DNA of 64,000 nt from Ruminococcus flavefaciens MA2007 (GTDB lineage Bacteria; Bacillota; Clostridia; Oscillospirales; Ruminococcaceae): contig NZ_KK211355.1 of the NCBI RefSeq assembly GCF_000621845.1, positions 62,001 through 126,000 of the forward strand, read 5' to 3'. A program made the translations under genes and the position numbers. The number at the start of each line of letters is the position of its first letter. Positions within the stretch are counted from its first letter, which is position 1. This document shows, one piece after another, positions 1 to 64,000 of the stretch. The notes beneath the pieces are model-generated. The model was not told the DNA's origin and made no database searches. It saw only the letters and a list, made by a program, of their open reading frames with translations.

Positions 1-532
1 TATGAAGCTGACCTCATACGACGATGTAAGGTGCGTTATCATCGGTCAGGATCCCTACCACGGCGAGGGACAGGCTCACGGACTGAGCTTTTCTGTACGC
101 AAGGGCGTAGCTCCGCCGCCGTCGCTGGTGAATATCTTCAAGGAGATACGGGACGACGTGGGTATAGACAATCTCGGCAAGCATGGCGAGCTGACCAAAT
201 GGGCGCAGGAGGGCGTTCTCCTGCTGAATTCAGTTCTCACTGTCCGCGCAGACCAGGCAAGAAGCCACCGCGGTCTGGGCTGGGAGAACTTCACCACCGA
301 CGTTATACAGCTTCTCAACAAGCGCGAGAAGCCAATGGTGTTCATGCTCTGGGGCGGCGACGCCAAGGCAAAACAGCAGTTCATCACCAATCCCAACCAC
401 CTTATACTCAAGGCGGCTCACCCAAGTCCGCTGTCGGCGTATAACGGCTTCTTCGGGTGCAGACATTTTTCAAAGGCAAACGAGTTTCTCCGCGCACATG
501 GCTTGGGAGAAATAGACTGGTCAATAGATTAA
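1..532 (+). CDS. ung: Uracil-DNA glycosylase, 5'-truncated by window edge
   Basis: Family 1 uracil-DNA glycosylase, which removes uracil from DNA to start base-excision repair in the cytoplasm. The visible part carries the catalytic water-activating motif GQDPYH near its start and the C-terminal HPSPLS motif that contacts DNA. Full-length enzymes have roughly 45-50 residues before GQDPYH but only about 14 are present here, so the real start lies upstream of the window; the ATG at base 2 is probably internal. It ends 11 bases before metF, so the two may be co-transcribed. Confidence 0.95.
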   Translation, partial: MKLTSYDDVRCVIIGQDPYHGEGQAHGLSFSVRKGVAPPPSLVNIFKEIRDDVGIDNLGKHGELTKWAQEGVLLLNSVLTVRADQARSHRGLGWENFTTDVIQLLNKREKPMVFMLWGGDAKAKQQFITNPNHLILKAAHPSPLSAYNGFFGCRHFSKANEFLRAHGLGEIDWSID

Positions 533-543
533 CGGAGGAAATT

Positions 544-1404
544 ATGCATATAAAGGAACTTTTCTGCAAAAAGACCGTTTTTTCATTCGAGGTTTTCCCG
601 CCCAAGAAGGACAGCCCCGTGGACATAATATATGATACCCTTGATGAGCTTCAGGGACTTTCTCCCGATTTCATCAGCGTTACATTCGGCGCAGGCGGAA
701 GCGGCAACAGCAAGCACGCCTTGGAGATAGCTTCAAAGATAAAGGACAGCGGCACTATACCAATGCTCCACCTGCCCTGTATCAACTTCACCAAGGCTGA
801 GATAGACGCAGCTCTCAGTGAAGCACAGCAGCGCGGCATTGAGAATATCCTCGCCCTCCGCGGCGACATCAATCCCGATATACCGCCTGTGGACGATTTC
901 CACCATGCAAGCGACCTTATCACTTATATAAAGTCCAAGGGCGATTTCGATATCGCAGGAGCCTGCTATCCCGAGTGTCACCCCGACGCTGCGGATATGA
1001 TAGAGGACATCAAGAACCTCAAAGCCAAGGTGGACGCAGGCGCTGACCACCTTATCTCGCAGCTTTTCTTCGATAACGACAGCTTCTACGCATTCCGCGA
1101 AAAGGCTGCTATCGCAGGCATAAACGTGCCTATTGAGGCAGGTATCATGCCTGTTGTAAACAAGAATCAGATAGAGCGCATGGTAACTACCTGCGGAGCA
1201 AGTCTCCCTGCAAAGTTCGTGCGTATCATGACCAAGTACGAGCACAGTCCCGAGGCTCTCCGCGACGCAGGAATAGCCTATGCGGTAAACCAGATAGTTG
1301 ACCTTGTGGCAAGCGGAGTCGACGGAATACACCTCTACACCATGAACAAGCCCTACGTGGCACGTAAGATATGCGAGGCTGTTTCGGGCATAATAGGTGC
1401 GTAA
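544..1404 (+). CDS. metF: Methylenetetrahydrofolate reductase (MetF family)
   Basis: Reduces 5,10-methylene-THF to 5-methyl-THF, supplying methyl groups for methionine synthesis. The 286-residue protein begins with the family's FSFEVFPPK segment, whose glutamate is the conserved catalytic residue, followed by a TIM-barrel with the FGAGGSG segment. The ATG at 544 is chosen because GGAGG lies just upstream and the product then starts like its homologues; an upstream in-frame ATG at 457 lies inside ung and lacks such a site. The stop overlaps the next start by one base (TAATG), implying translational coupling to the MetH activation-domain protein. Confidence 0.95.
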   Translation: MHIKELFCKKTVFSFEVFPPKKDSPVDIIYDTLDELQGLSPDFISVTFGAGGSGNSKHALEIASKIKDSGTIPMLHLPCINFTKAEIDAALSEAQQRGIENILALRGDINPDIPPVDDFHHASDLITYIKSKGDFDIAGACYPECHPDAADMIEDIKNLKAKVDAGADHLISQLFFDNDSFYAFREKAAIAGINVPIEAGIMPVVNKNQIERMVTTCGASLPAKFVRIMTKYEHSPEALRDAGIAYAVNQIVDLVASGVDGIHLYTMNKPYVARKICEAVSGIIGA

Positions 1405-2069
1405 TGGAGCTGCTTCCCATATCAAAATCAGAGGCGGCACGGTACATGGGCGTAAAGGGAGAGCCTGACGAAGCAGTCATGGAGCTCCTTGACCGTGCGG
1501 AGCGGCTTGTCCGCGAAAAAGTCCGCCCTAAGTACGTCTATCTCGAAACAGATGTGAGCTTCACAGACGAGGGAGTAGTCCTCGGAGCAATGTCCGAGCC
1601 CCTCACAGGAGAGGATATAAAGCGTCATTTAACGGGCTGCAACAGAGCGGTAATGCTGGCGGCTACTCTGTCTCAGGAGGCTGATAAGCTCATAAGACAG
1701 GCGGCTGTGACCAATATGGCGGAGTCTCTTGCCATAGACTGCATTTGCAGTGCGGCAATAGAGCAGGTCTGTGACCGTGCAGAGCAGGAGATATTCGCAG
1801 AGCACCCTGCACCATACAGGACATGGCGCTTCAGCGCAGGCTACGGAGACCTGCCCATAACGCTGCAAAGGAGCTTTTTGCTTGCTCTCAATGCTCAGCG
1901 GCGCATAGGTCTCACGGCAACAGCCAGCTCACTGCTGATACCCTCAAAGTCGGTGACGGCTATAATAGGGGTGTCGGATGATCCTGTAAAAAAAGGAGCA
2001 AAAGGCTGTGCCATATGCTTCATGAAAGATAACTGTGAGTATAGACGAACTGGAAGAGTTTGTAAGTAA
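1404..2069 (+). CDS. Stand-alone MetH activation-domain protein
   Basis: A 221-residue protein resembling the C-terminal S-adenosylmethionine-binding activation domain of cobalamin-dependent methionine synthase, which reductively remethylates inactive cob(II)alamin. It follows metF with a one-base overlap, and the C-terminus has a Cys pair (GCAICFMKDNC). The rest of MetH (homocysteine, folate and B12 domains) is not encoded in this window. I infer a split methionine synthase whose other part is elsewhere, as known in several Firmicutes. The family assignment rests on overall sequence character and context. Confidence 0.75.
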   Translation: MELLPISKSEAARYMGVKGEPDEAVMELLDRAERLVREKVRPKYVYLETDVSFTDEGVVLGAMSEPLTGEDIKRHLTGCNRAVMLAATLSQEADKLIRQAAVTNMAESLAIDCICSAAIEQVCDRAEQEIFAEHPAPYRTWRFSAGYGDLPITLQRSFLLALNAQRRIGLTATASSLLIPSKSVTAIIGVSDDPVKKGAKGCAICFMKDNCEYRRTGRVCK

Positions 2070-2160
2070 ATAAAATTAATCTATATACTGGATTTAAGCA
2101 GTACATAAATGGTCCATATGTGATAAACCCACTATAAATGCCCACAAATTATATGAAATA

Positions 2161-2196
2161 TTGACATTGACATGAACAATGCAAAAGTGTTATAAT
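2161..2196 (+). promoter_or_regulatory. Sigma-A type promoter for the solute-binding lipoprotein
   Basis: Two abutting TTGACA hexamers (2161-2166 and 2167-2172) precede TATAAT at 2191-2196. The second gives an 18-base spacer. Transcription would begin about 110 bases before the lipoprotein start. Confidence 0.7.
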
Positions 2197-2316
2197 TAAG
2201 TAAAGAATAATCAAAATGTATTATTGGGGAACTTATCTCCGTATTGTTATTGAAAAATTGCAGAGTTTTTTCAAATACGGATAAGTTTGTGTGGGCGGTA
2301 TTAAAGGAGTCATAAA

Positions 2317-3708
2317 ATGAAAAAAGCAAGATATTTTATTTCGGCATTGCTGTTGACATCGCTCTCAATGTCTCTTCTTGCGTGCAGCAGTAAAAAAGAT
2401 GACAGCTCAAAATACAGCAAGGAGCTGGATTCCTCAGTAAGAGATGAGATACGTCAGAATGCAGTTGCTTCAGAGCTTCTGACAGGCGACAAGCTTGAAA
2501 ACGGCGTCATAAAGTGGCTTTCTGACTGGGATATCAACCCCGACGGTACAGGCAAGAACGTTCCTATCGACCTTGCTGTATTTCAGGAGCGCTATGGCGG
2601 CGAGATAAAGTATTACAGATGCAAATATGAAGAGCGCTATGATATGCTCAGTAAGTATATCGCTTCGGGCGAGGGCATAGACTTCTTCTATGGAGGAAAT
2701 CTTGACGCTTTCCCAAAGGGCGCCGTAAAGGATATGTTTGCACCTGTTGACGATTATATCGACTTCGAATCCCCACTATGGGAAGACGTAAAGGACATCA
2801 ACGACCAGTTCGTTTGGAACGGCAAGCATTATATGGCAGGCATTCAGGCTACAGGCGATAAAACGGCTGTGGTATACAACCGAAAGACAGTTGCAGAGGC
2901 TGGTCTTGAGGATCCTGCCGACCTCTATGCAAGAGGCGAGTGGGACTGGAACGCTTTTGAGAATATGCTTGAGAAGTACGTTGATAACGGCAGTCAGAAA
3001 TTCGGCATAGACGGCTGGTGGTTCGAGTACGGACTTATGAATACTATCGGTGTGCCTCCTGTAAGTATCGAGGACGGCAAGCTGGTAAGCAATCTTAGCG
3101 ATCCTTCAATGGAGCGCGTGCAGAACTGGCTCTATGAGCTCTATCAGAAGGGCTATGTAGCCATAGGCAGTGAGGACTTAGGCTGGGAAAGCAAGCCTGC
3201 GTATATTGGCGAGGGCAAGGAGCTGTTCTATCCTGTGGGACTGTATGAGTTCTATAAGGAGAAGTCACAGTGGTCTGCCACCTTCGGCGCTGACGCATTC
3301 TTCGTGCCAATGCCAAAGGATCCCGAGGCTGATGAGTATTACATACCTACAGGCTTTGAATCATATATGTTCGTCAAGGGCGGCTCAAATCCGCAGGGCG
3401 TTGCCAAGTACCTCGACTGCAAGAGATTCACTCATCTTGACGAGGATACAAAGTCTGTTGCGGATAAGCAGTTCATCGACGACTACGGCTGGACTCAGGA
3501 AATGATAGATATGAAGAACAGTATGCAGGAGCTTGCAGAGGCTAACCCTGTTATCGACATATCAAACGGCGTTTCCGAGGACTGCGGAGAGCTTCTGGAC
3601 AGCAGTCTCAGACTGACCGCAAGAGGTACTCCGTGGAACGAGACCTATGAAGCCATTTATGCTACAGTGGATAAGTATCTTGAAAATATCAATTCCGAGG
3701 TGAAATAA
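2317..3708 (+). CDS. Extracellular solute-binding lipoprotein (ABC type)
   Basis: A 463-residue secreted lipoprotein of the family 1 extracellular solute-binding type, which usually delivers sugars or oligosaccharides to an ABC importer. The signal peptide ends in a lipobox (LLAC, Cys at about residue 23). Tryptophan- and tyrosine-rich stretches typical of carbohydrate-binding clefts follow, for example WDWNAFENM. AAAGGAG precedes the ATG by 8 bases. No permease or ATPase genes are adjacent, so the transporter partner must be encoded elsewhere or the protein acts alone. The ligand cannot be told from sequence. Confidence 0.85.
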   Translation: MKKARYFISALLLTSLSMSLLACSSKKDDSSKYSKELDSSVRDEIRQNAVASELLTGDKLENGVIKWLSDWDINPDGTGKNVPIDLAVFQERYGGEIKYYRCKYEERYDMLSKYIASGEGIDFFYGGNLDAFPKGAVKDMFAPVDDYIDFESPLWEDVKDINDQFVWNGKHYMAGIQATGDKTAVVYNRKTVAEAGLEDPADLYARGEWDWNAFENMLEKYVDNGSQKFGIDGWWFEYGLMNTIGVPPVSIEDGKLVSNLSDPSMERVQNWLYELYQKGYVAIGSEDLGWESKPAYIGEGKELFYPVGLYEFYKEKSQWSATFGADAFFVPMPKDPEADEYYIPTGFESYMFVKGGSNPQGVAKYLDCKRFTHLDEDTKSVADKQFIDDYGWTQEMIDMKNSMQELAEANPVIDISNGVSEDCGELLDSSLRLTARGTPWNETYEAIYATVDKYLENINSEVK

Positions 3709-3758
3709 AGCGAAGCGGCTTTCTCGGAGTTGCATAGTGTTAACATTAGTTTTATTTA

Positions 3759-3787
3759 TTGCCAAACCGTTGTAATTATGCTATAAT
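3759..3787 (+). promoter_or_regulatory. Promoter for the epimerase-like gene
   Basis: TTGCCA at 3759-3764 and TATAAT at 3782-3787 are separated by 17 bases, about 55 bases before the gene. Confidence 0.6.
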
Positions 3788-3845
3788 AAACATATATAAG
3801 ACAAAATTTTGATAGTTTTTTAGTTTCAGAAAGGAGGCTATGATC

Positions 3846-4805
3846 ATGGAGAAAGTACTTGTTACAGGAGGATGCGGACTTATCGGTCAGCACATTTGCT
3901 CAGGACTTCTGAAAAAGGGCTATGAGGTCATAGCTGTTGACAGAGAAGAAAGTGGATATAACGAGGGAAAGCTTCATTATTCATCAGTACAGTGCGAACC
4001 AACAGATAAAAATACAATAGCAGAACTCTTTGAGAAACACGATTTTTATGCGGTAATACACGCGGCGTGTACCGTTGATAATGACATGGGACCTATAGTT
4101 ACAGACAAGCAGGTAAAGGATTCCGCAGCAGTGGATAAGTTCATTTACCGCTATGCAATGACATCGACTGTGAAGAAGTTCATTCTTCTCAGCACAGATC
4201 AGGTATATCAGTTCCCGAAAACACGTGAACCTATCCGTGAGGACAGTGATCTGAAGCCGTCTACAAATTATGCGGCTATGAAATATGCTTCCGAAAAGGC
4301 TATTGCCAGCGAATTGCAGCATCACAACAAGGAGGATATCCTCTGTTGCCTGATACGCTTTCCTGCGGTATATACCTTCAATTTTACGGATAATCTCATG
4401 GCAAAGATAACCGATCCCAAGGACGGCACATATTTCGTGTTCGGTCAGGGACAGTACGGCTTCCAGCTCTGCTGCGTACATAATCTTGTGGACTTTATCC
4501 TGTGCTTCATCAAGAACGCAGATAACCACACCTATGCAGGCATATACAACGTTGCAGACAAGGAGCTTACAACAGCTGCTGATATCATTACATTCATGAG
4601 GACGAACCACCGTCTCGGAGCTGTAATGCAGAAGCAGCCCACCAATGCTATCACCAAGCTTAAAGGACTCTTCGGAGCCAATAAGGAGGAGAAGCAGAAT
4701 TACCGTTATCTTGACATGAACAGAGTCGAGAACAACAACCTGCTGGATAAGACAAAGGCTTCCAAGCTTGTTACATTCCGCTGGGACATACGTAATACAA
4801 AGTAA
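3846..4805 (+). CDS. NAD-dependent epimerase/dehydratase family protein
   Basis: A 319-residue extended short-chain dehydrogenase/reductase. The N-terminal GGCGLIGQH segment is the GxxGxxG Rossmann motif. A Tyr-x3-Lys pair lies in NYAAMKYASEK, as expected for the catalytic Tyr and Lys. Such enzymes modify nucleotide sugars, but the substrate is not evident. ATG 3846 is preferred over the in-frame ATG at 3840 because AAGGAGG at 3831-3837 is then 8 bases away rather than 2. It has its own promoter and a strong terminator, so it is monocistronic. Confidence 0.85.
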   Translation: MEKVLVTGGCGLIGQHICSGLLKKGYEVIAVDREESGYNEGKLHYSSVQCEPTDKNTIAELFEKHDFYAVIHAACTVDNDMGPIVTDKQVKDSAAVDKFIYRYAMTSTVKKFILLSTDQVYQFPKTREPIREDSDLKPSTNYAAMKYASEKAIASELQHHNKEDILCCLIRFPAVYTFNFTDNLMAKITDPKDGTYFVFGQGQYGFQLCCVHNLVDFILCFIKNADNHTYAGIYNVADKELTTAADIITFMRTNHRLGAVMQKQPTNAITKLKGLFGANKEEKQNYRYLDMNRVENNNLLDKTKASKLVTFRWDIRNTK

Positions 4806-4838
4806 AAAATGCTGTACCGAAAGGTACAGCATTTTTTG
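4806..4838 (+). terminator. Rho-independent terminator after the epimerase gene
   Basis: GCTGTACC and GGTACAGC pair around a GAAA tetraloop, flanked by A and T runs. It starts immediately after the stop codon. Confidence 0.9.
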
Positions 4839-4859
4839 TTACTGTAGGGAGTCACCCAC

Positions 4860-4995
4860 ATCAGCCCGATGAATAAACGCAGCGATATGAGCATCAGCCC
4901 GATGAATAAACGCAGCGATGTGAGCATCAGCCTGATGAATAAACGCAGCGATGTGAGCATCAGCCTGATGAATAAACGGGGCGATGTGGGCATCG
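4860..4995. repeat. Four tandem copies of a 33-bp repeat
   Basis: Copies begin at 4860, 4893, 4926 and 4959, with a partial fifth at 4992. The unit joins a CATCAGCC-type arm, GATGAATAAACG and CAGCGATGTGAG. Copies differ by one to four bases. The outer ends match the dispersed palindrome family seen at 11265, 14120 and 32790, so this looks like a locally amplified member. No gene is seen here. Confidence 0.85.
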
Positions 4996-5023
4996 CCCCC
5001 TACATATTATAGTCACTAATAAC

Positions 5024-5266
5024 TTATTCGATAACGGTGTAGTTATCCGCTGCATTTTCCTTGGTAGCGTGCTCGGTAACGCTGAGCACCTTTACCTTCA
5101 GCGGACGCGTACCCATATTTATCTCGATGATATCGCCCACCTTTACGTCGTATGAGGCTCTCTGAGCCTTGCCGTTCACGACTATCTTCTCGGCGTCGCA
5201 GGCTTCGTTAGCCACAGTGCGGCGCTTTATAAGGCGCGTCACCTTGAGGTATTTGTCAAGTCGCAT
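5024..5266 (-). CDS. rqcP: S4-domain RNA-binding protein, RqcP/YabO type
   Basis: An 80-residue protein that is essentially a single S4 RNA-binding domain (MRLDKYLKVTRLIKRRT at the start, then GKAQRASYDVKVGD). In Bacillus, RqcP (YabO) binds stalled 50S subunits with RqcH in ribosome-associated quality control. The order mazG-HU-rqcP on this strand matches the mazG-yabO neighbourhood of Firmicutes and supports the assignment over the related heat-shock protein Hsp15. A hairpin separates it from the HU gene. Confidence 0.85.
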   Translation of the reverse strand: MRLDKYLKVTRLIKRRTVANEACDAEKIVVNGKAQRASYDVKVGDIIEINMGTRPLKVKVLSVTEHATKENAADNYTVIE

Positions 5267-5305
5267 AATATCTTCCTTTCAAGCTCTTATATGATGATAT
5301 AAATA

Positions 5306-5331
5306 AAAGGGGACAGCGGACTGTCCCCTTT
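5306..5331 (-). terminator. Hairpin between HU and rqcP genes
   Basis: AAAGGGGACAG and CTGTCCCCTTT form an 11-bp stem around a 4-base loop. The T run is short, so read-through into rqcP is likely; it may set the HU:RqcP ratio. Confidence 0.6.
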
Positions 5332-5335
5332 GCTA

Positions 5336-5611
5336 TTACTTGTTTACAGCGTCCTTGAGACCTCTGCCAGCCTTGAATGCAGGTGCCTTGCAGGGAGGGC
5401 AGACCATCTTTGCCTTTGTCTTAGGATTGATGCAGGTCTTTTCGCCTCTCTCGCGTACCTCAAAAGTACCGAAGCCTGTGATGGAAACCTTCTCGCCGCT
5501 TTCGAGAGCGCCCTGGATTGCTGTGAGTGTAGCCTCGAGAGCAGAAGCAGCGTCCTTCTTAGTGCAGCTTGCCTTATCTGCGATAGAGTTGATAAGTTCA
5601 GTCTTAGTCAT
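5336..5611 (-). CDS. hup: HU family DNA-binding protein
   Basis: A 91-residue histone-like protein that bends and compacts DNA as a dimer. It starts MTKTELINSIADKA and has the family segment GFGTFEVRERGEKTCINPKT at the base of the DNA-binding arm. The arm contains two Cys residues (MVCPPCKAPAFKAG), unusual for HU, where arm positions are normally arginine- and proline-rich. Its start overlaps the end of mazG by 8 bases, so the two are translationally coupled. Confidence 0.93.
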   Translation of the reverse strand: MTKTELINSIADKASCTKKDAASALEATLTAIQGALESGEKVSITGFGTFEVRERGEKTCINPKTKAKMVCPPCKAPAFKAGRGLKDAVNK

Positions 5612-6428
5612 TTTTCTGTTCCTCCATTTTACTAATTATTGATTTTGCCTTGTCCCAATAAATGTCGAGCTCTTCAATAGGAAGATTTTTCATATCAAGC
5701 TTTTTCTCAGAGACCAAGTCCTCTGTAACTGAAAAACGCTTGATAAACTTCTCCGTAGCGGATTTGAGTGCCAGTTCCGCGTCAATGCCTAAGTGTCTTG
5801 CTGCGTTGACGCATGAAAACAGCAGGTCGCCCATTTCTTCCTCGATATCTGCTTTATTGCCGCTTGCGATAGCAGCGTCCAGCTCAGCTTTTTCGCCGCC
5901 TATACAGGCTACAGCGTCCTCGGCACAGCGGAAATCCATGCCTGCGCGCATTGCTCTTTTGCCGACCTTCTGAGCTCTCATAAGAGCGGGAAGTGACTTG
6001 GCAACGCTTGTGAGGGTGTCCGTATAACGCTCCTGTCCCTTTGTCTCCATTTTAATGGCGTCCCAGTTTTTCAGCACCTGATCGGTTGTATTGGCTGTGA
6101 CGTCGCCGAAAACGTGAGGGTGACGGATAATGAGCTTTTTGCAGACCTCGTCGCACACATCGTCGAACTTGAAGGAGCTCTGCTCCTCCTCGATCCTGCA
6201 ATGGAAAACGACCTGTAGCAGAACATCGCCCAGCTCCTCACGGAGAAGCTCTGCGTCCTCAAGGTCTATAGCCTCGATGACCTCGCAGGTCTCTTCGATG
6301 AGATCGCTTCTGATAGACTGGTGAGTCTGTTCTCTGTCCCAAGGGCAGCCGCCCTCGCCTCTGAGAAGTCTGACAATATCGAGCAGATCGTTTATTGAAT
6401 AATGGTCTTTCTGCTGGTATTCAACCAT
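5604..6428 (-). CDS. mazG: Nucleoside triphosphate pyrophosphohydrolase MazG
   Basis: A 274-residue house-cleaning hydrolase that converts NTPs and dNTPs to monophosphates plus pyrophosphate. The first MazG domain shows GGCPWDREQTHQSIR and the metal-binding EETCE motif; a second, more diverged domain follows with EEEMGDLLFS. Length matches tandem-domain MazG proteins. AGGGAG lies about 10 bases before the start. The gene leads the mazG-HU-rqcP unit. Confidence 0.95.
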   Translation of the reverse strand: MVEYQQKDHYSINDLLDIVRLLRGEGGCPWDREQTHQSIRSDLIEETCEVIEAIDLEDAELLREELGDVLLQVVFHCRIEEEQSSFKFDDVCDEVCKKLIIRHPHVFGDVTANTTDQVLKNWDAIKMETKGQERYTDTLTSVAKSLPALMRAQKVGKRAMRAGMDFRCAEDAVACIGGEKAELDAAIASGNKADIEEEMGDLLFSCVNAARHLGIDAELALKSATEKFIKRFSVTEDLVSEKKLDMKNLPIEELDIYWDKAKSIISKMEEQKND

Positions 6429-6462
6429 AGGAAAACACTCCCTTAAAGACGGGCTATGTTAT

Positions 6463-6491
6463 ATAATACCCTAATTTTTTCTAAATTGCAA
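6463..6491 (-). promoter_or_regulatory. Promoter for mazG-HU-rqcP
   Basis: Read on the minus strand, TTGCAA (6491-6486) and TATTAT (6468-6463) are spaced by 17 bases, about 35 bases before mazG. Confidence 0.6.
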
Positions 6492-6616
6492 CCTATTTTT
6501 TACATTTTTGTTAATTTCGTAGAATAATAATATTTGCTTAGTCGAGGTTTGTATATTTTTGACATATAATTACTATCTGTTATATAAAACAAAATGCAAA
6601 AAACATAGCATAATGC

Positions 6617-7612
6617 TTATTTATCTACAAATCCTACCTTGTGGTAAACCTTGGAAACTATTCTTCCCGAGTATCTGAGAGCCTTCTGTGCGCCCTCTGT
6701 GTAGCACTGCTTCAGATAAGCCTTGTCTGCGCTGAGTCTTGCGAACTCTGTGCGGACGGGCTCTAAGTGGTCTGCAACAGCCTCGCCGACAGCAAGCTTG
6801 AAGTCGCCGTAGCCCTTGCCTGCAAACTCGGACTCGATAGCCTTGAAGTCCTTGCCTGTTACGCAGGAATATATAGTCATAAGGTTGTTGATGCCGTCCT
6901 TGCCCTCGCGGTAGCATACCTCAGCCTCGCTGTCAGTGACAGCTCTCTTGAACTTGCGGATAATGGTATCCTTGTCGTCAAGTATGAGTATGCAGGCGTT
7001 GACGTTTTCGTCGGACTTGGACATCTTCTTTTTAGGCTCCTGCAATGACATTATCTTAGCGCCTACCTCAGGTATATATGGCTCTGGCAGGGTGAAGAAG
7101 TCGCCGTAGCGCTGGTTGAAGCGCTGAGCGATATTTCTTGCCAGCTCTAAATGCTGCTTCTGGTCAACGCCGACAGGAACGAGGTCTGCGTTATACGCAA
7201 GGATATCCGCAGCCATAAGGGTAGGATATGTAAAGAGACCTGCGTTTATATCGTCGGGGTGCTTCTGGCTCTTGTCCTTGAACTGAGTCATACGGGAGAG
7301 CTCGCCGAACTGTGTATTACAGCCCAGTATCCAGTTGAGCTCAGCGTGTGTGGGAGCGTGGCTCTGTATAAAGAGTATAGATCTTTCTGGATCAACTCCG
7401 CAAGCCATGAGAAGCGCATACGAGTTGAGTGTGTTCTGACGCAGCTTTGCAGGATCCTGTCTTACGGTGATAGCGTGCATATCAACAACGCAGTAGATAC
7501 AGTTGTACTGCTCCTGGAGAGCTCCCCAGTTTCTGACAGCTCCGATATAATTTCCGAGGGTAAAGGTTCCTGTAGGCTGGATACCGCTGAAAATCAGCTT
7601 TTTATCGTCCAT
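6617..7612 (-). CDS. trpS: Tryptophanyl-tRNA synthetase
   Basis: A 331-residue class I synthetase that charges tRNA-Trp. The HIGH-equivalent lies in PTGTFTLGNYIGA and the KMSKS loop is intact (KKKMSKSDEN). Length fits bacterial TrpRS. It follows the uncharacterised 176-residue gene by 12 bases, which in turn follows an aminotransferase, so the three probably form one operon. No T-box leader is visible. Confidence 0.97.
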   Translation of the reverse strand: MDDKKLIFSGIQPTGTFTLGNYIGAVRNWGALQEQYNCIYCVVDMHAITVRQDPAKLRQNTLNSYALLMACGVDPERSILFIQSHAPTHAELNWILGCNTQFGELSRMTQFKDKSQKHPDDINAGLFTYPTLMAADILAYNADLVPVGVDQKQHLELARNIAQRFNQRYGDFFTLPEPYIPEVGAKIMSLQEPKKKMSKSDENVNACILILDDKDTIIRKFKRAVTDSEAEVCYREGKDGINNLMTIYSCVTGKDFKAIESEFAGKGYGDFKLAVGEAVADHLEPVRTEFARLSADKAYLKQCYTEGAQKALRYSGRIVSKVYHKVGFVDK

Positions 7613-7624
7613 TTGCGGTGCTCC

Positions 7625-8155
7625 TTACTTCTGTGCGGCTTTTCTTGCTTCAGCCTCGTCCTTGAGCTGACAGCTTCTTATCTCGCTGAGAACGCGCTGA
7701 TAGAGTACGTAGAATGTGCGGAGCTCCTGCTCCTCCTCGGGGATAAGACCAGCCTTTATCTCGGTCTTGTAAACGCCGCCCTTTGTGAGGATAAAGATGT
7801 TGTTTGTTCTGTCCTTAGGAAGGTCATACTGCTTTGTCTTTTCAGCCTTTGGAAGAAGCTGACCTGCGTTTGCAACGAGAGTATGAGCAGCCTGTACAAG
7901 GTTTCTGTACTTCTGTGAAGCGCCTGTGTACTCGCCGCCGTTGTTGAAGTAGATATTTGCAGCTCCGTTGATGAAGCAGACCATAGTTGTGAGAACGTCT
8001 GCTGACATAGGAATGTCGATAACTACGCCGAATACGTCGTTTCTCTTCATCTTGGCAAAGTTGTCGAAGTACTGGGCAGGGAAGTTGATAGCCTGTCCTC
8101 TTGTCATAAGGTATTTCTGTGTGACATTATATCTGTCGGTCATTCTGTTTGGCAT
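7625..8155 (-). CDS. Uncharacterised soluble protein between aminotransferase and trpS
   Basis: A 176-residue protein I do not recognise. It has no signal peptide, no long hydrophobic segment and no cysteine. The middle is mixed (MSADVLTTMVCFINGAANIYFNNGG region is hydrophobic but short) and the C-terminus is charged and helical (EEEQELRTF to EARKAAQK). AAAGGAT precedes the ATG. Position between the aminotransferase gene and trpS suggests co-expression, but no function can be assigned. Confidence 0.8.
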   Translation of the reverse strand: MPNRMTDRYNVTQKYLMTRGQAINFPAQYFDNFAKMKRNDVFGVVIDIPMSADVLTTMVCFINGAANIYFNNGGEYTGASQKYRNLVQAAHTLVANAGQLLPKAEKTKQYDLPKDRTNNIFILTKGGVYKTEIKAGLIPEEEQELRTFYVLYQRVLSEIRSCQLKDEAEARKAAQK

Positions 8156-8187
8156 AATGGATTATCCTTTCGATATGTTTTTTATTC

Positions 8188-9381
8188 TCAATCGAGCATT
8201 TCTCTTGTCATACGGGCAAGAATCTCCATGCCCTTGTTTATCTGCTCGTTTGTAGGTGTTGAGTAATTGAGTCTGAACGAATGGCTTACCTCGTTCTCGT
8301 CAATGCTGAACGAATTTCCGGGAACTACGGCTATCTTGTACTCCTGTACAGCCTTTCGGCAGAAATCGTTCATGTTGCAGTTCTCGGGAAGGTCGCACCA
8401 CACGAAAAGTCCGCCCTGAGGCTTGATGTAGCTCATCTTCTTTGAGAACTCGTTGTCGATGTATCCGCACATAAGGTCGCATTTTTCCTTATATATAGCG
8501 CGGAGCTTCTTGAAATGTGCTTCTCTGTCAACAGTTGACATGAATCTGTGGGAAACTACCTGTGCCCACATATTGGAGTGAACGTCTGAGACCTGCTTGC
8601 ACACTACCATTTTCTGGATAATTGGTGAAGGTGCGGAGCAGTAGCCTGTTCTGAAGCCTGATGAGATTATCTTGGAGAATGTGCTGGAGTAGATAACTCT
8701 GCCCTCGGTATCGAAGCTCTTTATGCAGGGGATATTTTCGCCCTCAAAGCGGAGCTCGCCGTAGGGATCGTCCTCTAAGATAACGAAGTCATACTTGCAG
8801 GCAAGCTCGTATACAGCCTTGCGCTTTGCAAGTGACATAGTCTTGCCTGTCGGGTTCTGGAAGTTGGGGATAACGTAAAGAAGCTTTACGTTTTTCTCGG
8901 TCTTGAGAGCGTTTTCCAGCTTTTCGAGGTCGATTCCGTCGTCCTCCATGTCGATACCCCTGAGGTGTACGTTGTATGAGCGGAAAGCGTTCAGTGAACC
9001 GATGAAGCACGGCGACTCGCAGAGGAGAGTGTCTCCCTCGTTGAGGAGCACCTTGCAGGAGAGCTCATTAGCCTGCTGTCCGCCCGATGTGATGATAAGG
9101 TCGTCGAATTCCTTGTGGAAGCAGCCCTTTTCGGTCATCCAGCCCTTTAAATAGTCGCGGAGGGGAGTATAGCCCTCGGTAACGCTGTACTGGAGAGCGA
9201 GGATAGGATCGTCTCTGAGAAGCTCTGCGGATATCTCAGCGATACGCTCCTTTGGAAAAGCTTCGGGAGCAGGATTGCCTGCTGCAAAGGAAATTACACT
9301 GGGATCAGCAGTGAATTTCAGTATTTCTCTGATAGCTGAAGCGTGAAGCTTAGTTACCTTGTCTGAGAATTTATAATCCAT
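8188..9381 (-). CDS. PLP-dependent class I/II aminotransferase
   Basis: A 397-residue fold-type I aminotransferase. The Schiff-base lysine is K237 in SSTFSKIISSGFRTGY and the PLP-contacting NPTG motif lies near residue 176. The N-terminus (SFAAGNPAPEAFP) and ALQYSVTEG resemble the 2-aminoadipate/aromatic (LysN-like) group, enzymes of broad specificity that include aromatic aminotransferases. A role in aromatic amino-acid transamination would fit trpS downstream and the indolepyruvate oxidoreductase genes at 28-33 kb, but that is inference. Confidence 0.9.
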   Translation of the reverse strand: MDYKFSDKVTKLHASAIREILKFTADPSVISFAAGNPAPEAFPKERIAEISAELLRDDPILALQYSVTEGYTPLRDYLKGWMTEKGCFHKEFDDLIITSGGQQANELSCKVLLNEGDTLLCESPCFIGSLNAFRSYNVHLRGIDMEDDGIDLEKLENALKTEKNVKLLYVIPNFQNPTGKTMSLAKRKAVYELACKYDFVILEDDPYGELRFEGENIPCIKSFDTEGRVIYSSTFSKIISSGFRTGYCSAPSPIIQKMVVCKQVSDVHSNMWAQVVSHRFMSTVDREAHFKKLRAIYKEKCDLMCGYIDNEFSKKMSYIKPQGGLFVWCDLPENCNMNDFCRKAVQEYKIAVVPGNSFSIDENEVSHSFRLNYSTPTNEQINKGMEILARMTREMLD

Positions 9382-9588
9382 GATAAAAACCAGCCTTTCG
9401 TCTGTTTGTTGATACTTTGCTTGGTCTTGCCCCGCATCATCTTTTTCGGGACAGTTCGGGATATATTATCAGCTTATCTTATACATAAAGATAATATGCG
9501 CACCCTGAACTTTGTTCAGGGGGATAACCGTCTGACGGCGACTATCAATAACTCATTATATTATAACACATATTTCTGGATTCTGCAA
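9382..9588 (-). promoter_or_regulatory. Promoter and structured leader of the aminotransferase operon
   Basis: On the minus strand TTGCAG (9588-9583) and TATAAT (9565-9560) have a 17-base spacer. The roughly 180-base leader then holds a CCGTC/GACGG hairpin and a CCTGAAC/GTTCAGG hairpin near 9503-9520. It has no T-box signature and matches no riboswitch I know; an attenuator is possible. Confidence 0.5.
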
Positions 9589-9649
9589 CATATATTTTTG
9601 TGAAAAAGTGATTTTTCCATACATTATGTCAAATCGGAGGCGGTTTGTA

Positions 9650-11233
9650 CTGAAAAAACAAAACTTCATAAAGGGTTCTATCATACTTATGGTGTCGGCA
9701 GCGGCGGCGAAGCTCCTTGGTGCGGTGTTCAAGATACCCCTGACAAATATCCTCGGCGGCGTGGGAATGAGCTATTTCAGCTGTGCCTACAGCCTGTTCA
9801 TGCCCGTTTACGCGCTGGCGGTAACTGGGCTCAGTTCCGCGGTGGCAAAGCTGACCGCAGAGAGCACGGCTCTGGGTATGCACAGGAACGCCGCAAAGGT
9901 CAGGCGGACTGCCCTTGCTCTGTTTTCGGCGGTGGGACTGGCAGGGAGCCTGCTGATACTTCTCCTTGCCAAGCCGTTCAGCGCCTATGTCATAGGACTT
10001 CCCGAGGCGTCTGCGGCAGTTGCGATGATAGCTCCTGCGGTGTTTTTCGGCTGTATAACCGCCGTGGAGCGTGGCTACTACGAGGGCATGAGCAATATGT
10101 ACCCTACTGCGTTCTCACAGGTGGCAGAGGGCATGGTCAAGGCGCTGGCAGGGCTTCTGCTGTGCGGCTTCACAGCTGCTCACCCTCGGACGGTCATGGA
10201 GCTCTTTCCCTTTGTGACGGATATACGGGCGGCAGCTGCCGCCGCAGGCATACTTGGCGTTACCCTGTCAACAGCAGGAGCGGCGCTGTTTTTCGCAGTA
10301 ATGCGGCTGTTTTCAAAAGCTCCCCAAGGCGGCGAAGCCCATGTGATGAGCCGCAGAGCCATTGCACGGGAGCTGTGGGCGACGGCTCTGCCTGTGGGAG
10401 TCAGCTCCGTGGTGACAAATCTTACGGCGCTGATAGATATGTGGACTGTCATAGGCTGTATATCGCGATACGGCTGTCCGTCGGGACTTCCCGAGGGAGT
10501 CCCCGAAGCCGAGCTGCCCCAGTTCATATACGGCTCCTTTGCAGGGATAGCCCTGACGGTGTTCAATCTTGTGCCCTCGGTCACGAATATGCTTGGCAAG
10601 GGCGCTCTCACCTGTATTGCGGCGGCAAGGGGCAGCGGAGACCGCTGTGCGCTGGAGCACGGCACGTCGCAGGCGCTTCTCTCGGCGGCGCTGATAGCCG
10701 TGCCTGCGGCTGTGGGACTGGGAGTTCTTGCTCCCGAGGTGCTAAGTTTTCTGTTTCCGCGGCAGTCTGACGAGGTGGCGGTGTGCATAGGTTCTCTGCG
10801 GTATCTCATGGCAGGCATGGTGTGTCTGTGCGTGTCCTTTCCGCTGTTCAGTATGCTTCAGGCGGTAGGCAAGCCTGCCGCACCGCTGAAAATAATGCTT
10901 CTCGGTACGGCGGTAAAATTAGCAGGAAATCTTCTCCTTATCCCTGCCATGGGAGCTGACGGGGCGGCGCTGTCCACGTCGCTGTGCTACGCAGTTATTC
11001 TGGGATTGTCCTTACGTGTTTACATAAGAGCTTCGGAAGTCCGTATAAGCGCCGCGCCCTTTGGCAAGGTGCTCTACGCAGGAGCTATGTGCGGCGGAGC
11101 GGCTCTCCTTGCAGCAGAAGCTCTGCGGCGCAGGGAAGCGCCTGTTATGGCGGTGCTGGCAGTCTCGGGAGCAGTCGGCGGAGCTGTATATATCGGGCTT
11201 GTGCTTGCACTTATCGGCAGGGCAAAAAAATAA
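9650..11233 (+). CDS. SpoVB-like polysaccharide flippase (MOP superfamily)
   Basis: A hydrophobic protein of about 527 residues with some 12-14 membrane segments, of the MATE/MOP type that flips lipid-linked precursors such as lipid II. The N-terminus (KKQNFIKGSIILMVSAAAAKLLGA followed by KIPLTNILG) matches SpoVB/YtgP proteins. In homologues the protein begins at this KKQ segment. Here GGAGG at 9636-9640 sits 9 bases before an in-frame CTG at 9650, so a CTG start is most likely; ATGs at 9626 and 9608 lack a good ribosome site. Composition is very GC- and Ala-rich compared with neighbours. Confidence 0.85.
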   Translation: MKKQNFIKGSIILMVSAAAAKLLGAVFKIPLTNILGGVGMSYFSCAYSLFMPVYALAVTGLSSAVAKLTAESTALGMHRNAAKVRRTALALFSAVGLAGSLLILLLAKPFSAYVIGLPEASAAVAMIAPAVFFGCITAVERGYYEGMSNMYPTAFSQVAEGMVKALAGLLLCGFTAAHPRTVMELFPFVTDIRAAAAAAGILGVTLSTAGAALFFAVMRLFSKAPQGGEAHVMSRRAIARELWATALPVGVSSVVTNLTALIDMWTVIGCISRYGCPSGLPEGVPEAELPQFIYGSFAGIALTVFNLVPSVTNMLGKGALTCIAAARGSGDRCALEHGTSQALLSAALIAVPAAVGLGVLAPEVLSFLFPRQSDEVAVCIGSLRYLMAGMVCLCVSFPLFSMLQAVGKPAAPLKIMLLGTAVKLAGNLLLIPAMGADGAALSTSLCYAVILGLSLRVYIRASEVRISAAPFGKVLYAGAMCGGAALLAAEALRRREAPVMAVLAVSGAVGGAVYIGLVLALIGRAKK

Positions 11234-11259
11234 AGCAGTATATGAAACTGCTTAGTGTT

Positions 11260-11420
11260 AAGAACAAACGGGGCGATGTGGGCATCGCCCCCTACACAAG
11301 TTTTCAGGAAAATTGTTTGTAGGGGCTGATGCCTAACAGGCACCCGTACCCTCTGTCGCTTTACGACATCTCCCTACACTGTAGGGAGTCACCCACATCA
11401 GCCCGTATGTGATAATGGAA
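11260..11420. repeat. Cluster of palindromic intergenic repeats
   Basis: Three units: a GGGGCGATG/CATCGCCCC palindrome, a GGGGCTGATGCC half-unit, and a segment CTACACTGTAGGGAG with GTCGCTTTACGAC beside it. The last matches, in reverse orientation, the element at 40320-40385, where the inner hairpin is GTCCGAAGGAC. It fills the gap between the flippase and rrf2. Confidence 0.75.
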
Positions 11421-11428
11421 TATAAGAT

Positions 11429-11860
11429 TCAGATACAATAATCTCCGCCGTTATGGCTGTGGTTTATTATATCGTTGAGACTTATGTTGTCGAGGTAGTC
11501 GGTTATGGACTTGTAAAGCCCCTCCCAGATAAAGAGAGTTGAACATTCGGCTGCTCTCGCACATTCATTTGGCTCGAATTCAAGGCAGGTCACGGGAGCA
11601 AGGCTGCCCTCGGTAGCTCTGAGCACATCGCCTACGGTCACTTCGTCGGGACTTCCTGCAAGCATATAGCCGCCCTTGTTGCCACGGTTGGTTCTCAGGA
11701 GTCCTGTTTTATTGAGCAGGGGAACTATCTGTTCCAGATATTTCTTGGATATTCCCTGTCTGTCAGCAATATCTTTAAGCGATACATATCCCTCTTCGTG
11801 ATGCAGAGCAAGGTCATAGAGCATTCGCAGAGCGTATCTGCCTTTGGTTGAAATCTTCAT
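11429..11860 (-). CDS. Rrf2 family transcriptional regulator
   Basis: A 143-residue Rrf2 protein with an N-terminal winged helix (MKISTKGRYALRML, then GISKKYLEQI and the wing NRGNKGGY). C92, C100 and C106 resemble the three-cysteine [2Fe-2S] site of IscR, though spacing (x7, x5) is not identical; a fourth Cys is at 142. Family members include IscR (Fe-S), CymR (cysteine) and NsrR (NO). No isc or suf genes are near, but cysK lies 1.1 kb away and its promoter shares an operator-like sequence with this gene's own promoter, favouring a cysteine-metabolism regulator. Confidence 0.92.
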   Translation of the reverse strand: MKISTKGRYALRMLYDLALHHEEGYVSLKDIADRQGISKKYLEQIVPLLNKTGLLRTNRGNKGGYMLAGSPDEVTVGDVLRATEGSLAPVTCLEFEPNECARAAECSTLFIWEGLYKSITDYLDNISLNDIINHSHNGGDYCI

Positions 11861-11896
11861 TGATACACGTCCTTTCGGGGTAGTTCGGTAATTATC

Positions 11897-11925
11897 ATTA
11901 TACCATAGGTTTAGTATGTTTTCAA
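11897..11925 (-). promoter_or_regulatory. rrf2 promoter with internal operator-like palindrome
   Basis: On the minus strand TTGAAA (11925-11920) and TATAAT (11902-11897) have a 17-base spacer. Between and over them lies ATAC-N10-GTAT (operator span 11897-11918), closely matching the sequence at the cysK transcription start. This placement predicts autorepression. Confidence 0.65.
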
Positions 11926-12059
11926 GAGCAAATTGAAAAAAACTGCCTTTTTTATGCAGGATACGGAATTAATGCATTGCCTGCACGATATTATTTGAAT
12001 TTATCCGTGAAGCGGACACAGCCATTCTCGGTTTAATGCTCCGTTATTGATTCAAAAGC

Positions 12060-12089
12060 TTGACATTATGCCGATATTTGTGCTATACT
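12060..12089 (+). promoter_or_regulatory. Promoter for the DUF4352-like lipoprotein
   Basis: TTGACA at 12060-12065 and TATACT at 12084-12089, spacer 18, about 90 bases before the gene. Confidence 0.65.
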
Positions 12090-12179
12090 ATAATATGCTG
12101 AATATAGAGAGCAGCTCCTTTTTATGCACTGAGACGGAGCTGTATTTCAAGGCTTTAGAACGATTCGGAGGATAGAACG

Positions 12180-12797
12180 ATGAAAAAAACAGGTATTTTT
12201 GCAGTACTTATTGCAGCAGCACTTGCAACAGCTGCGTTTGCAGGCTGTTCAGATAGAAACGATAGCTCGTCATCAGATTCCATAACACGTCCGCGTACAG
12301 GTGAAAACATACCGTCTGAAACCGAGCCTGTAGGCACAAACGTTATAAACGGCGAGCTTGGCAAGGAAATTACCGCAAAGGACACAGCCTTTACGCTTAA
12401 TTCCGTTGTCAGCACTATTAACAGCGAGACAGGCGAGCATTTTATATACATGGATATAACTCTCAGAAACAGTATGTCCAAGGAGTACACCCTCAGCACG
12501 CTCAATAACTTCTATATCGAGCTTCCCGACGGCAGTGAGGTCTATTCCGATGTCCGCACACAGCTCTATGCAAAGCAGCACTTCAATGACAGCAAGTACT
12601 ATACCGATCCCTTTAATATCCCGTCAAACGGACAGTTCAGCGGACTTATCGGCGGTATCGTATTAGTCGGCGATATAAAGGATTTCAAGCTCTGCTTCTA
12701 TCCTACAGAGGACGACGCGAGAGCAAAGGGTACTGTTATCAAGTACGATATAACAGCGTCGGATATCATTGATCCGCCTGCTGAGGTTTTAAAGTAA
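12180..12797 (+). CDS. Putative lipoprotein, DUF4352-like
   Basis: A 205-residue secreted protein. A signal peptide of about 21 residues ends at a lipobox (AFAGC), followed by a Ser/Asp-rich tether and a single beta-rich domain of about 130 residues. The pattern of an early beta strand (TLNSVVSTI), a central YMDITLRN strand and an ELPDGSEVY segment resembles the immunoglobulin-like DUF4352/telomeric-repeat-binding-factor-2-like domain found on many Firmicute lipoproteins. Function unknown. GGAGG lies 9 bases upstream; its own promoter and terminator make it monocistronic. Confidence 0.75.
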   Translation: MKKTGIFAVLIAAALATAAFAGCSDRNDSSSSDSITRPRTGENIPSETEPVGTNVINGELGKEITAKDTAFTLNSVVSTINSETGEHFIYMDITLRNSMSKEYTLSTLNNFYIELPDGSEVYSDVRTQLYAKQHFNDSKYYTDPFNIPSNGQFSGLIGGIVLVGDIKDFKLCFYPTEDDARAKGTVIKYDITASDIIDPPAEVLK

Positions 12798-12805
12798 TAT
12801 CATCA

Positions 12806-12834
12806 AGCCCGAAGCTCTTCGGGCTTTTTGTTTT
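12806..12834 (+). terminator. Terminator after the DUF4352-like lipoprotein
   Basis: AGCCCGAAG and CTTCGGGCT pair around CT, followed by TTTTGTTTT. Confidence 0.9.
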
Positions 12835-12835
12835 A

Positions 12836-12927
12836 GAGTTAAGAGTTGATCGCCGCTGTATGTGATATTCATATTATCGCCGCAGGCGACACCATAACTC
12901 TCAACTCTCAACTTTCAACTCTAAACT
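12836..12927. repeat. Inverted repeat with CAACTCTCAACT-type arms
   Basis: The left arm (AGAGTTAAGAGTTGA) and right arm (CAACTCTCAACTCTCAAC) are simple-sequence inverted repeats around ATCGCCG and CCGCAGGCGA. The same arrangement occurs at 28285-28370 and 37662-37798 with different cores, so this is a dispersed element family. Confidence 0.75.
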
Positions 12928-12959
12928 TAAAAAAACGGAGCTTTAAGCTCCGTTTTTTT
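12928..12959 (-). terminator. Terminator of cysK
   Basis: A palindromic ACGGAGC/GCTCCGT stem, followed on the minus strand by a run of T residues. Confidence 0.85.
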
Positions 12960-12982
12960 AATGTAAATGGCATAAAATGTGA

Positions 12983-13909
12983 TTATTCAAACATAGGAGT
13001 TGAGAGATAACGCTCGCCTGTGTCAGGGAGAAGAGCAACGATAGTCTTGCCCTTGTTCTCGGGACGCTTAGCAAGCTGGATAGCAGCCCATACTGCTGCA
13101 CCTGAGGAAATACCTACGAGTACGCCCTCTGTTCTTGCGATAGCTCTGCCTGTCTCGAATGCGTCCTCGTTGGAAACGGGGATTATCTCATCGTAAATGT
13201 TGGTGTTGAGAGTCTCGGGAACGAAGCCTGCTCCGATACCCTGGATCTTGTGAGGACCTGCTGTGCCCTCTGAAAGAACAGGCGAGCTCTTAGGCTCTAC
13301 AGCAACTACCTTGACATTGGGGTTCTTGGACTTGAGGTAAGCGCCTGTACCGCTGATAGTACCGCCTGTACCTACACCTGCAACGAAGATATCAACCTTT
13401 CCGTCAGTATCGTCCCATATCTCAACGCCTGTTGTCTTTTCGTGGATAGCAGGGTTTGCAGGGTTTGTGAACTGTGAGGGGATAAAGCTGTTTGGAATCT
13501 CCTGAGCAAGCTCGTCAGCCTTGGCGATAGCGCCCTTCATGCCCTTTGAGCCGTCTGTGAGGACAAGCTCTGCACCGTAAGCCTTCATAAGGTTGCGGCG
13601 CTCGATGCTCATGGTCTCAGGCATTGTGATGATAAGTCTGTAGCCTCTTGAAGCAGCTACGGAAGCAAGACCGATACCTGTATTTCCGCTGGTAGGCTCG
13701 ATGATAACGCTGCCCTCCTTGAGGAGTCCCTTAGCCTCTGCGTCGTCTATCATAGCCTTGGCAATTCTGTCCTTAACGCTTCCTGCGGGGTTGAAGTATT
13801 CAAGCTTAGCGATAAGCTTAGCGCCGAGCTCGTAAGCGTTTTCGAGATTTCCAAGCTCCAGAAGGGGAGTACCGCCGATAAGGTCTGTAATCTTCTTATA
13901 AGTCTTCAT
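12983..13909 (-). CDS. cysK: Cysteine synthase (O-acetylserine sulfhydrylase)
   Basis: A 308-residue PLP enzyme that makes cysteine from O-acetylserine and sulfide. The PLP lysine is K46 in [11 protein letters not shown] and the phosphate/substrate loop PTSGNTG is at 71-77. The later [10 protein letters not shown] loop is also intact. Length is that of CysK/CysM type enzymes; the distinction is not certain, but CysK is the better match. A strong promoter with an Rrf2-type operator candidate lies about 120 bases upstream. Confidence 0.95.
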
Positions 13910-14030
13910 AATTAATGTTCTCCTTTACATTAGTTGTTGATAATAATACGTGTTGGCGAATGAAACAGGAGCGTCAACATCGTTTGCACTTGATTCTATA
14001 CATGACATAGCACCTCTTAATATTTTCTAT

Positions 14031-14085
14031 ATCACCTATATGTTTGGTATGCTTATATTATAACAGCAAAATTTACATTTGTCAA
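14031..14085 (-). promoter_or_regulatory. cysK promoter and operator candidate
   Basis: Minus strand: TTGACA (14085-14080), 17-base spacer, TATAAT (14062-14057). Immediately downstream, over the likely start site, ATACC-N9-GGTGAT (14049-14031 region) matches the rrf2 promoter motif at 13 of the first 16 positions. Confidence 0.65.
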
Positions 14086-14117
14086 CCCTTTTTGAAAAAA
14101 TAAATCAGGTGTTAGTT

Positions 14118-14200
14118 GATTGTAGGGGGCGATGCCTTCATCGCCCCGTGTAAATCAGGCATAATTGTTCGGGCTGATGTAGGCATCAGCCCCTACAGAA
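14118..14200. repeat. Two palindromic intergenic repeat units
   Basis: GGGGCGATGCC/TCATCGCCCC and GGGCTGATG/CATCAGCCC units flanked by TGTAGGGG and CCCCTACA. This is the same family as 11260 and 32715. Together with the cysK leader they fill the 13910-14223 gap. Confidence 0.8.
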
Positions 14201-14223
14201 CTACTCACTATTGACTAATCACT

Positions 14224-14251
14224 AAAAAAGGGCGTGACCATCGTCACGCCC
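14224..14251 (-). terminator. Terminator of the cohesin-like lipoprotein gene
   Basis: GGGCGTGAC/GTCACGCCC stem with a CATC loop, followed on the minus strand by TTTTTT. Confidence 0.9.
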
Positions 14252-14261
14252 TTGCATAAGC

Positions 14262-15143
14262 TTAGTTATTTGGCTTTTCACCTGTAGTTGCAGTTGCTGC
14301 GAACTTCTCAAATTCACCTGACGGATAGATACCCTCTACCTCCATAGCGTTTGTATCGAAGTATACCCAAACCAGCATAGCTGCAAGACCGGGGTTGTTC
14401 TTGAGGTTGATGTGGTATGTTATTTCGTCGCCGGGCTTAGCGGAAACATTGTCGCCGTAAGCTACGAAGCCTGTCTCGGAGGAAACGTTCTGCTCCTCGA
14501 TATCGCCGCCGACTCTGATATTACCCTGAATTACCTTGTCGGGAGAAACGCTCTTGCCTGCAACGGAAGCAAAATCAGGATTGAATCTTACAGGATAGTC
14601 CTTGTTGGGGATATTGTCCTTGAGCTTGAATACGACCTCGATGAAGTCGCCGTTGAATACATAGTCGGAATCCTTTGAGATATCCAGCCACATACAGTAT
14701 CTGCTGTCTGTCTTGCTGGTGTATTCGCCTGAAGCTTCTGTAGTCTTTGTAACTATCTCTGTCACAACAGCGCCGTTAGCGTCTGTGACCTTTTCACCGT
14801 TAGCCTGTGTTACCTCAACTACCTCTGTAGCAGCCTGAGTTGTGGACTTTGTCTGAGGATCGTCGGAATCAAGGTCAATGCCGTTAGGAGCTGTAAGACC
14901 TAAGTTTGCAATGTCGGCAGGAGAGCCTGTCTGGAAAGGAGTAACGACTACAGCACCGCTTGCATTCTCGATATTTTCAAGTGTAGGCATATTGTTTGAA
15001 GCTGCCTGACCGGAAGAATTGCTTCCTGCGGATGTACCGTTATTTGTTGAGCTTGCCTGCTTTTTTGAGCATGAAGCAGCAGATGTAACAGCAACGCAGG
15101 CAACAGCTGCCAGCGCGATAGCTTTTTTTCTGAAATTAGTCAT
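14262..15143 (-). CDS. Lipoprotein with C-terminal cohesin-like domain
   Basis: About 293 residues. A signal peptide ends at an AASC lipobox, followed by a Ser/Asn/Gly-rich tether, a Thr/Glu/Val-rich spacer with a NG-rich near-duplication (ANGEKVTDANGAVV), and a beta-rich C-terminal domain. The segment from AKPGDEITYHINLKNNP to MLVWVYFDTNAMEV has the signature of a cohesin-type jelly roll, but only the first half is recognisable. The start at 15143 is preferred over 15161 because AAAGGA lies 9 bases before it. It may be a surface receptor or carbohydrate-associated protein; a true dockerin-binding cohesin is unproven. Confidence 0.7.
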   Translation of the reverse strand: MTNFRKKAIALAAVACVAVTSAASCSKKQASSTNNGTSAGSNSSGQAASNNMPTLENIENASGAVVVTPFQTGSPADIANLGLTAPNGIDLDSDDPQTKSTTQAATEVVEVTQANGEKVTDANGAVVTEIVTKTTEASGEYTSKTDSRYCMWLDISKDSDYVFNGDFIEVVFKLKDNIPNKDYPVRFNPDFASVAGKSVSPDKVIQGNIRVGGDIEEQNVSSETGFVAYGDNVSAKPGDEITYHINLKNNPGLAAMLVWVYFDTNAMEVEGIYPSGEFEKFAATATTGEKPNN

Positions 15144-15223
15144 AGTTTTGCGTCCTTTCATTAAAAGGGAAATGTTTTTTTATTCGTTTTTGCGGAGCAG
15201 TGCACTCCGCTCAGCTTACTTTA

Positions 15224-15252
15224 ATTATACACAAGCGGCAATAATTTGTCAA
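15224..15252 (-). promoter_or_regulatory. Promoter of the cohesin-like lipoprotein gene
   Basis: Minus strand TTGACA (15252-15247) and TATAAT (15229-15224), spacer 17. A GCGGAG/CTCCGC hairpin (15192-15210) lies in the leader. Confidence 0.7.
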
Positions 15253-15412
15253 GACAAAGACAGAATTGTAATCAATTCTTTGACAAAGAGTCACATTTTT
15301 ACCACGACTATTTCACAGTTCTGTCATCTTGAAGTATAAAATGCAAGGTGCTTTATTGGCAGAATAATGAAAAAAAGTCGGTATAATGGCACATATTAGT
15401 AAAAATCATGTA

Positions 15413-15494
15413 TTGCAAATCGCACATTGTCATGATATAATTAAGATAAGTGTTTATAAAGTCGTTCCGTGATAAAAAAATAATAAGGAATGAC
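15413..15494 (+). promoter_or_regulatory. Promoter and hairpin leader of the GH5 gene
   Basis: TTGCAA (15413-15418) and TATAAT (15436-15441) are spaced by 17. The leader contains a GTCGTTCC/GGAATGAC hairpin (15461-15494) followed by GTTTTG, a possible attenuator. Nothing else is recognised between the divergent lipoprotein genes. Confidence 0.6.
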
Positions 15495-15542
15495 GTTTTG
15501 TTGATTGATATCCAATAAACAATGGGGAAAGGACATTTGGCA

Positions 15543-17594
15543 ATGAAGAGATCTGCAATGGCGCTGCTGACAGCCGCTGCAATGCTGCTTACGGGTGTGT
15601 CATGCGCGAAGAAAGGCGGTTCTTCAAAGGTGTCTGAGAAAGAAAACAGTACAGACGCGCCGAAGACTACCGCTATTATTGAGGAGGAAACTACAGAGAT
15701 GGCAACCGAGCATAAAAGCCCAGTTGAGACCGTTTCGGCTTCTCTTGGCTCACAGATATCCGTAAACAGAGTGATCGGACGTGCCGAGGGCAGCAACACG
15801 ATCAAGTTCCCGCTTGCCGACCTTATCGAGGAGGGCGACAGGATCGAATCGTTCACATTCACTGTATATTCGGGGGACGGCGGAAATATCGGTGAATTCA
15901 AAGGCGGCTGCGGAATATCCGTAGACGACAAATGCCCTGCTGCAACAAACAAGGGCTGGTACCAGTCAGGTGATTTTTCGGCTCCTACAGAGGGAAGCTA
16001 CGGCGAGATAACATGGAACGTTCCCGAGGAGCTCAAGGACTATATCCACGAGGGCGGAGAGGTGCTCTTCGGATATTGGTGGGGAAACTGCGAAAGCCTT
16101 AAAATAGACAACGTTGTATGCAGATTCGACAGGACGAGAGATGTTCCTGTTGACGGCACTGCCTCTGCCGAGGTGGGCAAGTCGGTAAGCTACTCCGACG
16201 AGGACAACAGAGTCCATATCCCTCTTGATTTCATACCCGAGGGAATGATACCCGAGGTGGTAACGTTCAACGTGAGTACATCGGGCAGCTTCGGAAAATT
16301 CACGGGCGCCTACGGGATAAGCTCTACAGCAGGCGAATTCCAGTCGGGCGATGTGTCAATATTCACTGACAGCGATAATCTGCAGCTCACATGGTTCGTG
16401 CCCGATAAGGCAAAGGGCTGCATGGAAAAGGATAACGAGCTACTGTTGGGCTACTGGTGGAGCGACCAGCCGACTCTTACTGTTGACAAGGTCGAGGTCA
16501 AGTACAGCGTGGGCGGCGGAGATTATCCTGCTCCTACAAAGGTAGAGGTGGCTACTATCGAGCCCACTACCGAGTCGGCTGACGGCGAAAAGAGCTTCCG
16601 CACCGCTTCCGAGATAGTATCGAAGATAAAGGTGGGCTGGAACTTGGGCAACACCCTTGAAAGCTACAATACAGGCAAGTCGGGGCTTGACACCGAGACA
16701 GGCTGGGAGAACCCAAAGACCACCAAGGATATGATAAAGTCCGTAAAGGCGGCAGGCTTCAATGCTGTCAGAATACCTGTAACGTGGTCCGAGCACATGA
16801 ACGACACAAAGATACAGAAGGAATGGCTGGACAGAGTTCAGGAGGTAGTTGACTACGCATATAACGAGGGTATGTTCGTTATCATCAATATGCACCACGA
16901 CGACTATATCTGGTTCGATCCTCAGCCGAGCTCCTTCAGCGGTGACAGTATGCGCCTTGAAAGCATCTGGAAGCAGGTGAGCGAGCGCTTTGCCGACTAC
17001 GACGACAGACTCATATTCGAGGGCATGAACGAGCCGAGAACTGTGGGTTCTGCTATGGAATGGATGGGCGGCACAAAGGAGGAGCGCAGTACCGTAAACA
17101 AGTACGCCAAGACCTTTGTCGATACAGTCCGTGCAAGCGGCGGCAACAACGCGAACAGAACCCTTATAGTTACCACATATGCGGCTTCTGCCGACAGCGT
17201 GGCACTTAATGATATGGTAGTTCCCAGCGGCAAGAACATAGTTCTTTCGGTACATTACTATGCACCGTGGAGATTCTCCGAGGGAACAGAAACTACATTC
17301 ACTCCAAGCGGCGAGAGCGAGCTTGAGGGCAAGTTCACAGAGCTGAAGCAGAAGTTCATCGACAAGGGCATACCTGTTCTTATCTGCGAATTCGGCTGTG
17401 TTCACGGAGCTGATGAGGCTACAAGAAGCAGATACTACAGCTACTATATAAGCGCCGCAAAGAAGCAGGGCATAAAATGCTTCGTATGGGACAACAGCAA
17501 GTTCAGCGGCGAATCGAGCTTCGGTATATTCAACAGGAACTCTGTTGCATGGGACGGCGCTATCCTCAAGGCTATCATGGAGGGCGCCAAGTAA
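15543..17594 (+). CDS. GH5 endoglucanase with two N-terminal CBM-like modules
   Basis: A 683-residue secreted glycoside hydrolase. An N-terminal hydrophobic segment ends near a Cys (GVSC), an imperfect lipobox, so lipid anchoring is likely but not certain. Two related beta-rich modules (about residues 78-198 and 210-327, both ending in a LLFGYWW/LLGYWW strand) look like tandem carbohydrate-binding modules. The GH5 domain (about 351-683) starts KVGWNLGNTLES and has the subfamily 4-like VRIPVTW; acid/base E497 is in MNEPR and nucleophile E616 in ICEFG. No dockerin is present. ATG 15543 is chosen for the AAAGGA upstream. Confidence 0.92.
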   Translation: MKRSAMALLTAAAMLLTGVSCAKKGGSSKVSEKENSTDAPKTTAIIEEETTEMATEHKSPVETVSASLGSQISVNRVIGRAEGSNTIKFPLADLIEEGDRIESFTFTVYSGDGGNIGEFKGGCGISVDDKCPAATNKGWYQSGDFSAPTEGSYGEITWNVPEELKDYIHEGGEVLFGYWWGNCESLKIDNVVCRFDRTRDVPVDGTASAEVGKSVSYSDEDNRVHIPLDFIPEGMIPEVVTFNVSTSGSFGKFTGAYGISSTAGEFQSGDVSIFTDSDNLQLTWFVPDKAKGCMEKDNELLLGYWWSDQPTLTVDKVEVKYSVGGGDYPAPTKVEVATIEPTTESADGEKSFRTASEIVSKIKVGWNLGNTLESYNTGKSGLDTETGWENPKTTKDMIKSVKAAGFNAVRIPVTWSEHMNDTKIQKEWLDRVQEVVDYAYNEGMFVIINMHHDDYIWFDPQPSSFSGDSMRLESIWKQVSERFADYDDRLIFEGMNEPRTVGSAMEWMGGTKEERSTVNKYAKTFVDTVRASGGNNANRTLIVTTYAASADSVALNDMVVPSGKNIVLSVHYYAPWRFSEGTETTFTPSGESELEGKFTELKQKFIDKGIPVLICEFGCVHGADEATRSRYYSYYISAAKKQGIKCFVWDNSKFSGESSFGIFNRNSVAWDGAILKAIMEGAK

Positions 17595-17609
17595 GGCACA
17601 TTTTTCCGC

Positions 17610-17673
17610 TTGACATAAAAAATTTTATATTATATACTACACATAGCCGAGGGCAGGAAAAATGCTCTCGGCT
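17610..17673 (+). promoter_or_regulatory. Promoter and 5' hairpin of the SGNH hydrolase gene
   Basis: TTGACA (17610-17615) and TATACT (17633-17638), spacer 17. A GCCGAG/CTCGGC hairpin (about 17648-17673) lies at the predicted 5' end of the transcript and has no U tract; it may stabilise the mRNA or stop read-through from GH5. Confidence 0.6.
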
Positions 17674-17702
17674 GTCACAGCAATAAAAAGGAGGATAATT
17701 AC

Positions 17703-19301
17703 ATGAAGAAATTTCTTTCAATGCTGCTTTCCGCAGCTATAGGACTTACAGCTCTTACCTCTGTTTCAGGCGGAGCTTTCAATGAAAAGGCGGCAGCTGC
17801 AGAAAAGGGCGGTATGGTCGTTTTCGGTGACAGCATATCTGTCGGCGTTACAAGAAATGGCAATGTCGAGCATAACTACGGCGAGATATGCGGCGATTAC
17901 CTTGGCTGCAAGGTGAGCAACTACGCAGTTTCGGGAGATAACACCTCTGACCTTCTCAAAGTCATAGACAAGCTCTCTGACGAGCAGAAAAAGAACGTTG
18001 CAAACGCCGAGTACATCGTTATCTCTATCGGCGGAAACGATATAATGCAGTTTGCTTCAAGAAAGCTCATAGATTATGCCGCAGATAAGAACTTCCTCAA
18101 CGACGGCTACACAAAGGACAATCTCCCTGCCGAGCCCTCTGTATCTGACCTGATAAAGGTAGTCAAGTTCAAGGGCGAGGGAAGCCTTGCAGAATATGCT
18201 TCAAAGGGCTTTTCTCAGGCTCTTGAAGTAAACAGCAGGATAAGCAGCGTTGCTACAGACCTGTGCAGCAGCGAGAACGGACACGACGGATATTTTGAAA
18301 AGGTAACTATCCCGAATGTAAAGACTGCTGTGGCAAAGCTCAAGACCATATCTCCTGACGCAAGGATACTGGTGCAGAATATCTACCAGCCTGTTGAGCT
18401 GGAGCAGGCATATATTGATAAGACATACGGCAAGGGCTCATCACAGAATACTATCATCAATTCTTCTGTAAGACCGAGACTTGAAGACGTTATGGCAGGC
18501 TATGACCAGCAGCTCCGTACCATAGACGGTATCGAGGTTGTAGATGTAAAGGCTCTCTTCACATCTACAAATGAAACACTTACCGCAAGCAATCCCGGAC
18601 ACGCAAATTATTTCGTTGATATCCAGACAGGCGGTCTTTCGTCAGCAGACGTTCACCCCAATCAGAAGGGACACGTTGCGATTGCAACAGCTATACTGGC
18701 GCAGATAAACAAGCTCCACGGCGATAACGGACTTCTCCGCAAGACATTCAACAGCTTCAGCGACAAGGACAAGTATCCTGCTATCGCACTTGCCGCCTAT
18801 AACAAGGTTGCAGGCGCTGATCCGACTCTGACTACTACAACGACCTCAACAACAACTACTACAACGACCACAACTACTACAGCAAAGCCAACTACTACCA
18901 CCACAACTACTACAACTACAACAACAAAGAAGCCGACAACTACGACCACAACTTCAACAACGACTACCACCACAAAGAAAACAACAACAACAACTACTAC
19001 TACGGCCACAACTGCGCCTGTTACAACAACTACACAGCCCGTAAAGACTATCGCTCTGGGCGATGTAGACGACAACAAGAACATAAACGCAGTTGACGCT
19101 TCATATGTTCTTGAGGACTACGCAAGGACTTCAACAAATCAGACATCAAAATTCAGCGACGCTCAGAAAAAGGCGGCAGACGTAAACAAGGACAAGAAGA
19201 TAAACGCTGTTGACGCTTCGTATATCCTTTCATACTACGCATACACCGCAGTTACATCGAAGGACGTCAAGAGCTTTGAGGAATTTTTAAAGACAGCATA
19301 A
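17703..19301 (+). CDS. Secreted SGNH/GDSL hydrolase with dockerin
   Basis: A 532-residue cellulosomal esterase candidate. After a signal peptide, the SGNH domain shows S44 in VVFGDSIS, the IGGND block (N112) and D316/H318 in DVHPNQKGH, the complete catalytic set. A Thr-rich linker with Ala/Lys/Pro breaks spans about 375-445. A type I dockerin follows (452-529) with two calcium loops, DVDDNKNINAVDAS and DVNKDKKINAVDAS, sharing the recognition pair AVDAS. The likely role is deacetylation or de-esterification of plant cell-wall polysaccharide in the cellulosome; the exact substrate is unknown. Confidence 0.92.
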   Translation: MKKFLSMLLSAAIGLTALTSVSGGAFNEKAAAAEKGGMVVFGDSISVGVTRNGNVEHNYGEICGDYLGCKVSNYAVSGDNTSDLLKVIDKLSDEQKKNVANAEYIVISIGGNDIMQFASRKLIDYAADKNFLNDGYTKDNLPAEPSVSDLIKVVKFKGEGSLAEYASKGFSQALEVNSRISSVATDLCSSENGHDGYFEKVTIPNVKTAVAKLKTISPDARILVQNIYQPVELEQAYIDKTYGKGSSQNTIINSSVRPRLEDVMAGYDQQLRTIDGIEVVDVKALFTSTNETLTASNPGHANYFVDIQTGGLSSADVHPNQKGHVAIATAILAQINKLHGDNGLLRKTFNSFSDKDKYPAIALAAYNKVAGADPTLTTTTTSTTTTTTTTTTTAKPTTTTTTTTTTTTKKPTTTTTTSTTTTTTKKTTTTTTTTATTAPVTTTTQPVKTIALGDVDDNKNINAVDASYVLEDYARTSTNQTSKFSDAQKKAADVNKDKKINAVDASYILSYYAYTAVTSKDVKSFEEFLKTA

Positions 19302-19305
19302 ATCA

Positions 19306-19333
19306 CAGCGGACAGCTAACCCCTGTCCGCTGA
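19306..19333 (+). terminator. Hairpin after the SGNH hydrolase gene
   Basis: CAGCGGACAG and CTGTCCGCTG pair around a 7-base loop. It lacks a real T run, so termination may be partial. Confidence 0.5.
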
Positions 19334-19352
19334 TTGTATAGGGAGAAAAACA

Positions 19353-20267
19353 ATGAAAAAGATGTATTTTATAGTCAACCTCGTCGCAGGCAAGGCTGTT
19401 ATCAATAAAAAGCTGGGCAAAATAGTAGACGAGTTCGTTAAGGCAGGCTATGAGGTGACTGTCCACACCACTCAGAGCGGCGGCGACGCTGTTGAGCAGG
19501 CTGTATACGCCTGTGAAAAGGGCTATGACCTCCTTGTTGTAGCAGGGGGCGACGGTACTCTCAGTCAGTGCCTACAGGGAGTAATGGGCTGCGAAAAGCG
19601 CATACCCATAGGCTATGTGCCTGCGGGCTCTACCAATGATTTTTCCAAGAGTCTCGGCATACCTGCCGACCAGATAAAGGCTGCAAAGGTCATCACCCAC
19701 GGCAAGCCCGTGCTCTGCGACGTAGGCGGCTTCAATGACGGCTATTTCTCCTATGTTGCGGCTTTCGGAGCTTTTACCAACATCACCTACGAGACCTCCC
19801 AGAAGGTCAAGAACGTTTTCGGTCACGCCGCTTATATCGCAGGGGGAGCTGCTCATCTGGGCAGTATCAAGGCAAAGCCCATGCGCATAGAGTACGACGG
19901 CAGGACTATCGAGGGCGACTTCGTATACGGCATGGTGACGAATACCGCTTCTGTGGCAGGCATGATAAATATGAAGAACTTCCTCCTTGACGACGGTATC
20001 TTCGAGGTAACTCTCATCAGAAAGCCCAAAAACGCCGCAGAGCTTGGCAAGACCGCTGTAGCCCTGCTGAAAAACGATATGACTGATAAAAACATCGTTT
20101 TCTTCCGCACAAATAACGTGACTATCACCAACCTCTCCGACAAGCCATTCTCATGGACAAGAGACGGCGAGTACGGCGGCGAGGAAGTTGTCAACCATAT
20201 CTGCTGCCACAAAAAGGCAGTTCCGTTCATGGTGCGCGGCAAGAGCCGCCTGCCCTTTGAGAAGTGA
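19353..20267 (+). CDS. Diacylglycerol/lipid kinase family protein (YegS-like)
   Basis: A 304-residue member of the DAGK catalytic family, which phosphorylates lipids such as diacylglycerol at the membrane face. The nucleotide-binding GGDGTL motif lies in VVAGGDGTLSQ, followed by PAGSTNDFSKSLGIP, the conserved family loop. GGGAG precedes the ATG. It overlaps the next gene (holB) at its stop codon, forming the head of a replication/housekeeping operon. Confidence 0.9.
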   Translation: MKKMYFIVNLVAGKAVINKKLGKIVDEFVKAGYEVTVHTTQSGGDAVEQAVYACEKGYDLLVVAGGDGTLSQCLQGVMGCEKRIPIGYVPAGSTNDFSKSLGIPADQIKAAKVITHGKPVLCDVGGFNDGYFSYVAAFGAFTNITYETSQKVKNVFGHAAYIAGGAAHLGSIKAKPMRIEYDGRTIEGDFVYGMVTNTASVAGMINMKNFLLDDGIFEVTLIRKPKNAAELGKTAVALLKNDMTDKNIVFFRTNNVTITNLSDKPFSWTRDGEYGGEEVVNHICCHKKAVPFMVRGKSRLPFEK

Positions 20268-21256
20268 GCGGCATGAAGAAAATATACGGAAACAAACAGC
20301 TTCTTGACGCCCTTGCAGGCATGAGAGCCAGCGGCAGGACTGCTCATTCGCTGATGATTTGGGGCGAAAAGGGCAGCGGAAAGAAGCTTATCGCAAAATA
20401 CTACACACAGGCGCTGATGTGCGAGACTCCCGAAAACGGCAAGCCCTGCGGACGCTGCAACGCCTGCGTGAACGTGGAAAAGGATATCCACCCCGACGTG
20501 GTATATCCCGAAAGGTCGGGAAAGCTGGGCAACTACAGCGTAAAGACTGCCCGTGACATCATCGCGGACGCCTATGTAAAGCCCAACAACAGCAGCGGCT
20601 GCAAGGTGTATATCTTCGCAGATTGCAGCCATGTACAGGAGCAGACTCAGAACGCCCTGCTGAAGCTCATAGAGGAGCCTCCCGAGTATGCCTATTTCAT
20701 ATTCACCTGCGGCTCAAAGTCGGAGTTCCTGCCCACTATCATATCCCGATGTGTGTGCTTCTCCACAGCTCCCTGCACCGAGGAAGAGGCGGAGGCTTCA
20801 CTGGCGGACAGCGGCTATGCTCCCCAGGACATACAGGCGGCAGTGAGCTGCTTCCACGGGAACATCGGTATGTGCGAGAGCTATATCAACGACGAAGCTC
20901 TCCGCAGGCAGGTGGATTTGACAAAATCCCTTGCCGATAGTATAATAAGGAAAGACGAGTACGCTCTCAGCGTAGGTCTGTTCTCTCTGGGACGAGAGAG
21001 GGACGACGTGAGAGAGGTGCTTTCAATGCTTGACAAGCTCATACGCGACGCGGCAGTTCTCGGCAAGGACGAAACTGCACGGACCATAGGCTGCTTCCGC
21101 GAGGGAGCAAGAGCGCTTTCACGCTCGCTGACGGCTTATCAGTCCGCACGTATGCACTCCCGTATCGAAAAGGCGTGGAGCGCAGTTGAGAGCAATGTTG
21201 GCATACCGCTGGCGCTTACGGCGCTGGGTGCGGAGATAATGGAAATAGTCGGATAA
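20264..21256 (+). CDS. holB: DNA polymerase III delta' subunit
   Basis: A 330-residue clamp-loader AAA+ protein. The P-loop is GEKGSGKK, and a Cys4-type zinc module (MCETPENGKPCGRCNAC) follows, as in DnaX/delta' proteins. The QNALLKLIEEPP segment is diagnostic of the family. Usual delta' sensor SRC is present (ISRCVCF). The start is either the GTG at 20264, which overlaps the upstream stop (GTGA), or ATG 20273; neither has a strong ribosome site. It is followed by ricT, as in Bacillus. Confidence 0.93.
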   Translation: MSGMKKIYGNKQLLDALAGMRASGRTAHSLMIWGEKGSGKKLIAKYYTQALMCETPENGKPCGRCNACVNVEKDIHPDVVYPERSGKLGNYSVKTARDIIADAYVKPNNSSGCKVYIFADCSHVQEQTQNALLKLIEEPPEYAYFIFTCGSKSEFLPTIISRCVCFSTAPCTEEEAEASLADSGYAPQDIQAAVSCFHGNIGMCESYINDEALRRQVDLTKSLADSIIRKDEYALSVGLFSLGRERDDVREVLSMLDKLIRDAAVLGKDETARTIGCFREGARALSRSLTAYQSARMHSRIEKAWSAVESNVGIPLALTALGAEIMEIVG

Positions 21257-21278
21257 ACGGCTTTAGATAGGAGTTTCT

Positions 21279-22145
21279 ATGAAGGAAATAGTCGGAGTAC
21301 GCTTCAAGAGCGTAGGAAAAATATACTACTTTTCACCGGGAGATATAAAGGCTAAGGTGGGCGACCGCGCCATAGTCGAGACCGTCCGCGGAGTTGAGTG
21401 CGGCGAGGTAGTCATCGCAAACCGTCAGATAAACGACGAGGAGATAAATTCACCTCTCAAGCCAATAATCAGGCTTGCTGACGAGAATGACCTCAAGACC
21501 GTTGAGAAGAACAAGCAGCGCGAAAAGGACGCTTTCAGGATATGCGAGGAAAAGATAGCCTTCCGCAAGCTCAGCATGAAGCTGGTTGACGTTGAGTGCA
21601 CCTTTGACAATAACAAGCTGCTCTTTTACTTCACAGCCGAGAACCGCGTGGACTTCCGCGAGCTGGTAAAGGACCTTGCGGCTGTGTTCAGAACAAGGAT
21701 AGAGCTGCGCCAGATAGGCGTCCGCGACGAGGCTAAGATACTGGGCGGATTGGGTATCTGCGGCAGGGAGTTCTGCTGTAAGAGCTACATGGGCGATTTC
21801 CAGCCCGTTTCAATAAAAATGGCAAAGGAGCAGGGACTTTCCCTGAATCCTACCAAGATATCGGGAACCTGCGGCAGACTTATGTGCTGTCTCAAAAACG
21901 AGCAGAACGCATACGAGGCTCTGCTGAAGATAACCCCGAAGATAGGCGCTACAGTAGTTACTCCCGACGGCGACAAGGGACGTGTTGAGGACGTTAACCT
22001 CATCACAGGCAAGCTCCGCGTAAAGACCGACAAGTCCGAGGTGCCTGTAACTCTCGACAGAAGCGAGGTAAAGCTTCTCAAGGACGCTGAGATAAGAGTA
22101 AACAAGGAAGAGCTGAAGGCGCTGAAAAACCTTGAGGATAAATAA
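21279..22145 (+). CDS. ricT: PSP1-domain protein RicT (YaaT)
   Basis: A 288-residue protein of the PSP1/RicT family. In Bacillus RicT with RicA and RicF forms a [4Fe-4S]-containing complex that modulates RNase Y processing and phosphorelay. Conserved cysteines appear in GLGICGREFCC and GTCGRLMCC, the expected cluster-ligand regions. The order holB-ricT is conserved in Firmicutes. The stop overlaps the next start by one base (TAATG). Confidence 0.93.
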   Translation: MKEIVGVRFKSVGKIYYFSPGDIKAKVGDRAIVETVRGVECGEVVIANRQINDEEINSPLKPIIRLADENDLKTVEKNKQREKDAFRICEEKIAFRKLSMKLVDVECTFDNNKLLFYFTAENRVDFRELVKDLAAVFRTRIELRQIGVRDEAKILGGLGICGREFCCKSYMGDFQPVSIKMAKEQGLSLNPTKISGTCGRLMCCLKNEQNAYEALLKITPKIGATVVTPDGDKGRVEDVNLITGKLRVKTDKSEVPVTLDRSEVKLLKDAEIRVNKEELKALKNLEDK

Positions 22146-22771
22146 TGCCCGAGCAGAAGATAAATTACGGACTGCTTCTGGATAAGAAGATAGCGGAGCT
22201 GGAAAAGAGCGGCGAAAGACCGTCGCTGCTGCTTCATGCCTGCTGTGCGCCGTGCAGCAGCCATACCCTGACGGTGCTGTATAAGTATTTCCGTATCACG
22301 CTGTATTTCTGCAACCCCAATATAGCTCCCGAGGAGGAGTACGTATTCCGTCTCAATGAGCTGAAAAGGCTTGTTCGTGAAATGGGGCTTGATATCCCCA
22401 TTATCGAGGAGGACTACGACTCTGCGCCATTTTATGAGCTGGCAAAGGGGCTTGAAGACCTGCCCGAGCGCGGAGAGCGCTGTAAAAAGTGCATAGGCTA
22501 CCGTCTGCGGAAAGCAGGGGAAAAGGCTAAGGAGCTGGGCTGCAACTTCTTTACGACTACGCTGACTATCAGTCCCCATAAGGACTGCGCATTTATAAAC
22601 GAGTTCGGCGGCAGATTGCAGGACGAGGTGGGAGTTGCCTACCTTTTCTCTGATTTCAAGAAGCACGAGGGCTACAAGCACTCCATAGAGCTGTCAAGGC
22701 AGTATAATTTGTATCGTCAGAACTACTGCGGCTGCGTATTCAGTAAAAAGTTATCAGTGAATAGTGATTAG
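22145..22771 (+). CDS. queH: Epoxyqueuosine reductase QueH
   Basis: A 208-residue protein of the QueH (former DUF208) family, which reduces epoxyqueuosine to queuosine in tRNA without cobalamin. The N-terminal HACCAPCS motif, then ERCKKCIGYR and YCGCVFS, supply the cysteines for the Fe-S cluster and metal site. Length is typical. It is translationally coupled to ricT and is the last gene before a repeat-rich intergenic region. No other queuosine genes are in the window. Confidence 0.95.
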   Translation: MPEQKINYGLLLDKKIAELEKSGERPSLLLHACCAPCSSHTLTVLYKYFRITLYFCNPNIAPEEEYVFRLNELKRLVREMGLDIPIIEEDYDSAPFYELAKGLEDLPERGERCKKCIGYRLRKAGEKAKELGCNFFTTTLTISPHKDCAFINEFGGRLQDEVGVAYLFSDFKKHEGYKHSIELSRQYNLYRQNYCGCVFSKKLSVNSD

Positions 22772-23060
22772 TGCTTAGTAGGGGAGCCCGTCATCGGGTT
22801 CCCGCTAGCAATTAGTCTGTAGGGGCGCCCTTTGGGCGTCCGCAAATTTTAAAACAGGCACAAATGACCGTAAATCTGTGTAGGGGCGACGTCTCGTTGC
22901 CCGTCAAATAGCAAATATATACACGGGCGGCGAAACGCCGCCCCTACAAAGCCTTGAATATATTTTTAGCGCAGATTACGGGAGGGCGAGGGCGCCCTCC
23001 CCTATATAATGCTGTATGTTATAAACAAGCTCTTTTGCTAACGGCTAAAGGCTAAGGGCT
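22755..23060. repeat. Mosaic of dispersed palindromic repeats
   Basis: At least five units: GGGAGCCCG/CGGGTTCCCG, GGGGCGCCC/GGGCGTCCG, GGGGCGACG/CGTTGCCCG, GGGCGGCG/CGCCGCCC, and GGAGGGCG/CGCCCTCC. The block 22862-22947 recurs in reverse orientation at 26993-27081. The ends carry simple GATTAGTGCTTAG and GGCTAAAGGCTAAGG repeats. No gene is seen. Confidence 0.8.
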
Positions 23061-23118
23061 GAAAAAGTATTGGCTGACTATGGTGTTCTGTATTTTAATA
23101 AAAGATGAGGTGGCAGAT

Positions 23119-23667
23119 ATGAAAAATGGTCCCATGATCGCTCTGGCTGTCTTTTTGGTGCTTCTGGTTTTGGGTCACACAGTTAAGCTTGTCTTTCAGG
23201 TCATAAAGGGCAGGCTGCTGCTGAGCAGGGCAAGAAAAAGCGGTGAGCCTGTTATTAAGGGCGTAAATGCAGTTTACAAGATGATAAATTATATAGTTGC
23301 CGTTGTTACTGAAGCGCTTTTTACAGGTTTTATCGGTTGGAACATTTTAAAATATAAAATGGATATTATTTCCGCTGTACTTATTTGGACAACCGTATTG
23401 TCTCTCGGTTTGAGTACGGTGATACATATCATTGCTTTGTTCACAGAGAAGAACGTGTATCTCACCCCGAGCGGACTTATTTATTTTCTGGGCAGATTTA
23501 AGTTTGCGGACTGTCGTTTTTCATGGGACAGTTCCGATACTCCCGATTCTTTGTCAGACAAACTCTACATATACGAGAAAAAGGCTAAATTCCCGTTTGT
23601 AGCCTCTTTTGAGGACAGAGAGAACGCTCACAGGATAGTGAACGAGAATTCTGTAAAACAGCAGTAG
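23119..23667 (+). CDS. Uncharacterised membrane protein
   Basis: A 182-residue protein I do not recognise. It has an N-terminal membrane segment, two more around residues 60-125 (IVAVVTEALFTGFIGW and VLIWTTVLSLGL region) and a soluble C-terminal part of about 60 residues. ATG 23119 is preferred to 23080 because a GAGG lies 8 bases upstream and the hydrophobic segment then starts near the N-terminus. The next gene follows after 13 bases, suggesting co-transcription with ybaK. Confidence 0.7.
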   Translation: MKNGPMIALAVFLVLLVLGHTVKLVFQVIKGRLLLSRARKSGEPVIKGVNAVYKMINYIVAVVTEALFTGFIGWNILKYKMDIISAVLIWTTVLSLGLSTVIHIIALFTEKNVYLTPSGLIYFLGRFKFADCRFSWDSSDTPDSLSDKLYIYEKKAKFPFVASFEDRENAHRIVNENSVKQQ

Positions 23668-23680
23668 GAGATAAATAAAA

Positions 23681-24157
23681 ATGGGCAAAGAATTAAAAAC
23701 CAACGCAATGCGTTTTCTTGATAAGAGCAAAATAGAATACACGGTGCAGACCTACGAATGCGACGAGTTCATCGACGGCATACACACCGCCGAAAAGCTT
23801 GGACAGCCCCTTGACGAGACTTTCAAGACTCTCGTTGCGCAGGGCAAAAGCGGCAGCTATTACTGCTTTCTTATTCCCGTTGCGCTGGAGCTTGACATGA
23901 AAAAGGCTGCTAAAAGCGTAGGGGAGAAGTCCGTGGAGCTTATCCACGTCAAGGACATCACCAAGATAACAGGATATGTCCGCGGCGGATGTACTCCTAT
24001 CGGCATGAAGAAGCAGTTCATGACCGTGGTGCACGAAAGCGCGGCGGAGCTCCCTATGTTCTTTATCAGCGGCGGACGCATAGGCACACAGATACATCTT
24101 TCGCCGCAGGAGCTTGTAAAGGCTATACGCGGCAAATTCGAGGATATTATCCTGTAA
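23681..24157 (+). CDS. ybaK: Cys-tRNA(Pro) deacylase, YbaK/EbsC family
   Basis: A 158-residue trans-editing enzyme that hydrolyses Cys-tRNA(Pro) misformed by prolyl-tRNA synthetase. The VYVPAGLG-like family features appear as AAKSVGEKSVELI, and the conserved GYVRGGCTPIGMKK segment with the GGR motif (FFISGGRIGTQI) is intact. Length matches YbaK. AGGAGAT lies upstream. Confidence 0.93.
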   Translation: MGKELKTNAMRFLDKSKIEYTVQTYECDEFIDGIHTAEKLGQPLDETFKTLVAQGKSGSYYCFLIPVALELDMKKAAKSVGEKSVELIHVKDITKITGYVRGGCTPIGMKKQFMTVVHESAAELPMFFISGGRIGTQIHLSPQELVKAIRGKFEDIIL

Positions 24158-24196
24158 ACAGCCATATAATACTGTCAGAGAGAGGGTGACGGCAAT

Positions 24197-25981
24197 ATGA
24201 ACGGCGATTTTCTCAGCGAAAAGCTCTACAGCGTAGGCAGAGCCGTGGTGGACAGGAGCTTCCATACCCAGAGCGGCAACGAAGCCTTTTTCGCGTTTTT
24301 CGGCAACGATGTTACCTATTCAATAAGGCGAACTATCAGCGACGAGGACTATCCTCGGATACTTGAATGTATGGAGAACGCCTCCGTGGGAAATATCCGC
24401 AGGACCGTTATCCGCATGAAGGGCGTCAGCGGCGATTACCGCTGGATACTGGTGACTGTTCGGCTTATCCTGTCCGAGGGCAGAGAGCCCCTGTACAGCA
24501 TGAATTTCAGTGATGTTTTCTCGCTGGAGTCCCTTGCCTACAGCCGTCAGCGAAAGCTCTCGGAGTACCGCTATGTGCTTAGTCTCATATCCGACCTTGC
24601 ATTCGAGTACAGCTTCGAGACCAAGAAGATACGCATTTGTATGTTTGACTGCTTCCGCGAGATAGTCCTTGTGGACGAGGAGCTGGAGCAGTGGCACAAG
24701 AATGCCATAGATTCAGGCTATGTCCTGACGCGCTACATCGAGACATTCAACTCCCTTTGCAGGGATATCAGCAGCGGAGCCTACCGCTTCGACCATGAGC
24801 TGGAGACCTCTGTGCTCACCGAGGGCAAGACCAAGGAGGTCTGCCTTTTCCGAGGTCTTACACGTTACGACGATCCCGAAAACCGCAAGGTGACGGGGAT
24901 AATCTCCGTGGTAAGCTCCCGCGGCAGGGGCAAGGAGGTCAATCTCGCCCTTGAAGCCAACAAGGATTCACTGTCGGGACTTCTCAATAAACGTGCCATA
25001 ACTGCCTTTGCGCAGGAGATACTGGCGGAAGAGCCCCACCACAGCGTACACCTTGTTATACTTGATATCGACGACTTTACCGATATAAACAACGGCTACG
25101 GACATCTTTTCGGCGACGAGGTCATCTACACCGTGGCGAGTATAATCAAGACCGAGATTGGCTCCCGCGGCATTGCAGGCAGAATAAGCGGCGGCGGTTT
25201 CCTCATCGTTTTGGAGGAGATACGGGACGAGGAGGACCTGCGAAGCATTCTCCGCGCTATCCGCACTAATATCGAGTTTTCATTTACGGACAGGTTCGAG
25301 AAATTCCGCCTGACCTGCTCTATGGGAGTTTCTACCTACCCAATAGACAGCAGAAGCTACGACGAGCTGTTCATGCAGGCTGACAAAGCCCTGTATATCG
25401 CACAGGAAAAGGGACAGAACCGCTACGTCATCTACGATGTGGTGAAGCACGGTCCTGTTGAAAAGGACATGGGCAACAGGATAGCCTTTCTCAGCGGAAA
25501 GGGCGAGTCCTCGGAGAAGCTCAGCTTCGTGGGCGGACTTGCGGAGAGCCTTGTTCTGGGCAGGATACCCGATATTTCAGTACTGCTGGAGCAGGTGAGA
25601 GTTCAGTTTGACCTTGATGATATCTGCGTATTTTCGGGCAGCGATATGGGACTTATGCTGAGCTGCGGAAATGCGGCTTTGAAAAACGCGGCTTATCTCC
25701 TTGAAAATGGCTATACAGACCGATTCACAGGGGACGGGCTCTTTGTTATCGACAACGTAAACGAGCTGGAGGGGCGCGACGACAACGCCTTTGCACAGCT
25801 TGTAGCGCAGAATATCGGCGGTGCGGTGCAGTACCTCATCACCGAGGACGGCATGATAAAGGGAATGATATCATTCTGCTACATCGGACACTTCAAGAAG
25901 TGGTCGGTAGCTGATATGAACTACTTCGCCATAATCGGCAGAGTCATCTCAGCGATACTGAAAAAGCAGGCGTATATCTGA
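24197..25981 (+). CDS. PAS-GGDEF-GAF protein with degenerate GGDEF signature
   Basis: A 594-residue soluble protein. An N-terminal PAS-like domain (about 20-120) is followed by a linker, a GGDEF domain (about 255-415) and a C-terminal GAF-like domain (about 445-590). The GGDEF domain retains LDIDDFTDINNGYGHLFGDEV and the SMGVSTYP/ADKALYIAQEKGQN segments, but the signature reads S331-G-G-G-F335, replacing both acidic residues. It should therefore be inactive as a diguanylate cyclase and may act as a sensor or GTP-binding regulator. It appears to be transcribed alone or with ybaK. Confidence 0.9.
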   Translation: MNGDFLSEKLYSVGRAVVDRSFHTQSGNEAFFAFFGNDVTYSIRRTISDEDYPRILECMENASVGNIRRTVIRMKGVSGDYRWILVTVRLILSEGREPLYSMNFSDVFSLESLAYSRQRKLSEYRYVLSLISDLAFEYSFETKKIRICMFDCFREIVLVDEELEQWHKNAIDSGYVLTRYIETFNSLCRDISSGAYRFDHELETSVLTEGKTKEVCLFRGLTRYDDPENRKVTGIISVVSSRGRGKEVNLALEANKDSLSGLLNKRAITAFAQEILAEEPHHSVHLVILDIDDFTDINNGYGHLFGDEVIYTVASIIKTEIGSRGIAGRISGGGFLIVLEEIRDEEDLRSILRAIRTNIEFSFTDRFEKFRLTCSMGVSTYPIDSRSYDELFMQADKALYIAQEKGQNRYVIYDVVKHGPVEKDMGNRIAFLSGKGESSEKLSFVGGLAESLVLGRIPDISVLLEQVRVQFDLDDICVFSGSDMGLMLSCGNAALKNAAYLLENGYTDRFTGDGLFVIDNVNELEGRDDNAFAQLVAQNIGGAVQYLITEDGMIKGMISFCYIGHFKKWSVADMNYFAIIGRVISAILKKQAYI

Positions 25982-26136
25982 TTTCATAGACGTTATGCAC
26001 TAATAACCGAGGGCTGTTTTGTTTATTCATACAAAGTTTTCAAAAAAATGCAACAAAACGGGCTTCTCAGGAGACTTATATAGTAGATACTATTTTTTGA
26101 ACCGGTTTTTCATATATAATAATAGGGGGTTATATT

Positions 26137-26232
26137 ATGGAAGAAGCATTGGCGGCTGTTTCAGCCATAGTTCTGCTAATAGGCTGCTATGCAGGCTGCG
26201 GCAGGGGTAAAAAGAAGGAAAAAGACGATTAG
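26137..26232 (+). CDS. Small 31-residue membrane protein
   Basis: A short open frame with one hydrophobic segment (ALAAVSAIVLLIGCYAGC) and a basic C-terminal tail rich in Lys, Glu and Asp. AGGGGGT is 6 bases upstream of the ATG. Such small single-span proteins are common in Ruminococcaceae but I know no function for this one. Its stop codon lies inside a CIRCE element that precedes hsp20, so it may be part of a heat-shock transcript. TATAAT is at 26115-26120, though no matching -35 is clear. Confidence 0.55.
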   Translation: MEEALAAVSAIVLLIGCYAGCGRGKKKEKDD

Positions 26233-26255
26233 CACTCTCACGCCGAGAGTGCTAA
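26229..26255 (+). promoter_or_regulatory. CIRCE element (HrcA operator)
   Basis: An exact match to the consensus TTAGCACTC-N9-GAGTGCTAA, the binding site of the heat-shock repressor HrcA. The inverted repeat extends two bases inward (11-bp arms) and is followed by TTTTC, so it could also act as a terminator for the small upstream gene. It lies 185 bases before the hsp20 start. Confidence 0.85.
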
Positions 26256-26350
26256 TTTTCATTATACTGTCACATAACCTTGATATTCCTTTCAAATAAC
26301 CGCTGTATCATATAGACAATGAAACGAAAGGAAGCGATACCAATGGAAAG

Positions 26351-26388
26351 CGTGAAAAGTGTATATTATCGTGAAAAGTGTATATTAT
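26351..26388 (+). repeat. Two tandem 19-bp repeats upstream of hsp20
   Basis: CGTGAAAAGTGTATATTAT occurs at 26351-26369 and 26370-26388, followed by a diverged third copy (AATGAAAACTGCATA). AT-rich and just upstream of hsp20; TATAAT occurs at 26386-26391. Confidence 0.8.
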
Positions 26389-26439
26389 AATGAAAACTGC
26401 ATAGGATAAATATGAAATTATCAATTGGAGGTATGATTT

Positions 26440-26865
26440 ATGTATGGACTTACACCTTTCGGCGGCACAGGCTTTGGTCTGTGGGACGCATTCAATGACT
26501 TTGACAAGAATTTCTTCGGCGGCAGTATGCCGATGAGCAGCTGCAAGACCGATATCCGCGACGACGGCGACAAGTATGTTCTCGAATCGGAGCTCCCCGG
26601 CTTTGAGAAAGAGGATATAAAGCTCGACCTCAGCGGCACACAGCTCACCATTACGGCTGAGCACAGCACAAACAACGACGAAAAGGACGACAAGGGCAAT
26701 TATATCCGCCGCGAGCGCACTTTCGGCTCGTATAAGAGAAGCTTCAATATCGGCGATATTGATACAGAGGGCATCAATGCGGAATACAAGAACGGTATCC
26801 TGACCATTGAGCTCCCGAAGAAAACTCCCGAAGCTCCTGTCGCAAAGAGACTGGAAATCAAATAA
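26440..26865 (+). CDS. Small heat-shock protein, Hsp20 family
   Basis: A 141-residue alpha-crystallin-type chaperone that binds unfolding proteins. The domain spans about 33-130 (TDIRDDGDKYVLESELPGF at its start; the final YKNGILTIELPKK strand carries the conserved GxLTIxLPK motif). A C-terminal anchoring motif with Val follows (EAPVAKRLEIK). GGAGG lies 10 bases upstream. A CIRCE element upstream indicates HrcA control. Confidence 0.95.
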   Translation: MYGLTPFGGTGFGLWDAFNDFDKNFFGGSMPMSSCKTDIRDDGDKYVLESELPGFEKEDIKLDLSGTQLTITAEHSTNNDEKDDKGNYIRRERTFGSYKRSFNIGDIDTEGINAEYKNGILTIELPKKTPEAPVAKRLEIK

Positions 26866-26903
26866 GGCAAGCCTGCCAATAACCATATAACACCACCCCA
26901 TAA

Positions 26904-26938
26904 GCCCGTAAGAAGCTGCTTCTTACGGGCGCTTTTTT
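26904..26938 (+). terminator. Terminator of hsp20
   Basis: GCCCGTAAGAAG/CTTCTTACGGGC stem with a 3-base loop, followed by GCTTTTTT. Confidence 0.92.
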
Positions 26939-26939
26939 A

Positions 26940-27305
26940 ATTAGTGATTAGTGCTTAGTGATTAGTAAGTAGTGAGTAGAAAGTAGTGAGTAGTAGGGGC
27001 GGCGTTTCGCCGCCCGCGTATATATGCATTTTTATTTAACGGGCGACGGGACGTCGCCCCTACATGGATTTACGGTCATTTGGGGTGAATATTTAGCTTG
27101 CGGGAGGGCGAGGGCGCCCTCCCCTACAATTTAAACTGCATAAACGCCTTGCGGTGTCATGTTTATAAAATGTGCCGTAAGCGATGTACGATTAACGGTT
27201 CTGACAGATGTGAGCGAGCTTGCGAGCGGCAACGTGGCAAGCGGTCGAGCTGGCTCAGCTCGCGTGGCAAGGGTGCAGCGTCACGCTGCTTTATGCAGGA
27301 TTAAC
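26940..27305. repeat. Block of dispersed repeats between hsp20 and the HAD gene
   Basis: Simple TTAGTGATTAGTG repeats (26940-26990) are followed by the composite palindrome block 26993-27081, which is an inverted copy of 22862-22947, then GGAGGGCG/CGCCCTCC near 27102-27126. A further element (about 27165-27295) with GAGCGAGCTTGCGAGC and GCAGCGTCACGCTGC is an inverted copy of 47708-47800. No gene is seen in this 570-base gap apart from the promoter at its end. Confidence 0.75.
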
Positions 27306-27439
27306 ATTCCAAAGGGACAAAATCCGTCGGAATGTACAAATCTGTTTCTGACAAAAAATATATCTTCACTTTTCTCGCTAAATATGTTATAATACTATTA
27401 TGAATATCCACGTAAAGGCTCACGGAGGTGACCGCCCAA

Positions 27440-28267
27440 TTGAAAAGGCTCTATATCAGCGATCTTGATGGAACTCTTCTGAGCCCAAAGCCCGAAATAA
27501 CTGCTCATACAGCGGAAATAATGAACGCTCTTGCCCGAAAGGGTATGAACTTCACATTCGCTACTGCAAGGTCTATATATTCGGCAGTTCCCATTACATC
27601 GGCACTGGATATAAACGTGCCCTGTATACTTATGAACGGCGTGAGTATCTATGATATAAAAAATGAACGCTATGTCAAAAACGAGTTCATAGAGCCTGCG
27701 GTGTCTGCGAAGCTCCTTGACATATATAGGCGCCACGGCGTTGAATGCTTCATGTACCGCATAGACAACGGCGCTCTTACCTGTTACTATTCGCAGCTCA
27801 CAAGCAGAGTAATGCAGAGCTTTGCTGAGGTAAGAAAGCATGAGTACAAAAAGCCCTTTGTACAGTGCCGCCTTGAGGACTATGCCGACGAATACACGGT
27901 ATACTTCACTACAAGAGCGACCTATGACGAGCTTTTGCCCGTAAAGCTTGAAGCAGAGAAGATAGCAGGCGTGGATATCGCCTTTTACCTTGACGTTTAC
28001 GACGATTCGTGGTATCTGGAGATATTCTCACATAAAGCCTCAAAGTCCAACGGACTGCGTTTTCTCCGCGAGGAATACGGCTTTGACGAGGTAGTGGCAT
28101 TCGGTGACAACTTAAACGACCTGCCTATGTTTGAGCAGGCTGATATAAAAATCGCAGTCGGCAACGCCAGAGATGAAGTTAAGGCTGCCGCCGATATCGT
28201 TATCGGGACTAACTCCGAGGACGGAGTCGCAAGGTGGCTCCTTGATGAAATAAAAAATGAGAATTGA
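27440..28267 (+). CDS. Cof-type HAD superfamily phosphatase
   Basis: A 275-residue HAD-IIB hydrolase. Motif I is DLDGTLLSP near the N-terminus and motif IV is FGDNLNDLPMFEQA near the C-terminus, with the C2 cap between. Such enzymes dephosphorylate sugar phosphates or cofactors; the substrate is not evident. A TTG start at 27440 is proposed: GGAGGTGA lies at 27424-27431 with an 8-base gap, and the product then begins KRLYISDLDGT as homologues do. A GTG at 27428 overlaps the ribosome site itself. TATAAT is at 27388-27393. Confidence 0.9.
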   Translation: MKRLYISDLDGTLLSPKPEITAHTAEIMNALARKGMNFTFATARSIYSAVPITSALDINVPCILMNGVSIYDIKNERYVKNEFIEPAVSAKLLDIYRRHGVECFMYRIDNGALTCYYSQLTSRVMQSFAEVRKHEYKKPFVQCRLEDYADEYTVYFTTRATYDELLPVKLEAEKIAGVDIAFYLDVYDDSWYLEIFSHKASKSNGLRFLREEYGFDEVVAFGDNLNDLPMFEQADIKIAVGNARDEVKAAADIVIGTNSEDGVARWLLDEIKNEN

Positions 28268-28284
28268 TTTTACGCATAAGCGCA

Positions 28285-28370
28285 AAGTTAAGAGTCGAAA
28301 GTTGAGAATTGAGAGTTAATGCGTTCACTTCGTTAACTGTCAACTCTCAACTCTAAACTCTCAATCAACA
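28285..28370. repeat. Inverted repeat with GAGAGTTAA/CTCTCAACT arms
   Basis: AGTTGAGAATTGAGAGTTAA faces CAACTCTCAACTCTAAAC around a core with TTCACTTCG. Same family as 12836 and 37662. It lies just upstream of iorA. Confidence 0.75.
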
Positions 28371-28413
28371 TAATTGATATGATAATCTTTAACATGAAAG
28401 GAAAATACATAAT

Positions 28414-30144
28414 ATGAAGAAATTAATGCTGGGAAACGAAGCCTTCGCAAGAGGCTTGTATGAAGCGGGCTGCCGCGTAGTATCGAGCTACCCCGGTACT
28501 CCCTCAACTGAGATAACTGAGGAAGTTGCAAAGTACGACGAGGTCTACGCAGAGTGGGCTCCTAACGAAAAGGTCGCTATGGAGACAGCTCTCGGAGCTT
28601 CTATCGCAGGCGCAAGAAGCTTCTGCGGAATGAAGCACGTTGGTCTCAACGTTGCTGCCGATCCACTCTATACAGCAGGATATACAGGCGTAAACGCAGG
28701 TATGGTCATCGCAGTTGCCGACGATCAGGGAATGCATTCCTCTCAGAACGAGCAGGACAGCCGTCACCACGCTATCGCTTCTAAAGTTCCAATGCTGGAG
28801 CCTTCCGATTCTACAGAATGTAAGGAGTTCGTCAAGCTTGCCTTCGAGCTTTCCGAGAAGTTTGACGCACCGTTCATAGTAAGAATGTCCACAAGAGTTG
28901 CTCACTCACAGAGCATAGTTGAAATGGAGGACAGAAACGACCTCCCTCTCAAGGACTACGAAAAGACACCTAATAAATTCGTTATGATGCCTGCTTACGC
29001 AAAGGGCAGACACGTATTCGTTGAAGAGCGCACAAAGAAGCTCATCGAGTATGCTGAGACAACTCCTCTCAACAGAGTTGAGATATCCGACAAGGCTGAG
29101 TTCGGCGTTATCACAAACGGCGCTGCTTATCAGTACGTCAAGGAGGCTCTCGGCGACAAGGCTTCAGTGCTGAAGCTTGGTATGGTAAATCCTCTCCCTG
29201 TCAAGCTCATTCAGGACTTCGCAAAGAAGTATGAGCAGATATACGTTATCGAGGAGCTTGACGGCATAATCGAGGAGCACTGCCGCAACATCGGCGTGAA
29301 CAACGTAAAGGGCAAGGAGATATTCGGCTATATCGGCGAGCTTCCCCAGTCTGTTATCGCAGAGAAGCTTCTCGGCGAGAAGAAGGACTTCGTGGCTCTC
29401 GAAGATGATATCCCTGTACGTCCCCCTGTAATGTGCGCAGGATGTCCACACAGAGGTCTGTTCTACTGCTTAAAGAAGCTGGGCGTTACAGTATCGGGTG
29501 ATATCGGCTGCTACACTCTCGGAGCTGCCGCACCTCTCAACGCTATCGACACAACAATTTGTATGGGTGCTTCTATTTCAGGTCTCCACGGCTTCAACAA
29601 GGCAAGAGGAGCGGAGTCAGAGCACAAGAGCGTTGCGGTTATCGGTGATTCCACATTCATGCACAGCGGTATGACAGGTCTTGTAAATATCGCTTACAAT
29701 AATTCAAATTCAACAGTTATCATTCTCGATAACTCTATCACAGGTATGACAGGTCATCAGCAGAACCCGACTACAGGTAAGAACCTCAAGGGCGATCCTG
29801 CTGCGGCTGTTAATCTTGAGGAGCTCTGCAAGGCTATCGGTATCAAGCGTGTCCGCGTGACCGATCCTTACAAGCTTGCCGAGACAGAGGCTGCTATCAA
29901 GGAGGAGCTTGCTGCTGACGAGGCTTCGGTAATTATTTCCAGACGTCCCTGCGCACTTCTCAAGTATGTTAAGCACAATCCGCCTGTAAAGGTAAATACA
30001 GACAAGTGTGTAGGCTGCAAGATGTGCATGAAGCTGGGATGTCCTGCTATCTCAATGCGCGACGGCAAGGCAGTAGTTGACCACACTCTCTGCGTAGGCT
30101 GCGGCATATGTCAGGAGCAGTGTAAAGTCGGAGCTATCCAGTAA
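28414..30144 (+). CDS. iorA: Indolepyruvate ferredoxin oxidoreductase, alpha subunit
   Basis: A 576-residue TPP-dependent subunit that, with IorB, interconverts aryl pyruvates and aryl acetyl-CoA using ferredoxin. The N-terminal pyrimidine-binding half (SSYPGTPSTEIT) is followed by the TPP-binding half (DIGCYTLG; GDSTFMHSG; NSITGMTGHQQNP). The C-terminus holds two [4Fe-4S] motifs (CVGCKMCMKLGCP and CVGCGICQEQC). GAAAGGA lies upstream. The beta subunit is 2 kb downstream, separated by three other genes, which is unusual because iorA and iorB are normally adjacent. Confidence 0.95.
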   Translation: MKKLMLGNEAFARGLYEAGCRVVSSYPGTPSTEITEEVAKYDEVYAEWAPNEKVAMETALGASIAGARSFCGMKHVGLNVAADPLYTAGYTGVNAGMVIAVADDQGMHSSQNEQDSRHHAIASKVPMLEPSDSTECKEFVKLAFELSEKFDAPFIVRMSTRVAHSQSIVEMEDRNDLPLKDYEKTPNKFVMMPAYAKGRHVFVEERTKKLIEYAETTPLNRVEISDKAEFGVITNGAAYQYVKEALGDKASVLKLGMVNPLPVKLIQDFAKKYEQIYVIEELDGIIEEHCRNIGVNNVKGKEIFGYIGELPQSVIAEKLLGEKKDFVALEDDIPVRPPVMCAGCPHRGLFYCLKKLGVTVSGDIGCYTLGAAAPLNAIDTTICMGASISGLHGFNKARGAESEHKSVAVIGDSTFMHSGMTGLVNIAYNNSNSTVIILDNSITGMTGHQQNPTTGKNLKGDPAAAVNLEELCKAIGIKRVRVTDPYKLAETEAAIKEELAADEASVIISRRPCALLKYVKHNPPVKVNTDKCVGCKMCMKLGCPAISMRDGKAVVDHTLCVGCGICQEQCKVGAIQ

Positions 30145-30164
30145 GCACATTCAAGGCTTTGAAT

Positions 30165-30345
30165 AAAAGCTCCTAAGACGGGGGCGGAGGCTCTCCGCTC
30201 AGGAGCAGTGCAAAGTCGGAGCTATTGAGTGATTAGAGCTAAGAACTAAGAGCTAAGTAGGGGAGCCCGCCCTCGGGCTCCCGTGAGTGATCAGAGCTAA
30301 GTAGGGGACGGCGTCCTCGACGTTCTATATGCGGCGCCCTTGACG
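30165..30345. repeat. Duplicated iorA 3' end plus palindromic repeats
   Basis: The 27 bases at 30199-30225 repeat the iorA terminus at 30111-30137 with one mismatch. After them come AGAGCTAAGAACTAAG simple repeats, a GGGAGCCCG/CGGGCTCCCG palindrome and a GGGGACGGCG/CGTTC unit. The arrangement looks like repeat insertion into an ancestral iorA-downstream junction. Confidence 0.75.
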
Positions 30346-30393
30346 TTACCTGCATACAATCAATATAACGGCGCACTAAAACGGGGTATAATT

Positions 30394-30621
30394 ATGAAAA
30401 TCAGAAAGATAAGCTGTCCATATTGCAATATACTTATGGAATGCAAAGGAACAAAGCGTATACAACTGGGACGCACAGGCTTTATTATAGGAGATATTGA
30501 CAATCTCTTTTCTGGAGCGCTTACAACAAGCATCTATGAGTGCCCGAGGTGCGGAAAGCTTGAATTTTTCAGATTTAAGAAAACAAAGAGGAAAAAAGAT
30601 GATACAGTTGCCGATATATGA
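30394..30621 (+). CDS. Small zinc-ribbon protein
   Basis: A 75-residue protein with two Cys pairs, CPYC (residues about 7-10) and CPRC (about 49-52), spaced as in a zinc ribbon, and a basic C-terminal tail (KKTKRKKDD). No function can be assigned. ATG 30394 is chosen because translation upstream of it (to 30340) runs into repeat sequence and GGGG lies near the ATG. It overlaps the next gene by 23 bases. Confidence 0.65.
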   Translation: MKIRKISCPYCNILMECKGTKRIQLGRTGFIIGDIDNLFSGALTTSIYECPRCGKLEFFRFKKTKRKKDDTVADI

Positions 30622-30991
30622 GGAGTTCGCCCACTGGCTGGACGATATCCTCGAAAACAATGAAATGCCCGAGGAAACAAAGGCGTTCTGCTTCAACCTC
30701 TATGAGGAGTCCGACGAGGAGCACATCTGCGGCGTTCAGATTATTGCCGCAGGAGAGTACGATCCCGAGGACAAGGACGGTGAATGGGCTTGCGAGGAGG
30801 TCTGGAGCAGTGAGGAGAATATCTTCACAGTTGATACCTCCGACGAGGAAGACACGAGCTGGGCTCACGCACAGGAGCTCATAAAGGAAATGATAGAGGA
30901 ATACCTCAGAAACGGTAAATACTCAGGTATTCTCAGCGGAGCAGGGGCAGTTGCCATAGGCTTCGTTGACGGAGAGCTTGAGATCATTTGA
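30599..30991 (+). CDS. Uncharacterised acidic protein
   Basis: A 130-residue, strongly acidic protein without signal peptide or membrane span. It has long Glu/Asp-rich stretches (YEESDEEHI, EEDTSWAHAQEL) and a Gly-rich end (ILSGAGAVAIGFVDG). I do not recognise it. ATG 30599 has AGAGG 7 bases upstream; the longer frame from 30497 lies inside the zinc-ribbon gene. The overlap with that gene and the short gap to the FUS-like gene suggest one operon with iorA and iorB. Confidence 0.75.
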   Translation: MIQLPIYEEFAHWLDDILENNEMPEETKAFCFNLYEESDEEHICGVQIIAAGEYDPEDKDGEWACEEVWSSEENIFTVDTSDEEDTSWAHAQELIKEMIEEYLRNGKYSGILSGAGAVAIGFVDGELEII

Positions 30992-31017
30992 TTATTTATT
31001 TAGGGAGTATATGAGAA

Positions 31018-32091
31018 ATGGACGATCTTATGACAGGAGTCGGCAGCAGCGGCGGAATGGACGACATAAGTAATATGAACGAGCTGGCAAAGCAGGCAGA
31101 AGCCGCTTTGCAGCCTCAGAATAACTCTGTTCAGCAGCCTACTGGCTACGGCGCTTCGCAGAACAACTACGGACAGCAGCCTACTGGCTACGGCGCTTCG
31201 CAGAACAACTACGGACAGCAGCCTACGGGCTACGGCGCTTCGCAGAACAGCTACGGACAACAGTCCACGGGCTATGGTGCTTCGCAGAACAGCTACGGAC
31301 AGCAGCCTACTGGCTACGGCGCTTCGCAGAACAGCTACGGACAACAGTCCACGGGCTACGGTACTTCGCAGAACAGCTACGGACAGCAGTCCACGGGCTA
31401 CGGTGCTTCTCAGAACAGCTATGGACAGCGCTCCAATGATTATGGCAGTTCGCAGAGCAACTACAGCGATCCCTACATGAGCGGCAGCTCGGGCTATGAC
31501 AGCTCGTCATCGGGCTACGGCAGTACAGCGGCTTATACATATAACGACTTCGGCGGCAGTGATTCAAAGCTGATACCTGCGCTGAAAGCTTTTCTCGGAG
31601 CAGCTGTAGGCGCTATCCCGGGAGTTATTCTCGTTATTTTTGTTGCAAAGCTGGGCTTTATAGCTTCGATCTGCGGAGCGGTAATGGCTATAGGTATCTT
31701 TGCAGGCTATACCTTTATGACAAAGGATAATGAGCTGGATACTAAGATCGGACTTATCATATGCGGAGCTGTAATGCTTCTCGGTATATATATCGCTGTC
31801 AGGACCTCGTGGGTAATGAATATATCGGACGCCATTAAAGAGGGAATGTCTGCGGGCAAATCTATGCTTGCGGATTCTGAGCTTTCCGAAAGCGATTTAA
31901 ACAGCCTCTATAAGCTGATATATGGCGTTGACGAGCCATCATTCTCTGAGTGTTCGTCGCATTTCAGCGATCTTCTTTCGCGTTTTGAACTGAAAGGCAG
32001 GTTCTTCCTTTCATTCCTCGAAAATCTTGGATTTGCTGTATTGGGCTGCTTTGGCTCGTTTGCTAAATTCGGCGGCGGCAGCAAGTATTAA
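31018..32091 (+). CDS. Membrane protein with FUS-like QQPTGYGASQNNYG repeats
   Basis: A 357-residue protein. Residues about 39-136 are seven tandem copies of a 14-residue unit QQ(P/S)TGYGASQN(N/S)YG plus a diverged eighth, then a Ser/Gly/Tyr-rich stretch to about 180. This composition (Gln, Asn, Gly, Ser, Tyr, almost no charge) closely resembles prion-like low-complexity domains such as that of FUS. Three or four membrane spans follow (about 190-275), then a soluble C-terminal region of about 75 residues. No signal peptide precedes the repeats, so they probably face the cytoplasm. It sits between iorA and iorB. Function unknown. Confidence 0.85.
   Translation: MDDLMTGVGSSGGMDDISNMNELAKQAEAALQPQNNSVQQPTGYGASQNNYGQQPTGYGASQNNYGQQPTGYGASQNSYGQQSTGYGASQNSYGQQPTGYGASQNSYGQQSTGYGTSQNSYGQQSTGYGASQNSYGQRSNDYGSSQSNYSDPYMSGSSGYDSSSSGYGSTAAYTYNDFGGSDSKLIPALKAFLGAAVGAIPGVILVIFVAKLGFIASICGAVMAIGIFAGYTFMTKDNELDTKIGLIICGAVMLLGIYIAVRTSWVMNISDAIKEGMSAGKSMLADSELSESDLNSLYKLIYGVDEPSFSECSSHFSDLLSRFELKGRFFLSFLENLGFAVLGCFGSFAKFGGGSKY
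31132..31467 (+). repeat. In-frame 42-bp tandem repeat, seven copies plus one diverged
   Basis: Units start at 31132, 31174, 31216, 31258, 31300, 31342 and 31384, with a degenerate eighth at 31426. Substitutions alternate between CCTACTGG/CCTACGGG and TCCACGGG types. The period is exactly 14 codons, so copy-number change keeps the frame. Confidence 0.95.
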
Positions 32092-32120
32092 TTCAATAAT
32101 CAACTAAGGAGTAATATAAA

Positions 32121-32696
32121 ATGGAAACTAAATCAATTATGATAGTCGGCGTCGGCGGACAGGGTTCGCTTCTCGCTTCAAGACTTCTCGGCAATGTGCT
32201 TCTTGCACAGGGCTATGACGTAAAGGTAAGCGAGGTACACGGAATGTCGCAGCGCGGCGGCTCTGTTGTTACATACGTAAAGTACGGCGATAAGGTATAT
32301 TCACCTGTTATTGAAAAGGGCGAGGCAGACGCAGTTATCTCCTTCGAGCTTCTCGAAGCAGCAAGATGTCTCCCTTACCTTAAAAAGGGCGGCAAGCTTA
32401 TCACATCTACACAGCAGATAGATCCTATGCCTGTTATCACAGGTGCTGCAAAGTATCCCGAGAATCTCGTTGAGAAGCTCAAGGCAGCAGGTGCAGAGCT
32501 TGTTGCAGTTGACGCACTGTCACTGGCTGAGCAGGCTGGTACGGCAAAGGCTTCAAACGTAGTTCTCATGGGCGTTCTTGCTTCACGCATGGACTATCCT
32601 GACGAGCTCTGGCAGAAGGCACTGGAGCAGTGCGTACCTCCTAAGTTCCTCGACCTCAACAAGAAGGCTTTTGAGCTCGGCAAAGCAGCTAAGTAA
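32121..32696 (+). CDS. iorB: Indolepyruvate ferredoxin oxidoreductase, beta subunit
   Basis: A 191-residue gamma-type subunit that completes the IorAB enzyme. It starts with the family's IVGVGGQGSLLASRLLG segment, followed by VSEVHGMSQRGGSV, both diagnostic. Length is typical. AAGGAG lies upstream. The gene is separated from iorA by three unrelated genes. Confidence 0.95.
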   Translation: METKSIMIVGVGGQGSLLASRLLGNVLLAQGYDVKVSEVHGMSQRGGSVVTYVKYGDKVYSPVIEKGEADAVISFELLEAARCLPYLKKGGKLITSTQQIDPMPVITGAAKYPENLVEKLKAAGAELVAVDALSLAEQAGTAKASNVVLMGVLASRMDYPDELWQKALEQCVPPKFLDLNKKAFELGKAAK

Positions 32697-32870
32697 TAGA
32701 GCTAAGAACTAAGAACGATGTAGGGGACGCCGCCCTCGGCGTCCCGCAAGTTGCGAAATAAATATAAATGACCGATTGCAGGGGGGCGATGCCTGCATCG
32801 CCCCGCTGGCACGAGTTTATTATATCGGGCTGATGTGGGCATCAGCCCCTACACAAAGATATCGGACGAT
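32697..32870. repeat. Palindromic intergenic repeats between iorB and paaK
   Basis: Units GGGGACGCCG/CGGCGTCCCG, GGGGCGATGCC/GCATCGCCCC and GGGCTGATG/CATCAGCCC, preceded by AGAGCTAAGAACTAAG. An AAATGACCG flank is shared with 22862 and 27081. The remainder of the gap (32870-32935) has no clear feature. Confidence 0.8.
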
Positions 32871-32952
32871 TATTCGGGCGGATAATATCCGTCCATGCAC
32901 ACGAACATCATATCATAACATAATAAATCCATAAATAAGGAGTAGAAGTCCA

Positions 32953-34260
32953 ATGGAAAAGTATTGGAACAAAGAGATCGAATGTATGCCCCGTGAGGAA
33001 ATGAAAAAGCTTCAGGACAAGCGCCTCGTGGCACAGGTAAAGCACGTTTATGAAAACGTTAAGTATTACCGCGATCTCATGGACGAAAAAGGCGTAAAGC
33101 CCGAGGACATCAAGGGGACTGACGATCTTCACAAGCTGCCGTTCCTCAGCAAGGCTGATCTTCGTGAGGCATATCCCTATGGACTCCTTGCAAAGCCACT
33201 CAGCGAATGTGTAAGGATACACTCCACCAGCGGTACCACAGGCAAGCGCGTCGTTGCTTTCTATACTCAGAACGACGTTGATATGTGGGAGGACTGCTGT
33301 GCGAGAGCTATCACTGCCGCAGGCGGCACTAACGAGGACGTAGTTCAGGTAGCATACGGCTACGGTCTGTTCACAGGCGGTATGGGACTCCACGGCGGCT
33401 CACACAAGGTAGGCTGTCTTACCCTGCCTATGAGCTCAGGCAATACAGAGCGTCAGATACAGTTCATGCGCGACCTCAATGCGACTATACTTTGCTGTAC
33501 TCCGTCATATGCGGCATATCTCGGCGAAACTGTCCGCGATATGGGACTTACTCCCGACGATCTTAACCTCAAGGCAGGTATCTTCGGCGCCGAGCCGTGG
33601 ACTGAGGAAATGCGCCGCAGTATCGAGCAGTCACTGGGTATCAAGGCTTACGACATCTTCGGACTTACAGAGTCCAGCGGTCCCGGCGTTGCATTCGAGT
33701 GCTCTGAGCAGAAGGGTATGCACATCAACGAGGACAACTTTATCCCCGAGATAATCGATCCCGAGACAGGAGAGGTACTCCCCGAGGGCGAGGTAGGCGA
33801 GCTTGTGTTCACAAGCATAACCAAGGAGGCATTCCCGCTTCTTCGCTATCGTACACGCGACCTCTGCAAGCTCACAAGGGGCAAGTGCTCATGCGGACGT
33901 ACTCTCGTAAAAATGGCTAAGCCTATGGGCAGAAGCGATGATATGATGATTATCCGCGGAGTAAACGTATTCCCGTCGCAGATAGAGACTGTTCTCATCG
34001 AGCAGGGCTATTCGCCTAACTACCTTATCGAGGTCGACCGCGTAAACAACACGGATACCCTCGATATCAACGTTGAGATGAACCCCGACCAGTTCTCGGA
34101 CAAGGTAAAGGATATGCAGAAGCAGGAGAGAGACCTTGCTGTTGCTATTAAGACCATGCTGGGAATCAACCCCAAGGTTCACCTTGTATCGCCTAAGTCT
34201 ATCGCAAGAAGCGATGGCAAGGCTGTAAGAGTCATCGACAAGCGCAAGCTTCACGACTAA
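32953..34260 (+). CDS. paaK: Phenylacetate-CoA ligase
   Basis: A 435-residue adenylate-forming enzyme that makes aryl-acetyl-CoA from aryl acetate, ATP and CoA. The AMP-binding loop STSGTTGKR is at 91-99; later AYDIFGLTESSGPG and the C-terminal GRSDDMMIIRGVNVFP and KAVRVIDKR segments are characteristic of PaaK. GGAG precedes the ATG. Placement beside iorAB and a double-ACT protein is the usual arrangement for anaerobic aryl-acetate metabolism. Confidence 0.95.
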   Translation: MEKYWNKEIECMPREEMKKLQDKRLVAQVKHVYENVKYYRDLMDEKGVKPEDIKGTDDLHKLPFLSKADLREAYPYGLLAKPLSECVRIHSTSGTTGKRVVAFYTQNDVDMWEDCCARAITAAGGTNEDVVQVAYGYGLFTGGMGLHGGSHKVGCLTLPMSSGNTERQIQFMRDLNATILCCTPSYAAYLGETVRDMGLTPDDLNLKAGIFGAEPWTEEMRRSIEQSLGIKAYDIFGLTESSGPGVAFECSEQKGMHINEDNFIPEIIDPETGEVLPEGEVGELVFTSITKEAFPLLRYRTRDLCKLTRGKCSCGRTLVKMAKPMGRSDDMMIIRGVNVFPSQIETVLIEQGYSPNYLIEVDRVNNTDTLDINVEMNPDQFSDKVKDMQKQERDLAVAIKTMLGINPKVHLVSPKSIARSDGKAVRVIDKRKLHD

Positions 34261-34330
34261 GTTAAAAGCAGACCGCCGAAGCAGTCTGTTGAATAAAAAT
34301 ATCTTTAATCATTTTAAGGAGGTTTCATTT

Positions 34331-34555
34331 ATGAAAATCAAATTATTTTCCACAAATTATATGCCGGAGCAGGAGAAGTATCAGAGATTTGCAGCTTTTG
34401 AGAACGAGCTCAATCAGTTTATCCAGACTGTAAAGGTCATCGATATCAAGTACAGCACATCAGCAGGTCTTTGCCATGACGCACAGACTCACGTAAACGA
34501 GTACGTTGACGAGCACTCTGTTCTCGTTATGTATGAGGATATCGACAAGAAGTAA
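34331..34555 (+). CDS. Small conserved protein, possibly Cse60-like
   Basis: A 74-residue soluble protein. The pattern VKLFS-like start, ELNQFIQTVKVIDIKYSTS and a terminal VLVMYED strand resembles Cse60-type sporulation-associated small proteins, but the match is judged by eye only. ATG 34331 has AAGGAGG 8 bases upstream; the longer frame from 34289 has no site. Role in the aryl-acetate cluster unknown. Confidence 0.6.
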   Translation: MKIKLFSTNYMPEQEKYQRFAAFENELNQFIQTVKVIDIKYSTSAGLCHDAQTHVNEYVDEHSVLVMYEDIDKK

Positions 34556-34698
34556 TAGCTTCTTCTTCAGTCGGCAGGGCTTATCGTAAAGATATTGCTG
34601 TCCTTCCCTGTATCTGCGCAGGGGAGGACGCAAGGCATTTACAGCTGTTAGGGGCTTTGCGGTCAGCCGCCGAAACAATCTAAAAGGAGGATCGTCGT

Positions 34699-35133
34699 AT
34701 GTCAAACGTAAGACAGATCTCAGTTTTTGTAGATAATATGCCAAATCAGGCGGCAGGCGTTATGAGGATAATCAAGGAGAAGGGTATCAACCTGAGAGCC
34801 CTCAGTCTTGCTGATACTGCTGATTTCGGAATAATCAGGCTCATTGCCAATGATACCGAAAAGACAGTGGATATACTGAGAGCGGCATCATACGCAGTAA
34901 ATGTAACAGAGGTGCTGGCAATTTCCATTCCTGATACACCGGGACAGCTCAGCCGTGTGCTGGACGTACTCGGTCAGGACAATGTAAATGTTGAGTATAT
35001 GTACTCGTTCCTCGGTACCTCAGACAGGGCTGTATCCTTCGTTATCCGTGTTGACGACAACGCTCAGGCTTCTGAAGCGCTCAACAGGGGCGGTATTATT
35101 CAGCTTACCGAAAATGATATTGCTGAAATGTAA
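34699..35133 (+). CDS. Tandem ACT-domain protein
   Basis: A 144-residue protein made of two ACT domains (about 5-66 and 70-138), the amino-acid-binding regulatory fold. The second begins AISIPDTPGQLSRVLDVL, a canonical ACT strand-helix. Such stand-alone proteins often lie beside iorAB/paaK and are thought to sense aromatic amino acids. AAAGGAGG is 8-9 bases upstream. Confidence 0.88.
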   Translation: MSNVRQISVFVDNMPNQAAGVMRIIKEKGINLRALSLADTADFGIIRLIANDTEKTVDILRAASYAVNVTEVLAISIPDTPGQLSRVLDVLGQDNVNVEYMYSFLGTSDRAVSFVIRVDDNAQASEALNRGGIIQLTENDIAEM

Positions 35134-35179
35134 AATTTGCACAAAAAGAGAACCTGTTTTGAAAAAATATTAAAAACGC

Positions 35180-35209
35180 TTGACATAATTCCCGTTGATG
35201 TTGTATAAT
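35180..35209 (+). promoter_or_regulatory. Promoter for the zinc-ribbon protein gene
   Basis: TTGACA (35180-35185), 18-base spacer, TATAAT (35204-35209). Confidence 0.75.
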
Positions 35210-35256
35210 TATAATACGATATTTAGCGAGAAAATATTCGACAGGAGTGATGGAAA

Positions 35257-35691
35257 ATGGGTATTCTCGATAAATTTAATGACGCAAGCAGGGGTGTGTC
35301 TGAAAAGGCTAAGAATATCTCCGAAGCCAATAACCTCAAGAGGAAGATCCTTTATGAGGAAGAGCGTATAGTGGAGATATTTACTGATATCGGAAAGAGA
35401 TATTACAAGAATCCGGGAGATGATCCTGCGGCTCTTAAAGTACTTTGCGACGATATAGATACAAGACGCAGAAGAATAAAGAAGATGAGATATGAGCTCA
35501 ACGGCATAAGAGGCTACAAGATATGCCCCAAGTGCGACGCTGAGGTCAATGAACGCTTCCAGTTCTGCGGACGCTGCGGCGCAAGACTTCCCGATATCGA
35601 GGACGAGGACTTCATGTCCCTTGAAGCAAACGATTATTATACAGAAAGCAGCAATAACTTCTTCAATGCTGATTCTAACAAGAACTATTGA
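35257..35691 (+). CDS. Coiled-coil and zinc-ribbon protein
   Basis: A 144-residue soluble protein. Residues about 20-85 are charged and helical (DDIDTRRRRIKKMRYEL), followed by a zinc ribbon with CPKC and CGRC pairs (about 91-111) and an acidic, Asn-rich tail. Zinc-ribbon proteins of this form are widespread in Firmicutes without assigned function. It has its own promoter and a terminator directly after the stop. Confidence 0.8.
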   Translation: MGILDKFNDASRGVSEKAKNISEANNLKRKILYEEERIVEIFTDIGKRYYKNPGDDPAALKVLCDDIDTRRRRIKKMRYELNGIRGYKICPKCDAEVNERFQFCGRCGARLPDIEDEDFMSLEANDYYTESSNNFFNADSNKNY

Positions 35692-36108
35692 TCACATGGG
35701 CTGTTCTGAGGCAATCGGAACAGCCTTTTTGTTACAGAAGCGAGTCCGTATGTGCTTGCATATGAGCCTTGCAGGGATACACAGCACGAACCAGAACGCC
35801 GAAAAGGGTATGCATATCTGCCCCAGAAAATTAAAGGGCATATTGGAGTAATCCCAGACGTTCCAGTGCATAATAATGTTATCGAATATGCCTACGGCAA
35901 GTTCTGTCATTGTTATGAAAAGCGAGCCGAGAGCGCAGCTTTTCATAAGAGTCATAGTTCGGCGGCTGTTTATGGCATAGAGGATAGTCATTACAAATCC
36001 CCCTGTCAGGCACATTGTCCAGTGGGTGTAGCCGCGGAGGACTATCTCTACAAGGCTGTAGCAGAAGTAGCCCATAAGGAAAGAAAACAAAAGCTGTGAT
36101 AGCTTCAT
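35692..36108 (-). CDS. Membrane protein, ABC_trans_CmpB-like
   Basis: A 138-residue protein with four probable membrane spans. The GYFCYSLVEIVLRGYTHW start and W-DYSNMPFNFLGQICIP segment resemble the small membrane family annotated as putative ABC transporter type IV (CmpB-like). Its last codons lie within the terminator hairpin of the convergent zinc-ribbon gene. GAGGTGA lies before the ATG. Function unknown. Confidence 0.7.
   Translation of the reverse strand: MKLSQLLFSFLMGYFCYSLVEIVLRGYTHWTMCLTGGFVMTILYAINSRRTMTLMKSCALGSLFITMTELAVGIFDNIIMHWNVWDYSNMPFNFLGQICIPFSAFWFVLCIPARLICKHIRTRFCNKKAVPIASEQPM
35699..35730 (+). terminator. Terminator overlapping a convergent coding end
   Basis: GGCTGTTC and GAACAGCC pair around an 11-base loop and are followed by TTTTTG. 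The stem also encodes the C-terminus of the minus-strand membrane protein. Confidence 0.85.
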
Positions 36109-36186
36109 GGTATCACCTCAAAAAAATATATATTCATATTATTACCATTTTTATTTTGAATATTCAGAAAAAGGAGTTGAATAAAT

Positions 36187-37659
36187 ATGCGGAAAAGCTG
36201 TATACTTATGCACATATCCAGCCTGCCGTCGGAATACGGCATAGGTCAGATGGGACGGGCGGCATTTGAGTTCGTGGATTTTTTGAAGTCCGCTGAGGTC
36301 AAGTGCTGGCAGATACTGCCCCTTTCGCCTACGAGCTACGGCGATTCGCCCTACCAGTCCTTTTCGGTAAAGGCGGGCAATCCCTACTTCATCGACTTTG
36401 AAGTGCTGGAGGGTGACGGACTTCTGGAGCACCATGAGTTCGCCTCGTTTGAATGGGGAAACGACCCAAAATCCGTGGACTACAGCCTGCTGTACCAGCA
36501 CTGCTATGAGGTGCTGAAAATCGCCTACGGACGCTTCAAGCCTGCAAAATTTCCCGAGTATAAAAAGTTCTGCGAGGAGAATAAAAAGTGGCTGGACGAG
36601 TATGCACTGTTCATGGCGCTGAAGTTCAAAAACGGCGGCAAGCCGTGGTATGAATGGGACGAGGAGCTGTCCATGCACAAGGCAAAGGCTGTTTCCGCAG
36701 CAAAAAAAGAGCTGAAAAATGATATCGGCTTCCATAAGTTCATACAGTTCGAGTTCAGCCGTCAGTGGTCAGAGCTGAAAAAGTACGCCAACGACAACGG
36801 CATAGAGATAATCGGTGATATCCCGATATACTGCGCTCTGGACAGCGTTGAGGCGTGGTCGTCACCGAGACTTTTCCAGTTCGACAGAAAGCGCAGACCT
36901 ACGGCTGTGGCAGGCTGCCCACCTGATGACTTCTCACCGCTGGGACAGCTCTGGGGCAATCCGCTGTATAACTGGAGCTACCACAAAAAGACGGGCTATG
37001 AATGGTGGATAGACCGTATCAGAGCCGCAACGGAGCTCTATGATATAGTCCGTATCGACCACTTCCGCGGCTTTGAGAGCTACTACACCATTCCCTTCGG
37101 CAACGAGGACGCTACCATAGGCGAGTGGAAGAAAGGTCCGAATTATGAGCTTTTCAGGCTTGCCGAGGAAAAGCTGGGCAGGCTGAATATCATTGCCGAG
37201 GATTTAGGCTTTATAACTCCCGAGGTAAGGGAAATGCTGGACAAATGCGGTTATCCGGGTATGAAAGTCCTGCAATTCGGCTTCTCGGACGGCAAGAACG
37301 AGTATCTGCCACATAATTTCAGCAGTACGAATTATTTCGCATATACGGGCACTCACGACAACGAGACTCTCAACGGCTGGGTGGAGACCTTGGACAAGAA
37401 GTCCCTGAAATTCGCCATGAAATACCTTAACGTCAAGAAGAAAAAGGATATCCCCATGGCGGTTGTCCGTGCGGCTTGGGGAAGCGTTGCGGAGGTGGCT
37501 GCGGCGCAGATTCAGGACTTCCTTGACAGTCCCAAGGAGGGCAGAATGAATACGCCCTCGACGCTGGGCGGCAACTGGCAGTTCCGCGTACAGAAATCGG
37601 ACTTAACCCCCGAGCTTGCGAAGAAGATACGTAAGCTGAACAGATTGTATAACCGATAA
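36187..37659 (+). CDS. malQ: 4-alpha-glucanotransferase (amylomaltase)
   Basis: A 490-residue GH77 enzyme that transfers maltodextrin segments and releases glucose. The start (ILMHISSLPSEYGIGQMG) and WQILPLSPTSYGDSPYQ are typical. The catalytic nucleophile Asp is in DIVRIDHFRGF, the acid/base in IAEDLG, and the third carboxylate in YTGTHDNET. Length is standard. Lies directly upstream of glgP, giving a glycogen/maltodextrin utilisation pair. Confidence 0.96.
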   Translation: MRKSCILMHISSLPSEYGIGQMGRAAFEFVDFLKSAEVKCWQILPLSPTSYGDSPYQSFSVKAGNPYFIDFEVLEGDGLLEHHEFASFEWGNDPKSVDYSLLYQHCYEVLKIAYGRFKPAKFPEYKKFCEENKKWLDEYALFMALKFKNGGKPWYEWDEELSMHKAKAVSAAKKELKNDIGFHKFIQFEFSRQWSELKKYANDNGIEIIGDIPIYCALDSVEAWSSPRLFQFDRKRRPTAVAGCPPDDFSPLGQLWGNPLYNWSYHKKTGYEWWIDRIRAATELYDIVRIDHFRGFESYYTIPFGNEDATIGEWKKGPNYELFRLAEEKLGRLNIIAEDLGFITPEVREMLDKCGYPGMKVLQFGFSDGKNEYLPHNFSSTNYFAYTGTHDNETLNGWVETLDKKSLKFAMKYLNVKKKKDIPMAVVRAAWGSVAEVAAAQIQDFLDSPKEGRMNTPSTLGGNWQFRVQKSDLTPELAKKIRKLNRLYNR

Positions 37660-37661
37660 AC

Positions 37662-37798
37662 AGTTGAGAGTTGAAAGTGGAGAGTTGAGAGTTAAGGGTG
37701 TGACCTGTCGGTCACGTATCTGAATTTTTTTAATCTGTTCGCGTAAGCGAACACTGCAACTCTCAATTCTCAACTCTAAACTCTCAACTTCAAGAATA
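37662..37798. repeat. Inverted repeat with GTTGAGAGTTGA/CAACTCTCAA arms
   Basis: AGTTGAGAGTTGAAAGT faces CAACTCTCAATTCTCAACTC around a core containing GTGACC/GGTCAC and TTCGCGTAAGCGAA hairpins. Same family as 12836 and 28285. Confidence 0.8.
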
Positions 37799-37811
37799 GG
37801 AGTAAGGGAAT

Positions 37812-40157
37812 ATGGATAAGAAATTGTTTATGGAGAAATTTACAGGAAGACTTCCGAAGGATATAAAATCTGCAACAACCCAGCAGCTTCACGACGCGCT
37901 GGGCAAGACCGTTATGGAGATGTTTGCTGACCGCTGGGACAATGCCCGTCAGGAGCACCTTTCAAAGCGCCGTGCGGCTTATCTCTCTATGGAGTTCCTC
38001 GTTGGACGTGCAGTGTACAATAACCTGCTCGTCCTTGGCATTTACGACGAGGCGGACGAGGCTTTCAAGGAGCTCGGCATTGACCTTGCTGACCTTGAAG
38101 AAATAGAGGACGCCGCTCTTGGAAACGGCGGTCTCGGCAGACTTGCGGCTTGTTTCCTTGACAGTGCCGCAACTCTGAGCCTGCCCCTTGACGGCTACGG
38201 TATACGCTACAAGTACGGACTTTTCAAGCAGTCAATCGTTGACGGATTCCAGCGTGAGGACATCGACGACTGGACGAAATACGGCGATCCGTGGTCGGTG
38301 CGCTGTGACGAGGACACTGTCCTCATCGAGTACAGCGGTCAGACCGTAAAGGCTGTGCCCTATGATATGCCTGTATTCGGTTTCCGTACCGAAAATGTGG
38401 GTACTCTGCGACTCTGGCAGGCTGAGCCCGTCAAGGAGTTCGACTTCGACGTTTTCAACAAGCAGGACTACCTCGAAGCTTCTAAGGAGAAGATATATGC
38501 CGAGGATATCTCCCGTGTGCTCTATCCTAACGACGATACCGACGAGGGCAAGAAGCTCCGTCTGAAACAGCAGTATTTCTTCAGCTGTGCTTCGCTGACG
38601 GATATAATCAGAAAGCACAAGGCTCGCTTCGGCACTCTCGATAATCTTGCGGACTATATCTCTGTCCAGCTCAATGATACTCACCCTGTTATCTCTATCC
38701 CCGAGCTTATCAGACAGCTTGTGGACAACGAGGGCTACAGCTTTGAGAAAGCCCTTGAAATGGCTAAGAGGATATTCAACTACACCAACCACACCGTTAT
38801 GCAGGAGGCTCTTGAAAAGTGGCGCACCGATCTTGTTGAGGAGCTTCTGCCCCGTATCTACGCTATAATCATTCAGATAAACGAGGCTCTTATGGCGGAA
38901 ATGTACGCAAAGGGTGTGGAGCGCTCCAAGATAGACCGTATCAAGATAATCAAGGGCGACCTTATCCATATGGCGGACATGGCTTGCTATGCTTCAAGTC
39001 ATATCAACGGTGTTGCCGAGATACACACTCAGATACTCAAGGACACTGTTCTTGCGGACTGGTTCAGCCTTTGTCCCGAGCGTTTCCGCAACGAGACCAA
39101 CGGCATTACTCAGCGCCGCTGGATAGCGCTCTGCAACAGGGAACTGTCTGCGTATATCAGCGAGCTTCTTGGCGGTGACGACTGGATAAACGACCTTGAC
39201 AAGCTGAAAGAGCTTTCCAAATATGCCGACGATGAGAACGTGCTTCGCCGCTTCATAGACATCAAGCAGGGCAAGAAAAAACAGCTTGCGGACTTCATAA
39301 AGGCTCACGACGGCGTTGATATCGACGAAAACTCCGTTTTCGACATCCAGATAAAGCGCCTTCACGAGTACAAGAGACAGCTTCTCAATGCGTTCTCCAT
39401 ACTGTGGATATACTACGGTATCAAGGACGGCAGTATACAGAATTTCAAGCCTACAACATTTATTTTCGGAGCTAAATCTGCTCCCGGATACCGCCGTGCA
39501 AAGGCTATTATCAAGTTCATCAATGAGGTGGGCAGGATAGTTTCCGAGGACAAGGACACCCGTGACCTTATCAAGGTCGTGTTCGTGCAGAATTATAATG
39601 TTTCCTACGCCGAGAAGCTGGTTGCGGCGGCTGATGTTTCCGAGCAGATATCTACCGCAGGCACTGAGGCAAGCGGCACAGGCAATATGAAGCTCATGCT
39701 CAACGGCGCGGTAACTCTCGGAACCTACGACGGCGCTAACATCGAGATAGTGCAGGAGGCTGGAGAGGATAACAACTACATCTTCGGCGCCCGTGTTGAG
39801 GACCTGGAGAAGATTGTCCCCGAGTACGACAGCCGCAGTATATTCTCCTCTGACGATATGATACGCAGGGTAGTGTCCTCACTTATCGACGGTACTGTTT
39901 CCGACGGCGGCAGCGGTGATTTCCGCGAGCTTTACATGGCTCTCCTTGACGGTGCAAGCTGGCACGCTCCCGACCATTATTACCTCCTCGGTGATATCAG
40001 GGACTACGTTGAGACTAAGCTGCGCTGCATAAACGACTACAGCAGCGACAGAATAGGCTTTGCACGTAAGCAGTGGCTCAATATGTGCAGCGCAGGCAAG
40101 TTCAGCTCCGACAGAACAATCGCAGATTATGCGGAGAATATCTGGGGGATAAAATAA
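37812..40157 (+). CDS. glgP: Glycogen/maltodextrin phosphorylase
   Basis: A 781-residue GT35 enzyme that releases glucose-1-phosphate from alpha-1,4-glucans. EDAALGNGGLGRLAACFLDS is the family glycine loop; the PLP lysine lies in GTGNMKLMLNGA, with NYNVSYAEK and DGANIEI nearby. Length is that of bacterial GlgP/MalP. A GGAG site precedes the ATG. It works with malQ upstream, from which it is separated by a repeat. Confidence 0.97.
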   Translation: MDKKLFMEKFTGRLPKDIKSATTQQLHDALGKTVMEMFADRWDNARQEHLSKRRAAYLSMEFLVGRAVYNNLLVLGIYDEADEAFKELGIDLADLEEIEDAALGNGGLGRLAACFLDSAATLSLPLDGYGIRYKYGLFKQSIVDGFQREDIDDWTKYGDPWSVRCDEDTVLIEYSGQTVKAVPYDMPVFGFRTENVGTLRLWQAEPVKEFDFDVFNKQDYLEASKEKIYAEDISRVLYPNDDTDEGKKLRLKQQYFFSCASLTDIIRKHKARFGTLDNLADYISVQLNDTHPVISIPELIRQLVDNEGYSFEKALEMAKRIFNYTNHTVMQEALEKWRTDLVEELLPRIYAIIIQINEALMAEMYAKGVERSKIDRIKIIKGDLIHMADMACYASSHINGVAEIHTQILKDTVLADWFSLCPERFRNETNGITQRRWIALCNRELSAYISELLGGDDWINDLDKLKELSKYADDENVLRRFIDIKQGKKKQLADFIKAHDGVDIDENSVFDIQIKRLHEYKRQLLNAFSILWIYYGIKDGSIQNFKPTTFIFGAKSAPGYRRAKAIIKFINEVGRIVSEDKDTRDLIKVVFVQNYNVSYAEKLVAAADVSEQISTAGTEASGTGNMKLMLNGAVTLGTYDGANIEIVQEAGEDNNYIFGARVEDLEKIVPEYDSRSIFSSDDMIRRVVSSLIDGTVSDGGSGDFRELYMALLDGASWHAPDHYYLLGDIRDYVETKLRCINDYSSDRIGFARKQWLNMCSAGKFSSDRTIADYAENIWGIK

Positions 40158-40199
40158 CAGCTATTTTGGGCTTTCTATGAAAGGGATTCCAAAGGGACT

Positions 40200-40400
40200 G
40201 TGTTCCTTTGGCAGAGTCCAGAGGCGGCGCCTCTGGTGGGGTGTGGGGCAAAGCCCCGCAGTTACAAAGCGCTTCGCAAAGGGTGAATCAAAAAACAGTC
40301 CGGTGGACTGTTTTTTGAGAGGGTGACTCCCTACAGTGTAGGGAGGTGTCCGAAGGACAGAGGGTGCCGGACACGATTAGTGTCGCCTTGCAAGTGAAGG
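40200..40400. repeat. Dispersed repeats after glgP
   Basis: A GAGGCGGCGCCTC palindrome, GGGGTGTGGGGCAAAGCCCCG, then CCCTACAGTGTAGGGAG with GTCCGAAGGAC beside it. The last part matches 11350-11400 in reverse. The rest of the 40158-40656 gap holds an orphan terminator and an operator pair. Confidence 0.7.
40290..40316 (+). terminator. Probable terminator of glgP
   Basis: AACAGTCC/GGACTGTT stem with a GGT loop, preceded by A and followed by T runs, 130 bases after the glgP stop. Confidence 0.75.
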
Positions 40401-40529
40401 CGTTCCCTTATAAGAAGTGCTTAAAAAATGTCCCCTCATATATACTCCCCAAACCGCGTTTTTTCAACGCGAACACGTTGAATTTCAGAAAAATAATTTT
40501 CAGGTTCTGCGTTTTATACAAAAACTATT

Positions 40530-40566
40530 ATCCGCATTTGTGAGCTTTCACAGATGCGGATTTTTT
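40530..40566 (+). terminator. Orphan terminator with no recognised upstream gene
   Basis: ATCCGCAT/ATGCGGAT arms extended by TGTGA/TCACA around GCTT, followed by TTTTTT. A TTCAACG/CGTTGAA hairpin lies at about 40461-40480. It could end a small RNA, but no convincing promoter is visible. Confidence 0.75.
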
Positions 40567-40567
40567 A

Positions 40568-40602
40568 GTGACAAATGTCACTGAAAAAGTGACAAATGAC
40601 AC
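40568..40602 (+). promoter_or_regulatory. Paired palindromic operator candidate
   Basis: GTGACAAATGTCAC (40568-40581, perfect palindrome with AA centre) and GTGACAAATGACAC (40589-40602) are 21 bases apart, two helical turns, about 55-90 bases before the membrane-protein triplet. Confidence 0.55.
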
Positions 40603-40656
40603 TTTAAAACCTCGCCTTCATTATGGTATCATAATATCAGAAAAGGGGGAGTGACT

Positions 40657-41094
40657 ATGAAAAAGTCAATGAAAGTATTGCTTATTGTTTCAGCGGTGAT
40701 GACAGTGATCGGTACTGCTTCACTGATATTTGCATGGAGCTTGCGTATTCTGTTTACCATAGGGCTCAGTATGGGCTTCGGTGTAATAATATCACATTTT
40801 ATCGGCAGTAAGGAAAGAGACAGAGTGCCTGTCTGGCTGAGCATTCTATTTGTGCTTTCGTTTATTCCCATAATGCTCTGCTTTTACTGGTCCATAGATG
40901 CAGCAGTCAACGGTACAGGCGGAGGAATGATATTCCGCGAAAAACACGGCTGGGAGGCATTCTCTGAGACTTTTCTGATAACAACGTTACTGCTTACGGT
41001 GATACCTGCTATACCAATGGCAGTTATAGTGCAGGTCAGATTCATAGCATTGTGTATAAAGCTGAGGAAAAAGAGAATTTCTGAAAGGAGCTGA
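40657..41094 (+). CDS. Paralogous membrane protein 1 of 3
   Basis: A 145-residue protein with four probable membrane spans, ending in a basic tail (KLRKKRISERS). It shares with the next two genes a central FVLSFIPIMLCF-type span and a final span of the form P-x-P-x-x-x-I-x-Q followed by a basic segment. ATG 40657 has GGGGGAG upstream. Function unknown; first gene of a local tandem duplication. Confidence 0.75.
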   Translation: MKKSMKVLLIVSAVMTVIGTASLIFAWSLRILFTIGLSMGFGVIISHFIGSKERDRVPVWLSILFVLSFIPIMLCFYWSIDAAVNGTGGGMIFREKHGWEAFSETFLITTLLLTVIPAIPMAVIVQVRFIALCIKLRKKRISERS

Positions 41095-41098
41095 GCTT

Positions 41099-41590
41099 AT
41101 GAATAAGGTCGAGAAGATTCTGATAGGCGTTTTCGGAGTAGGAACGATACCGTATTTTATGCAATGTATACGCAAGGGAATGCGATACGGCTTCGGAAGT
41201 GGAATGATGAGATATTTTAAATCAGAGCTTATTACTCTGTACGGAGCTTTATTCGCATTGTCCGTGATAGGCATGATAACGGTGTTTATCGTTCACGCTA
41301 TCATAAAGAGAAAGAAAAGGAGCGAGGTCAGGATAACAAAGGCTGACAAGATATGGTTCGCAATATCCTTTTTGCCTGTTGTACTGCTTCTGCTCTACGG
41401 ACTGTACGGTGCTGTGACAGGTGTGAATTTTTTGTGGTCGAGTTACTATGGTATTGACGGCTTTATGTTAGCTGTTATCTTCGGCGGTATACTTATCCTG
41501 CCTGTACTGCCACTGTGTATCATCTGGCAGATAATATTCCTCGTAACACGGCATAAGGCTAAGAAAGCGGCGGCTTCTAAAAGTGAGTAG
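41099..41590 (+). CDS. Paralogous membrane protein 2 of 3
   Basis: A 163-residue protein with four or five spans. The central span (FAISFLPVVLLLLYG) and final span (LPVLPLCIIWQIIFLVTRHK) align with the third copy. The translation start context AAAGGAGCTGAGCTTATG is nearly identical to that of the third copy (one base different), evidence of recent duplication. It starts 4 bases after the first copy. Function unknown. Confidence 0.78.
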   Translation: MNKVEKILIGVFGVGTIPYFMQCIRKGMRYGFGSGMMRYFKSELITLYGALFALSVIGMITVFIVHAIIKRKKRSEVRITKADKIWFAISFLPVVLLLLYGLYGAVTGVNFLWSSYYGIDGFMLAVIFGGILILPVLPLCIIWQIIFLVTRHKAKKAAASKSE

Positions 41591-41660
41591 AAAGCAGCAG
41601 GGGACGCGGCGTCCCACATAAAAATTGTAGGGGCTGCCTTTGGCAGTCCGCGAATCAAAA
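41590..41660. repeat. Palindromic repeats within the paralog array
   Basis: A GGGACGCGGCGTCCC palindrome and a GTAGGGGCTGCC/GGCAGTCCG unit separate copies 2 and 3, both members of the dispersed family. Confidence 0.75.
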
Positions 41661-41700
41661 TGACACTATCCGCGTTCAAATCCCGAAAGGATCTGAGCTT

Positions 41701-42159
41701 ATGAAAAAGTATGAAAAGTATTTACTGGGCATATTTGGCGGCTGTGCCGTATTATCCGCAGCGTTTCTGCTGTACAGGGTACTTGTGCTTGATAAGGGGC
41801 TGGGATTATTTGATAGTATTGATGTAGTCATGCCGTGGTTATTTGGCTTCGGAGCTCTTTTCGGCATAATTGCCGTTCTGGTCTCATGGCGGCTGAGAAA
41901 ACGGGCAGAAGCAGGCAAAAAGCCCATATCAAAGCTCTATATGTGGAGCTTTATACTGTCATTTGTTCCCTTTGCGGCAATTCTGATACGTTCAGTGTTC
42001 CGCGGCGTTTCCGAGACTTTGCTTGAGGTCGTGATATGGTATGCAGTCATTATATTCGGACTGATTATTCCTGTTTTTCCGCTGATGATATTCTGGCAGG
42101 TGCTGTATATCGTCAAGAGGATACAGTATAAAGAGCAAATGAAAGTTGTTAGTGATTAG
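41701..42159 (+). CDS. Paralogous membrane protein 3 of 3
   Basis: A 152-residue protein with four spans. It begins KKYEKYLLGIFGG, paralleling EKILIGVFGV of copy 2, and ends with IIPVFPLMIFWQVLYIVKRIQ, paralleling the other copies. The same ribosome-site context as copy 2 precedes it. Function unknown. Confidence 0.78.
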   Translation: MKKYEKYLLGIFGGCAVLSAAFLLYRVLVLDKGLGLFDSIDVVMPWLFGFGALFGIIAVLVSWRLRKRAEAGKKPISKLYMWSFILSFVPFAAILIRSVFRGVSETLLEVVIWYAVIIFGLIIPVFPLMIFWQVLYIVKRIQYKEQMKVVSD

Positions 42160-42206
42160 AGATTAGAAATTAGAAAGTAGTGTAGGGGACGTCGTTTCGG
42201 CGTCCG

Positions 42207-42244
42207 AAAAAAGAGCTTCACGTTTTATGACGTGGAGCTCTTTT
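42207..42244 (+). terminator. Terminator of the membrane-protein triplet
   Basis: GAGCTTCACG/CGTGGAGCTC stem with an 8-base loop, followed by TTTTA. A GGGGACGTCG/CGGCGTCCG repeat unit lies just upstream (42183-42204). Confidence 0.88.
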
Positions 42245-42264
42245 ATGTTAAAATATAAAAATAT

Positions 42265-42335
42265 GTAAAGCTGACTTGACAGAAAATGTAAAGCGTGCTA
42301 TACTATAATCACAGAAGAAGTAAAGTTTGCTTTAC
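42265..42335 (+). promoter_or_regulatory. Promoter with GTAAAGC operator half-sites for the XRE operon
   Basis: TTGACA (42276-42281) and TATACT (42299-42304), spacer 17. GTAAAG(C) occurs at 42265, at 42288 inside the spacer, and as the palindrome GTAAAGTTTGCTTTAC at 42320-42335 after the start site. The layout suggests autoregulation by the XRE protein. Confidence 0.65.
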
Positions 42336-42354
42336 ATCAAAAGGAGGAGCCATC

Positions 42355-42477
42355 ATGATTGAAAATATACACGATTTCATAGAGGCGGCTTTGCCGTGGG
42401 TGACATTGGCTACAGCCATAGCAGTTTTCAGCGTTTGCAGAGACAGGGCTGAAAAGGAGAATAAACATGAAGAATAA
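42355..42477 (+). CDS. Small 40-residue membrane protein
   Basis: One hydrophobic segment (AALPWVTLATAIAVFSVC) followed by a charged tail (RDRAEKENKHEE). AAGGAGGAG is 4-10 bases upstream. It overlaps the XRE gene by 11 bases. Small proteins of this kind often precede XRE regulators in Firmicutes; the role is unknown. Confidence 0.7.
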   Translation: MIENIHDFIEAALPWVTLATAIAVFSVCRDRAEKENKHEE

Positions 42478-42673
42478 AATACAGGAGCTGCGGAAAGCCC
42501 GAAAGGTCACACAGCAGGAGCTTGCCGACGCCCTCAGCGTCACGCGGCAGACTATAATATCACTGGAAAACGGAAAATACAATGCGTCCCTCACTCTCGC
42601 CCACAAGGCGGCGCAGTTCTTCGGCGTTACTATCGAGGAGCTGTTCATATTCGAGGGAGAGGAGAACCTTTAA
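42467..42673 (+). CDS. XRE-family transcriptional regulator
   Basis: A 68-residue protein that is almost only a helix-turn-helix (KNKIQELRKARKVTQQELA then SVTRQTIISLENGKYNASL), as in small Cro/C1-type regulators of membrane-protein operons. It lacks a ligand or dimerisation extension. It lies in an operon with a 40-residue membrane protein upstream and two paralogous membrane proteins downstream. It probably binds the GTAAAGC sites before the operon. Confidence 0.92.
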   Translation: MKNKIQELRKARKVTQQELADALSVTRQTIISLENGKYNASLTLAHKAAQFFGVTIEELFIFEGEENL

Positions 42674-42684
42674 GGAGGATAATT

Positions 42685-43110
42685 ATGGAAAAGTTTAAAA
42701 AACAACTTGTTACAAGTAACTTCATTTACTGGCTTTTTATAGTTCTTTCGATAATAGGAGCAGTTCTTGTCGTTGTATTTAGTCCGAATCATCGTGACGG
42801 CAATGGTACAGTCGGATTTTTTGCTGCTATGATAGCTATTTCGGTGATTAATATACACAGAAACAGGAAAGCGCTCAAGAACGAAAAGCTATTGAAAGAA
42901 ATGTACATCAACAGCGTTGACGAAAGAAAAAAACAGATTCTGCTCCAAGCATCAAAAACCTCATTCTTTATTATTCTTGCAAGTATGCTGATAGCTTCTA
43001 TTGTGTTCAGATTCATCAGCATGACAGTAAGCATTGTTCTTACCTGCTGTATGATGTTTATTCTTATCGTTTATTTTGCGGTTACGGCTTATTACAATAA
43101 GAAGATGTGA
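42685..43110 (+). CDS. Paralogous membrane protein of XRE operon, copy 1
   Basis: A 141-residue protein with two N-terminal and two C-terminal membrane spans around a charged loop (KEMYINSVDERKKQILLQA). It ends AYYNKKM, as does the next gene (SYYNKKM). AGGAGGATAATT precedes the ATG, identical to the site of copy 2. Function unknown; expression is presumably controlled by the XRE protein. Confidence 0.8.
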   Translation: MEKFKKQLVTSNFIYWLFIVLSIIGAVLVVVFSPNHRDGNGTVGFFAAMIAISVINIHRNRKALKNEKLLKEMYINSVDERKKQILLQASKTSFFIILASMLIASIVFRFISMTVSIVLTCCMMFILIVYFAVTAYYNKKM

Positions 43111-43138
43111 ATACCGAGTATTTATAAGGAGGATAATT

Positions 43139-43582
43139 ATGGAAGAATATAGGAAAAAATTAAAGAAGAGATCTGTTTTATATCTGCTTGTACTTATCGT
43201 CTCTTTCGCAGGGATAGGAACATTTTTCGTATTTGGCAGGGTATTGTTCGGCATGGACGTTGAACTCAGACGAAGCTTCGGCGGTATATTCGGCATTTTG
43301 TTTCTTGCTTCGTTTGCAGGCATTTTAAGCAGCACAGTGACGCTCGGCGATGAAAATAAGCTTAAGAAAGAGTATATACGCAGCACCGACGAAAGGAACC
43401 TCGTTATCGAGGCAAGATCATCTAATGTGACTTTGAACATTGTAATGGCAGGTCTTTATATAGGATTCGTAATTATTACGCTTTTCTCCGACAACGGTGC
43501 GGGAAAAGTTTTGGGAATATGCTGTTACAGCACATGGCTTATAAAAAGTATTGTGAAGTCTTATTATAATAAGAAGATGTGA
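43139..43582 (+). CDS. Paralogous membrane protein of XRE operon, copy 2
   Basis: A 147-residue protein with the same layout as copy 1: two spans, a charged loop (KKEYIRSTDERNLVIEARS) and two further spans, ending SYYNKKM. ATG 43139 is chosen because AAGGAGGATAATT precedes it, the same site as copy 1; the longer frame starts inside copy 1. Function unknown. Confidence 0.8.
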   Translation: MEEYRKKLKKRSVLYLLVLIVSFAGIGTFFVFGRVLFGMDVELRRSFGGIFGILFLASFAGILSSTVTLGDENKLKKEYIRSTDERNLVIEARSSNVTLNIVMAGLYIGFVIITLFSDNGAGKVLGICCYSTWLIKSIVKSYYNKKM

Positions 43583-43590
43583 AACAAAAA

Positions 43591-43625
43591 CTCCCCGATA
43601 CCTGTTCGTATCGGGGAGTGATTTT
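43591..43625. terminator. Bidirectional terminator
   Basis: CTCCCCGATAC/GTATCGGGGAG stem with a CTGTTC loop; T-rich tails are present on both strands. It can end the XRE operon (plus) and the oxidoreductase gene (minus). Confidence 0.9.
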
Positions 43626-43702
43626 TATATTCGTATGTGCACGTTAGTTTTCAAGCGGAAATATTCCGTTTAATCAATCTTCAACGAAGAGCGTCACGCT
43701 GC

Positions 43703-46700
43703 TTACTTCTCAGCGAGCTTTGTGAGGTACTCGTAACGATTAGCAGCAGTCTTCTCAGCCTTCGCGAAGAGCTCCTTAGCACGGTCTGGGAATGAACGTG
43801 TGAGTGCGCTGTAACGAGCCTCGTTCATGATGAAGTCCTGATATGACTCTGTTGGAGCCTTGGAATCGAGCTGGAATGGGTTCTTGCCCTCAGCAGCGAG
43901 ACGAGGATCGTAACGGAAGTTGTTCCAGTAACCGCACTTAACAGCCTTCTCCATCTCAGCCTGACAGTTAGTCATACCGCCCTTGATAGAGTGCATCTCA
44001 CAAGGTGCATAGCCGATGATGAGTGATGGGCCCGGATAAGCCTCAGCTTCCTTGATTGCCTTGAGTGTCTGGTTCATATCAGCACCCATAGCGATCTGTG
44101 CAACATAGATGTAGCCGTAGCTCATAGCGATATCAGCAAGACGCTTCTTAGCGATTGCCTTACCAGCTGCTGCGAACTGTGCAACCTGACCAATGTTAGA
44201 GGACTTGGAAGCCTGTCCGCCTGTATTTGAGTAAACCTCAGTATCGAATACCATGATGTTTACATCTTCACCTGTAGCGAGAACGTGGTCGAGACCGCCG
44301 AATCCGATATCATAAGCCCAACCGTCGCCGCCGAAGATCCATACGGACTTCTTGGAGAGGTAGTTCTTGTTCTCAAGGATATCAGCCTTCTTATCGCACT
44401 TGCAGTCGCACTTCTCGAGCTCAGCAACGAGTGCAGCTGTTGCAGCTGTATTCTTAGCACCGTCGTTTACTGTTGCGAGATACTCATCAGCAGCAGCCTT
44501 GATCTCAGCAGATGCCTTGTCGCTTGCAGCGATTTCCTTTACTTCCTCGATGAGTCTCTCACGGATAGCCTTCTGACCGAGATACATACCGAGACCGTGC
44601 TCAGCGTTGTCCTCGAACAGTGAGTTTGCCCATGCAGGACCGTGGCCGTTTGCATCAACAGTGTATGGTGATGTAGCAGCAGGACCGCCCCAGATCGAAG
44701 AACATCCTGTTGCGTTGGAGATGTACATTCTTGAACCGAAGAGCTGAGTGATGAGTCTTGCATAAGAAGTCTCAGCACAGCCTGCGCATGAACCTGAGAA
44801 TTCGAGGAGCGGCTTCTTGTACTGGCTGGAGATAACAGTAGCGTCAGTTGCTACATCTGTCTTCTCTGTAACCTTAGCAACACAGTAATCGAATACTGCC
44901 TGCTGTGGCTCCTGTGACTCTCTTGGAACCATCTTGAGTGACTTAGTTGGGCAGACACCGATACATACGCCGCATCCCATACAGTCCATAGCGGAAACAG
45001 CGAGAGTGTACTTGTACTCGCTCTTTACGATCGGCTTAGGAGCGATCTTGATGTTCTCAGGAGCAGCAGCAACCTCAGCGTCTGTCAGAGCGAATGGACG
45101 GATAGTTGCGTGTGGGCAGACAAATGAACACTTGTTACACTTTGCACAAGTATCCTGATTCCACTCAGGAACCATAACAGCTACGCCGCGCTTCTCGTAT
45201 GCGGAAGCACCCTGCTCGAATGTACCGTCAACGTGATCTGAGAATGCAGAAACAGGGAGAGTATCACCGAGCATCTTGCCTACAGGGTTCATGATGCCGT
45301 CAACCATCTTGACGAGCTTCTCTGGGCCCTCGAGCTTAGCAGGTGCGGAATTATCAACAGCATTTGCCCACTCAGCAGGAACATCTACCTTAACGTAAGC
45401 ATTTGCGCCTGCGTCGATAGCCTTCTCGTTCATCTGAACGATCTCGATACCCTTCTTCATGAACTTCTGAGCCTTCTCCTTCATGTAGCCGATTGCCTCA
45501 GCCTCAGGAAGAACCTTTGAAAGTGAGAAGAATGCAGACTGGAGAATTGTATTTGTACGCTTGCCAAGACCGATCTCCTGTGCAAGGTCTATAGCGTTAA
45601 CCAGATAGAGCTGGATATTGTTCTTTGCGATATACTGCTTTGTATCAGCTGTGAGGTGCTGATCGAGCTCCTCAGGCTTCCACTGGCAGTTGATAAGGAA
45701 TACACCGCCGGGCTTTACATCGTTGACCATCTTGTAACCCTTGAGTATGTAGGAAGGATTGTGACAGGCAACAAAGTCAGCCTTGTTGATGTAGTAAGGG
45801 CTCTTGATTGGCTTATCGCCAAAACGGAGGTGTGAGATTGTGATACCGCCGGTCTTCTTTGAGTCATACTGGAAGTAAGCCTGAACGTACTTGTCAGTGT
45901 GGTCGCCGATGATCTTGATAGAGTCCTTGTTAGCGCCAACAGTACCGTCGCCGCCGAGTCCCCAGAACTTGCACTCGATCGTGCCTTCTGCTGCTGTGTT
46001 AGGAGCATCTTCCTCAGCAAGTGAGAGGTTTGTAACATCATCAACGATACCGAGTGTGAACTGTGGCTTAGGATCAGCCTTAGCGAGCTCAGCATATACA
46101 GCGAATACAGATGCAGGAGGAGTATCCTTTGAACCGAGACCGTAACGGCCGCCGATCACCTTGATACCTGTTCTGCCTGTAGCATTAAGAGCTGCAACAA
46201 CATCGAGGTAGAGAGGCTCACCGAGAGAACCAGGCTCCTTTGTTCTGTCGAGTACAGCGATTGCCTTTGCAGATGCAGGGATTGCCTCAACGAGCTTCTC
46301 AGCAGAGAATGGACGGAACAGGCGAACCTTAACGATACCGACCTTCTCGCCCTTCTTGTTGAGGTAGTCGATAACTTCTTCAGCAACGTCGCAGATAGAA
46401 CCCATTGCAACGATCACGCGCTCTGCATCAGCAGCACCGTAGTAGTTGAAGAGCTTGTAGTCTGTACCGAGCTTTTCGTTTACCTTGTTCATGTACTCCT
46501 CAACGATACCGGGAACAGCATTGTAGTAGGAGTTGCAAGCCTCACGGTGCTGGAAGAAGATATCTCCGTTTTCGTGAGAACCGCGCATTGTAGGATTCTC
46601 AGGATTAAGAGCACGTTCACGGAATGCCTTAACAGAATCCATATCGCACATTTCCTTGAGATCCTCGTAATCCCATACAGCGATCTTCTGGATCTCGTGT

Positions 46701-47236
46701 GATGTACGGAAACCGTCGAAGAAGTTGATGAAAGGAACACGGCTCTTGATGGAAGCGAGATGTGCAACAGCAGCAAGATCCATAACTTCCTGTGGGTTTG
46801 TCTCAGCGAGCATTGCGAAACCTGTCTGACGGCAAGCATAAACGTCAGAGTGGTCACCGAAGATGTTCAGTGCGTGAGAAGCAACGCAGCGAGCAGAAAC
46901 GTGGAATACGCAAGGAAGCAGCTCACCTGCGATCTTGTACATATTCGGGATCATGAGGAGAAGTCCCTGAGAAGCAGTATAGGTTGTGGTAAGAGCACCA
47001 GCGTTCAGAGAACCGTGAACAGTACCTGCTGCACCGGCTTCGGACTGCATCTCCTCAACCTTAACGGTAGTGCCGAAAATGTTCTTGACACCCTGAGCGG
47101 ACCACTGATCAACATAGTCTGCCATTGGGCTGGAAGGTGTGATCGGGTAGATACCGGCAACTTCCGTGAAGGCATAAGAAACATATGCAGCGGCATTATT
47201 ACCGTCCATTGTTTTCATTTTTCTTGTGATTGCCAT
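43703..47236 (-). CDS. nifJ: Pyruvate:ferredoxin (flavodoxin) oxidoreductase
   Basis: An 1177-residue single-chain PFOR that converts pyruvate and CoA to acetyl-CoA, CO2 and reduced ferredoxin, the central step of this organism's fermentation. It starts RKMKTMDGNNAAAYVSYAFTE, then the CoA/pyruvate domains (GIYPITPSSPMAD). Two [4Fe-4S] motifs lie near 690-750 (CAKCNKCSFVCP and CMGCGVCIGVCP). The C-terminal TPP domain has GGDGWAYDIGFGGLDH and NTGGQASKSS. Length matches the family. Codon use is strongly biased, as in a highly expressed gene. Confidence 0.98.
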   Translation of the reverse strand: MAITRKMKTMDGNNAAAYVSYAFTEVAGIYPITPSSPMADYVDQWSAQGVKNIFGTTVKVEEMQSEAGAAGTVHGSLNAGALTTTYTASQGLLLMIPNMYKIAGELLPCVFHVSARCVASHALNIFGDHSDVYACRQTGFAMLAETNPQEVMDLAAVAHLASIKSRVPFINFFDGFRTSHEIQKIAVWDYEDLKEMCDMDSVKAFRERALNPENPTMRGSHENGDIFFQHREACNSYYNAVPGIVEEYMNKVNEKLGTDYKLFNYYGAADAERVIVAMGSICDVAEEVIDYLNKKGEKVGIVKVRLFRPFSAEKLVEAIPASAKAIAVLDRTKEPGSLGEPLYLDVVAALNATGRTGIKVIGGRYGLGSKDTPPASVFAVYAELAKADPKPQFTLGIVDDVTNLSLAEEDAPNTAAEGTIECKFWGLGGDGTVGANKDSIKIIGDHTDKYVQAYFQYDSKKTGGITISHLRFGDKPIKSPYYINKADFVACHNPSYILKGYKMVNDVKPGGVFLINCQWKPEELDQHLTADTKQYIAKNNIQLYLVNAIDLAQEIGLGKRTNTILQSAFFSLSKVLPEAEAIGYMKEKAQKFMKKGIEIVQMNEKAIDAGANAYVKVDVPAEWANAVDNSAPAKLEGPEKLVKMVDGIMNPVGKMLGDTLPVSAFSDHVDGTFEQGASAYEKRGVAVMVPEWNQDTCAKCNKCSFVCPHATIRPFALTDAEVAAAPENIKIAPKPIVKSEYKYTLAVSAMDCMGCGVCIGVCPTKSLKMVPRESQEPQQAVFDYCVAKVTEKTDVATDATVISSQYKKPLLEFSGSCAGCAETSYARLITQLFGSRMYISNATGCSSIWGGPAATSPYTVDANGHGPAWANSLFEDNAEHGLGMYLGQKAIRERLIEEVKEIAASDKASAEIKAAADEYLATVNDGAKNTAATAALVAELEKCDCKCDKKADILENKNYLSKKSVWIFGGDGWAYDIGFGGLDHVLATGEDVNIMVFDTEVYSNTGGQASKSSNIGQVAQFAAAGKAIAKKRLADIAMSYGYIYVAQIAMGADMNQTLKAIKEAEAYPGPSLIIGYAPCEMHSIKGGMTNCQAEMEKAVKCGYWNNFRYDPRLAAEGKNPFQLDSKAPTESYQDFIMNEARYSALTRSFPDRAKELFAKAEKTAANRYEYLTKLAEK

Positions 47237-47323
47237 AGGAATGACCTCCTAAATATTATAATAATTAGGTTATAGAAGTGGTTAGCGAATGATAACGTAA
47301 ACCACATATAACTACTGTGAAAT

Positions 47324-47352
47324 ATTATACCACATATCGAGATTTTTGTAAA
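47324..47352 (-). promoter_or_regulatory. Promoter of the pyruvate:ferredoxin oxidoreductase gene
   Basis: Minus strand TTTACA (47352-47347), 17-base spacer, TATAAT (47329-47324), followed by a leader of about 80 bases ending in AGGAGGTCATTCCT before the ATG. Confidence 0.75.
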
Positions 47353-47553
47353 CACTTTTTTTGCGGAATTGTTAGAAAAATATCAGGGATGTTTTTGGAG
47401 AATTTACCTATATTTAGGGAAATAGGCGGCATATGCAGCGACGGAGGTCCGAAAAGATATACAGCTGTCAGCATTTTTGAAAGGATTCTTATGAAATATG
47501 CGATAGAAAGAACGGCAAAAGTTGTGCATATTGACAAAAGTTGGTGATTTTAC

Positions 47554-47582
47554 TTGACGGAAAGTCAGAAATAAGGTATAAT
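47554..47582 (+). promoter_or_regulatory. Promoter of a candidate small RNA
   Basis: TTGACG (47554-47559) and TATAAT (47577-47582), spacer 17. No coding gene follows before a strong terminator. Confidence 0.7.
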
Positions 47583-47587
47583 AACTA

Positions 47588-47709
47588 CAGTGTTAAATAA
47601 TCTTTAATTATTAACACTCGTTTTGTTGTCTCCTTTCTTTTGTTCTACACATATTTATTTTTATCTGTTTATCTAAGACAAGCAGGGCTTTATGCCCTGC
47701 ATTTTTTTT
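47588..47709 (+). ncRNA. Candidate small noncoding RNA
   Basis: About 120 bases between a good promoter and a terminator (GCAGGGC/GCCCTGC stem, 47682-47700, then ATTTTTTTT). A GTGTTAA/TTAACAC hairpin forms the 5' end (47590-47617); the middle is U- and C-rich and unpaired (TCTCCTTTCTTTTG). No frame with a ribosome site is present. The pyrimidine-rich stretch is complementary to AGGAGA-type ribosome sites, a hint of antisense action, but this is inference. Confidence 0.5.
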
Positions 47710-47926
47710 GGCAGCGTGACGCTGCACCCTTGCCACGTTGACGCTCGCAAGCTCGCTCACTCTTATCAATGCCGATAATCGTACATCGCTTACGGCACAA
47801 AAAAATATGTAAGGGCTGCCTTTAGGCTGCTCCCCTTAACGGAAAAAGCGGGCTACCGAGCCGTAAAGTAACGGCTCATATTTGGTAACCTGCGATTCCG
47901 CCAAAGGGGGCTCCCCTTGGCAGTCC
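47708..47926. repeat. Intergenic repeat and long nested hairpin before spoVAC
   Basis: The first 100 bases (GCAGCGTGACGCTGC, GCTCGCAAGCTCGCTC) are an inverted copy of the 27165-27295 element. Then 47829-47911 forms nested stems: CCCCTT/AAGGGG, CGGAA/TTCCG, GCGGGCTACC/GGTAACCTGC and GAGCCGT/ACGGCTC. The outer GGGCTGCC and GGCAGTCCG match the dispersed palindrome at 41625. Confidence 0.7.
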
Positions 47927-47984
47927 GTTTTTTATGCATATTTTTCATAAAGCCGCAGATAATACCGTAAAAGGAGCTGATATT

Positions 47985-48422
47985 ATGAAAATAACCCCTG
48001 AGCTTTACGGTGATATGACACGGCAGGCTTCTCCCAAATCAAATTATAAGGTGAATATCACGACTGCATTTTTAGTCGGCGGAGCTATCTGTGCTCTCGG
48101 GCAGATAATACTCGCTGTGCTGGAAGGATACGGTCTTGACCGTACGGAAGCAGGTACATGGACTTCTATAATACTTGTCGGATTAAGTGCAGTCTGCACG
48201 GGCTTCGGCTGGTATTCAAAGCTTGCAAAGCACGCAGGCGCAGGAACTCTCGTGCCGATAACGGGCTTCTCAAATGCTATTAGCTCGTCAGCCATAGAAG
48301 CGCGTTCCGAGGGGCTCGTTCTCGGTGTCGGAGCAAAGATATTCACGATAGCAGGACCTGTTATACTGTTCGGCTGTTCTGCTGCCACGGTTTACGGATT
48401 GATATATTATTTCGTAAAATAA
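47985..48422 (+). CDS. spoVAC: Stage V sporulation protein AC
   Basis: A 145-residue membrane protein of the SpoVAC family, which in Bacillus forms part of the channel for dipicolinic acid uptake into the forespore. The sequence around KLAKHAGAGTLVPITGFSNAISSSAIEARSEG is the family signature. Four or so spans. AAAAGGAG lies before ATG 47985. The usual partners spoVAD and spoVAE do not follow; spoIIID does. Ruminococci are described as non-sporing, so its present role is uncertain. Confidence 0.9.
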   Translation: MKITPELYGDMTRQASPKSNYKVNITTAFLVGGAICALGQIILAVLEGYGLDRTEAGTWTSIILVGLSAVCTGFGWYSKLAKHAGAGTLVPITGFSNAISSSAIEARSEGLVLGVGAKIFTIAGPVILFGCSAATVYGLIYYFVK

Positions 48423-48523
48423 GCGGAGGACGACCATTGACCGTCCCTACAGCTGAATGCTGATAATAATCACCTTTTTCATAACATATACATTAATAAA
48501 TGTTATGAAAAGAGGTGATGAGC

Positions 48524-48796
48524 TTGAAGCTCCAGCAAGAGGGGCGGGCGGTCATGCTTGGGAGATTTATTACCGAGAACAAGACCACGGTCCGTGCCGC
48601 GGCAAATCATTTCGGTATCTCGAAAAGCACCGTACATAAGGACGTCAGTGAGCGGCTTCGTACCGAAGATCCCGAGCTGTATGCCCGTGTAAAGGATATA
48701 CTTGAAATTAACAAGCAGGAGCGCCATATCCGCGGCGGCCTTGCAACTAAGCGGAAGTACGCGGCAATAGCACACCGCAAAAGACCATATAAGTAA
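48524..48796 (+). CDS. spoIIID: Sporulation transcription factor SpoIIID
   Basis: A 90-residue DNA-binding protein with a helix-turn-helix (TVRAAANHFGISKSTVHKDV) and the characteristic HIRGGLATKRKY segment; SpoIIID is the mother-cell regulator in Bacillus. A TTG at 48524 is proposed as start because AGAGG (48511-48515) is 8 bases upstream; GTG 48515 and ATG 48518 overlap the ribosome site. Length then matches SpoIIID. Confidence 0.93.
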   Translation: MKLQQEGRAVMLGRFITENKTTVRAAANHFGISKSTVHKDVSERLRTEDPELYARVKDILEINKQERHIRGGLATKRKYAAIAHRKRPYK

Positions 48797-48818
48797 AAAA
48801 AAACAGCACCAAATGCGA

Positions 48819-48859
48819 AAAAGCCGTAAATAAGCTTTAAGCTTCTTTACGGCCTTTTC
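48819..48859 (+). terminator. Terminator of spoVAC-spoIIID
   Basis: GCCGTAAA/TTTACGGC stem with an inner AAGCTTTAAGCTT palindrome, followed by CTTTTC. Confidence 0.8.
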
Positions 48860-48861
48860 TG

Positions 48862-48995
48862 AAATAATAAAGAATAGGGAATAAATAAGAAATAAAAATC
48901 ATGTTGTCCGCTTCACGGACATATTAAAAATAATATCGCCGAAAGGCGATACCAATATTATTCTTTATTCATTATTCTTTCTTCTTTATTATTTT
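48862..48995. repeat. Inverted repeat with AATAATAAAGAAT-type arms
   Basis: GAATAATAAAGAATAGGGAA faces TTCTTTATTCATTATTCTTT around cores CCGCTTCACGG and TATCGCCGAAAGGCGATA. It has the same design as the CAACTCTCAACT-armed elements but different arm sequence. Confidence 0.75.
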
Positions 48996-48996
48996 A

Positions 48997-49032
48997 GAGG
49001 GCGTGATAAATTTCTTTATCACGCCCTTGCTA
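48997..49032 (-). terminator. Hairpin after the DUF4340 gene
   Basis: GGGCGTGATAAA/TTTATCACGCCC stem. The minus-strand tail is AT-rich without a clean T run. Confidence 0.6.
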
Positions 49033-49051
49033 ATGGTGCTGGTTTTTTACT

Positions 49052-50425
49052 TTATTCAAGTCCTGCAAGCTTCTGGAACTTTATGAAGAATTCGCTCAGT
49101 GAATTTCTTCCTTTGAGCATTGATTCGTCAACGTAAGCTCCTGTATATTTGCCGTTGCGGAATACGTAATAGCTTGTATCCTCGCCTTTGACAAGCTCCA
49201 TCTTTAAGGTGCCGCCCTCGTCAAGCTTGAATTCTGCTGTGAGTTCCGGCTCCTTGAGCTGGGGCTTTGCCTTTATGTCCATGCCTGTATACTTGTAAAT
49301 GGACATTGAATTGAAGAAGTTGTCAAATGCAACGTAATTCTCGTTGGTATTGAGATCAACTTCCTTGCCGTTCACGGTGCACTTGTTATTCTCCATATCA
49401 AGCTCTGCGCTGATATCTATATTGCCGTATTTCAGCTTTAAGCTCTCTGTGCTGTAGTTCCTTGCGGCGATGTAATTCTGCGATATGAAGTCATAGGGGA
49501 GAAGCTGTGTGAAGTGCATATCCTGTGTATAGTACTTTTCCACCTGCTCGCCGTCGATAAGCACATAGCAGTATTTTGGATCTTTCTCGTCGACGCTTAC
49601 AAGGATCTTTCGCTCTGTGCCGTCAAGTCCCTTTACAACTGCTTCGCCGTAGGGCTTGTCAAAGCCATACTTGGTGAGGTCGTCAAGCTTTTCGTCCATC
49701 ATGTCCTCGGCTTCGAGGCGGACTATGTTATTGAACTCTGCTGTTACCTTAGTCTGGTCGAGCTCCACCTCGGAATACTCGCTCGGGAGCGACCATTTCT
49801 GGCTTTTCTCGTCATAAGTGAGGTCGCAGAGGACTTCGCCGTCCTTATAGGTGGTGACCTCCTTTAAGTCATAAAGCGTATAGGGCAGGAGCTCCTTGTT
49901 CTTGATAAGGAGCCTGTCAAGCTTGAGCACGCTTCCCTGCATAGCCTCGACAGCATAGACATTGTTTCTGCCGTCAACGGTGATGTAGTAGTAATTGCCT
50001 GTAGGGCTCATATCTCCTATGCGGAGAGTGTGAGTGCCCTTTGGCTCGGTTATCTCAAGGATATCCGGCTCGTCAAGACCGTACATCTTGAGCTTTTCGT
50101 CGGTTATCTCGCCGTAGTTTTCAGCGGCTTCAAGCGTTGATGTGTAGGTGCATATGAGCTGGCAGTAGGTCTGGTCAACGGCAAATTCGCCCGAATCCAG
50201 AGTCCACAGGTCGCCGTCGTGCTTGCAGACATAGCTCTCGCCGCCCTTTGAAAAGGTCAGCTGTGTGACTGCGTCGCCGTTAAAGCTGAGAAGTGCGTTT
50301 TCGGCTATCACTTCCTGTGCCTGCTGATTTTCTTTATCCTTTTTGTTCTTTACGGCAAAGAAAGCTCCCACGGAGCCGCCTGCCGCGATAACTAAAGCGA
50401 TAAGTGCTATAATTGGTTTTTTCAT
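49052..50425 (-). CDS. DUF4340 membrane-anchored protein
   Basis: A 457-residue protein with one N-terminal membrane span (residues about 4-26) and a large extracytoplasmic part containing repeated beta-rich DUF4340 units (YGLDEPDILEIT and YGFDKPYGEAVV mark two of them). It is the last gene of a Gld-type ABC operon and overlaps the gldG-like stop by one base (TGATG). Proteins of this family accompany GldG in many phyla; the molecular role is unknown. Confidence 0.88.
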   Translation of the reverse strand: MKKPIIALIALVIAAGGSVGAFFAVKNKKDKENQQAQEVIAENALLSFNGDAVTQLTFSKGGESYVCKHDGDLWTLDSGEFAVDQTYCQLICTYTSTLEAAENYGEITDEKLKMYGLDEPDILEITEPKGTHTLRIGDMSPTGNYYYITVDGRNNVYAVEAMQGSVLKLDRLLIKNKELLPYTLYDLKEVTTYKDGEVLCDLTYDEKSQKWSLPSEYSEVELDQTKVTAEFNNIVRLEAEDMMDEKLDDLTKYGFDKPYGEAVVKGLDGTERKILVSVDEKDPKYCYVLIDGEQVEKYYTQDMHFTQLLPYDFISQNYIAARNYSTESLKLKYGNIDISAELDMENNKCTVNGKEVDLNTNENYVAFDNFFNSMSIYKYTGMDIKAKPQLKEPELTAEFKLDEGGTLKMELVKGEDTSYYVFRNGKYTGAYVDESMLKGRNSLSEFFIKFQKLAGLE

Positions 50426-51972
50426 CAGGAATTTCTCCTTTTAAGCCATACTGCAAGACCGATGACTGCGATGACAACAGGCAGGATAAACAGTGAGGCT
50501 ATTGTCTTTGTAGCGTCGTCTGAGCCCTTGAATGACATATAGTCGTAGGCGTTTATCTTGTTGCCTACGCCGAACTGTATCTCGCTGTCGTAGAGCCATG
50601 TGTTGCTGAATATCATCAGCATTCTTGTACCGCTGGTGCTTGCCGCCTTTACCTTGTCGGCAGGTATATCCACTGTAGGAGTACATCTTACCGTGTCGAT
50701 AGGAGCTGTAGTGCCGATGACTATAAGCTTTCCGCCTGATTTTTTGTTGAATGAATAGTAGCCGAAGTCGAGAGAAATGCCGCTGAGCTTTTCGTTTGCT
50801 TCCTTGGCGGTTATATCGTCGCCGCCCATTGCCTTGCTGACTGTTGTGTATGAGCCTTCAAGACCTGTTGTGTTCTTGATTATGGAAGAACGCTCGATAT
50901 AGGAAGCTCCCGGGAATGAGTCATCTGGTATCTCTGTAAGGCTTCTCGGATAGGAGATGCCTGCGGAGAATGAGCCGTTGCTGATGAGCATATTAAGGTC
51001 TGTGGTAAGGTCCTGAGTGAAATCAGTGTTTACCTGTGAGCCTGCGGGATACTCGACGCGGAGATAATTCTCGTTCTGGTTCTGGTCGGGATCGTCAAGC
51101 ATATTTGCAGGAGTTGTCTCGGTGACGATGTTGTAGTCGAGGACAAGTCCGAACTCCTCCATTATCTTCTCGATGTTGGTAAAGCGTCCCTCTGTGTCGC
51201 AGGGATCGAGGAGGAATGACATTGCGCCGCCGTTGTTGGAATATTCAAGGAGAAGGTCCTTTTCCTTGTCTGTGATATCCTGAGTAGGACCTGCAAGGTA
51301 GATTATCTTTGCGTTGTCGGGAACTGCGCCCTCCTTGCCCAGGTCAAGCTCCTGCACGTCGTAGTTGTTTGTTTTGAGAAGAGCAGAGAACTCTGCAAGG
51401 TTGGTCTCGATAGACTTCTCGCCGTGACCCGTGAGGAAGTAAACTGTAGGCAGGGAACCGCTTGAACAGGTCTTGATAGCGGCTGCGAGGAGCTCCTCGC
51501 CTGCGTACTGCTTGGTGTCGTCAGCACCTGTCTGGAACACTTTGTTTCTGCTTATTTTTTTGATAACGCCGTTTGCCTTTACGAAGGTATCGCCCTTTTC
51601 GATGCCCAGCAAGCCCTCGGGATCCAGTTCCTTTGAAAGAGTTACGTTCTCGTCGGGGAGGAAGCAGGTGAGGGTGATGTTGTCGCGCTGCTCCAGCTGC
51701 TTCAGTGTGTGGTAAAGAGGCAGGAACTCGGAGTTGTCCGAGCGCTTGAATTCTTCAAGGTCGTAGAGACAGTAGATGTCAATATGCTTGTCGGCAGTCT
51801 CGTCAAGGAGCTGTACTGTCTTTTCGTTGAGTGTGTATTTGCCTGACGGCGTCATATCGAAGCCCTTGTCGTAGTAGCTTACGATAAGATTTATGGGTAT
51901 GAATATTATCAGTACAAGGAGCGCTGTTACGAGAGCCACAGTGCCCGAAAGATTCATTTTTTTCTTTTTCAT
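50425..51972 (-). CDS. GldG-like ABC-associated membrane protein
   Basis: A 515-residue protein with membrane spans near both ends (about 12-33 and 490-509) and a large outside domain. The middle has a Rossmann-like segment (TVYFLTGHGEKSIETNLAEFSALLKTNNYDVQELDL and IIYLAGPTQDIT) as in the GldG/IFT52-like family. It is the auxiliary component of the GldA-GldF export complex. Spacing to the permease gene is 6 bases. Confidence 0.9.
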   Translation of the reverse strand: MKKKKMNLSGTVALVTALLVLIIFIPINLIVSYYDKGFDMTPSGKYTLNEKTVQLLDETADKHIDIYCLYDLEEFKRSDNSEFLPLYHTLKQLEQRDNITLTCFLPDENVTLSKELDPEGLLGIEKGDTFVKANGVIKKISRNKVFQTGADDTKQYAGEELLAAAIKTCSSGSLPTVYFLTGHGEKSIETNLAEFSALLKTNNYDVQELDLGKEGAVPDNAKIIYLAGPTQDITDKEKDLLLEYSNNGGAMSFLLDPCDTEGRFTNIEKIMEEFGLVLDYNIVTETTPANMLDDPDQNQNENYLRVEYPAGSQVNTDFTQDLTTDLNMLISNGSFSAGISYPRSLTEIPDDSFPGASYIERSSIIKNTTGLEGSYTTVSKAMGGDDITAKEANEKLSGISLDFGYYSFNKKSGGKLIVIGTTAPIDTVRCTPTVDIPADKVKAASTSGTRMLMIFSNTWLYDSEIQFGVGNKINAYDYMSFKGSDDATKTIASLFILPVVIAVIGLAVWLKRRNS

Positions 51973-51978
51973 TGCAGC

Positions 51979-52728
51979 TTACCCCCTGTTCCAGCGTCTT
52001 TTCTCTATGGCGATGTATGTCCATACGAGAAGCACGATTATTGCCGATGCGAAGAAGGTAAGGTCCGAAAGACGGACAAAGCCCTCGGAGAAGTATGCAA
52101 ATCTTGGCTGAGCCGCAAATGCGTAGAGAACTGACTGTGCCTTTGGAAACTGTGACATGAAGCCTGAGTTTGCAAAGTCGTCGATGAAGAGGAGCATGAA
52201 CATAACGACTTCGCCGATGATAGCTGCAAGAATGGAGCTTTCGGTAAGTGCGGATATGAGCATCCCCAGCGCTATGTACATGAGTCCCCAGCAGAAAATG
52301 CCGATATATGCGCATATGAGCTGGCTGATTACTACCTCGCCCTTGATGGCTGTGATGATAGGGAAGATAAGAGTTCCTGCTATCATAAAGAGGTATACGG
52401 TAACGTTTGCAAGGAACTTTGCGATGACTATCTTAGCTACGCTGACAGGAGAGGTCATGAGCAGAACCTCTGTGCCGTTCTTGCGCTCGTCTGCGAATGT
52501 CCTCATGGTGAGGATAGGCAGCAGGAATATGAAGTAAAGTATTACCGAATAGAACATCTCGGTAAATGAGAATGGCATCATGTTGGCGCTGACGGAGGTG
52601 TTTTTGCCGAGGTCGCTTATCATGTTTGCCATAGGAAGTGCGAAAAGCAGCAGGAAAAGAGCTGCTATAGCATATGCGAAAGGAGTGTAGAAGAAGGATT
52701 GCAGCTCCTTTTTATAAATAGGAAACAT
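51979..52728 (-). CDS. GldF-like ABC-2 permease
   Basis: A 249-residue permease with six probable membrane spans. The N-terminus (FPIYKKELQSFFYTPFAYAI) and RTFADERKNGTEVLLMTSPV are typical of ABC-2/GldF exporters. It follows the ATPase gene by 2 bases. The transported substrate is unknown; Gld exporters in non-gliding bacteria have no established cargo. Confidence 0.93.
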   Translation of the reverse strand: MFPIYKKELQSFFYTPFAYAIAALFLLLFALPMANMISDLGKNTSVSANMMPFSFTEMFYSVILYFIFLLPILTMRTFADERKNGTEVLLMTSPVSVAKIVIAKFLANVTVYLFMIAGTLIFPIITAIKGEVVISQLICAYIGIFCWGLMYIALGMLISALTESSILAAIIGEVVMFMLLFIDDFANSGFMSQFPKAQSVLYAFAAQPRFAYFSEGFVRLSDLTFFASAIIVLLVWTYIAIEKRRWNRG

Positions 52729-52730
52729 TG

Positions 52731-53771
52731 TTATTCTTCCTCCTTTTCTTCTGAGTTTTCATCGGACTCGCCCTCTGCTTCGCCCGACTCGTCGGGAGTC
52801 TCTTCAAGGAGCTCTTCAAGTCCCGACTTCTTGACAGGACGGTTTATGAGCTCGATGAATACGCTTTCGAGGTTTGGCTTGTCCGCATATATTTCGAGAA
52901 TGCTTACGCCGTTCTTGATGCATTCAGCCATGATAGCGTCTCTTGCGGTATCGAAGTCGCCCTCGAGCTGGACTGTGAATGCGTAAATGCTGCTGCCCTC
53001 GTCGTCAATGGCGGTTATCTCCTTGACGCCCTTTGTCATCTCGATAACAGAAGCAGCCTTTGTTCTGTCGCCCTTGACCTTGATGTGGAGAGTGAGAGAA
53101 GCCGAAACGGATCTTTCGAGATTCTCGATAGTGTCGATAGCTCTGATATCGCCCTTGTTGATGATGACAACGCGGTCACATACTGCGCTTACCTCGCTGA
53201 GGATATGGGAGCTGAAAATTACAGAGTGCTCCTTTTTCAGGTCCTTGATGATAGCGCGGACCTCTGCTACCTGATTGGGATCGAGACCGACTGTAGGCTC
53301 GTCGAGGATAAGGAACTTGGGGTTGCCGAGAAGTGCCTGCGCAAAGCCAGCGCGCTGCTTGTAGCCCTTTGAAAGGTTGCGTATGAGCTTGCCCTCAACG
53401 TCCTTGACCTTGAGAAGCTTCATAACGCGCTCTATCTCGTCCTTTCTCTCGCCTCTGGGGACCTGTTTCAGACCTGCGCAGAAGGAGAGGTACTCCTTTA
53501 CCTTCATATCGGGATACACGGGAGGTATCTCGGGGAGGTAGCCGATGTTCTTTTTGGCTTTAAGGGGCTCTTTGGTTATGTCAGCGCCGTAGATGCTGAC
53601 AGTTCCGTCGGACATGGGCAGATAGCCTGCTATCATGTTCATGGTTGTCGATTTGCCCGCTCCGTTGGGACCGAGGAAACCGAGGATCTCATTATCGTTT
53701 ATTGTAAAGCTTATATGATTTACAGCACGGTTGCTGCCGTAATACTTGGTAAGATTTTCAATAGTGATCAT
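52731..53771 (-). CDS. ABC transporter ATPase, GldA-like
   Basis: A 346-residue ATPase. Walker A is GPNGAGKST, the ABC signature is LSKGYKQRAGFAQAL, and Walker B is LILDEPTVGLD, with the H-loop in IFSSHILSE. The last 40 residues are a very acidic Glu/Asp/Ser tail. Start 53771 is chosen because AAAGGAG lies upstream and the product begins MITIENLTKYYG; the frame to 53801 adds a basic leader not seen in homologues. Confidence 0.94.
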   Translation of the reverse strand: MITIENLTKYYGSNRAVNHISFTINDNEILGFLGPNGAGKSTTMNMIAGYLPMSDGTVSIYGADITKEPLKAKKNIGYLPEIPPVYPDMKVKEYLSFCAGLKQVPRGERKDEIERVMKLLKVKDVEGKLIRNLSKGYKQRAGFAQALLGNPKFLILDEPTVGLDPNQVAEVRAIIKDLKKEHSVIFSSHILSEVSAVCDRVVIINKGDIRAIDTIENLERSVSASLTLHIKVKGDRTKAASVIEMTKGVKEITAIDDEGSSIYAFTVQLEGDFDTARDAIMAECIKNGVSILEIYADKPNLESVFIELINRPVKKSGLEELLEETPDESGEAEGESDENSEEKEEE

Positions 53772-53817
53772 GAGGCGCTCCTTTCTGATCTTAAAAATCA
53801 AATGTTTAATATAAAAT

Positions 53818-53845
53818 AGTATACTATAGTGCAGTATAGCATACT
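53818..53845 (-). promoter_or_regulatory. 28-bp palindromic operator candidate of the Gld operon
   Basis: AGTATACTATAG and GTATAGCATACT pair at 10 of 12 positions around TGCA. A minus-strand TATACT (53838-53833), a possible -10, lies inside it, so a bound repressor would block transcription. GntR (YtrA-like) regulators control related exporters, but none is encoded nearby. Confidence 0.5.
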
Positions 53846-54174
53846 GCTTTATTATTGCAGAATAATATTAACGTGAGATTAACAGAATATGAATAAAATG
53901 TTAATTCCGGTGACATTGGTCAAAGACTTTGCATGGTGCGGACACATAACCGCAAGTATATATTATAGCCGAAGTGTGTGGATTTTGTGAGAGATTATTG
54001 AGTTTGAGATGAATGTTTTGACTTTAAGTTTGTGTGCGGAATTTGTTCATAAAGTGTTAATAAATCAGGAAAAGCTTGGATTTTTCGGGTGGACAAAATG
54101 TACAAAAATGGATTTGCTATTGTGTGCATTGCAACAAAAATGACTTGGGCAGATTGGTAAAACAACCTAAACTG

Positions 54175-54352
54175 TTGACACAAAGTTAAAGGTGGGCTAT
54201 AATTATCTTGAAAATAGTTTGAGAATTGTGTGTAGTCTGCGTGAAAATACACACAGTGTACGAAGTATTTTCGTATGCGCTCCCCGAAACATAGCTTTCA
54301 GGGGGCAATTAACCATTTTTTAAACCTATACTACAGAGAGGGGTAAAAAACA
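54175..54352 (+). promoter_or_regulatory. Promoter and structured leader of the GH48 gene
   Basis: TTGACA (54175-54180) and TATAAT (54198-54203), spacer 17. The leader of about 145 bases holds a GTGTGTA/TACACAC hairpin (54229-54255) and a CCCC/GGGG hairpin (about 54281-54306). The preceding 53850-54170 is AT-rich with no recognised gene. Confidence 0.65.
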
Positions 54353-56914
54353 ATGATAAGCAAAAAGAATAAGGCTCTCGCAGCAGGCATTCTTGCTGCT
54401 GCAATGTCTGCTTCAGCAGTAATGCCCGCTATGGCATCAGCTGCTCCTACAGCAGAGGCTGCAAAGTCTAACGGCTCTTACAAAGAGATGTTCTCATCAC
54501 TTTATGATGACGTTATTACAAACGGTGTTCAGAACGGATATCTCAGCTCACAGACTAACGGTTCGGGCTTCGGAATCCCTTACCATTCAGTAGAGACCTT
54601 CATCGTTGAGGCTCCTGACTACGGTCACGAGACAACTTCTGAGGCTATGTCTTACATCGTTTGGATGGCAGCTATGCATGATGTTCTCGAAGGATCAGGC
54701 ACAGCAAGCGATATCAAGAAGGCTTGGAACACAATGGAGGCTATGATCCCTGGCTGGTCAAAGGCTTCAGGCAGAACAGATGTTAAGTACGATACAATCT
54801 GGAAGCAGTCAAGACTCAAGGCTGATACAGCTGAAGAGTGCGACCTCCCAAGTGAGTATCCTTCAAAGCAGCCAGGCGTTGACGCTATCAACCCAATGTT
54901 CGATACATTCAAGTCTGCATACGGCAGCGATAACGGTTACTATCTCATGAACTGGCTCGCTGACGTTGATGACTGGTATGGTTTCGGCGGAAGCGGTAAG
55001 TTCACATTTATCAACACCTTCCAGAGAGGTGAGCAGGAGTCTTGTTTCGAGACTGTTCCGGCTCCTTGCCTTGAGGAACTCAAGTACGGTATGGACAGCC
55101 CGAGCGAGAGTGCCGGCAACGGTATCAAGGCTATCTTCAACGGTATCGGCAAGGTACCAAAGCAGTACTCATTCACAAACGCTCCTGACGCTGAGGATCG
55201 TGCTATCCAGGCTATCTACTTCGCTAACCAGAACGGCGTAGACTGCGGCGAGATCTCAGGTCTTGCAGGTAAGATGGGTGACCAGTGCCGTAACGATATG
55301 TTCGATAAGTACTACAAGGCTATCGCTAAGGATACAAAGCTCACATCTGAGTCAGCAGGCATGGATTCCAAGCACTATCTCATGGCTTGGTACACAGCTT
55401 GGGGCGGAGCTCTCGGCAACTATGACTGGGCTTGGCAGATCGGCTGCTCACACTCACATCAGTTCTATCAGAATCCTCTCGCTGCTTACGCTCTTCTCTA
55501 TGATGAGGGCATCAACAGCGGTATGAAGGCTAAGGATGCTGACACAGACTATAAGGAGTCTCTCAAGCGTCAGATCGAAATGTATCAGTGGCTCCAGTCT
55601 AAGGACGGTCCTTTCGCTGGTGGTTGTACAAACAGCTGGAGAGGTCGTTATGAGACATATCCTTCAGGCCACGCTACATTCTATGAGATGGCTTACGTTC
55701 CACATCCTGTATACGCAGATCCTGGTTCAAACCACTGGATCGGTAACCAGGTATGGTCAACACAGCGTCTCTGCGAGCTCTATTACTATGTAACCAAGAA
55801 TGGTGACAAGAGCGGTCAGACATACGGCGGCCTCAAGCTCGACGAGGCTCTTGACAAGCTCCTTGAGAGATGGATCAATTGGTTCGAGGAAAATACTCAC
55901 TTCGACTATGTAGATGCAGAGGGCAATAAGTACAGCTATTGTATCCCTTCAACTCTTGACTGGGGTTCAAGCGATACAGACTATACTTGCACACCTGATA
56001 CATGGACAGGTACATACAGCGAGAGTGCTAACCAGAAGCTCACCTGCAAGATCGGCGGCTATGGTCAGGGAGACGTTGGATGCGTATCCTCACTCTGTAA
56101 TACACTTATCTACTACGCAAAGGCTAAGGGCGTAGATCCTAAGTACGCTTCTGAGGAAGGCACATCTGTTGCTGAAAAGGGTCTCTACCTTGCTAACAGA
56201 CTCCTCTCTGCTCAGTATAATCAGGGTCGTGACGATATCGGTCTCACATTTACAGACAGCAACCCAAGCCTCAAGAGAGTATTCCACGAGGAAGTTTATA
56301 TTCCTTCAGGATACAGCGGAACAATGCCTGACGGTTCTAAGCTCGAGAGCAACGCAACATTCTCATCTATCCGTAAGAACTACGAGAAGGATGAGATGTG
56401 GCAGAAGGCTCAGAAGTACGACAAGGGCGAAGGCGAGGATAACAACGGCGACGGAACAGTTGATATCAAGGACTTCCAGTTCCAGTATCACAGATTCTGG
56501 CACGCTGGTGACGCTATCGTTGCTTACGGTACAATGGCACTTCTCTATCCTGAGGTTAAGCCACTTCCTGATTCTGATGACGTTACAACAACTACAACAA
56601 CTACAACAACAAGCACAACAACTACAAGCGTAACAACAACTACAACAGTAAGCAGCCCTGACGTTCAGGCTGAGCTCTGGGGCGATGCTAACTGCGACAG
56701 CGATGTTGATATGTCAGACGTAGTTCTCATCATGCAGAACCTTGCTAACCCGAACAAGTACGGTCTCAACGGTTCTGATGACAAGCACATCACAGCTAAG
56801 GGCCTTGCTAATGCAGACGTTGCTTCACATGGTGACGGCGTAACTGCTAACGATGCTCTCCGCATTCAGGAGTACCTCCTCAAGAAGGTTTCAACTCTTG
56901 ATCCTACTAAGTAA
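54353..56914 (+). CDS. GH48 exoglucanase with dockerin
   Basis: An 853-residue reducing-end cellobiohydrolase, the key processive cellulase of cellulosomes. A signal peptide ends near residue 31-36. The GH48 domain spans about 40-710; HETTSEAMSY (92-101) contains the probable catalytic acid E97, and ADVDDWYGFGG, WGGALGNYDWAWQIG are family segments. A short Thr-rich linker (about 743-768) leads to a dockerin (775-848): a first loop D-N-D-D pattern with recognition pair at MSDVV, a spacer, then DGVTANDALRIQ. The dockerin differs clearly from that of the SGNH hydrolase. Biased codon use implies high expression. Confidence 0.97.
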   Translation: MISKKNKALAAGILAAAMSASAVMPAMASAAPTAEAAKSNGSYKEMFSSLYDDVITNGVQNGYLSSQTNGSGFGIPYHSVETFIVEAPDYGHETTSEAMSYIVWMAAMHDVLEGSGTASDIKKAWNTMEAMIPGWSKASGRTDVKYDTIWKQSRLKADTAEECDLPSEYPSKQPGVDAINPMFDTFKSAYGSDNGYYLMNWLADVDDWYGFGGSGKFTFINTFQRGEQESCFETVPAPCLEELKYGMDSPSESAGNGIKAIFNGIGKVPKQYSFTNAPDAEDRAIQAIYFANQNGVDCGEISGLAGKMGDQCRNDMFDKYYKAIAKDTKLTSESAGMDSKHYLMAWYTAWGGALGNYDWAWQIGCSHSHQFYQNPLAAYALLYDEGINSGMKAKDADTDYKESLKRQIEMYQWLQSKDGPFAGGCTNSWRGRYETYPSGHATFYEMAYVPHPVYADPGSNHWIGNQVWSTQRLCELYYYVTKNGDKSGQTYGGLKLDEALDKLLERWINWFEENTHFDYVDAEGNKYSYCIPSTLDWGSSDTDYTCTPDTWTGTYSESANQKLTCKIGGYGQGDVGCVSSLCNTLIYYAKAKGVDPKYASEEGTSVAEKGLYLANRLLSAQYNQGRDDIGLTFTDSNPSLKRVFHEEVYIPSGYSGTMPDGSKLESNATFSSIRKNYEKDEMWQKAQKYDKGEGEDNNGDGTVDIKDFQFQYHRFWHAGDAIVAYGTMALLYPEVKPLPDSDDVTTTTTTTTTSTTTTSVTTTTTVSSPDVQAELWGDANCDSDVDMSDVVLIMQNLANPNKYGLNGSDDKHITAKGLANADVASHGDGVTANDALRIQEYLLKKVSTLDPTK

Positions 56915-56933
56915 TTAGTATATTGTAATATTA

Positions 56934-56966
56934 AAGCTGCACGGCGAAAGCTGTGCAGCTTTTTTA
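56934..56966 (+). terminator. Terminator of the GH48 gene
   Basis: GCTGCAC/GTGCAGC stem around GGCGAAAGCT, followed by TTTTTT. Confidence 0.92.
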
Positions 56967-57008
56967 TGTCCGCAGGGGCTGAAATGGGCAATATTTTCAG
57001 AAAAACGC

Positions 57009-57037
57009 TTGCATTTTAACGGGAATAATGTTATAAT
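57009..57037 (+). promoter_or_regulatory. Promoter of the yicC-remA-gmk-rpoZ-priA operon
   Basis: TTGCAT (57009-57014), 17-base spacer, TATAAT (57032-57037). Confidence 0.75.
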
Positions 57038-57091
57038 ATTAGAATAGCATATCTATGCGAAAAAATATATACAATGAAAGCAGGCGATAAG

Positions 57092-57970
57092 GTGCTTAGA
57101 AGTATGACAGGCTACGGAAGAGCGCAGCAGATACTTAACGGACGGGATATTCTCGTGGAGATTCGCTCCGTGAACCATAGATATTATGAGTATTCGTCAA
57201 GAGTTCCAAGAACTTACAGTTATATAGATGAAAAGCTGAAGGCTTTGCTGAAAACGGGTATCTCCCGCGGCAAGGTCGAGGTGGCGGTCACTATCAACAA
57301 CATCGAGGGTAAGGACGCTGAGATAGCTATCAACAAGGGCGCTGCTCAGGGCTATGTGGACGCTCTCAGAGGTATTGCCGACGAGCTGGGCGTTGAGGAC
57401 GATATCACGCTTTCAAAGCTCATGAAGCTCCCCGATATATTCAATATACAGAAAACTCCCGACGACGAGGAACAGGTCTGGGAGGACGTTTCCGCAGTTG
57501 CTTCCGAAGCTATACAGCGCTTCGTTGAAATGAGACAGGTCGAGGGTGAACGCCTGAAAGCCGACGTCACCGAAAAGGCTGAGGGTATCCTCAATATGGT
57601 TTCCAAGGTGGAGGAGCTTTCTCCAAAGACCGTTGAAAACTACAGAAACCGCCTTTACAAGAAGCTCAGCGAAGTCCTCGAGGGCAAGGACATAGACGAC
57701 CAGAGAGTCCTCACGGAAGCCGCTGTTTTCGCTGAGAAGATAGCCGTGGACGAGGAGACTGTCCGCCTGAGGAGCCATATCGCACAGCTTGAATCAATGC
57801 TGGCAAGCGACGAGGCTGTAGGCAGAAAGCTGGACTTCATCGTTCAGGAGATGAACCGCGAGGTAAACACTATCGGTTCAAAGGCTCAGGACCTCAATAT
57901 CACAAAGGTAGTCGTTGATATGAAGGCTGAGATAGAGAAGATACGCGAGCAGATACAGAATATAGAGTAA
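57092..57970 (+). CDS. yicC: YicC family endoribonuclease
   Basis: A 292-residue protein of the YicC/YloC family, recently described as endoribonucleases. It starts RSMTGYGRAQ, has the EIRSVNHRYYEY segment, and ends with the C-terminal DUF1732 domain (GRKLDFIVQEMNREVNTIGSKA). A GTG at 57092 is preferred as start because homologues begin M-x-RSMTGYG; ATG 57074 has no ribosome site. It leads a conserved Firmicute operon. Confidence 0.92.
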   Translation: MLRSMTGYGRAQQILNGRDILVEIRSVNHRYYEYSSRVPRTYSYIDEKLKALLKTGISRGKVEVAVTINNIEGKDAEIAINKGAAQGYVDALRGIADELGVEDDITLSKLMKLPDIFNIQKTPDDEEQVWEDVSAVASEAIQRFVEMRQVEGERLKADVTEKAEGILNMVSKVEELSPKTVENYRNRLYKKLSEVLEGKDIDDQRVLTEAAVFAEKIAVDEETVRLRSHIAQLESMLASDEAVGRKLDFIVQEMNREVNTIGSKAQDLNITKVVVDMKAEIEKIREQIQNIE

Positions 57971-57973
57971 GCT

Positions 57974-58231
57974 ATGAAACTGATAAATATTGGCTACGGA
58001 AATATGGTGTCGGCAGACAGGATAGTTACTATCGTAAGTCCCGAGTCTGCTCCCATAAAGCGCCTCGTTCAGGAGGCTCGCGACGACGGCAGAGCCGTTG
58101 ACGCAACTTACGGACGCAAAACAAGAGCCGTTATGATAATGGACAGCGGTCATATTATCCTGTCCTCCCTCATTACGGATACTCTTGCGGCAAGAATAAA
58201 CGGTTCGGGAGGTTCGGACGAAGATGAATAA
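57974..58231 (+). CDS. remA: Extracellular matrix regulator RemA
   Basis: An 85-residue protein of the RemA/DUF370 family ([29 protein letters not shown]), a DNA-binding oligomer that activates matrix and osmoprotection genes in Bacillus. The order yicC-remA-gmk-rpoZ is the same as in Bacillus. It overlaps gmk by 8 bases. Confidence 0.94.
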
Positions 58232-58829
58232 AGGCAGACTTATAGTTTTTTCTGCGCCGTCAGGCTGCGGAAAGGGCACTATGCTGGAGGAGATACTCAA
58301 GGACAAGAGCTTTGCGATATCTGTTTCGGCTACTACAAGAGCTCCCCGTGAGGGCGAAAAGGACGGTGTGAATTATCACTTCCTTACCCGTGAGGACTTC
58401 GAGCAGAGAATTGCCGACGGCAAGTTCATCGAACACGCCGAGTACTGCCAGAACCTCTACGGCACTCTTTCCAGCGAGGTGGACGGCAGACTGGAGCAGG
58501 GACTCAACGTTATCCTCGAAATAGAGCCGCAGGGCGCTATGAAGATACGCGAAAAGCGTCCCGACGCGGTATTTATATTCGTTGTTCCGCCGTCGATAAA
58601 CGAGCTCCGCCGCAGACTCAAAAAGCGCGGCACCGAGACCGACGAGGTCATCGAGGAGCGCGTTTCCAAGGCAGCTTGGGAGATATCTCAGGCTGAAAAG
58701 TATGATTACGTTATCGTCAATGACGCCCTTGAGGACGCTGTAAGCGACTTCTTCGCAGTTATCCGCGGAGAACAGCTGAAAGTGGACTACTCGGGAGATA
58801 TTATAAATGAGGTGTTGAAAAATGCTTAG
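58224..58829 (+). CDS. gmk: Guanylate kinase
   Basis: A 201-residue enzyme that phosphorylates GMP to GDP. The P-loop is [10 protein letters not shown] near residue 10, followed by [21 protein letters not shown], the GMP-binding segment. It overlaps remA upstream and rpoZ downstream by 8 bases each, so translation is coupled. Confidence 0.97.
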
Positions 58830-59031
58830 ACCAGCAGTAAACCAGATAATCACAAAGAATGAGAGCTGTTATTCTCTCGTTATCGCAGTTGCAAAGCGTG
58901 CAAGACAGATCTCTGAGGAGCTCTATGAAAAGGGCGAGACTCTTGAGGAAAAGCCTGTTAAGACAGCTGTTGAGGAGCTTGCAAGCGGCAAGTGCAAGAT
59001 AGTGAACACAGCTCCGACTATCAGCGAATAA
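58822..59031 (+). CDS. rpoZ: RNA polymerase omega subunit
   Basis: A 69-residue protein with the omega pattern: an N-terminal ITKNESCYSLVIAVAKRARQI helix and a C-terminal PVKTAVEELASGK segment. Its length and place after gmk are those of rpoZ. The stop overlaps the priA start by one base. Confidence 0.94.
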   Translation: MLRPAVNQIITKNESCYSLVIAVAKRARQISEELYEKGETLEEKPVKTAVEELASGKCKIVNTAPTISE

Positions 59032-61481
59032 TGCCCCTTACAGCGGAGGTAGCAGTCAGCGGAACAGCCTATTCATTTGATATGCTGTTCAGCTATGCTG
59101 TACCCGAAAGGCTTGCGGCAAAAACTGCCTGCGGCTGTCGGGTGCTGGTACCCTTCGGAAAAGGAAATAAGCGCAGGATAGGCGTGGTGATGAAGCTCAC
59201 CGAGGGCGATACAGCCCGTCTGAAGCCCCTTGTATCCCTTGTGGACGAGGAGCCTGTTGTCTCCGAGGAGCTTCTGCGGCTCGCTTTCTATCTCAGAGAG
59301 CAGACCTTCTGTACCTACTATGACGCGGTAAAGACCATGCTCCCACCTGCGATGAGCGTAAGCACTAAGGAAACGTTCAGGCTTGTTAAGAATTTCACGG
59401 GCGCTGGATCGCTGAGTCCTGCGGCGGCGGAATTGCTTGACAGACTTGCCTGTATTACGGACAATAAGGAACTGAACGCTGTTATTGAAGAGCATATTAT
59501 CGAAAACGGCAGGCGGCTCCCCGACGAGCTCTGCGACGCAGGTGCCATGGACTCGGACAATGTGTTCAGACAGGCGGTCGGCGACGCGGCAGTGAGAATG
59601 GTGCGGCTTTCCGACAAGTACATGAGCGCTCCCGAGAGCTTTGACCTTACTCCGAAGCAGAAGCAGGTAGCGGAATTTCTCAGCGAGTACGGCTCTGCGG
59701 CGGTGCGTGAGGCGGCGTATATGTGCGGCGTTACGGAGTCCGTGGTGAAGCGGCTCTGCGCAGGCGGAGCGGCTGAGGAGTACGAAGCAGAGGTGCTGAG
59801 ACGAGTTGAGGGTGACGCTGAGGAGAAGAGACGTCCCGAGGACATTGTTCTTTCTCCCGAGCAGCAGAGAGCTCACGACGCGGTGCTGGCACAGCTTCAT
59901 GAGCGCAAGCCTGCGGTATTCCTGCTCCACGGCGTTACGGGAAGCGGCAAGACCTCGGTCTTTGAGAAGCTCATAGATGACACGGTGAAAATGGGACGGC
60001 AGGCAATGCTGCTCATTCCCGAGATAGGTCTTACGCCCCAGATACTCAAGCGTTTCCGCTCGCTTTTCGGCGAAAGAGTTGCCGTTATCCACAGCGGTCT
60101 CTCTCTCGGTCAGAGGCTTGACGAGTACAAGCGCATAAAGCGCGGCGACGCGGACATAGTAATAGGTACGCGAAGCGCTGTTTTTGCTCCGCTCAGTAAT
60201 ATCGGCATTATCATAATCGACGAGGAGGGTGAGCGTTCCTACAAATCGGACAGCTCCCCAAGATATACCACCCATGACATAGCCAAGCAGCGCTGTGCTT
60301 ATCATAACTGCGCACTTCTGCTGGCTTCGGCAACTCCTTCTATCGAGAGCTACTACCTTGCCGAAAGGGGAGCGTACAGACTTCTCGAAATGAAGGAAAG
60401 GTACGGCAATGCGCCCCTTCCTGAGGTGAGTATCATTGATATGAACCTTGAGCGCGAGGCAGGCAACCGCACGGAATTCAGCCGCAAACTGGCTGAGGAG
60501 ATAAGCGCAAACCTTAAAAACGGCGAGCAGTCCATACTGCTGCTGAACAGGCGCGGCTATCATACCATTATAAGCTGCTGCGACTGCTATCAGCCCGTGT
60601 ACTGCCCGAATTGCTCGGTACCGCTGACATACCACAAGAAAAACGACAAGCTGATGTGCCACTACTGCGGCTACGTCAGTCCGCCTGTAGACACCTGCCC
60701 GTCCTGCGGCTCGAAACACCTGAAAAATATGGGCTTCGGCACGCAGAAGCTGGAGGAGGAGCTCTCAACGTTCTTTCCGTCCGCGCGTATCCTGCGCATG
60801 GACGCGGATACTACGTTCTCGCGGTATTCCTACGAGAAGAGCTTCACGGACTTCCGCGACGGCAGATACGACATAATGATAGGCACTCAGATGATAGGCA
60901 AGGGACTGGATTTTCCCAACGTTACGCTGGTTGGAGTCCTCTCAGTCGACAAGGCTCTGTATGCGGGAGATTTCCGAAGCTATGAGCGAACCTTTTCCCT
61001 TATCACTCAGGTGGTGGGGCGAGGCGGACGCGGTGAGCGCCGCGGACGCGCTATACTACAGACATTTATCCCCGAGCACTACATCATGAACCTTGCAGCC
61101 GCTCAGGACTACAAGGGCTTCTATAAAGAGGAAATAGCTATCCGCCGCGCGATGATATTTCCGCCCCTCTGCGATATGTGCATTTTCTGCTTTTCGGGAA
61201 ATGAGGACATATCAGTAAGACTGGGCGCGGAGGCGGTGCTGCGGCTGATGAACGGGAAATTAAGGGAATTGCAGCCTAAAACTCCCGTGAGAGTCCTCGG
61301 ACCTGTCCGCTGCTCATACGGCAGGATAAACGGCAAGTACCGCTACAGGATAATAATGAAATGCAAGAACAGCGCCGAAATGAGAGGCTTCATAAGAGAA
61401 GTTCTTACAGAGTCGGCAAAGCTGAAGGAAATGAAAGGCGTCGCCCTTTACGCCGATATTAACGGCGATGTGGGCGTATAA
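59031..61481 (+). CDS. priA: Primosomal protein N' (PriA helicase)
   Basis: An 816-residue superfamily 2 helicase that restarts stalled replication forks. An N-terminal DNA-binding domain precedes the helicase: Walker A is GVTGSGKTS; motif II reads DEEGERSYK, where most PriA proteins have DEEH. Eight cysteines in the zinc region (CCDCYQPVYCPNC and CHYCGY to CPSC) are intact, followed by GTQKLEEEL and QMIGKGLDFPNV. The ATG at 59031 overlaps the rpoZ stop (TAATG). Confidence 0.96.
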   Translation: MPLTAEVAVSGTAYSFDMLFSYAVPERLAAKTACGCRVLVPFGKGNKRRIGVVMKLTEGDTARLKPLVSLVDEEPVVSEELLRLAFYLREQTFCTYYDAVKTMLPPAMSVSTKETFRLVKNFTGAGSLSPAAAELLDRLACITDNKELNAVIEEHIIENGRRLPDELCDAGAMDSDNVFRQAVGDAAVRMVRLSDKYMSAPESFDLTPKQKQVAEFLSEYGSAAVREAAYMCGVTESVVKRLCAGGAAEEYEAEVLRRVEGDAEEKRRPEDIVLSPEQQRAHDAVLAQLHERKPAVFLLHGVTGSGKTSVFEKLIDDTVKMGRQAMLLIPEIGLTPQILKRFRSLFGERVAVIHSGLSLGQRLDEYKRIKRGDADIVIGTRSAVFAPLSNIGIIIIDEEGERSYKSDSSPRYTTHDIAKQRCAYHNCALLLASATPSIESYYLAERGAYRLLEMKERYGNAPLPEVSIIDMNLEREAGNRTEFSRKLAEEISANLKNGEQSILLLNRRGYHTIISCCDCYQPVYCPNCSVPLTYHKKNDKLMCHYCGYVSPPVDTCPSCGSKHLKNMGFGTQKLEEELSTFFPSARILRMDADTTFSRYSYEKSFTDFRDGRYDIMIGTQMIGKGLDFPNVTLVGVLSVDKALYAGDFRSYERTFSLITQVVGRGGRGERRGRAILQTFIPEHYIMNLAAAQDYKGFYKEEIAIRRAMIFPPLCDMCIFCFSGNEDISVRLGAEAVLRLMNGKLRELQPKTPVRVLGPVRCSYGRINGKYRYRIIMKCKNSAEMRGFIREVLTESAKLKEMKGVALYADINGDVGV

Positions 61482-61499
61482 TAGAAAAGGATAGATAAT

Positions 61500-61970
61500 A
61501 TGGCACTTAGAAGGATTTTAACAGATAAGGACGAAATGCTCCACAAGGTTTGCAAGCCTGTGGATAAGTTTGACGAGAAGCTTGCACAGCTTCTTGACGA
61601 TATGCACGAGACACTCAACAAGGCTGAGGGCGTAGGTCTTGCGGCTCCCCAGATAGGCATATGCCGCAGGATATTCATCATGCACCTTGACGAGAACGAC
61701 AGCATCGAGGCTATAAACCCCGAGGTAACAAAGAAAGAGGGCAAGCAGAGAGTGCAGGAGGGCTGCCTTTCCTGCCCGAATGTATGGGGCTATGTAACAA
61801 GACCTATGAGCTGTCACTTAAAGGCTCAGGACAGGAACGGCAACTGGTTCGAGCGCGATTTCACAGAGCTTGGCGCACAGTGCACCTGCCATGAGAACGA
61901 CCACCTTGACGGTCATGTTTTCACAGAGATAGTTGAAGAATTCTTCGTACCCGAGGAGACTAAGCAATGA
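61500..61970 (+). CDS. def: Peptide deformylase
   Basis: A 156-residue metalloenzyme that removes N-formyl groups from new proteins. The three motifs are GVGLAAPQIG (about 44-53), EGCLS with C89 as metal ligand, and HENDHLDGH with H131 and H135 and catalytic E132. It overlaps fmt by 4 bases (ATGA), the usual def-fmt pairing. Confidence 0.97.
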   Translation: MALRRILTDKDEMLHKVCKPVDKFDEKLAQLLDDMHETLNKAEGVGLAAPQIGICRRIFIMHLDENDSIEAINPEVTKKEGKQRVQEGCLSCPNVWGYVTRPMSCHLKAQDRNGNWFERDFTELGAQCTCHENDHLDGHVFTEIVEEFFVPEETKQ

Positions 61971-62896
61971 AAATAGTATTTATGGGAACTCCCGATTTTG
62001 CCGTGCCATGCCTGCGTACTCTCGCAGAGAGCAGCCATGAGACAGCGGCAGTGTTCACACAGCCCGACAAGCCAAAGGGCAGAGGATACAAGCTTATCCC
62101 CACACCTGTAAAGGCTGCGGCTGAGGAATACGGGATACCCGTTTATCAGCCACTTTCACTGAGAAAGGGCGAGGACGCAGAGGAGTCCATGAGGATACTC
62201 CGCGGGATAGCTCCCGACCTCATAGTCGTAACGGCTTACGGACAGATACTCCCCAAGGAGATACTGGAGCTGCCGAAATACGGCTGTATCAATATCCACG
62301 CTTCGCTCCTGCCTAAGTACAGGGGAGCGGCTCCCATAAACTGGGTGCTCCTCAACGGCGAAAAGGAGACAGGCGTTACCTCTATGCAGATGAGCGAGGG
62401 ACTTGACACAGGCGATATGCTCATAAAGAGAGCTACGGAAATAGGCGAGAATGAGACCTATGAGGAGCTCTATGCAAGGCTTTCCGCTATGGGCGGCGAA
62501 GTTCTTGCGGAGACTATAGAAGCTATCGGAAAGGGCTTGTTAAAGCCCGAGGTGCAGGACGACAGTCTGAGCTGTTATTCTCCTATGATACGCAAGGAGA
62601 TGAGCGCTCTTGACTTCTCGAAGCCCGCGGCGGAGGTCCACAACACTATCCGCGGCGTTACGGGCTTTGCAATGCTGGAGGGCAAGCGCCTGAAAGTGTT
62701 CAGGTCGGAGATAGCACAGGGCAGCTTCGACGGTGCCGAAAACGGCGCAATTGTCGATACTGCAAGCTTTGCGGTCAAGTGCGGCGACGGAAAAGCCGTT
62801 ATCTTCCGCGAGGTACAGCCCGAGGGCAAAAAGCGTATGAAAACAGAGGACTTTCTCAGAGGAAAGAAGCTCGTAAAGGGCGATATCCTCGGATAA
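61967..62896 (+). CDS. fmt: Methionyl-tRNA formyltransferase
   Basis: A 309-residue enzyme that formylates initiator Met-tRNA. It begins IVFMGTPDFAVPCL, and has HASLLPKYRGAAPINW, the conserved catalytic segment with Asn/His/Asp, plus the C-terminal OB-like domain. It is coupled to def. Confidence 0.97.
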   Translation: MKIVFMGTPDFAVPCLRTLAESSHETAAVFTQPDKPKGRGYKLIPTPVKAAAEEYGIPVYQPLSLRKGEDAEESMRILRGIAPDLIVVTAYGQILPKEILELPKYGCINIHASLLPKYRGAAPINWVLLNGEKETGVTSMQMSEGLDTGDMLIKRATEIGENETYEELYARLSAMGGEVLAETIEAIGKGLLKPEVQDDSLSCYSPMIRKEMSALDFSKPAAEVHNTIRGVTGFAMLEGKRLKVFRSEIAQGSFDGAENGAIVDTASFAVKCGDGKAVIFREVQPEGKKRMKTEDFLRGKKLVKGDILG

Positions 62897-62908
62897 GGAG
62901 GAATAGTT

Positions 62909-63676
62909 ATGTATATCATGAATATGTTTATGGCACTGTCAAGATATTATCACTACTACGGAACAGGCTACGGCACACGCAGTACAAGCGACCATATCGG
63001 AATATATATCATTCTCTACGTTGCTATACTGGTAATACCGCTCATTGCGCAGATAAATGTATCTTCCACATTCAAGAAGTACAGCAAGATAGTCAATTCA
63101 AGAGGGCTTACCGCAGATCAGGTTGCAAGAATGATACTTGACGCAAACGGACTTCAGTATGTTCAGATACAGCACATCAAGGGCAAGCTCAGCGACCACT
63201 TTGATCCTAAGGCAAACGTGGTAAGACTTTCCGATTCAACATTCGGACAGCGCTCTGTAGCAGCTATCGGCGTTGCGGCTCACGAGTGCGGTCATGCCTG
63301 TCAGCACGCTGAGAGCTACGGTCCTATACTTCTCAGAAGCAAGCTGGTACCTGTTACCAATATCTGCTCACACCTCTGGTACATCGTTCTCCTGATAGGT
63401 GTCGCACTGAGCAGTCTCACTATCGGTACAGGTCTTATTTACCTTTCTATCGCTATGTTTGCGGCAGTTGTCATCTTCCAGACAGTTACTCTCCCTGTAG
63501 AGTTCGACGCAAGCAACAGAGCAATAAAGACTCTTGCAAACGACGGTATCCTTGAACCAAGCGAAGTTCCGCACGCAAGCAAGGTGCTCAAGGCAGCAGC
63601 TCTCACATATGTTGCAGGACTTCTTTCTTCGATACTCCAGCTGCTCAGACTTCTCCTTTCAGTCAGAAGAAGATAA
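62909..63676 (+). CDS. YugP-type membrane zinc metallopeptidase
   Basis: A 255-residue membrane protein with an N-terminal span (about 29-48), a zinc motif HECGH (H125, E126, H129) and two or three C-terminal spans. A Tyr-rich N-terminus is unusual. The family (neutral zinc peptidase 2, YugP) is common in Firmicutes and its substrates are unknown. AAGGAGG precedes the ATG. The stop overlaps the rsmB start (TAATG). Confidence 0.92.
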   Translation: MYIMNMFMALSRYYHYYGTGYGTRSTSDHIGIYIILYVAILVIPLIAQINVSSTFKKYSKIVNSRGLTADQVARMILDANGLQYVQIQHIKGKLSDHFDPKANVVRLSDSTFGQRSVAAIGVAAHECGHACQHAESYGPILLRSKLVPVTNICSHLWYIVLLIGVALSSLTIGTGLIYLSIAMFAAVVIFQTVTLPVEFDASNRAIKTLANDGILEPSEVPHASKVLKAAALTYVAGLLSSILQLLRLLLSVRRR

Positions 63677-64000
63677 TGACAGATCCGCGATATCTTGCAG
63701 TAAAGCTTCTCGACAAGACCTTTTCAAGCGGCAGCTATTCAAACTTGCAGCTTGACAGCGGTCTCAAAGGCTCGGACCTTGACGACCGCGGCAGAAAGCT
63801 CTGCTCCGCGCTGTACTACGGAGTCATCGAGCGCAGGCTCACTCTTGACCATATGATCGGCGGTCTCAGCTCCCGCCCCATAGAGAAGCTTGACGGCATA
63901 ATACTGAATATACTGCGCTGCGGCGTGTACCAGATAATGTACATGGACAGCGTTCCCGACAATGCGGCGGTAAACGAGAGCGTGGCTCTTGCAAAGAAGT
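63676..64000 (+). CDS. rsmB: 16S rRNA (cytosine-967) methyltransferase RsmB, 3'-truncated
   Basis: Only the first 108 residues are in the window. They form the NusB-like RNA-binding domain (YLAVKLLDKTFSSGSYSN, then LYYGVIERRLTLDHMI and NESVALAKK) that precedes the methyltransferase domain of RsmB. The def-fmt-yugP-rsmB order supports the call. The catalytic part lies beyond the window. Confidence 0.88.
   Translation, partial: MTDPRYLAVKLLDKTFSSGSYSNLQLDSGLKGSDLDDRGRKLCSALYYGVIERRLTLDHMIGGLSSRPIEKLDGIILNILRCGVYQIMYMDSVPDNAAVNESVALAKK

Follow-up and report, generated by a model that had tools for sequence, protein, structure and literature searches.

Why should a bacterial membrane protein, encoded between the genes for the two subunits of indolepyruvate ferredoxin oxidoreductase, carry a tail that reads like the low-complexity domain of FUS, and what might such a tail do? 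The question is raised by one gene in a 64,000-nucleotide stretch of Ruminococcus flavefaciens MA2007 (contig NZ_KK211355.1, positions 62,001 to 126,000; this whole stretch is called the window here). The original prediction for this gene was that its tail, tethered at the membrane beside the oxidoreductase, could organise a condensate or scaffold. The setting of the gene is as follows, with positions numbered from the first nucleotide of the window.

28414–30144, + strand: iorA, indolepyruvate ferredoxin oxidoreductase alpha (TIGR03336, 725.5 bits, above cut-off)
30394–30621, + strand: small zinc-ribbon-like ORF (CPYC...CPRC), with an internal ATG chosen as start; similar ORFs lie in this interval elsewhere, e.g. 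in L116
30599–30991, + strand: orf131, an acidic 130-residue protein and near-constant resident of the iorA–iorB interval
31018–32091, + strand: 357-residue membrane protein with an N-terminal repeat tail (ATG start; clade orthologues)
32121–32696, + strand: iorB, indolepyruvate oxidoreductase beta (NF005325, 280.6 bits, above cut-off)
32953–34260, + strand: phenylacetate-CoA ligase-like gene (paaK; 536.8 bits, below the TIGR02155 cut-off of 646.3)
34699–35133, + strand: paired ACT-domain protein (PF19571, above cut-off)

The protein encoded at 31018–32091 is itself made up of five parts.

31018–31107, + strand: conserved N-terminal cap, residues 1–30 (MDDLM...NELAKQAEAA), recognised by pairwise identity, with a short helix at residues 20–29 in the model
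31132–31425, + strand: seven 42-bp units encoding 14-residue repeats, residues 39–136 (Tandem Repeats Finder and in-register reading)
31426–31467, + strand: diverged eighth unit, residues 137–150 (in-register reading)
31468–31566, + strand: Ser/Tyr/Gly-rich linker, residues 151–183, seen in the sequence, with pLDDT below 50 up to residue 182
31567–32088, + strand: four-helix membrane domain of an unnamed family (profile matches and model)

Tandem Repeats Finder, applied to the window DNA, reported a 42-bp unit in 7.1 copies with 91% matches at 31132–31429. Consistent with this, in-register reading of the protein from residue 39 gave seven units of the form QQ(P/S)TGYG(A/T)SQN(N/S)YG, followed by an eighth, diverged unit, QRSNDYGSSQSNYS, so that the predicted arrangement of seven near-perfect 14-residue repeats and a diverged eighth was borne out. 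No Asp, Glu, Lys or Arg occurs across residues 29–137; the first charge after this stretch is R138, and six further charges follow by residue 184. The 99 residues from 39 to 137 comprise 22 Gln, 21 Gly, 15 Ser, 14 Tyr, 9 Asn, 8 Thr, 6 Ala and 4 Pro, and 13 (G/S)Y(G/S) motifs are found among the 21 Tyr of residues 1–180. In the predicted structure the repeats have a pLDDT of about 30 and zero secondary structure. The low-charge, Gln/Asn/Gly/Ser/Tyr-rich stretch that had been proposed is therefore present, and it is disordered in the model. The classical cut-off for a Q/N-rich prion-like domain is at least 30 Gln plus Asn in 80 residues, and the window protein, which peaks at 28 per 80, falls below it. 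As for the membrane spans, three or four of which had been anticipated after the repeats, the model contains four helices (residues 185–209, 213–234, 242–284 and 326–352), all of them after residue 184. The modelled helix of the cap (residues 20–29) is of low confidence. The window protein matched no Pfam family at E 0.01, and no Pfam or NCBIfam model scored it above cut-off.

Tandem repeats of other kinds occur elsewhere in the window. Three 7-bp arrays (12896–12927, 37662–37693 and 37757–37793) have the unit AACTCTC in common, up to rotation and strand, and the second and third of these are on opposite strands between 4-alpha-glucanotransferase and phosphorylase genes. Two further 7-bp arrays, at 26938–26995 and 48958–48994, have the units TAGTGAG and TTATTCT. 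A 33-bp repeat in 4.3 copies lies at 4859–4998, with no evident coding role, and ACA/CAA-rich tandem repeats are present in two cellulosome-type genes, encoding a GDSL lipase with a dockerin (17619–19298) and a GH48 protein (54347–56911).

The membrane domain was matched at E 0.01 in 61 of 125 genomes of the genus, leaving 64 without a match, in a collection that holds one genome per species. The relatives include R. flavefaciens 007c (L005) and a Ruminococcus MAG from sheep rectum (L006). In an alignment of 66 rows, which omits the ORFs of L059, L068 and L071 (masked) and the duplicates L084 and L094, the residues G17, P20 and G21 of a GxxPG motif are invariant, and the window protein fits the profile. 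When the 66 members were searched singly against Pfam, only weak, scattered matches were obtained. In three genomes (L072, L073 and L074) a second copy of the membrane gene stands in tandem, without a regular repeat array. The 66-row profile also matched 27 genomes in a sample of 197 from the bacterial family, 2 of the 27 belonging to the genus of the window. The relatives in other genera of the same bacterial family share the membrane domain by profile search, but differ in what precedes it: a Cys4 motif (C..C...C..C) lies ahead of the membrane helices in 13 of 18 such relatives (18 having been fetched from the 25 outside-genus genomes that matched), whereas it occurs in 0 of 71 ORFs from the window's genus. 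The Cys4 module is a trait of part of this unnamed four-helix family and not of all its members.

The place of this module gives an indication of the side of the membrane on which the tail lies. Zinc-ribbon-like modules are expected in the cytosol, and since the tail of the window protein occupies the place of the Cys4 module, it should be cytosolic too. Averaged over the 66 rows, Lys/Arg minus Asp/Glu is +0.75 for the N segment, +1.0 for the two-residue L1, +0.8 for L2, about −4.8 for the long L3 and +2.0 for the C segment. These net charges agree weakly with an N-terminus in the cytosol, the counts of membrane-near Lys/Arg alone being nearly balanced between the two sides (about 5.4 versus 5.1). 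No signal peptide or wall-anchoring motif was evident by eye in the window protein. Judged from such sequence features, the N-terminus and its tail are most likely in the cytosol.

The genes iorA and iorB are each present in 122 of the 125 genomes, and in 109 genomes they lie on one contig and strand, with a gap between them that is always at least 407 bp. The membrane domain falls inside this interval in 40 of the 109, the other 69 having no copy there, and 18 of the 66 membrane-domain rows come from stretches in which no ior gene was found. Many ior-linked loci share one gene order: HAD hydrolase, iorA, orf131, the repeat-tail-family gene, iorB, phenylacetate-CoA ligase-like gene, ACT protein and zinc-ribbon protein. 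The location originally given, between iorA and iorB, thus stands for the window and recurs in those 40 genomes, but the gene is not adjacent to iorA, since orf131 (30599–30991) intervenes, and part of the family resides away from ior. Forty of the 69 intervals without the membrane domain were fetched. In 39 of them orf131 was found, the exception being L128, and one (L134) contained a fragment of the membrane domain; the other genes encountered were zinc-ribbon ORFs, one- or two-helix proteins, a lipoprotein-like repeat protein (L121), which we take to be PASTA-like, and a short multi-helix protein (L119). Because many fetched intervals hold other small genes, and orf131 is there in 39 of 40, the iorA–iorB interval accommodates varying accessory genes, only orf131 being nearly always there. 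The longer ORF containing orf131 matched no Pfam family at E 0.01.

The gene can be missing even in very close relatives. Eighteen of the 20 genomes with an IorA at least 97% identical to that of the window keep the repeat-tail gene (G026 being included by a partial IorA), and G020 and G075 are without it. In G020, where IorA is 100% identical, orf131 is followed by iorB 26 bp on with no trace of the gene, and a search for it elsewhere in that genome at E 0.01 gave no match. An obligate subunit or maturation factor of IorAB was considered and rejected, iorA and iorB being present in 122 of 125 genomes against 61 of 125 for the membrane domain and 40 of 109 for its presence at ior. With no copy at ior in 69 of 109 genomes and no match anywhere in 64 of 125, the window protein is probably not an obligatory component of IorAB, and its link to the enzyme is positional only. 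From the gene names, the pathway of the locus is probably an exchange of aromatic 2-oxoacids and arylacetates. Two papers provide the metabolic background, namely that in the rumen Phe can derive from phenylacetate (PMC7356843) and that indolepyruvate is converted by OFOR enzymes of gut acetogens (PMC13290082).

Across the membrane-domain proteins, the length of the tail, measured from the upstream stop and so in some cases including residues ahead of the start codon, ranges from 6–7 residues (L040, L041) to 639 (L069, 3049–5550), the longest consisting of Lys/Glu/Ala/Pro-rich repeats that take the place of the Tyr repeats. Tyr-repeat tails, labelled by hand, are found in 14 of the 66 rows, and 13 of these 14 are within one 21-row clade (SH-aLRT 99 in a 'quick' tree). 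The remaining row, L039, has a different unit and is distant in the tree, its exact place being unsure because of its long branch. The original prediction was to weaken if most strains were without the repeats, and this is largely what the relatives show: the repeat region is not widely kept, some tails are reduced to 6–7 residues, and the species with an identical IorA lacks the gene. The arrays turn over, with 3 to 8 in-register units in seven arrays and three identical consecutive units in G059.

The sequence of the unit varies from species to species, but among 46 units chosen by a QQ or QR start an aromatic residue is found at place 6 in 46 and at place 13 in 43, and clade tails with differing units have little charge. 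In the 39 in-register units of the seven arrays, the Tyr columns have 7 synonymous and 1 non-synonymous minimal changes, the latter being Tyr to Phe, against 23 and 30 in seven freer columns (one-sided Fisher p = 0.023, a test that covers 39 of the 46 units). When four terminal units and two short arrays are added, the 46-unit count becomes 8 synonymous and 5 non-synonymous in the Tyr columns and about 31 and 50 elsewhere, counts that carry no significance test, and the diverged terminal units of G013, G019, G069 and G001 are outside both counts. Because of this 8 to 5 ratio and the uncounted terminal units, conservation of the Tyr columns is to be taken as a lead and not as proof, resting as it does partly on the units left out.

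The two ends of the protein are better kept than its middle. Among 11 clade members, mean pairwise identity is 0.50 over the first 36 residues and 0.51 over the last 172. Six further members also keep MDDLM and have a helix-like stretch later on; here the cap scores 0.51 against 0.66 for the membrane domain. Together the two sets cover 17 of the 21 rows in the clade, leaving aside L087 and three second copies. The cap is also kept in L083, which has one unit, and in L091, which has none. This indicates that the Tyr-sticker array is not needed for the role of the cap.

Two conserved ends with an arm of changing length between them suggest a tether that presents the cap to a cytosolic partner. 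The explanation that we favour, tentatively and with a probability of about 0.45, is that the window protein is a cytosolic, membrane-anchored flexible arm presenting its conserved N-terminal cap, with the tyrosines acting as weak stickers. It would be an integral membrane protein of the four-helix family with its N-terminus in the cytosol, in the order cap, variable disordered repeat arm and membrane domain, and the arm would allow the cap to reach its partner. From the pattern of Tyr, the arm would seem to engage in weak contacts as well; regularly spaced tyrosines may add multivalent self- or cross-contacts that help to cluster copies of the protein in the membrane. Given the operon position, the aromatic 2-oxoacid pathway (IorAB, the PaaK-like ligase and the ACT protein) would be the first place to seek the partner.

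The strongest rival to this tether model is mostly neutral repeat expansion, whereby a 42-bp unit slips in replication at a position tolerant of any disordered sequence. It is an account that we regard as possible, if on the whole unlikely, and it fits well with the spread of 3 to 8 units over seven arrays, with the identical successive units of G059, and with the finding that the same position can be filled by Lys/Glu/Ala/Pro repeats (L069), by other Tyr repeats (L039) or by 6–7 residues. It does not readily explain why changes in the Tyr columns are mostly synonymous (in 39 units, and limited by those omitted), nor why aromatics at two places and a low charge persist when the units themselves differ. 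The idea of a membrane-tethered condensate scaffold, in which the tail would phase-separate under the membrane and concentrate IorAB, PaaK and ferredoxin, can draw on Tyr and Gln fractions near those given for FUS-LC, on the Tyr-repeat label of 13 of the 21 clade rows, on the operon position, and on a bacterial membrane transporter, Rv1747, said in a review to phase-separate. Against it stand the 69 of 109 genomes that have iorA and iorB with no copy between them, the absence of the gene beside an identical IorA in G020, the 18 of 66 rows away from ior, the purely positional link to IorAB and the shortness of the arrays, that of the window being moreover free of Arg until its eighth unit. Such a condensate around IorAB may exist, but the sequences do not support it; because the gene or its repeats are missing in many relatives this reading is weakened, and we consider it improbable.

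Two further accounts place the tail in other roles. An extracytoplasmic, wall-spanning linker, named beforehand as a finding that would count against a condensate, is in keeping with the often cell-surface location of predicted prion-like proteins in bacteria (PMC4606120), but the Cys4 motifs at the equivalent place in relatives, the mildly N-in net charge and the lack of a signal peptide or wall anchor evident by eye all favour the cytosol, if indirectly, and make this linker very improbable. The 21 Tyr within residues 1–180 could alternatively form a phosphorylation platform. Bacterial tyrosine kinases do modify Tyr clusters; in the window protein most Tyr stand in G/S-Y-G and have few acidic residues nearby, and a platform of this type is the least credible of the explanations considered.

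If such tails were to cluster, the protein would be a bacterial example of a FET-like arm, one that lies outside RNA biology. An extension that we judge to be a long shot would be a natural bacterial, membrane-tethered analogue of FET domains: Tyr sticker-and-spacer arms, occupying the Cys4 place of the relatives and probably of at least two origins (the R. flavefaciens-like clade and L039), would form lateral membrane condensates and recruit ferredoxin-linked enzymes of aromatic amino acids via the cap. Whatever its role, the family includes orthologues that carry anything from zero to eight or nine Tyr units on one conserved anchor, a ready-made series for comparing the effects of sticker number with no need of engineered variants. 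Moreover, the iorA–iorB interval, with orf131 almost always in it, is an unusual and testable feature of aromatic metabolism in Ruminococcus.

The likeness to FUS that had been proposed holds for composition. The repeats of the window protein are 14% Tyr and 22% Gln, close to the 24 Tyr and 37 Gln per 163 residues given for FUS-LC (PMC10643395), and like the FUS/FET prion-like domains the tail is Gly/Ser-rich, almost uncharged and predicted to be disordered. It differs from them in its near-perfect 14-residue tandem register, and in being joined to a bacterial four-helix membrane domain with no further Pfam domain at E 0.01. A PDB sequence search returned one chain, from a T-cell receptor (E 0.42), and no FUS chain, composition and bias filters limiting such a search; the resemblance is one of make-up only. 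No title on the window protein, its repeat or a membrane protein in a Ruminococcus ior operon was found among the matches listed from open-licence PMC; one survey names Ruminococcus as one of the Firmicutes that have prion-like sequences (PMC12322145).

Closer to home, a search of this genome with the tail at E 10 found one other protein, of the DUF4190 type (E 1.7e-5), compositional filters perhaps hiding more. Some DUF4190 proteins likewise have a Tyr/Asn/Gln-rich (N/Q/Y/P/G-rich) tail ahead of a small membrane domain, that of the relative in this genome (L187) being 128 residues long. Among 30 DUF4190 loci an ORF with a tail was found in 21 and none in 9 by a hydropathy rule, several of the tails not being Tyr-rich. 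The membrane domain is, however, of another family: PF13828 did not match the window protein at E 0.01, and is absent from the 25 families displayed for the weak, scattered Pfam matches of the 66 membrane-domain members.

Among bacterial proteins known by description, the prion-like domain of Rho is reported to show sporadic conservation (PMC6400439), as does the repeat tail of the window protein. Rv1747 of Mycobacterium tuberculosis, a membrane ABC transporter module regulated by Ser/Thr kinases and phase-separating according to a review, differs from the window protein in being such a transporter under such kinases, and the two are likened by description and not by sequence; it nevertheless provides a precedent for a phase-separating disordered region on a bacterial membrane protein.
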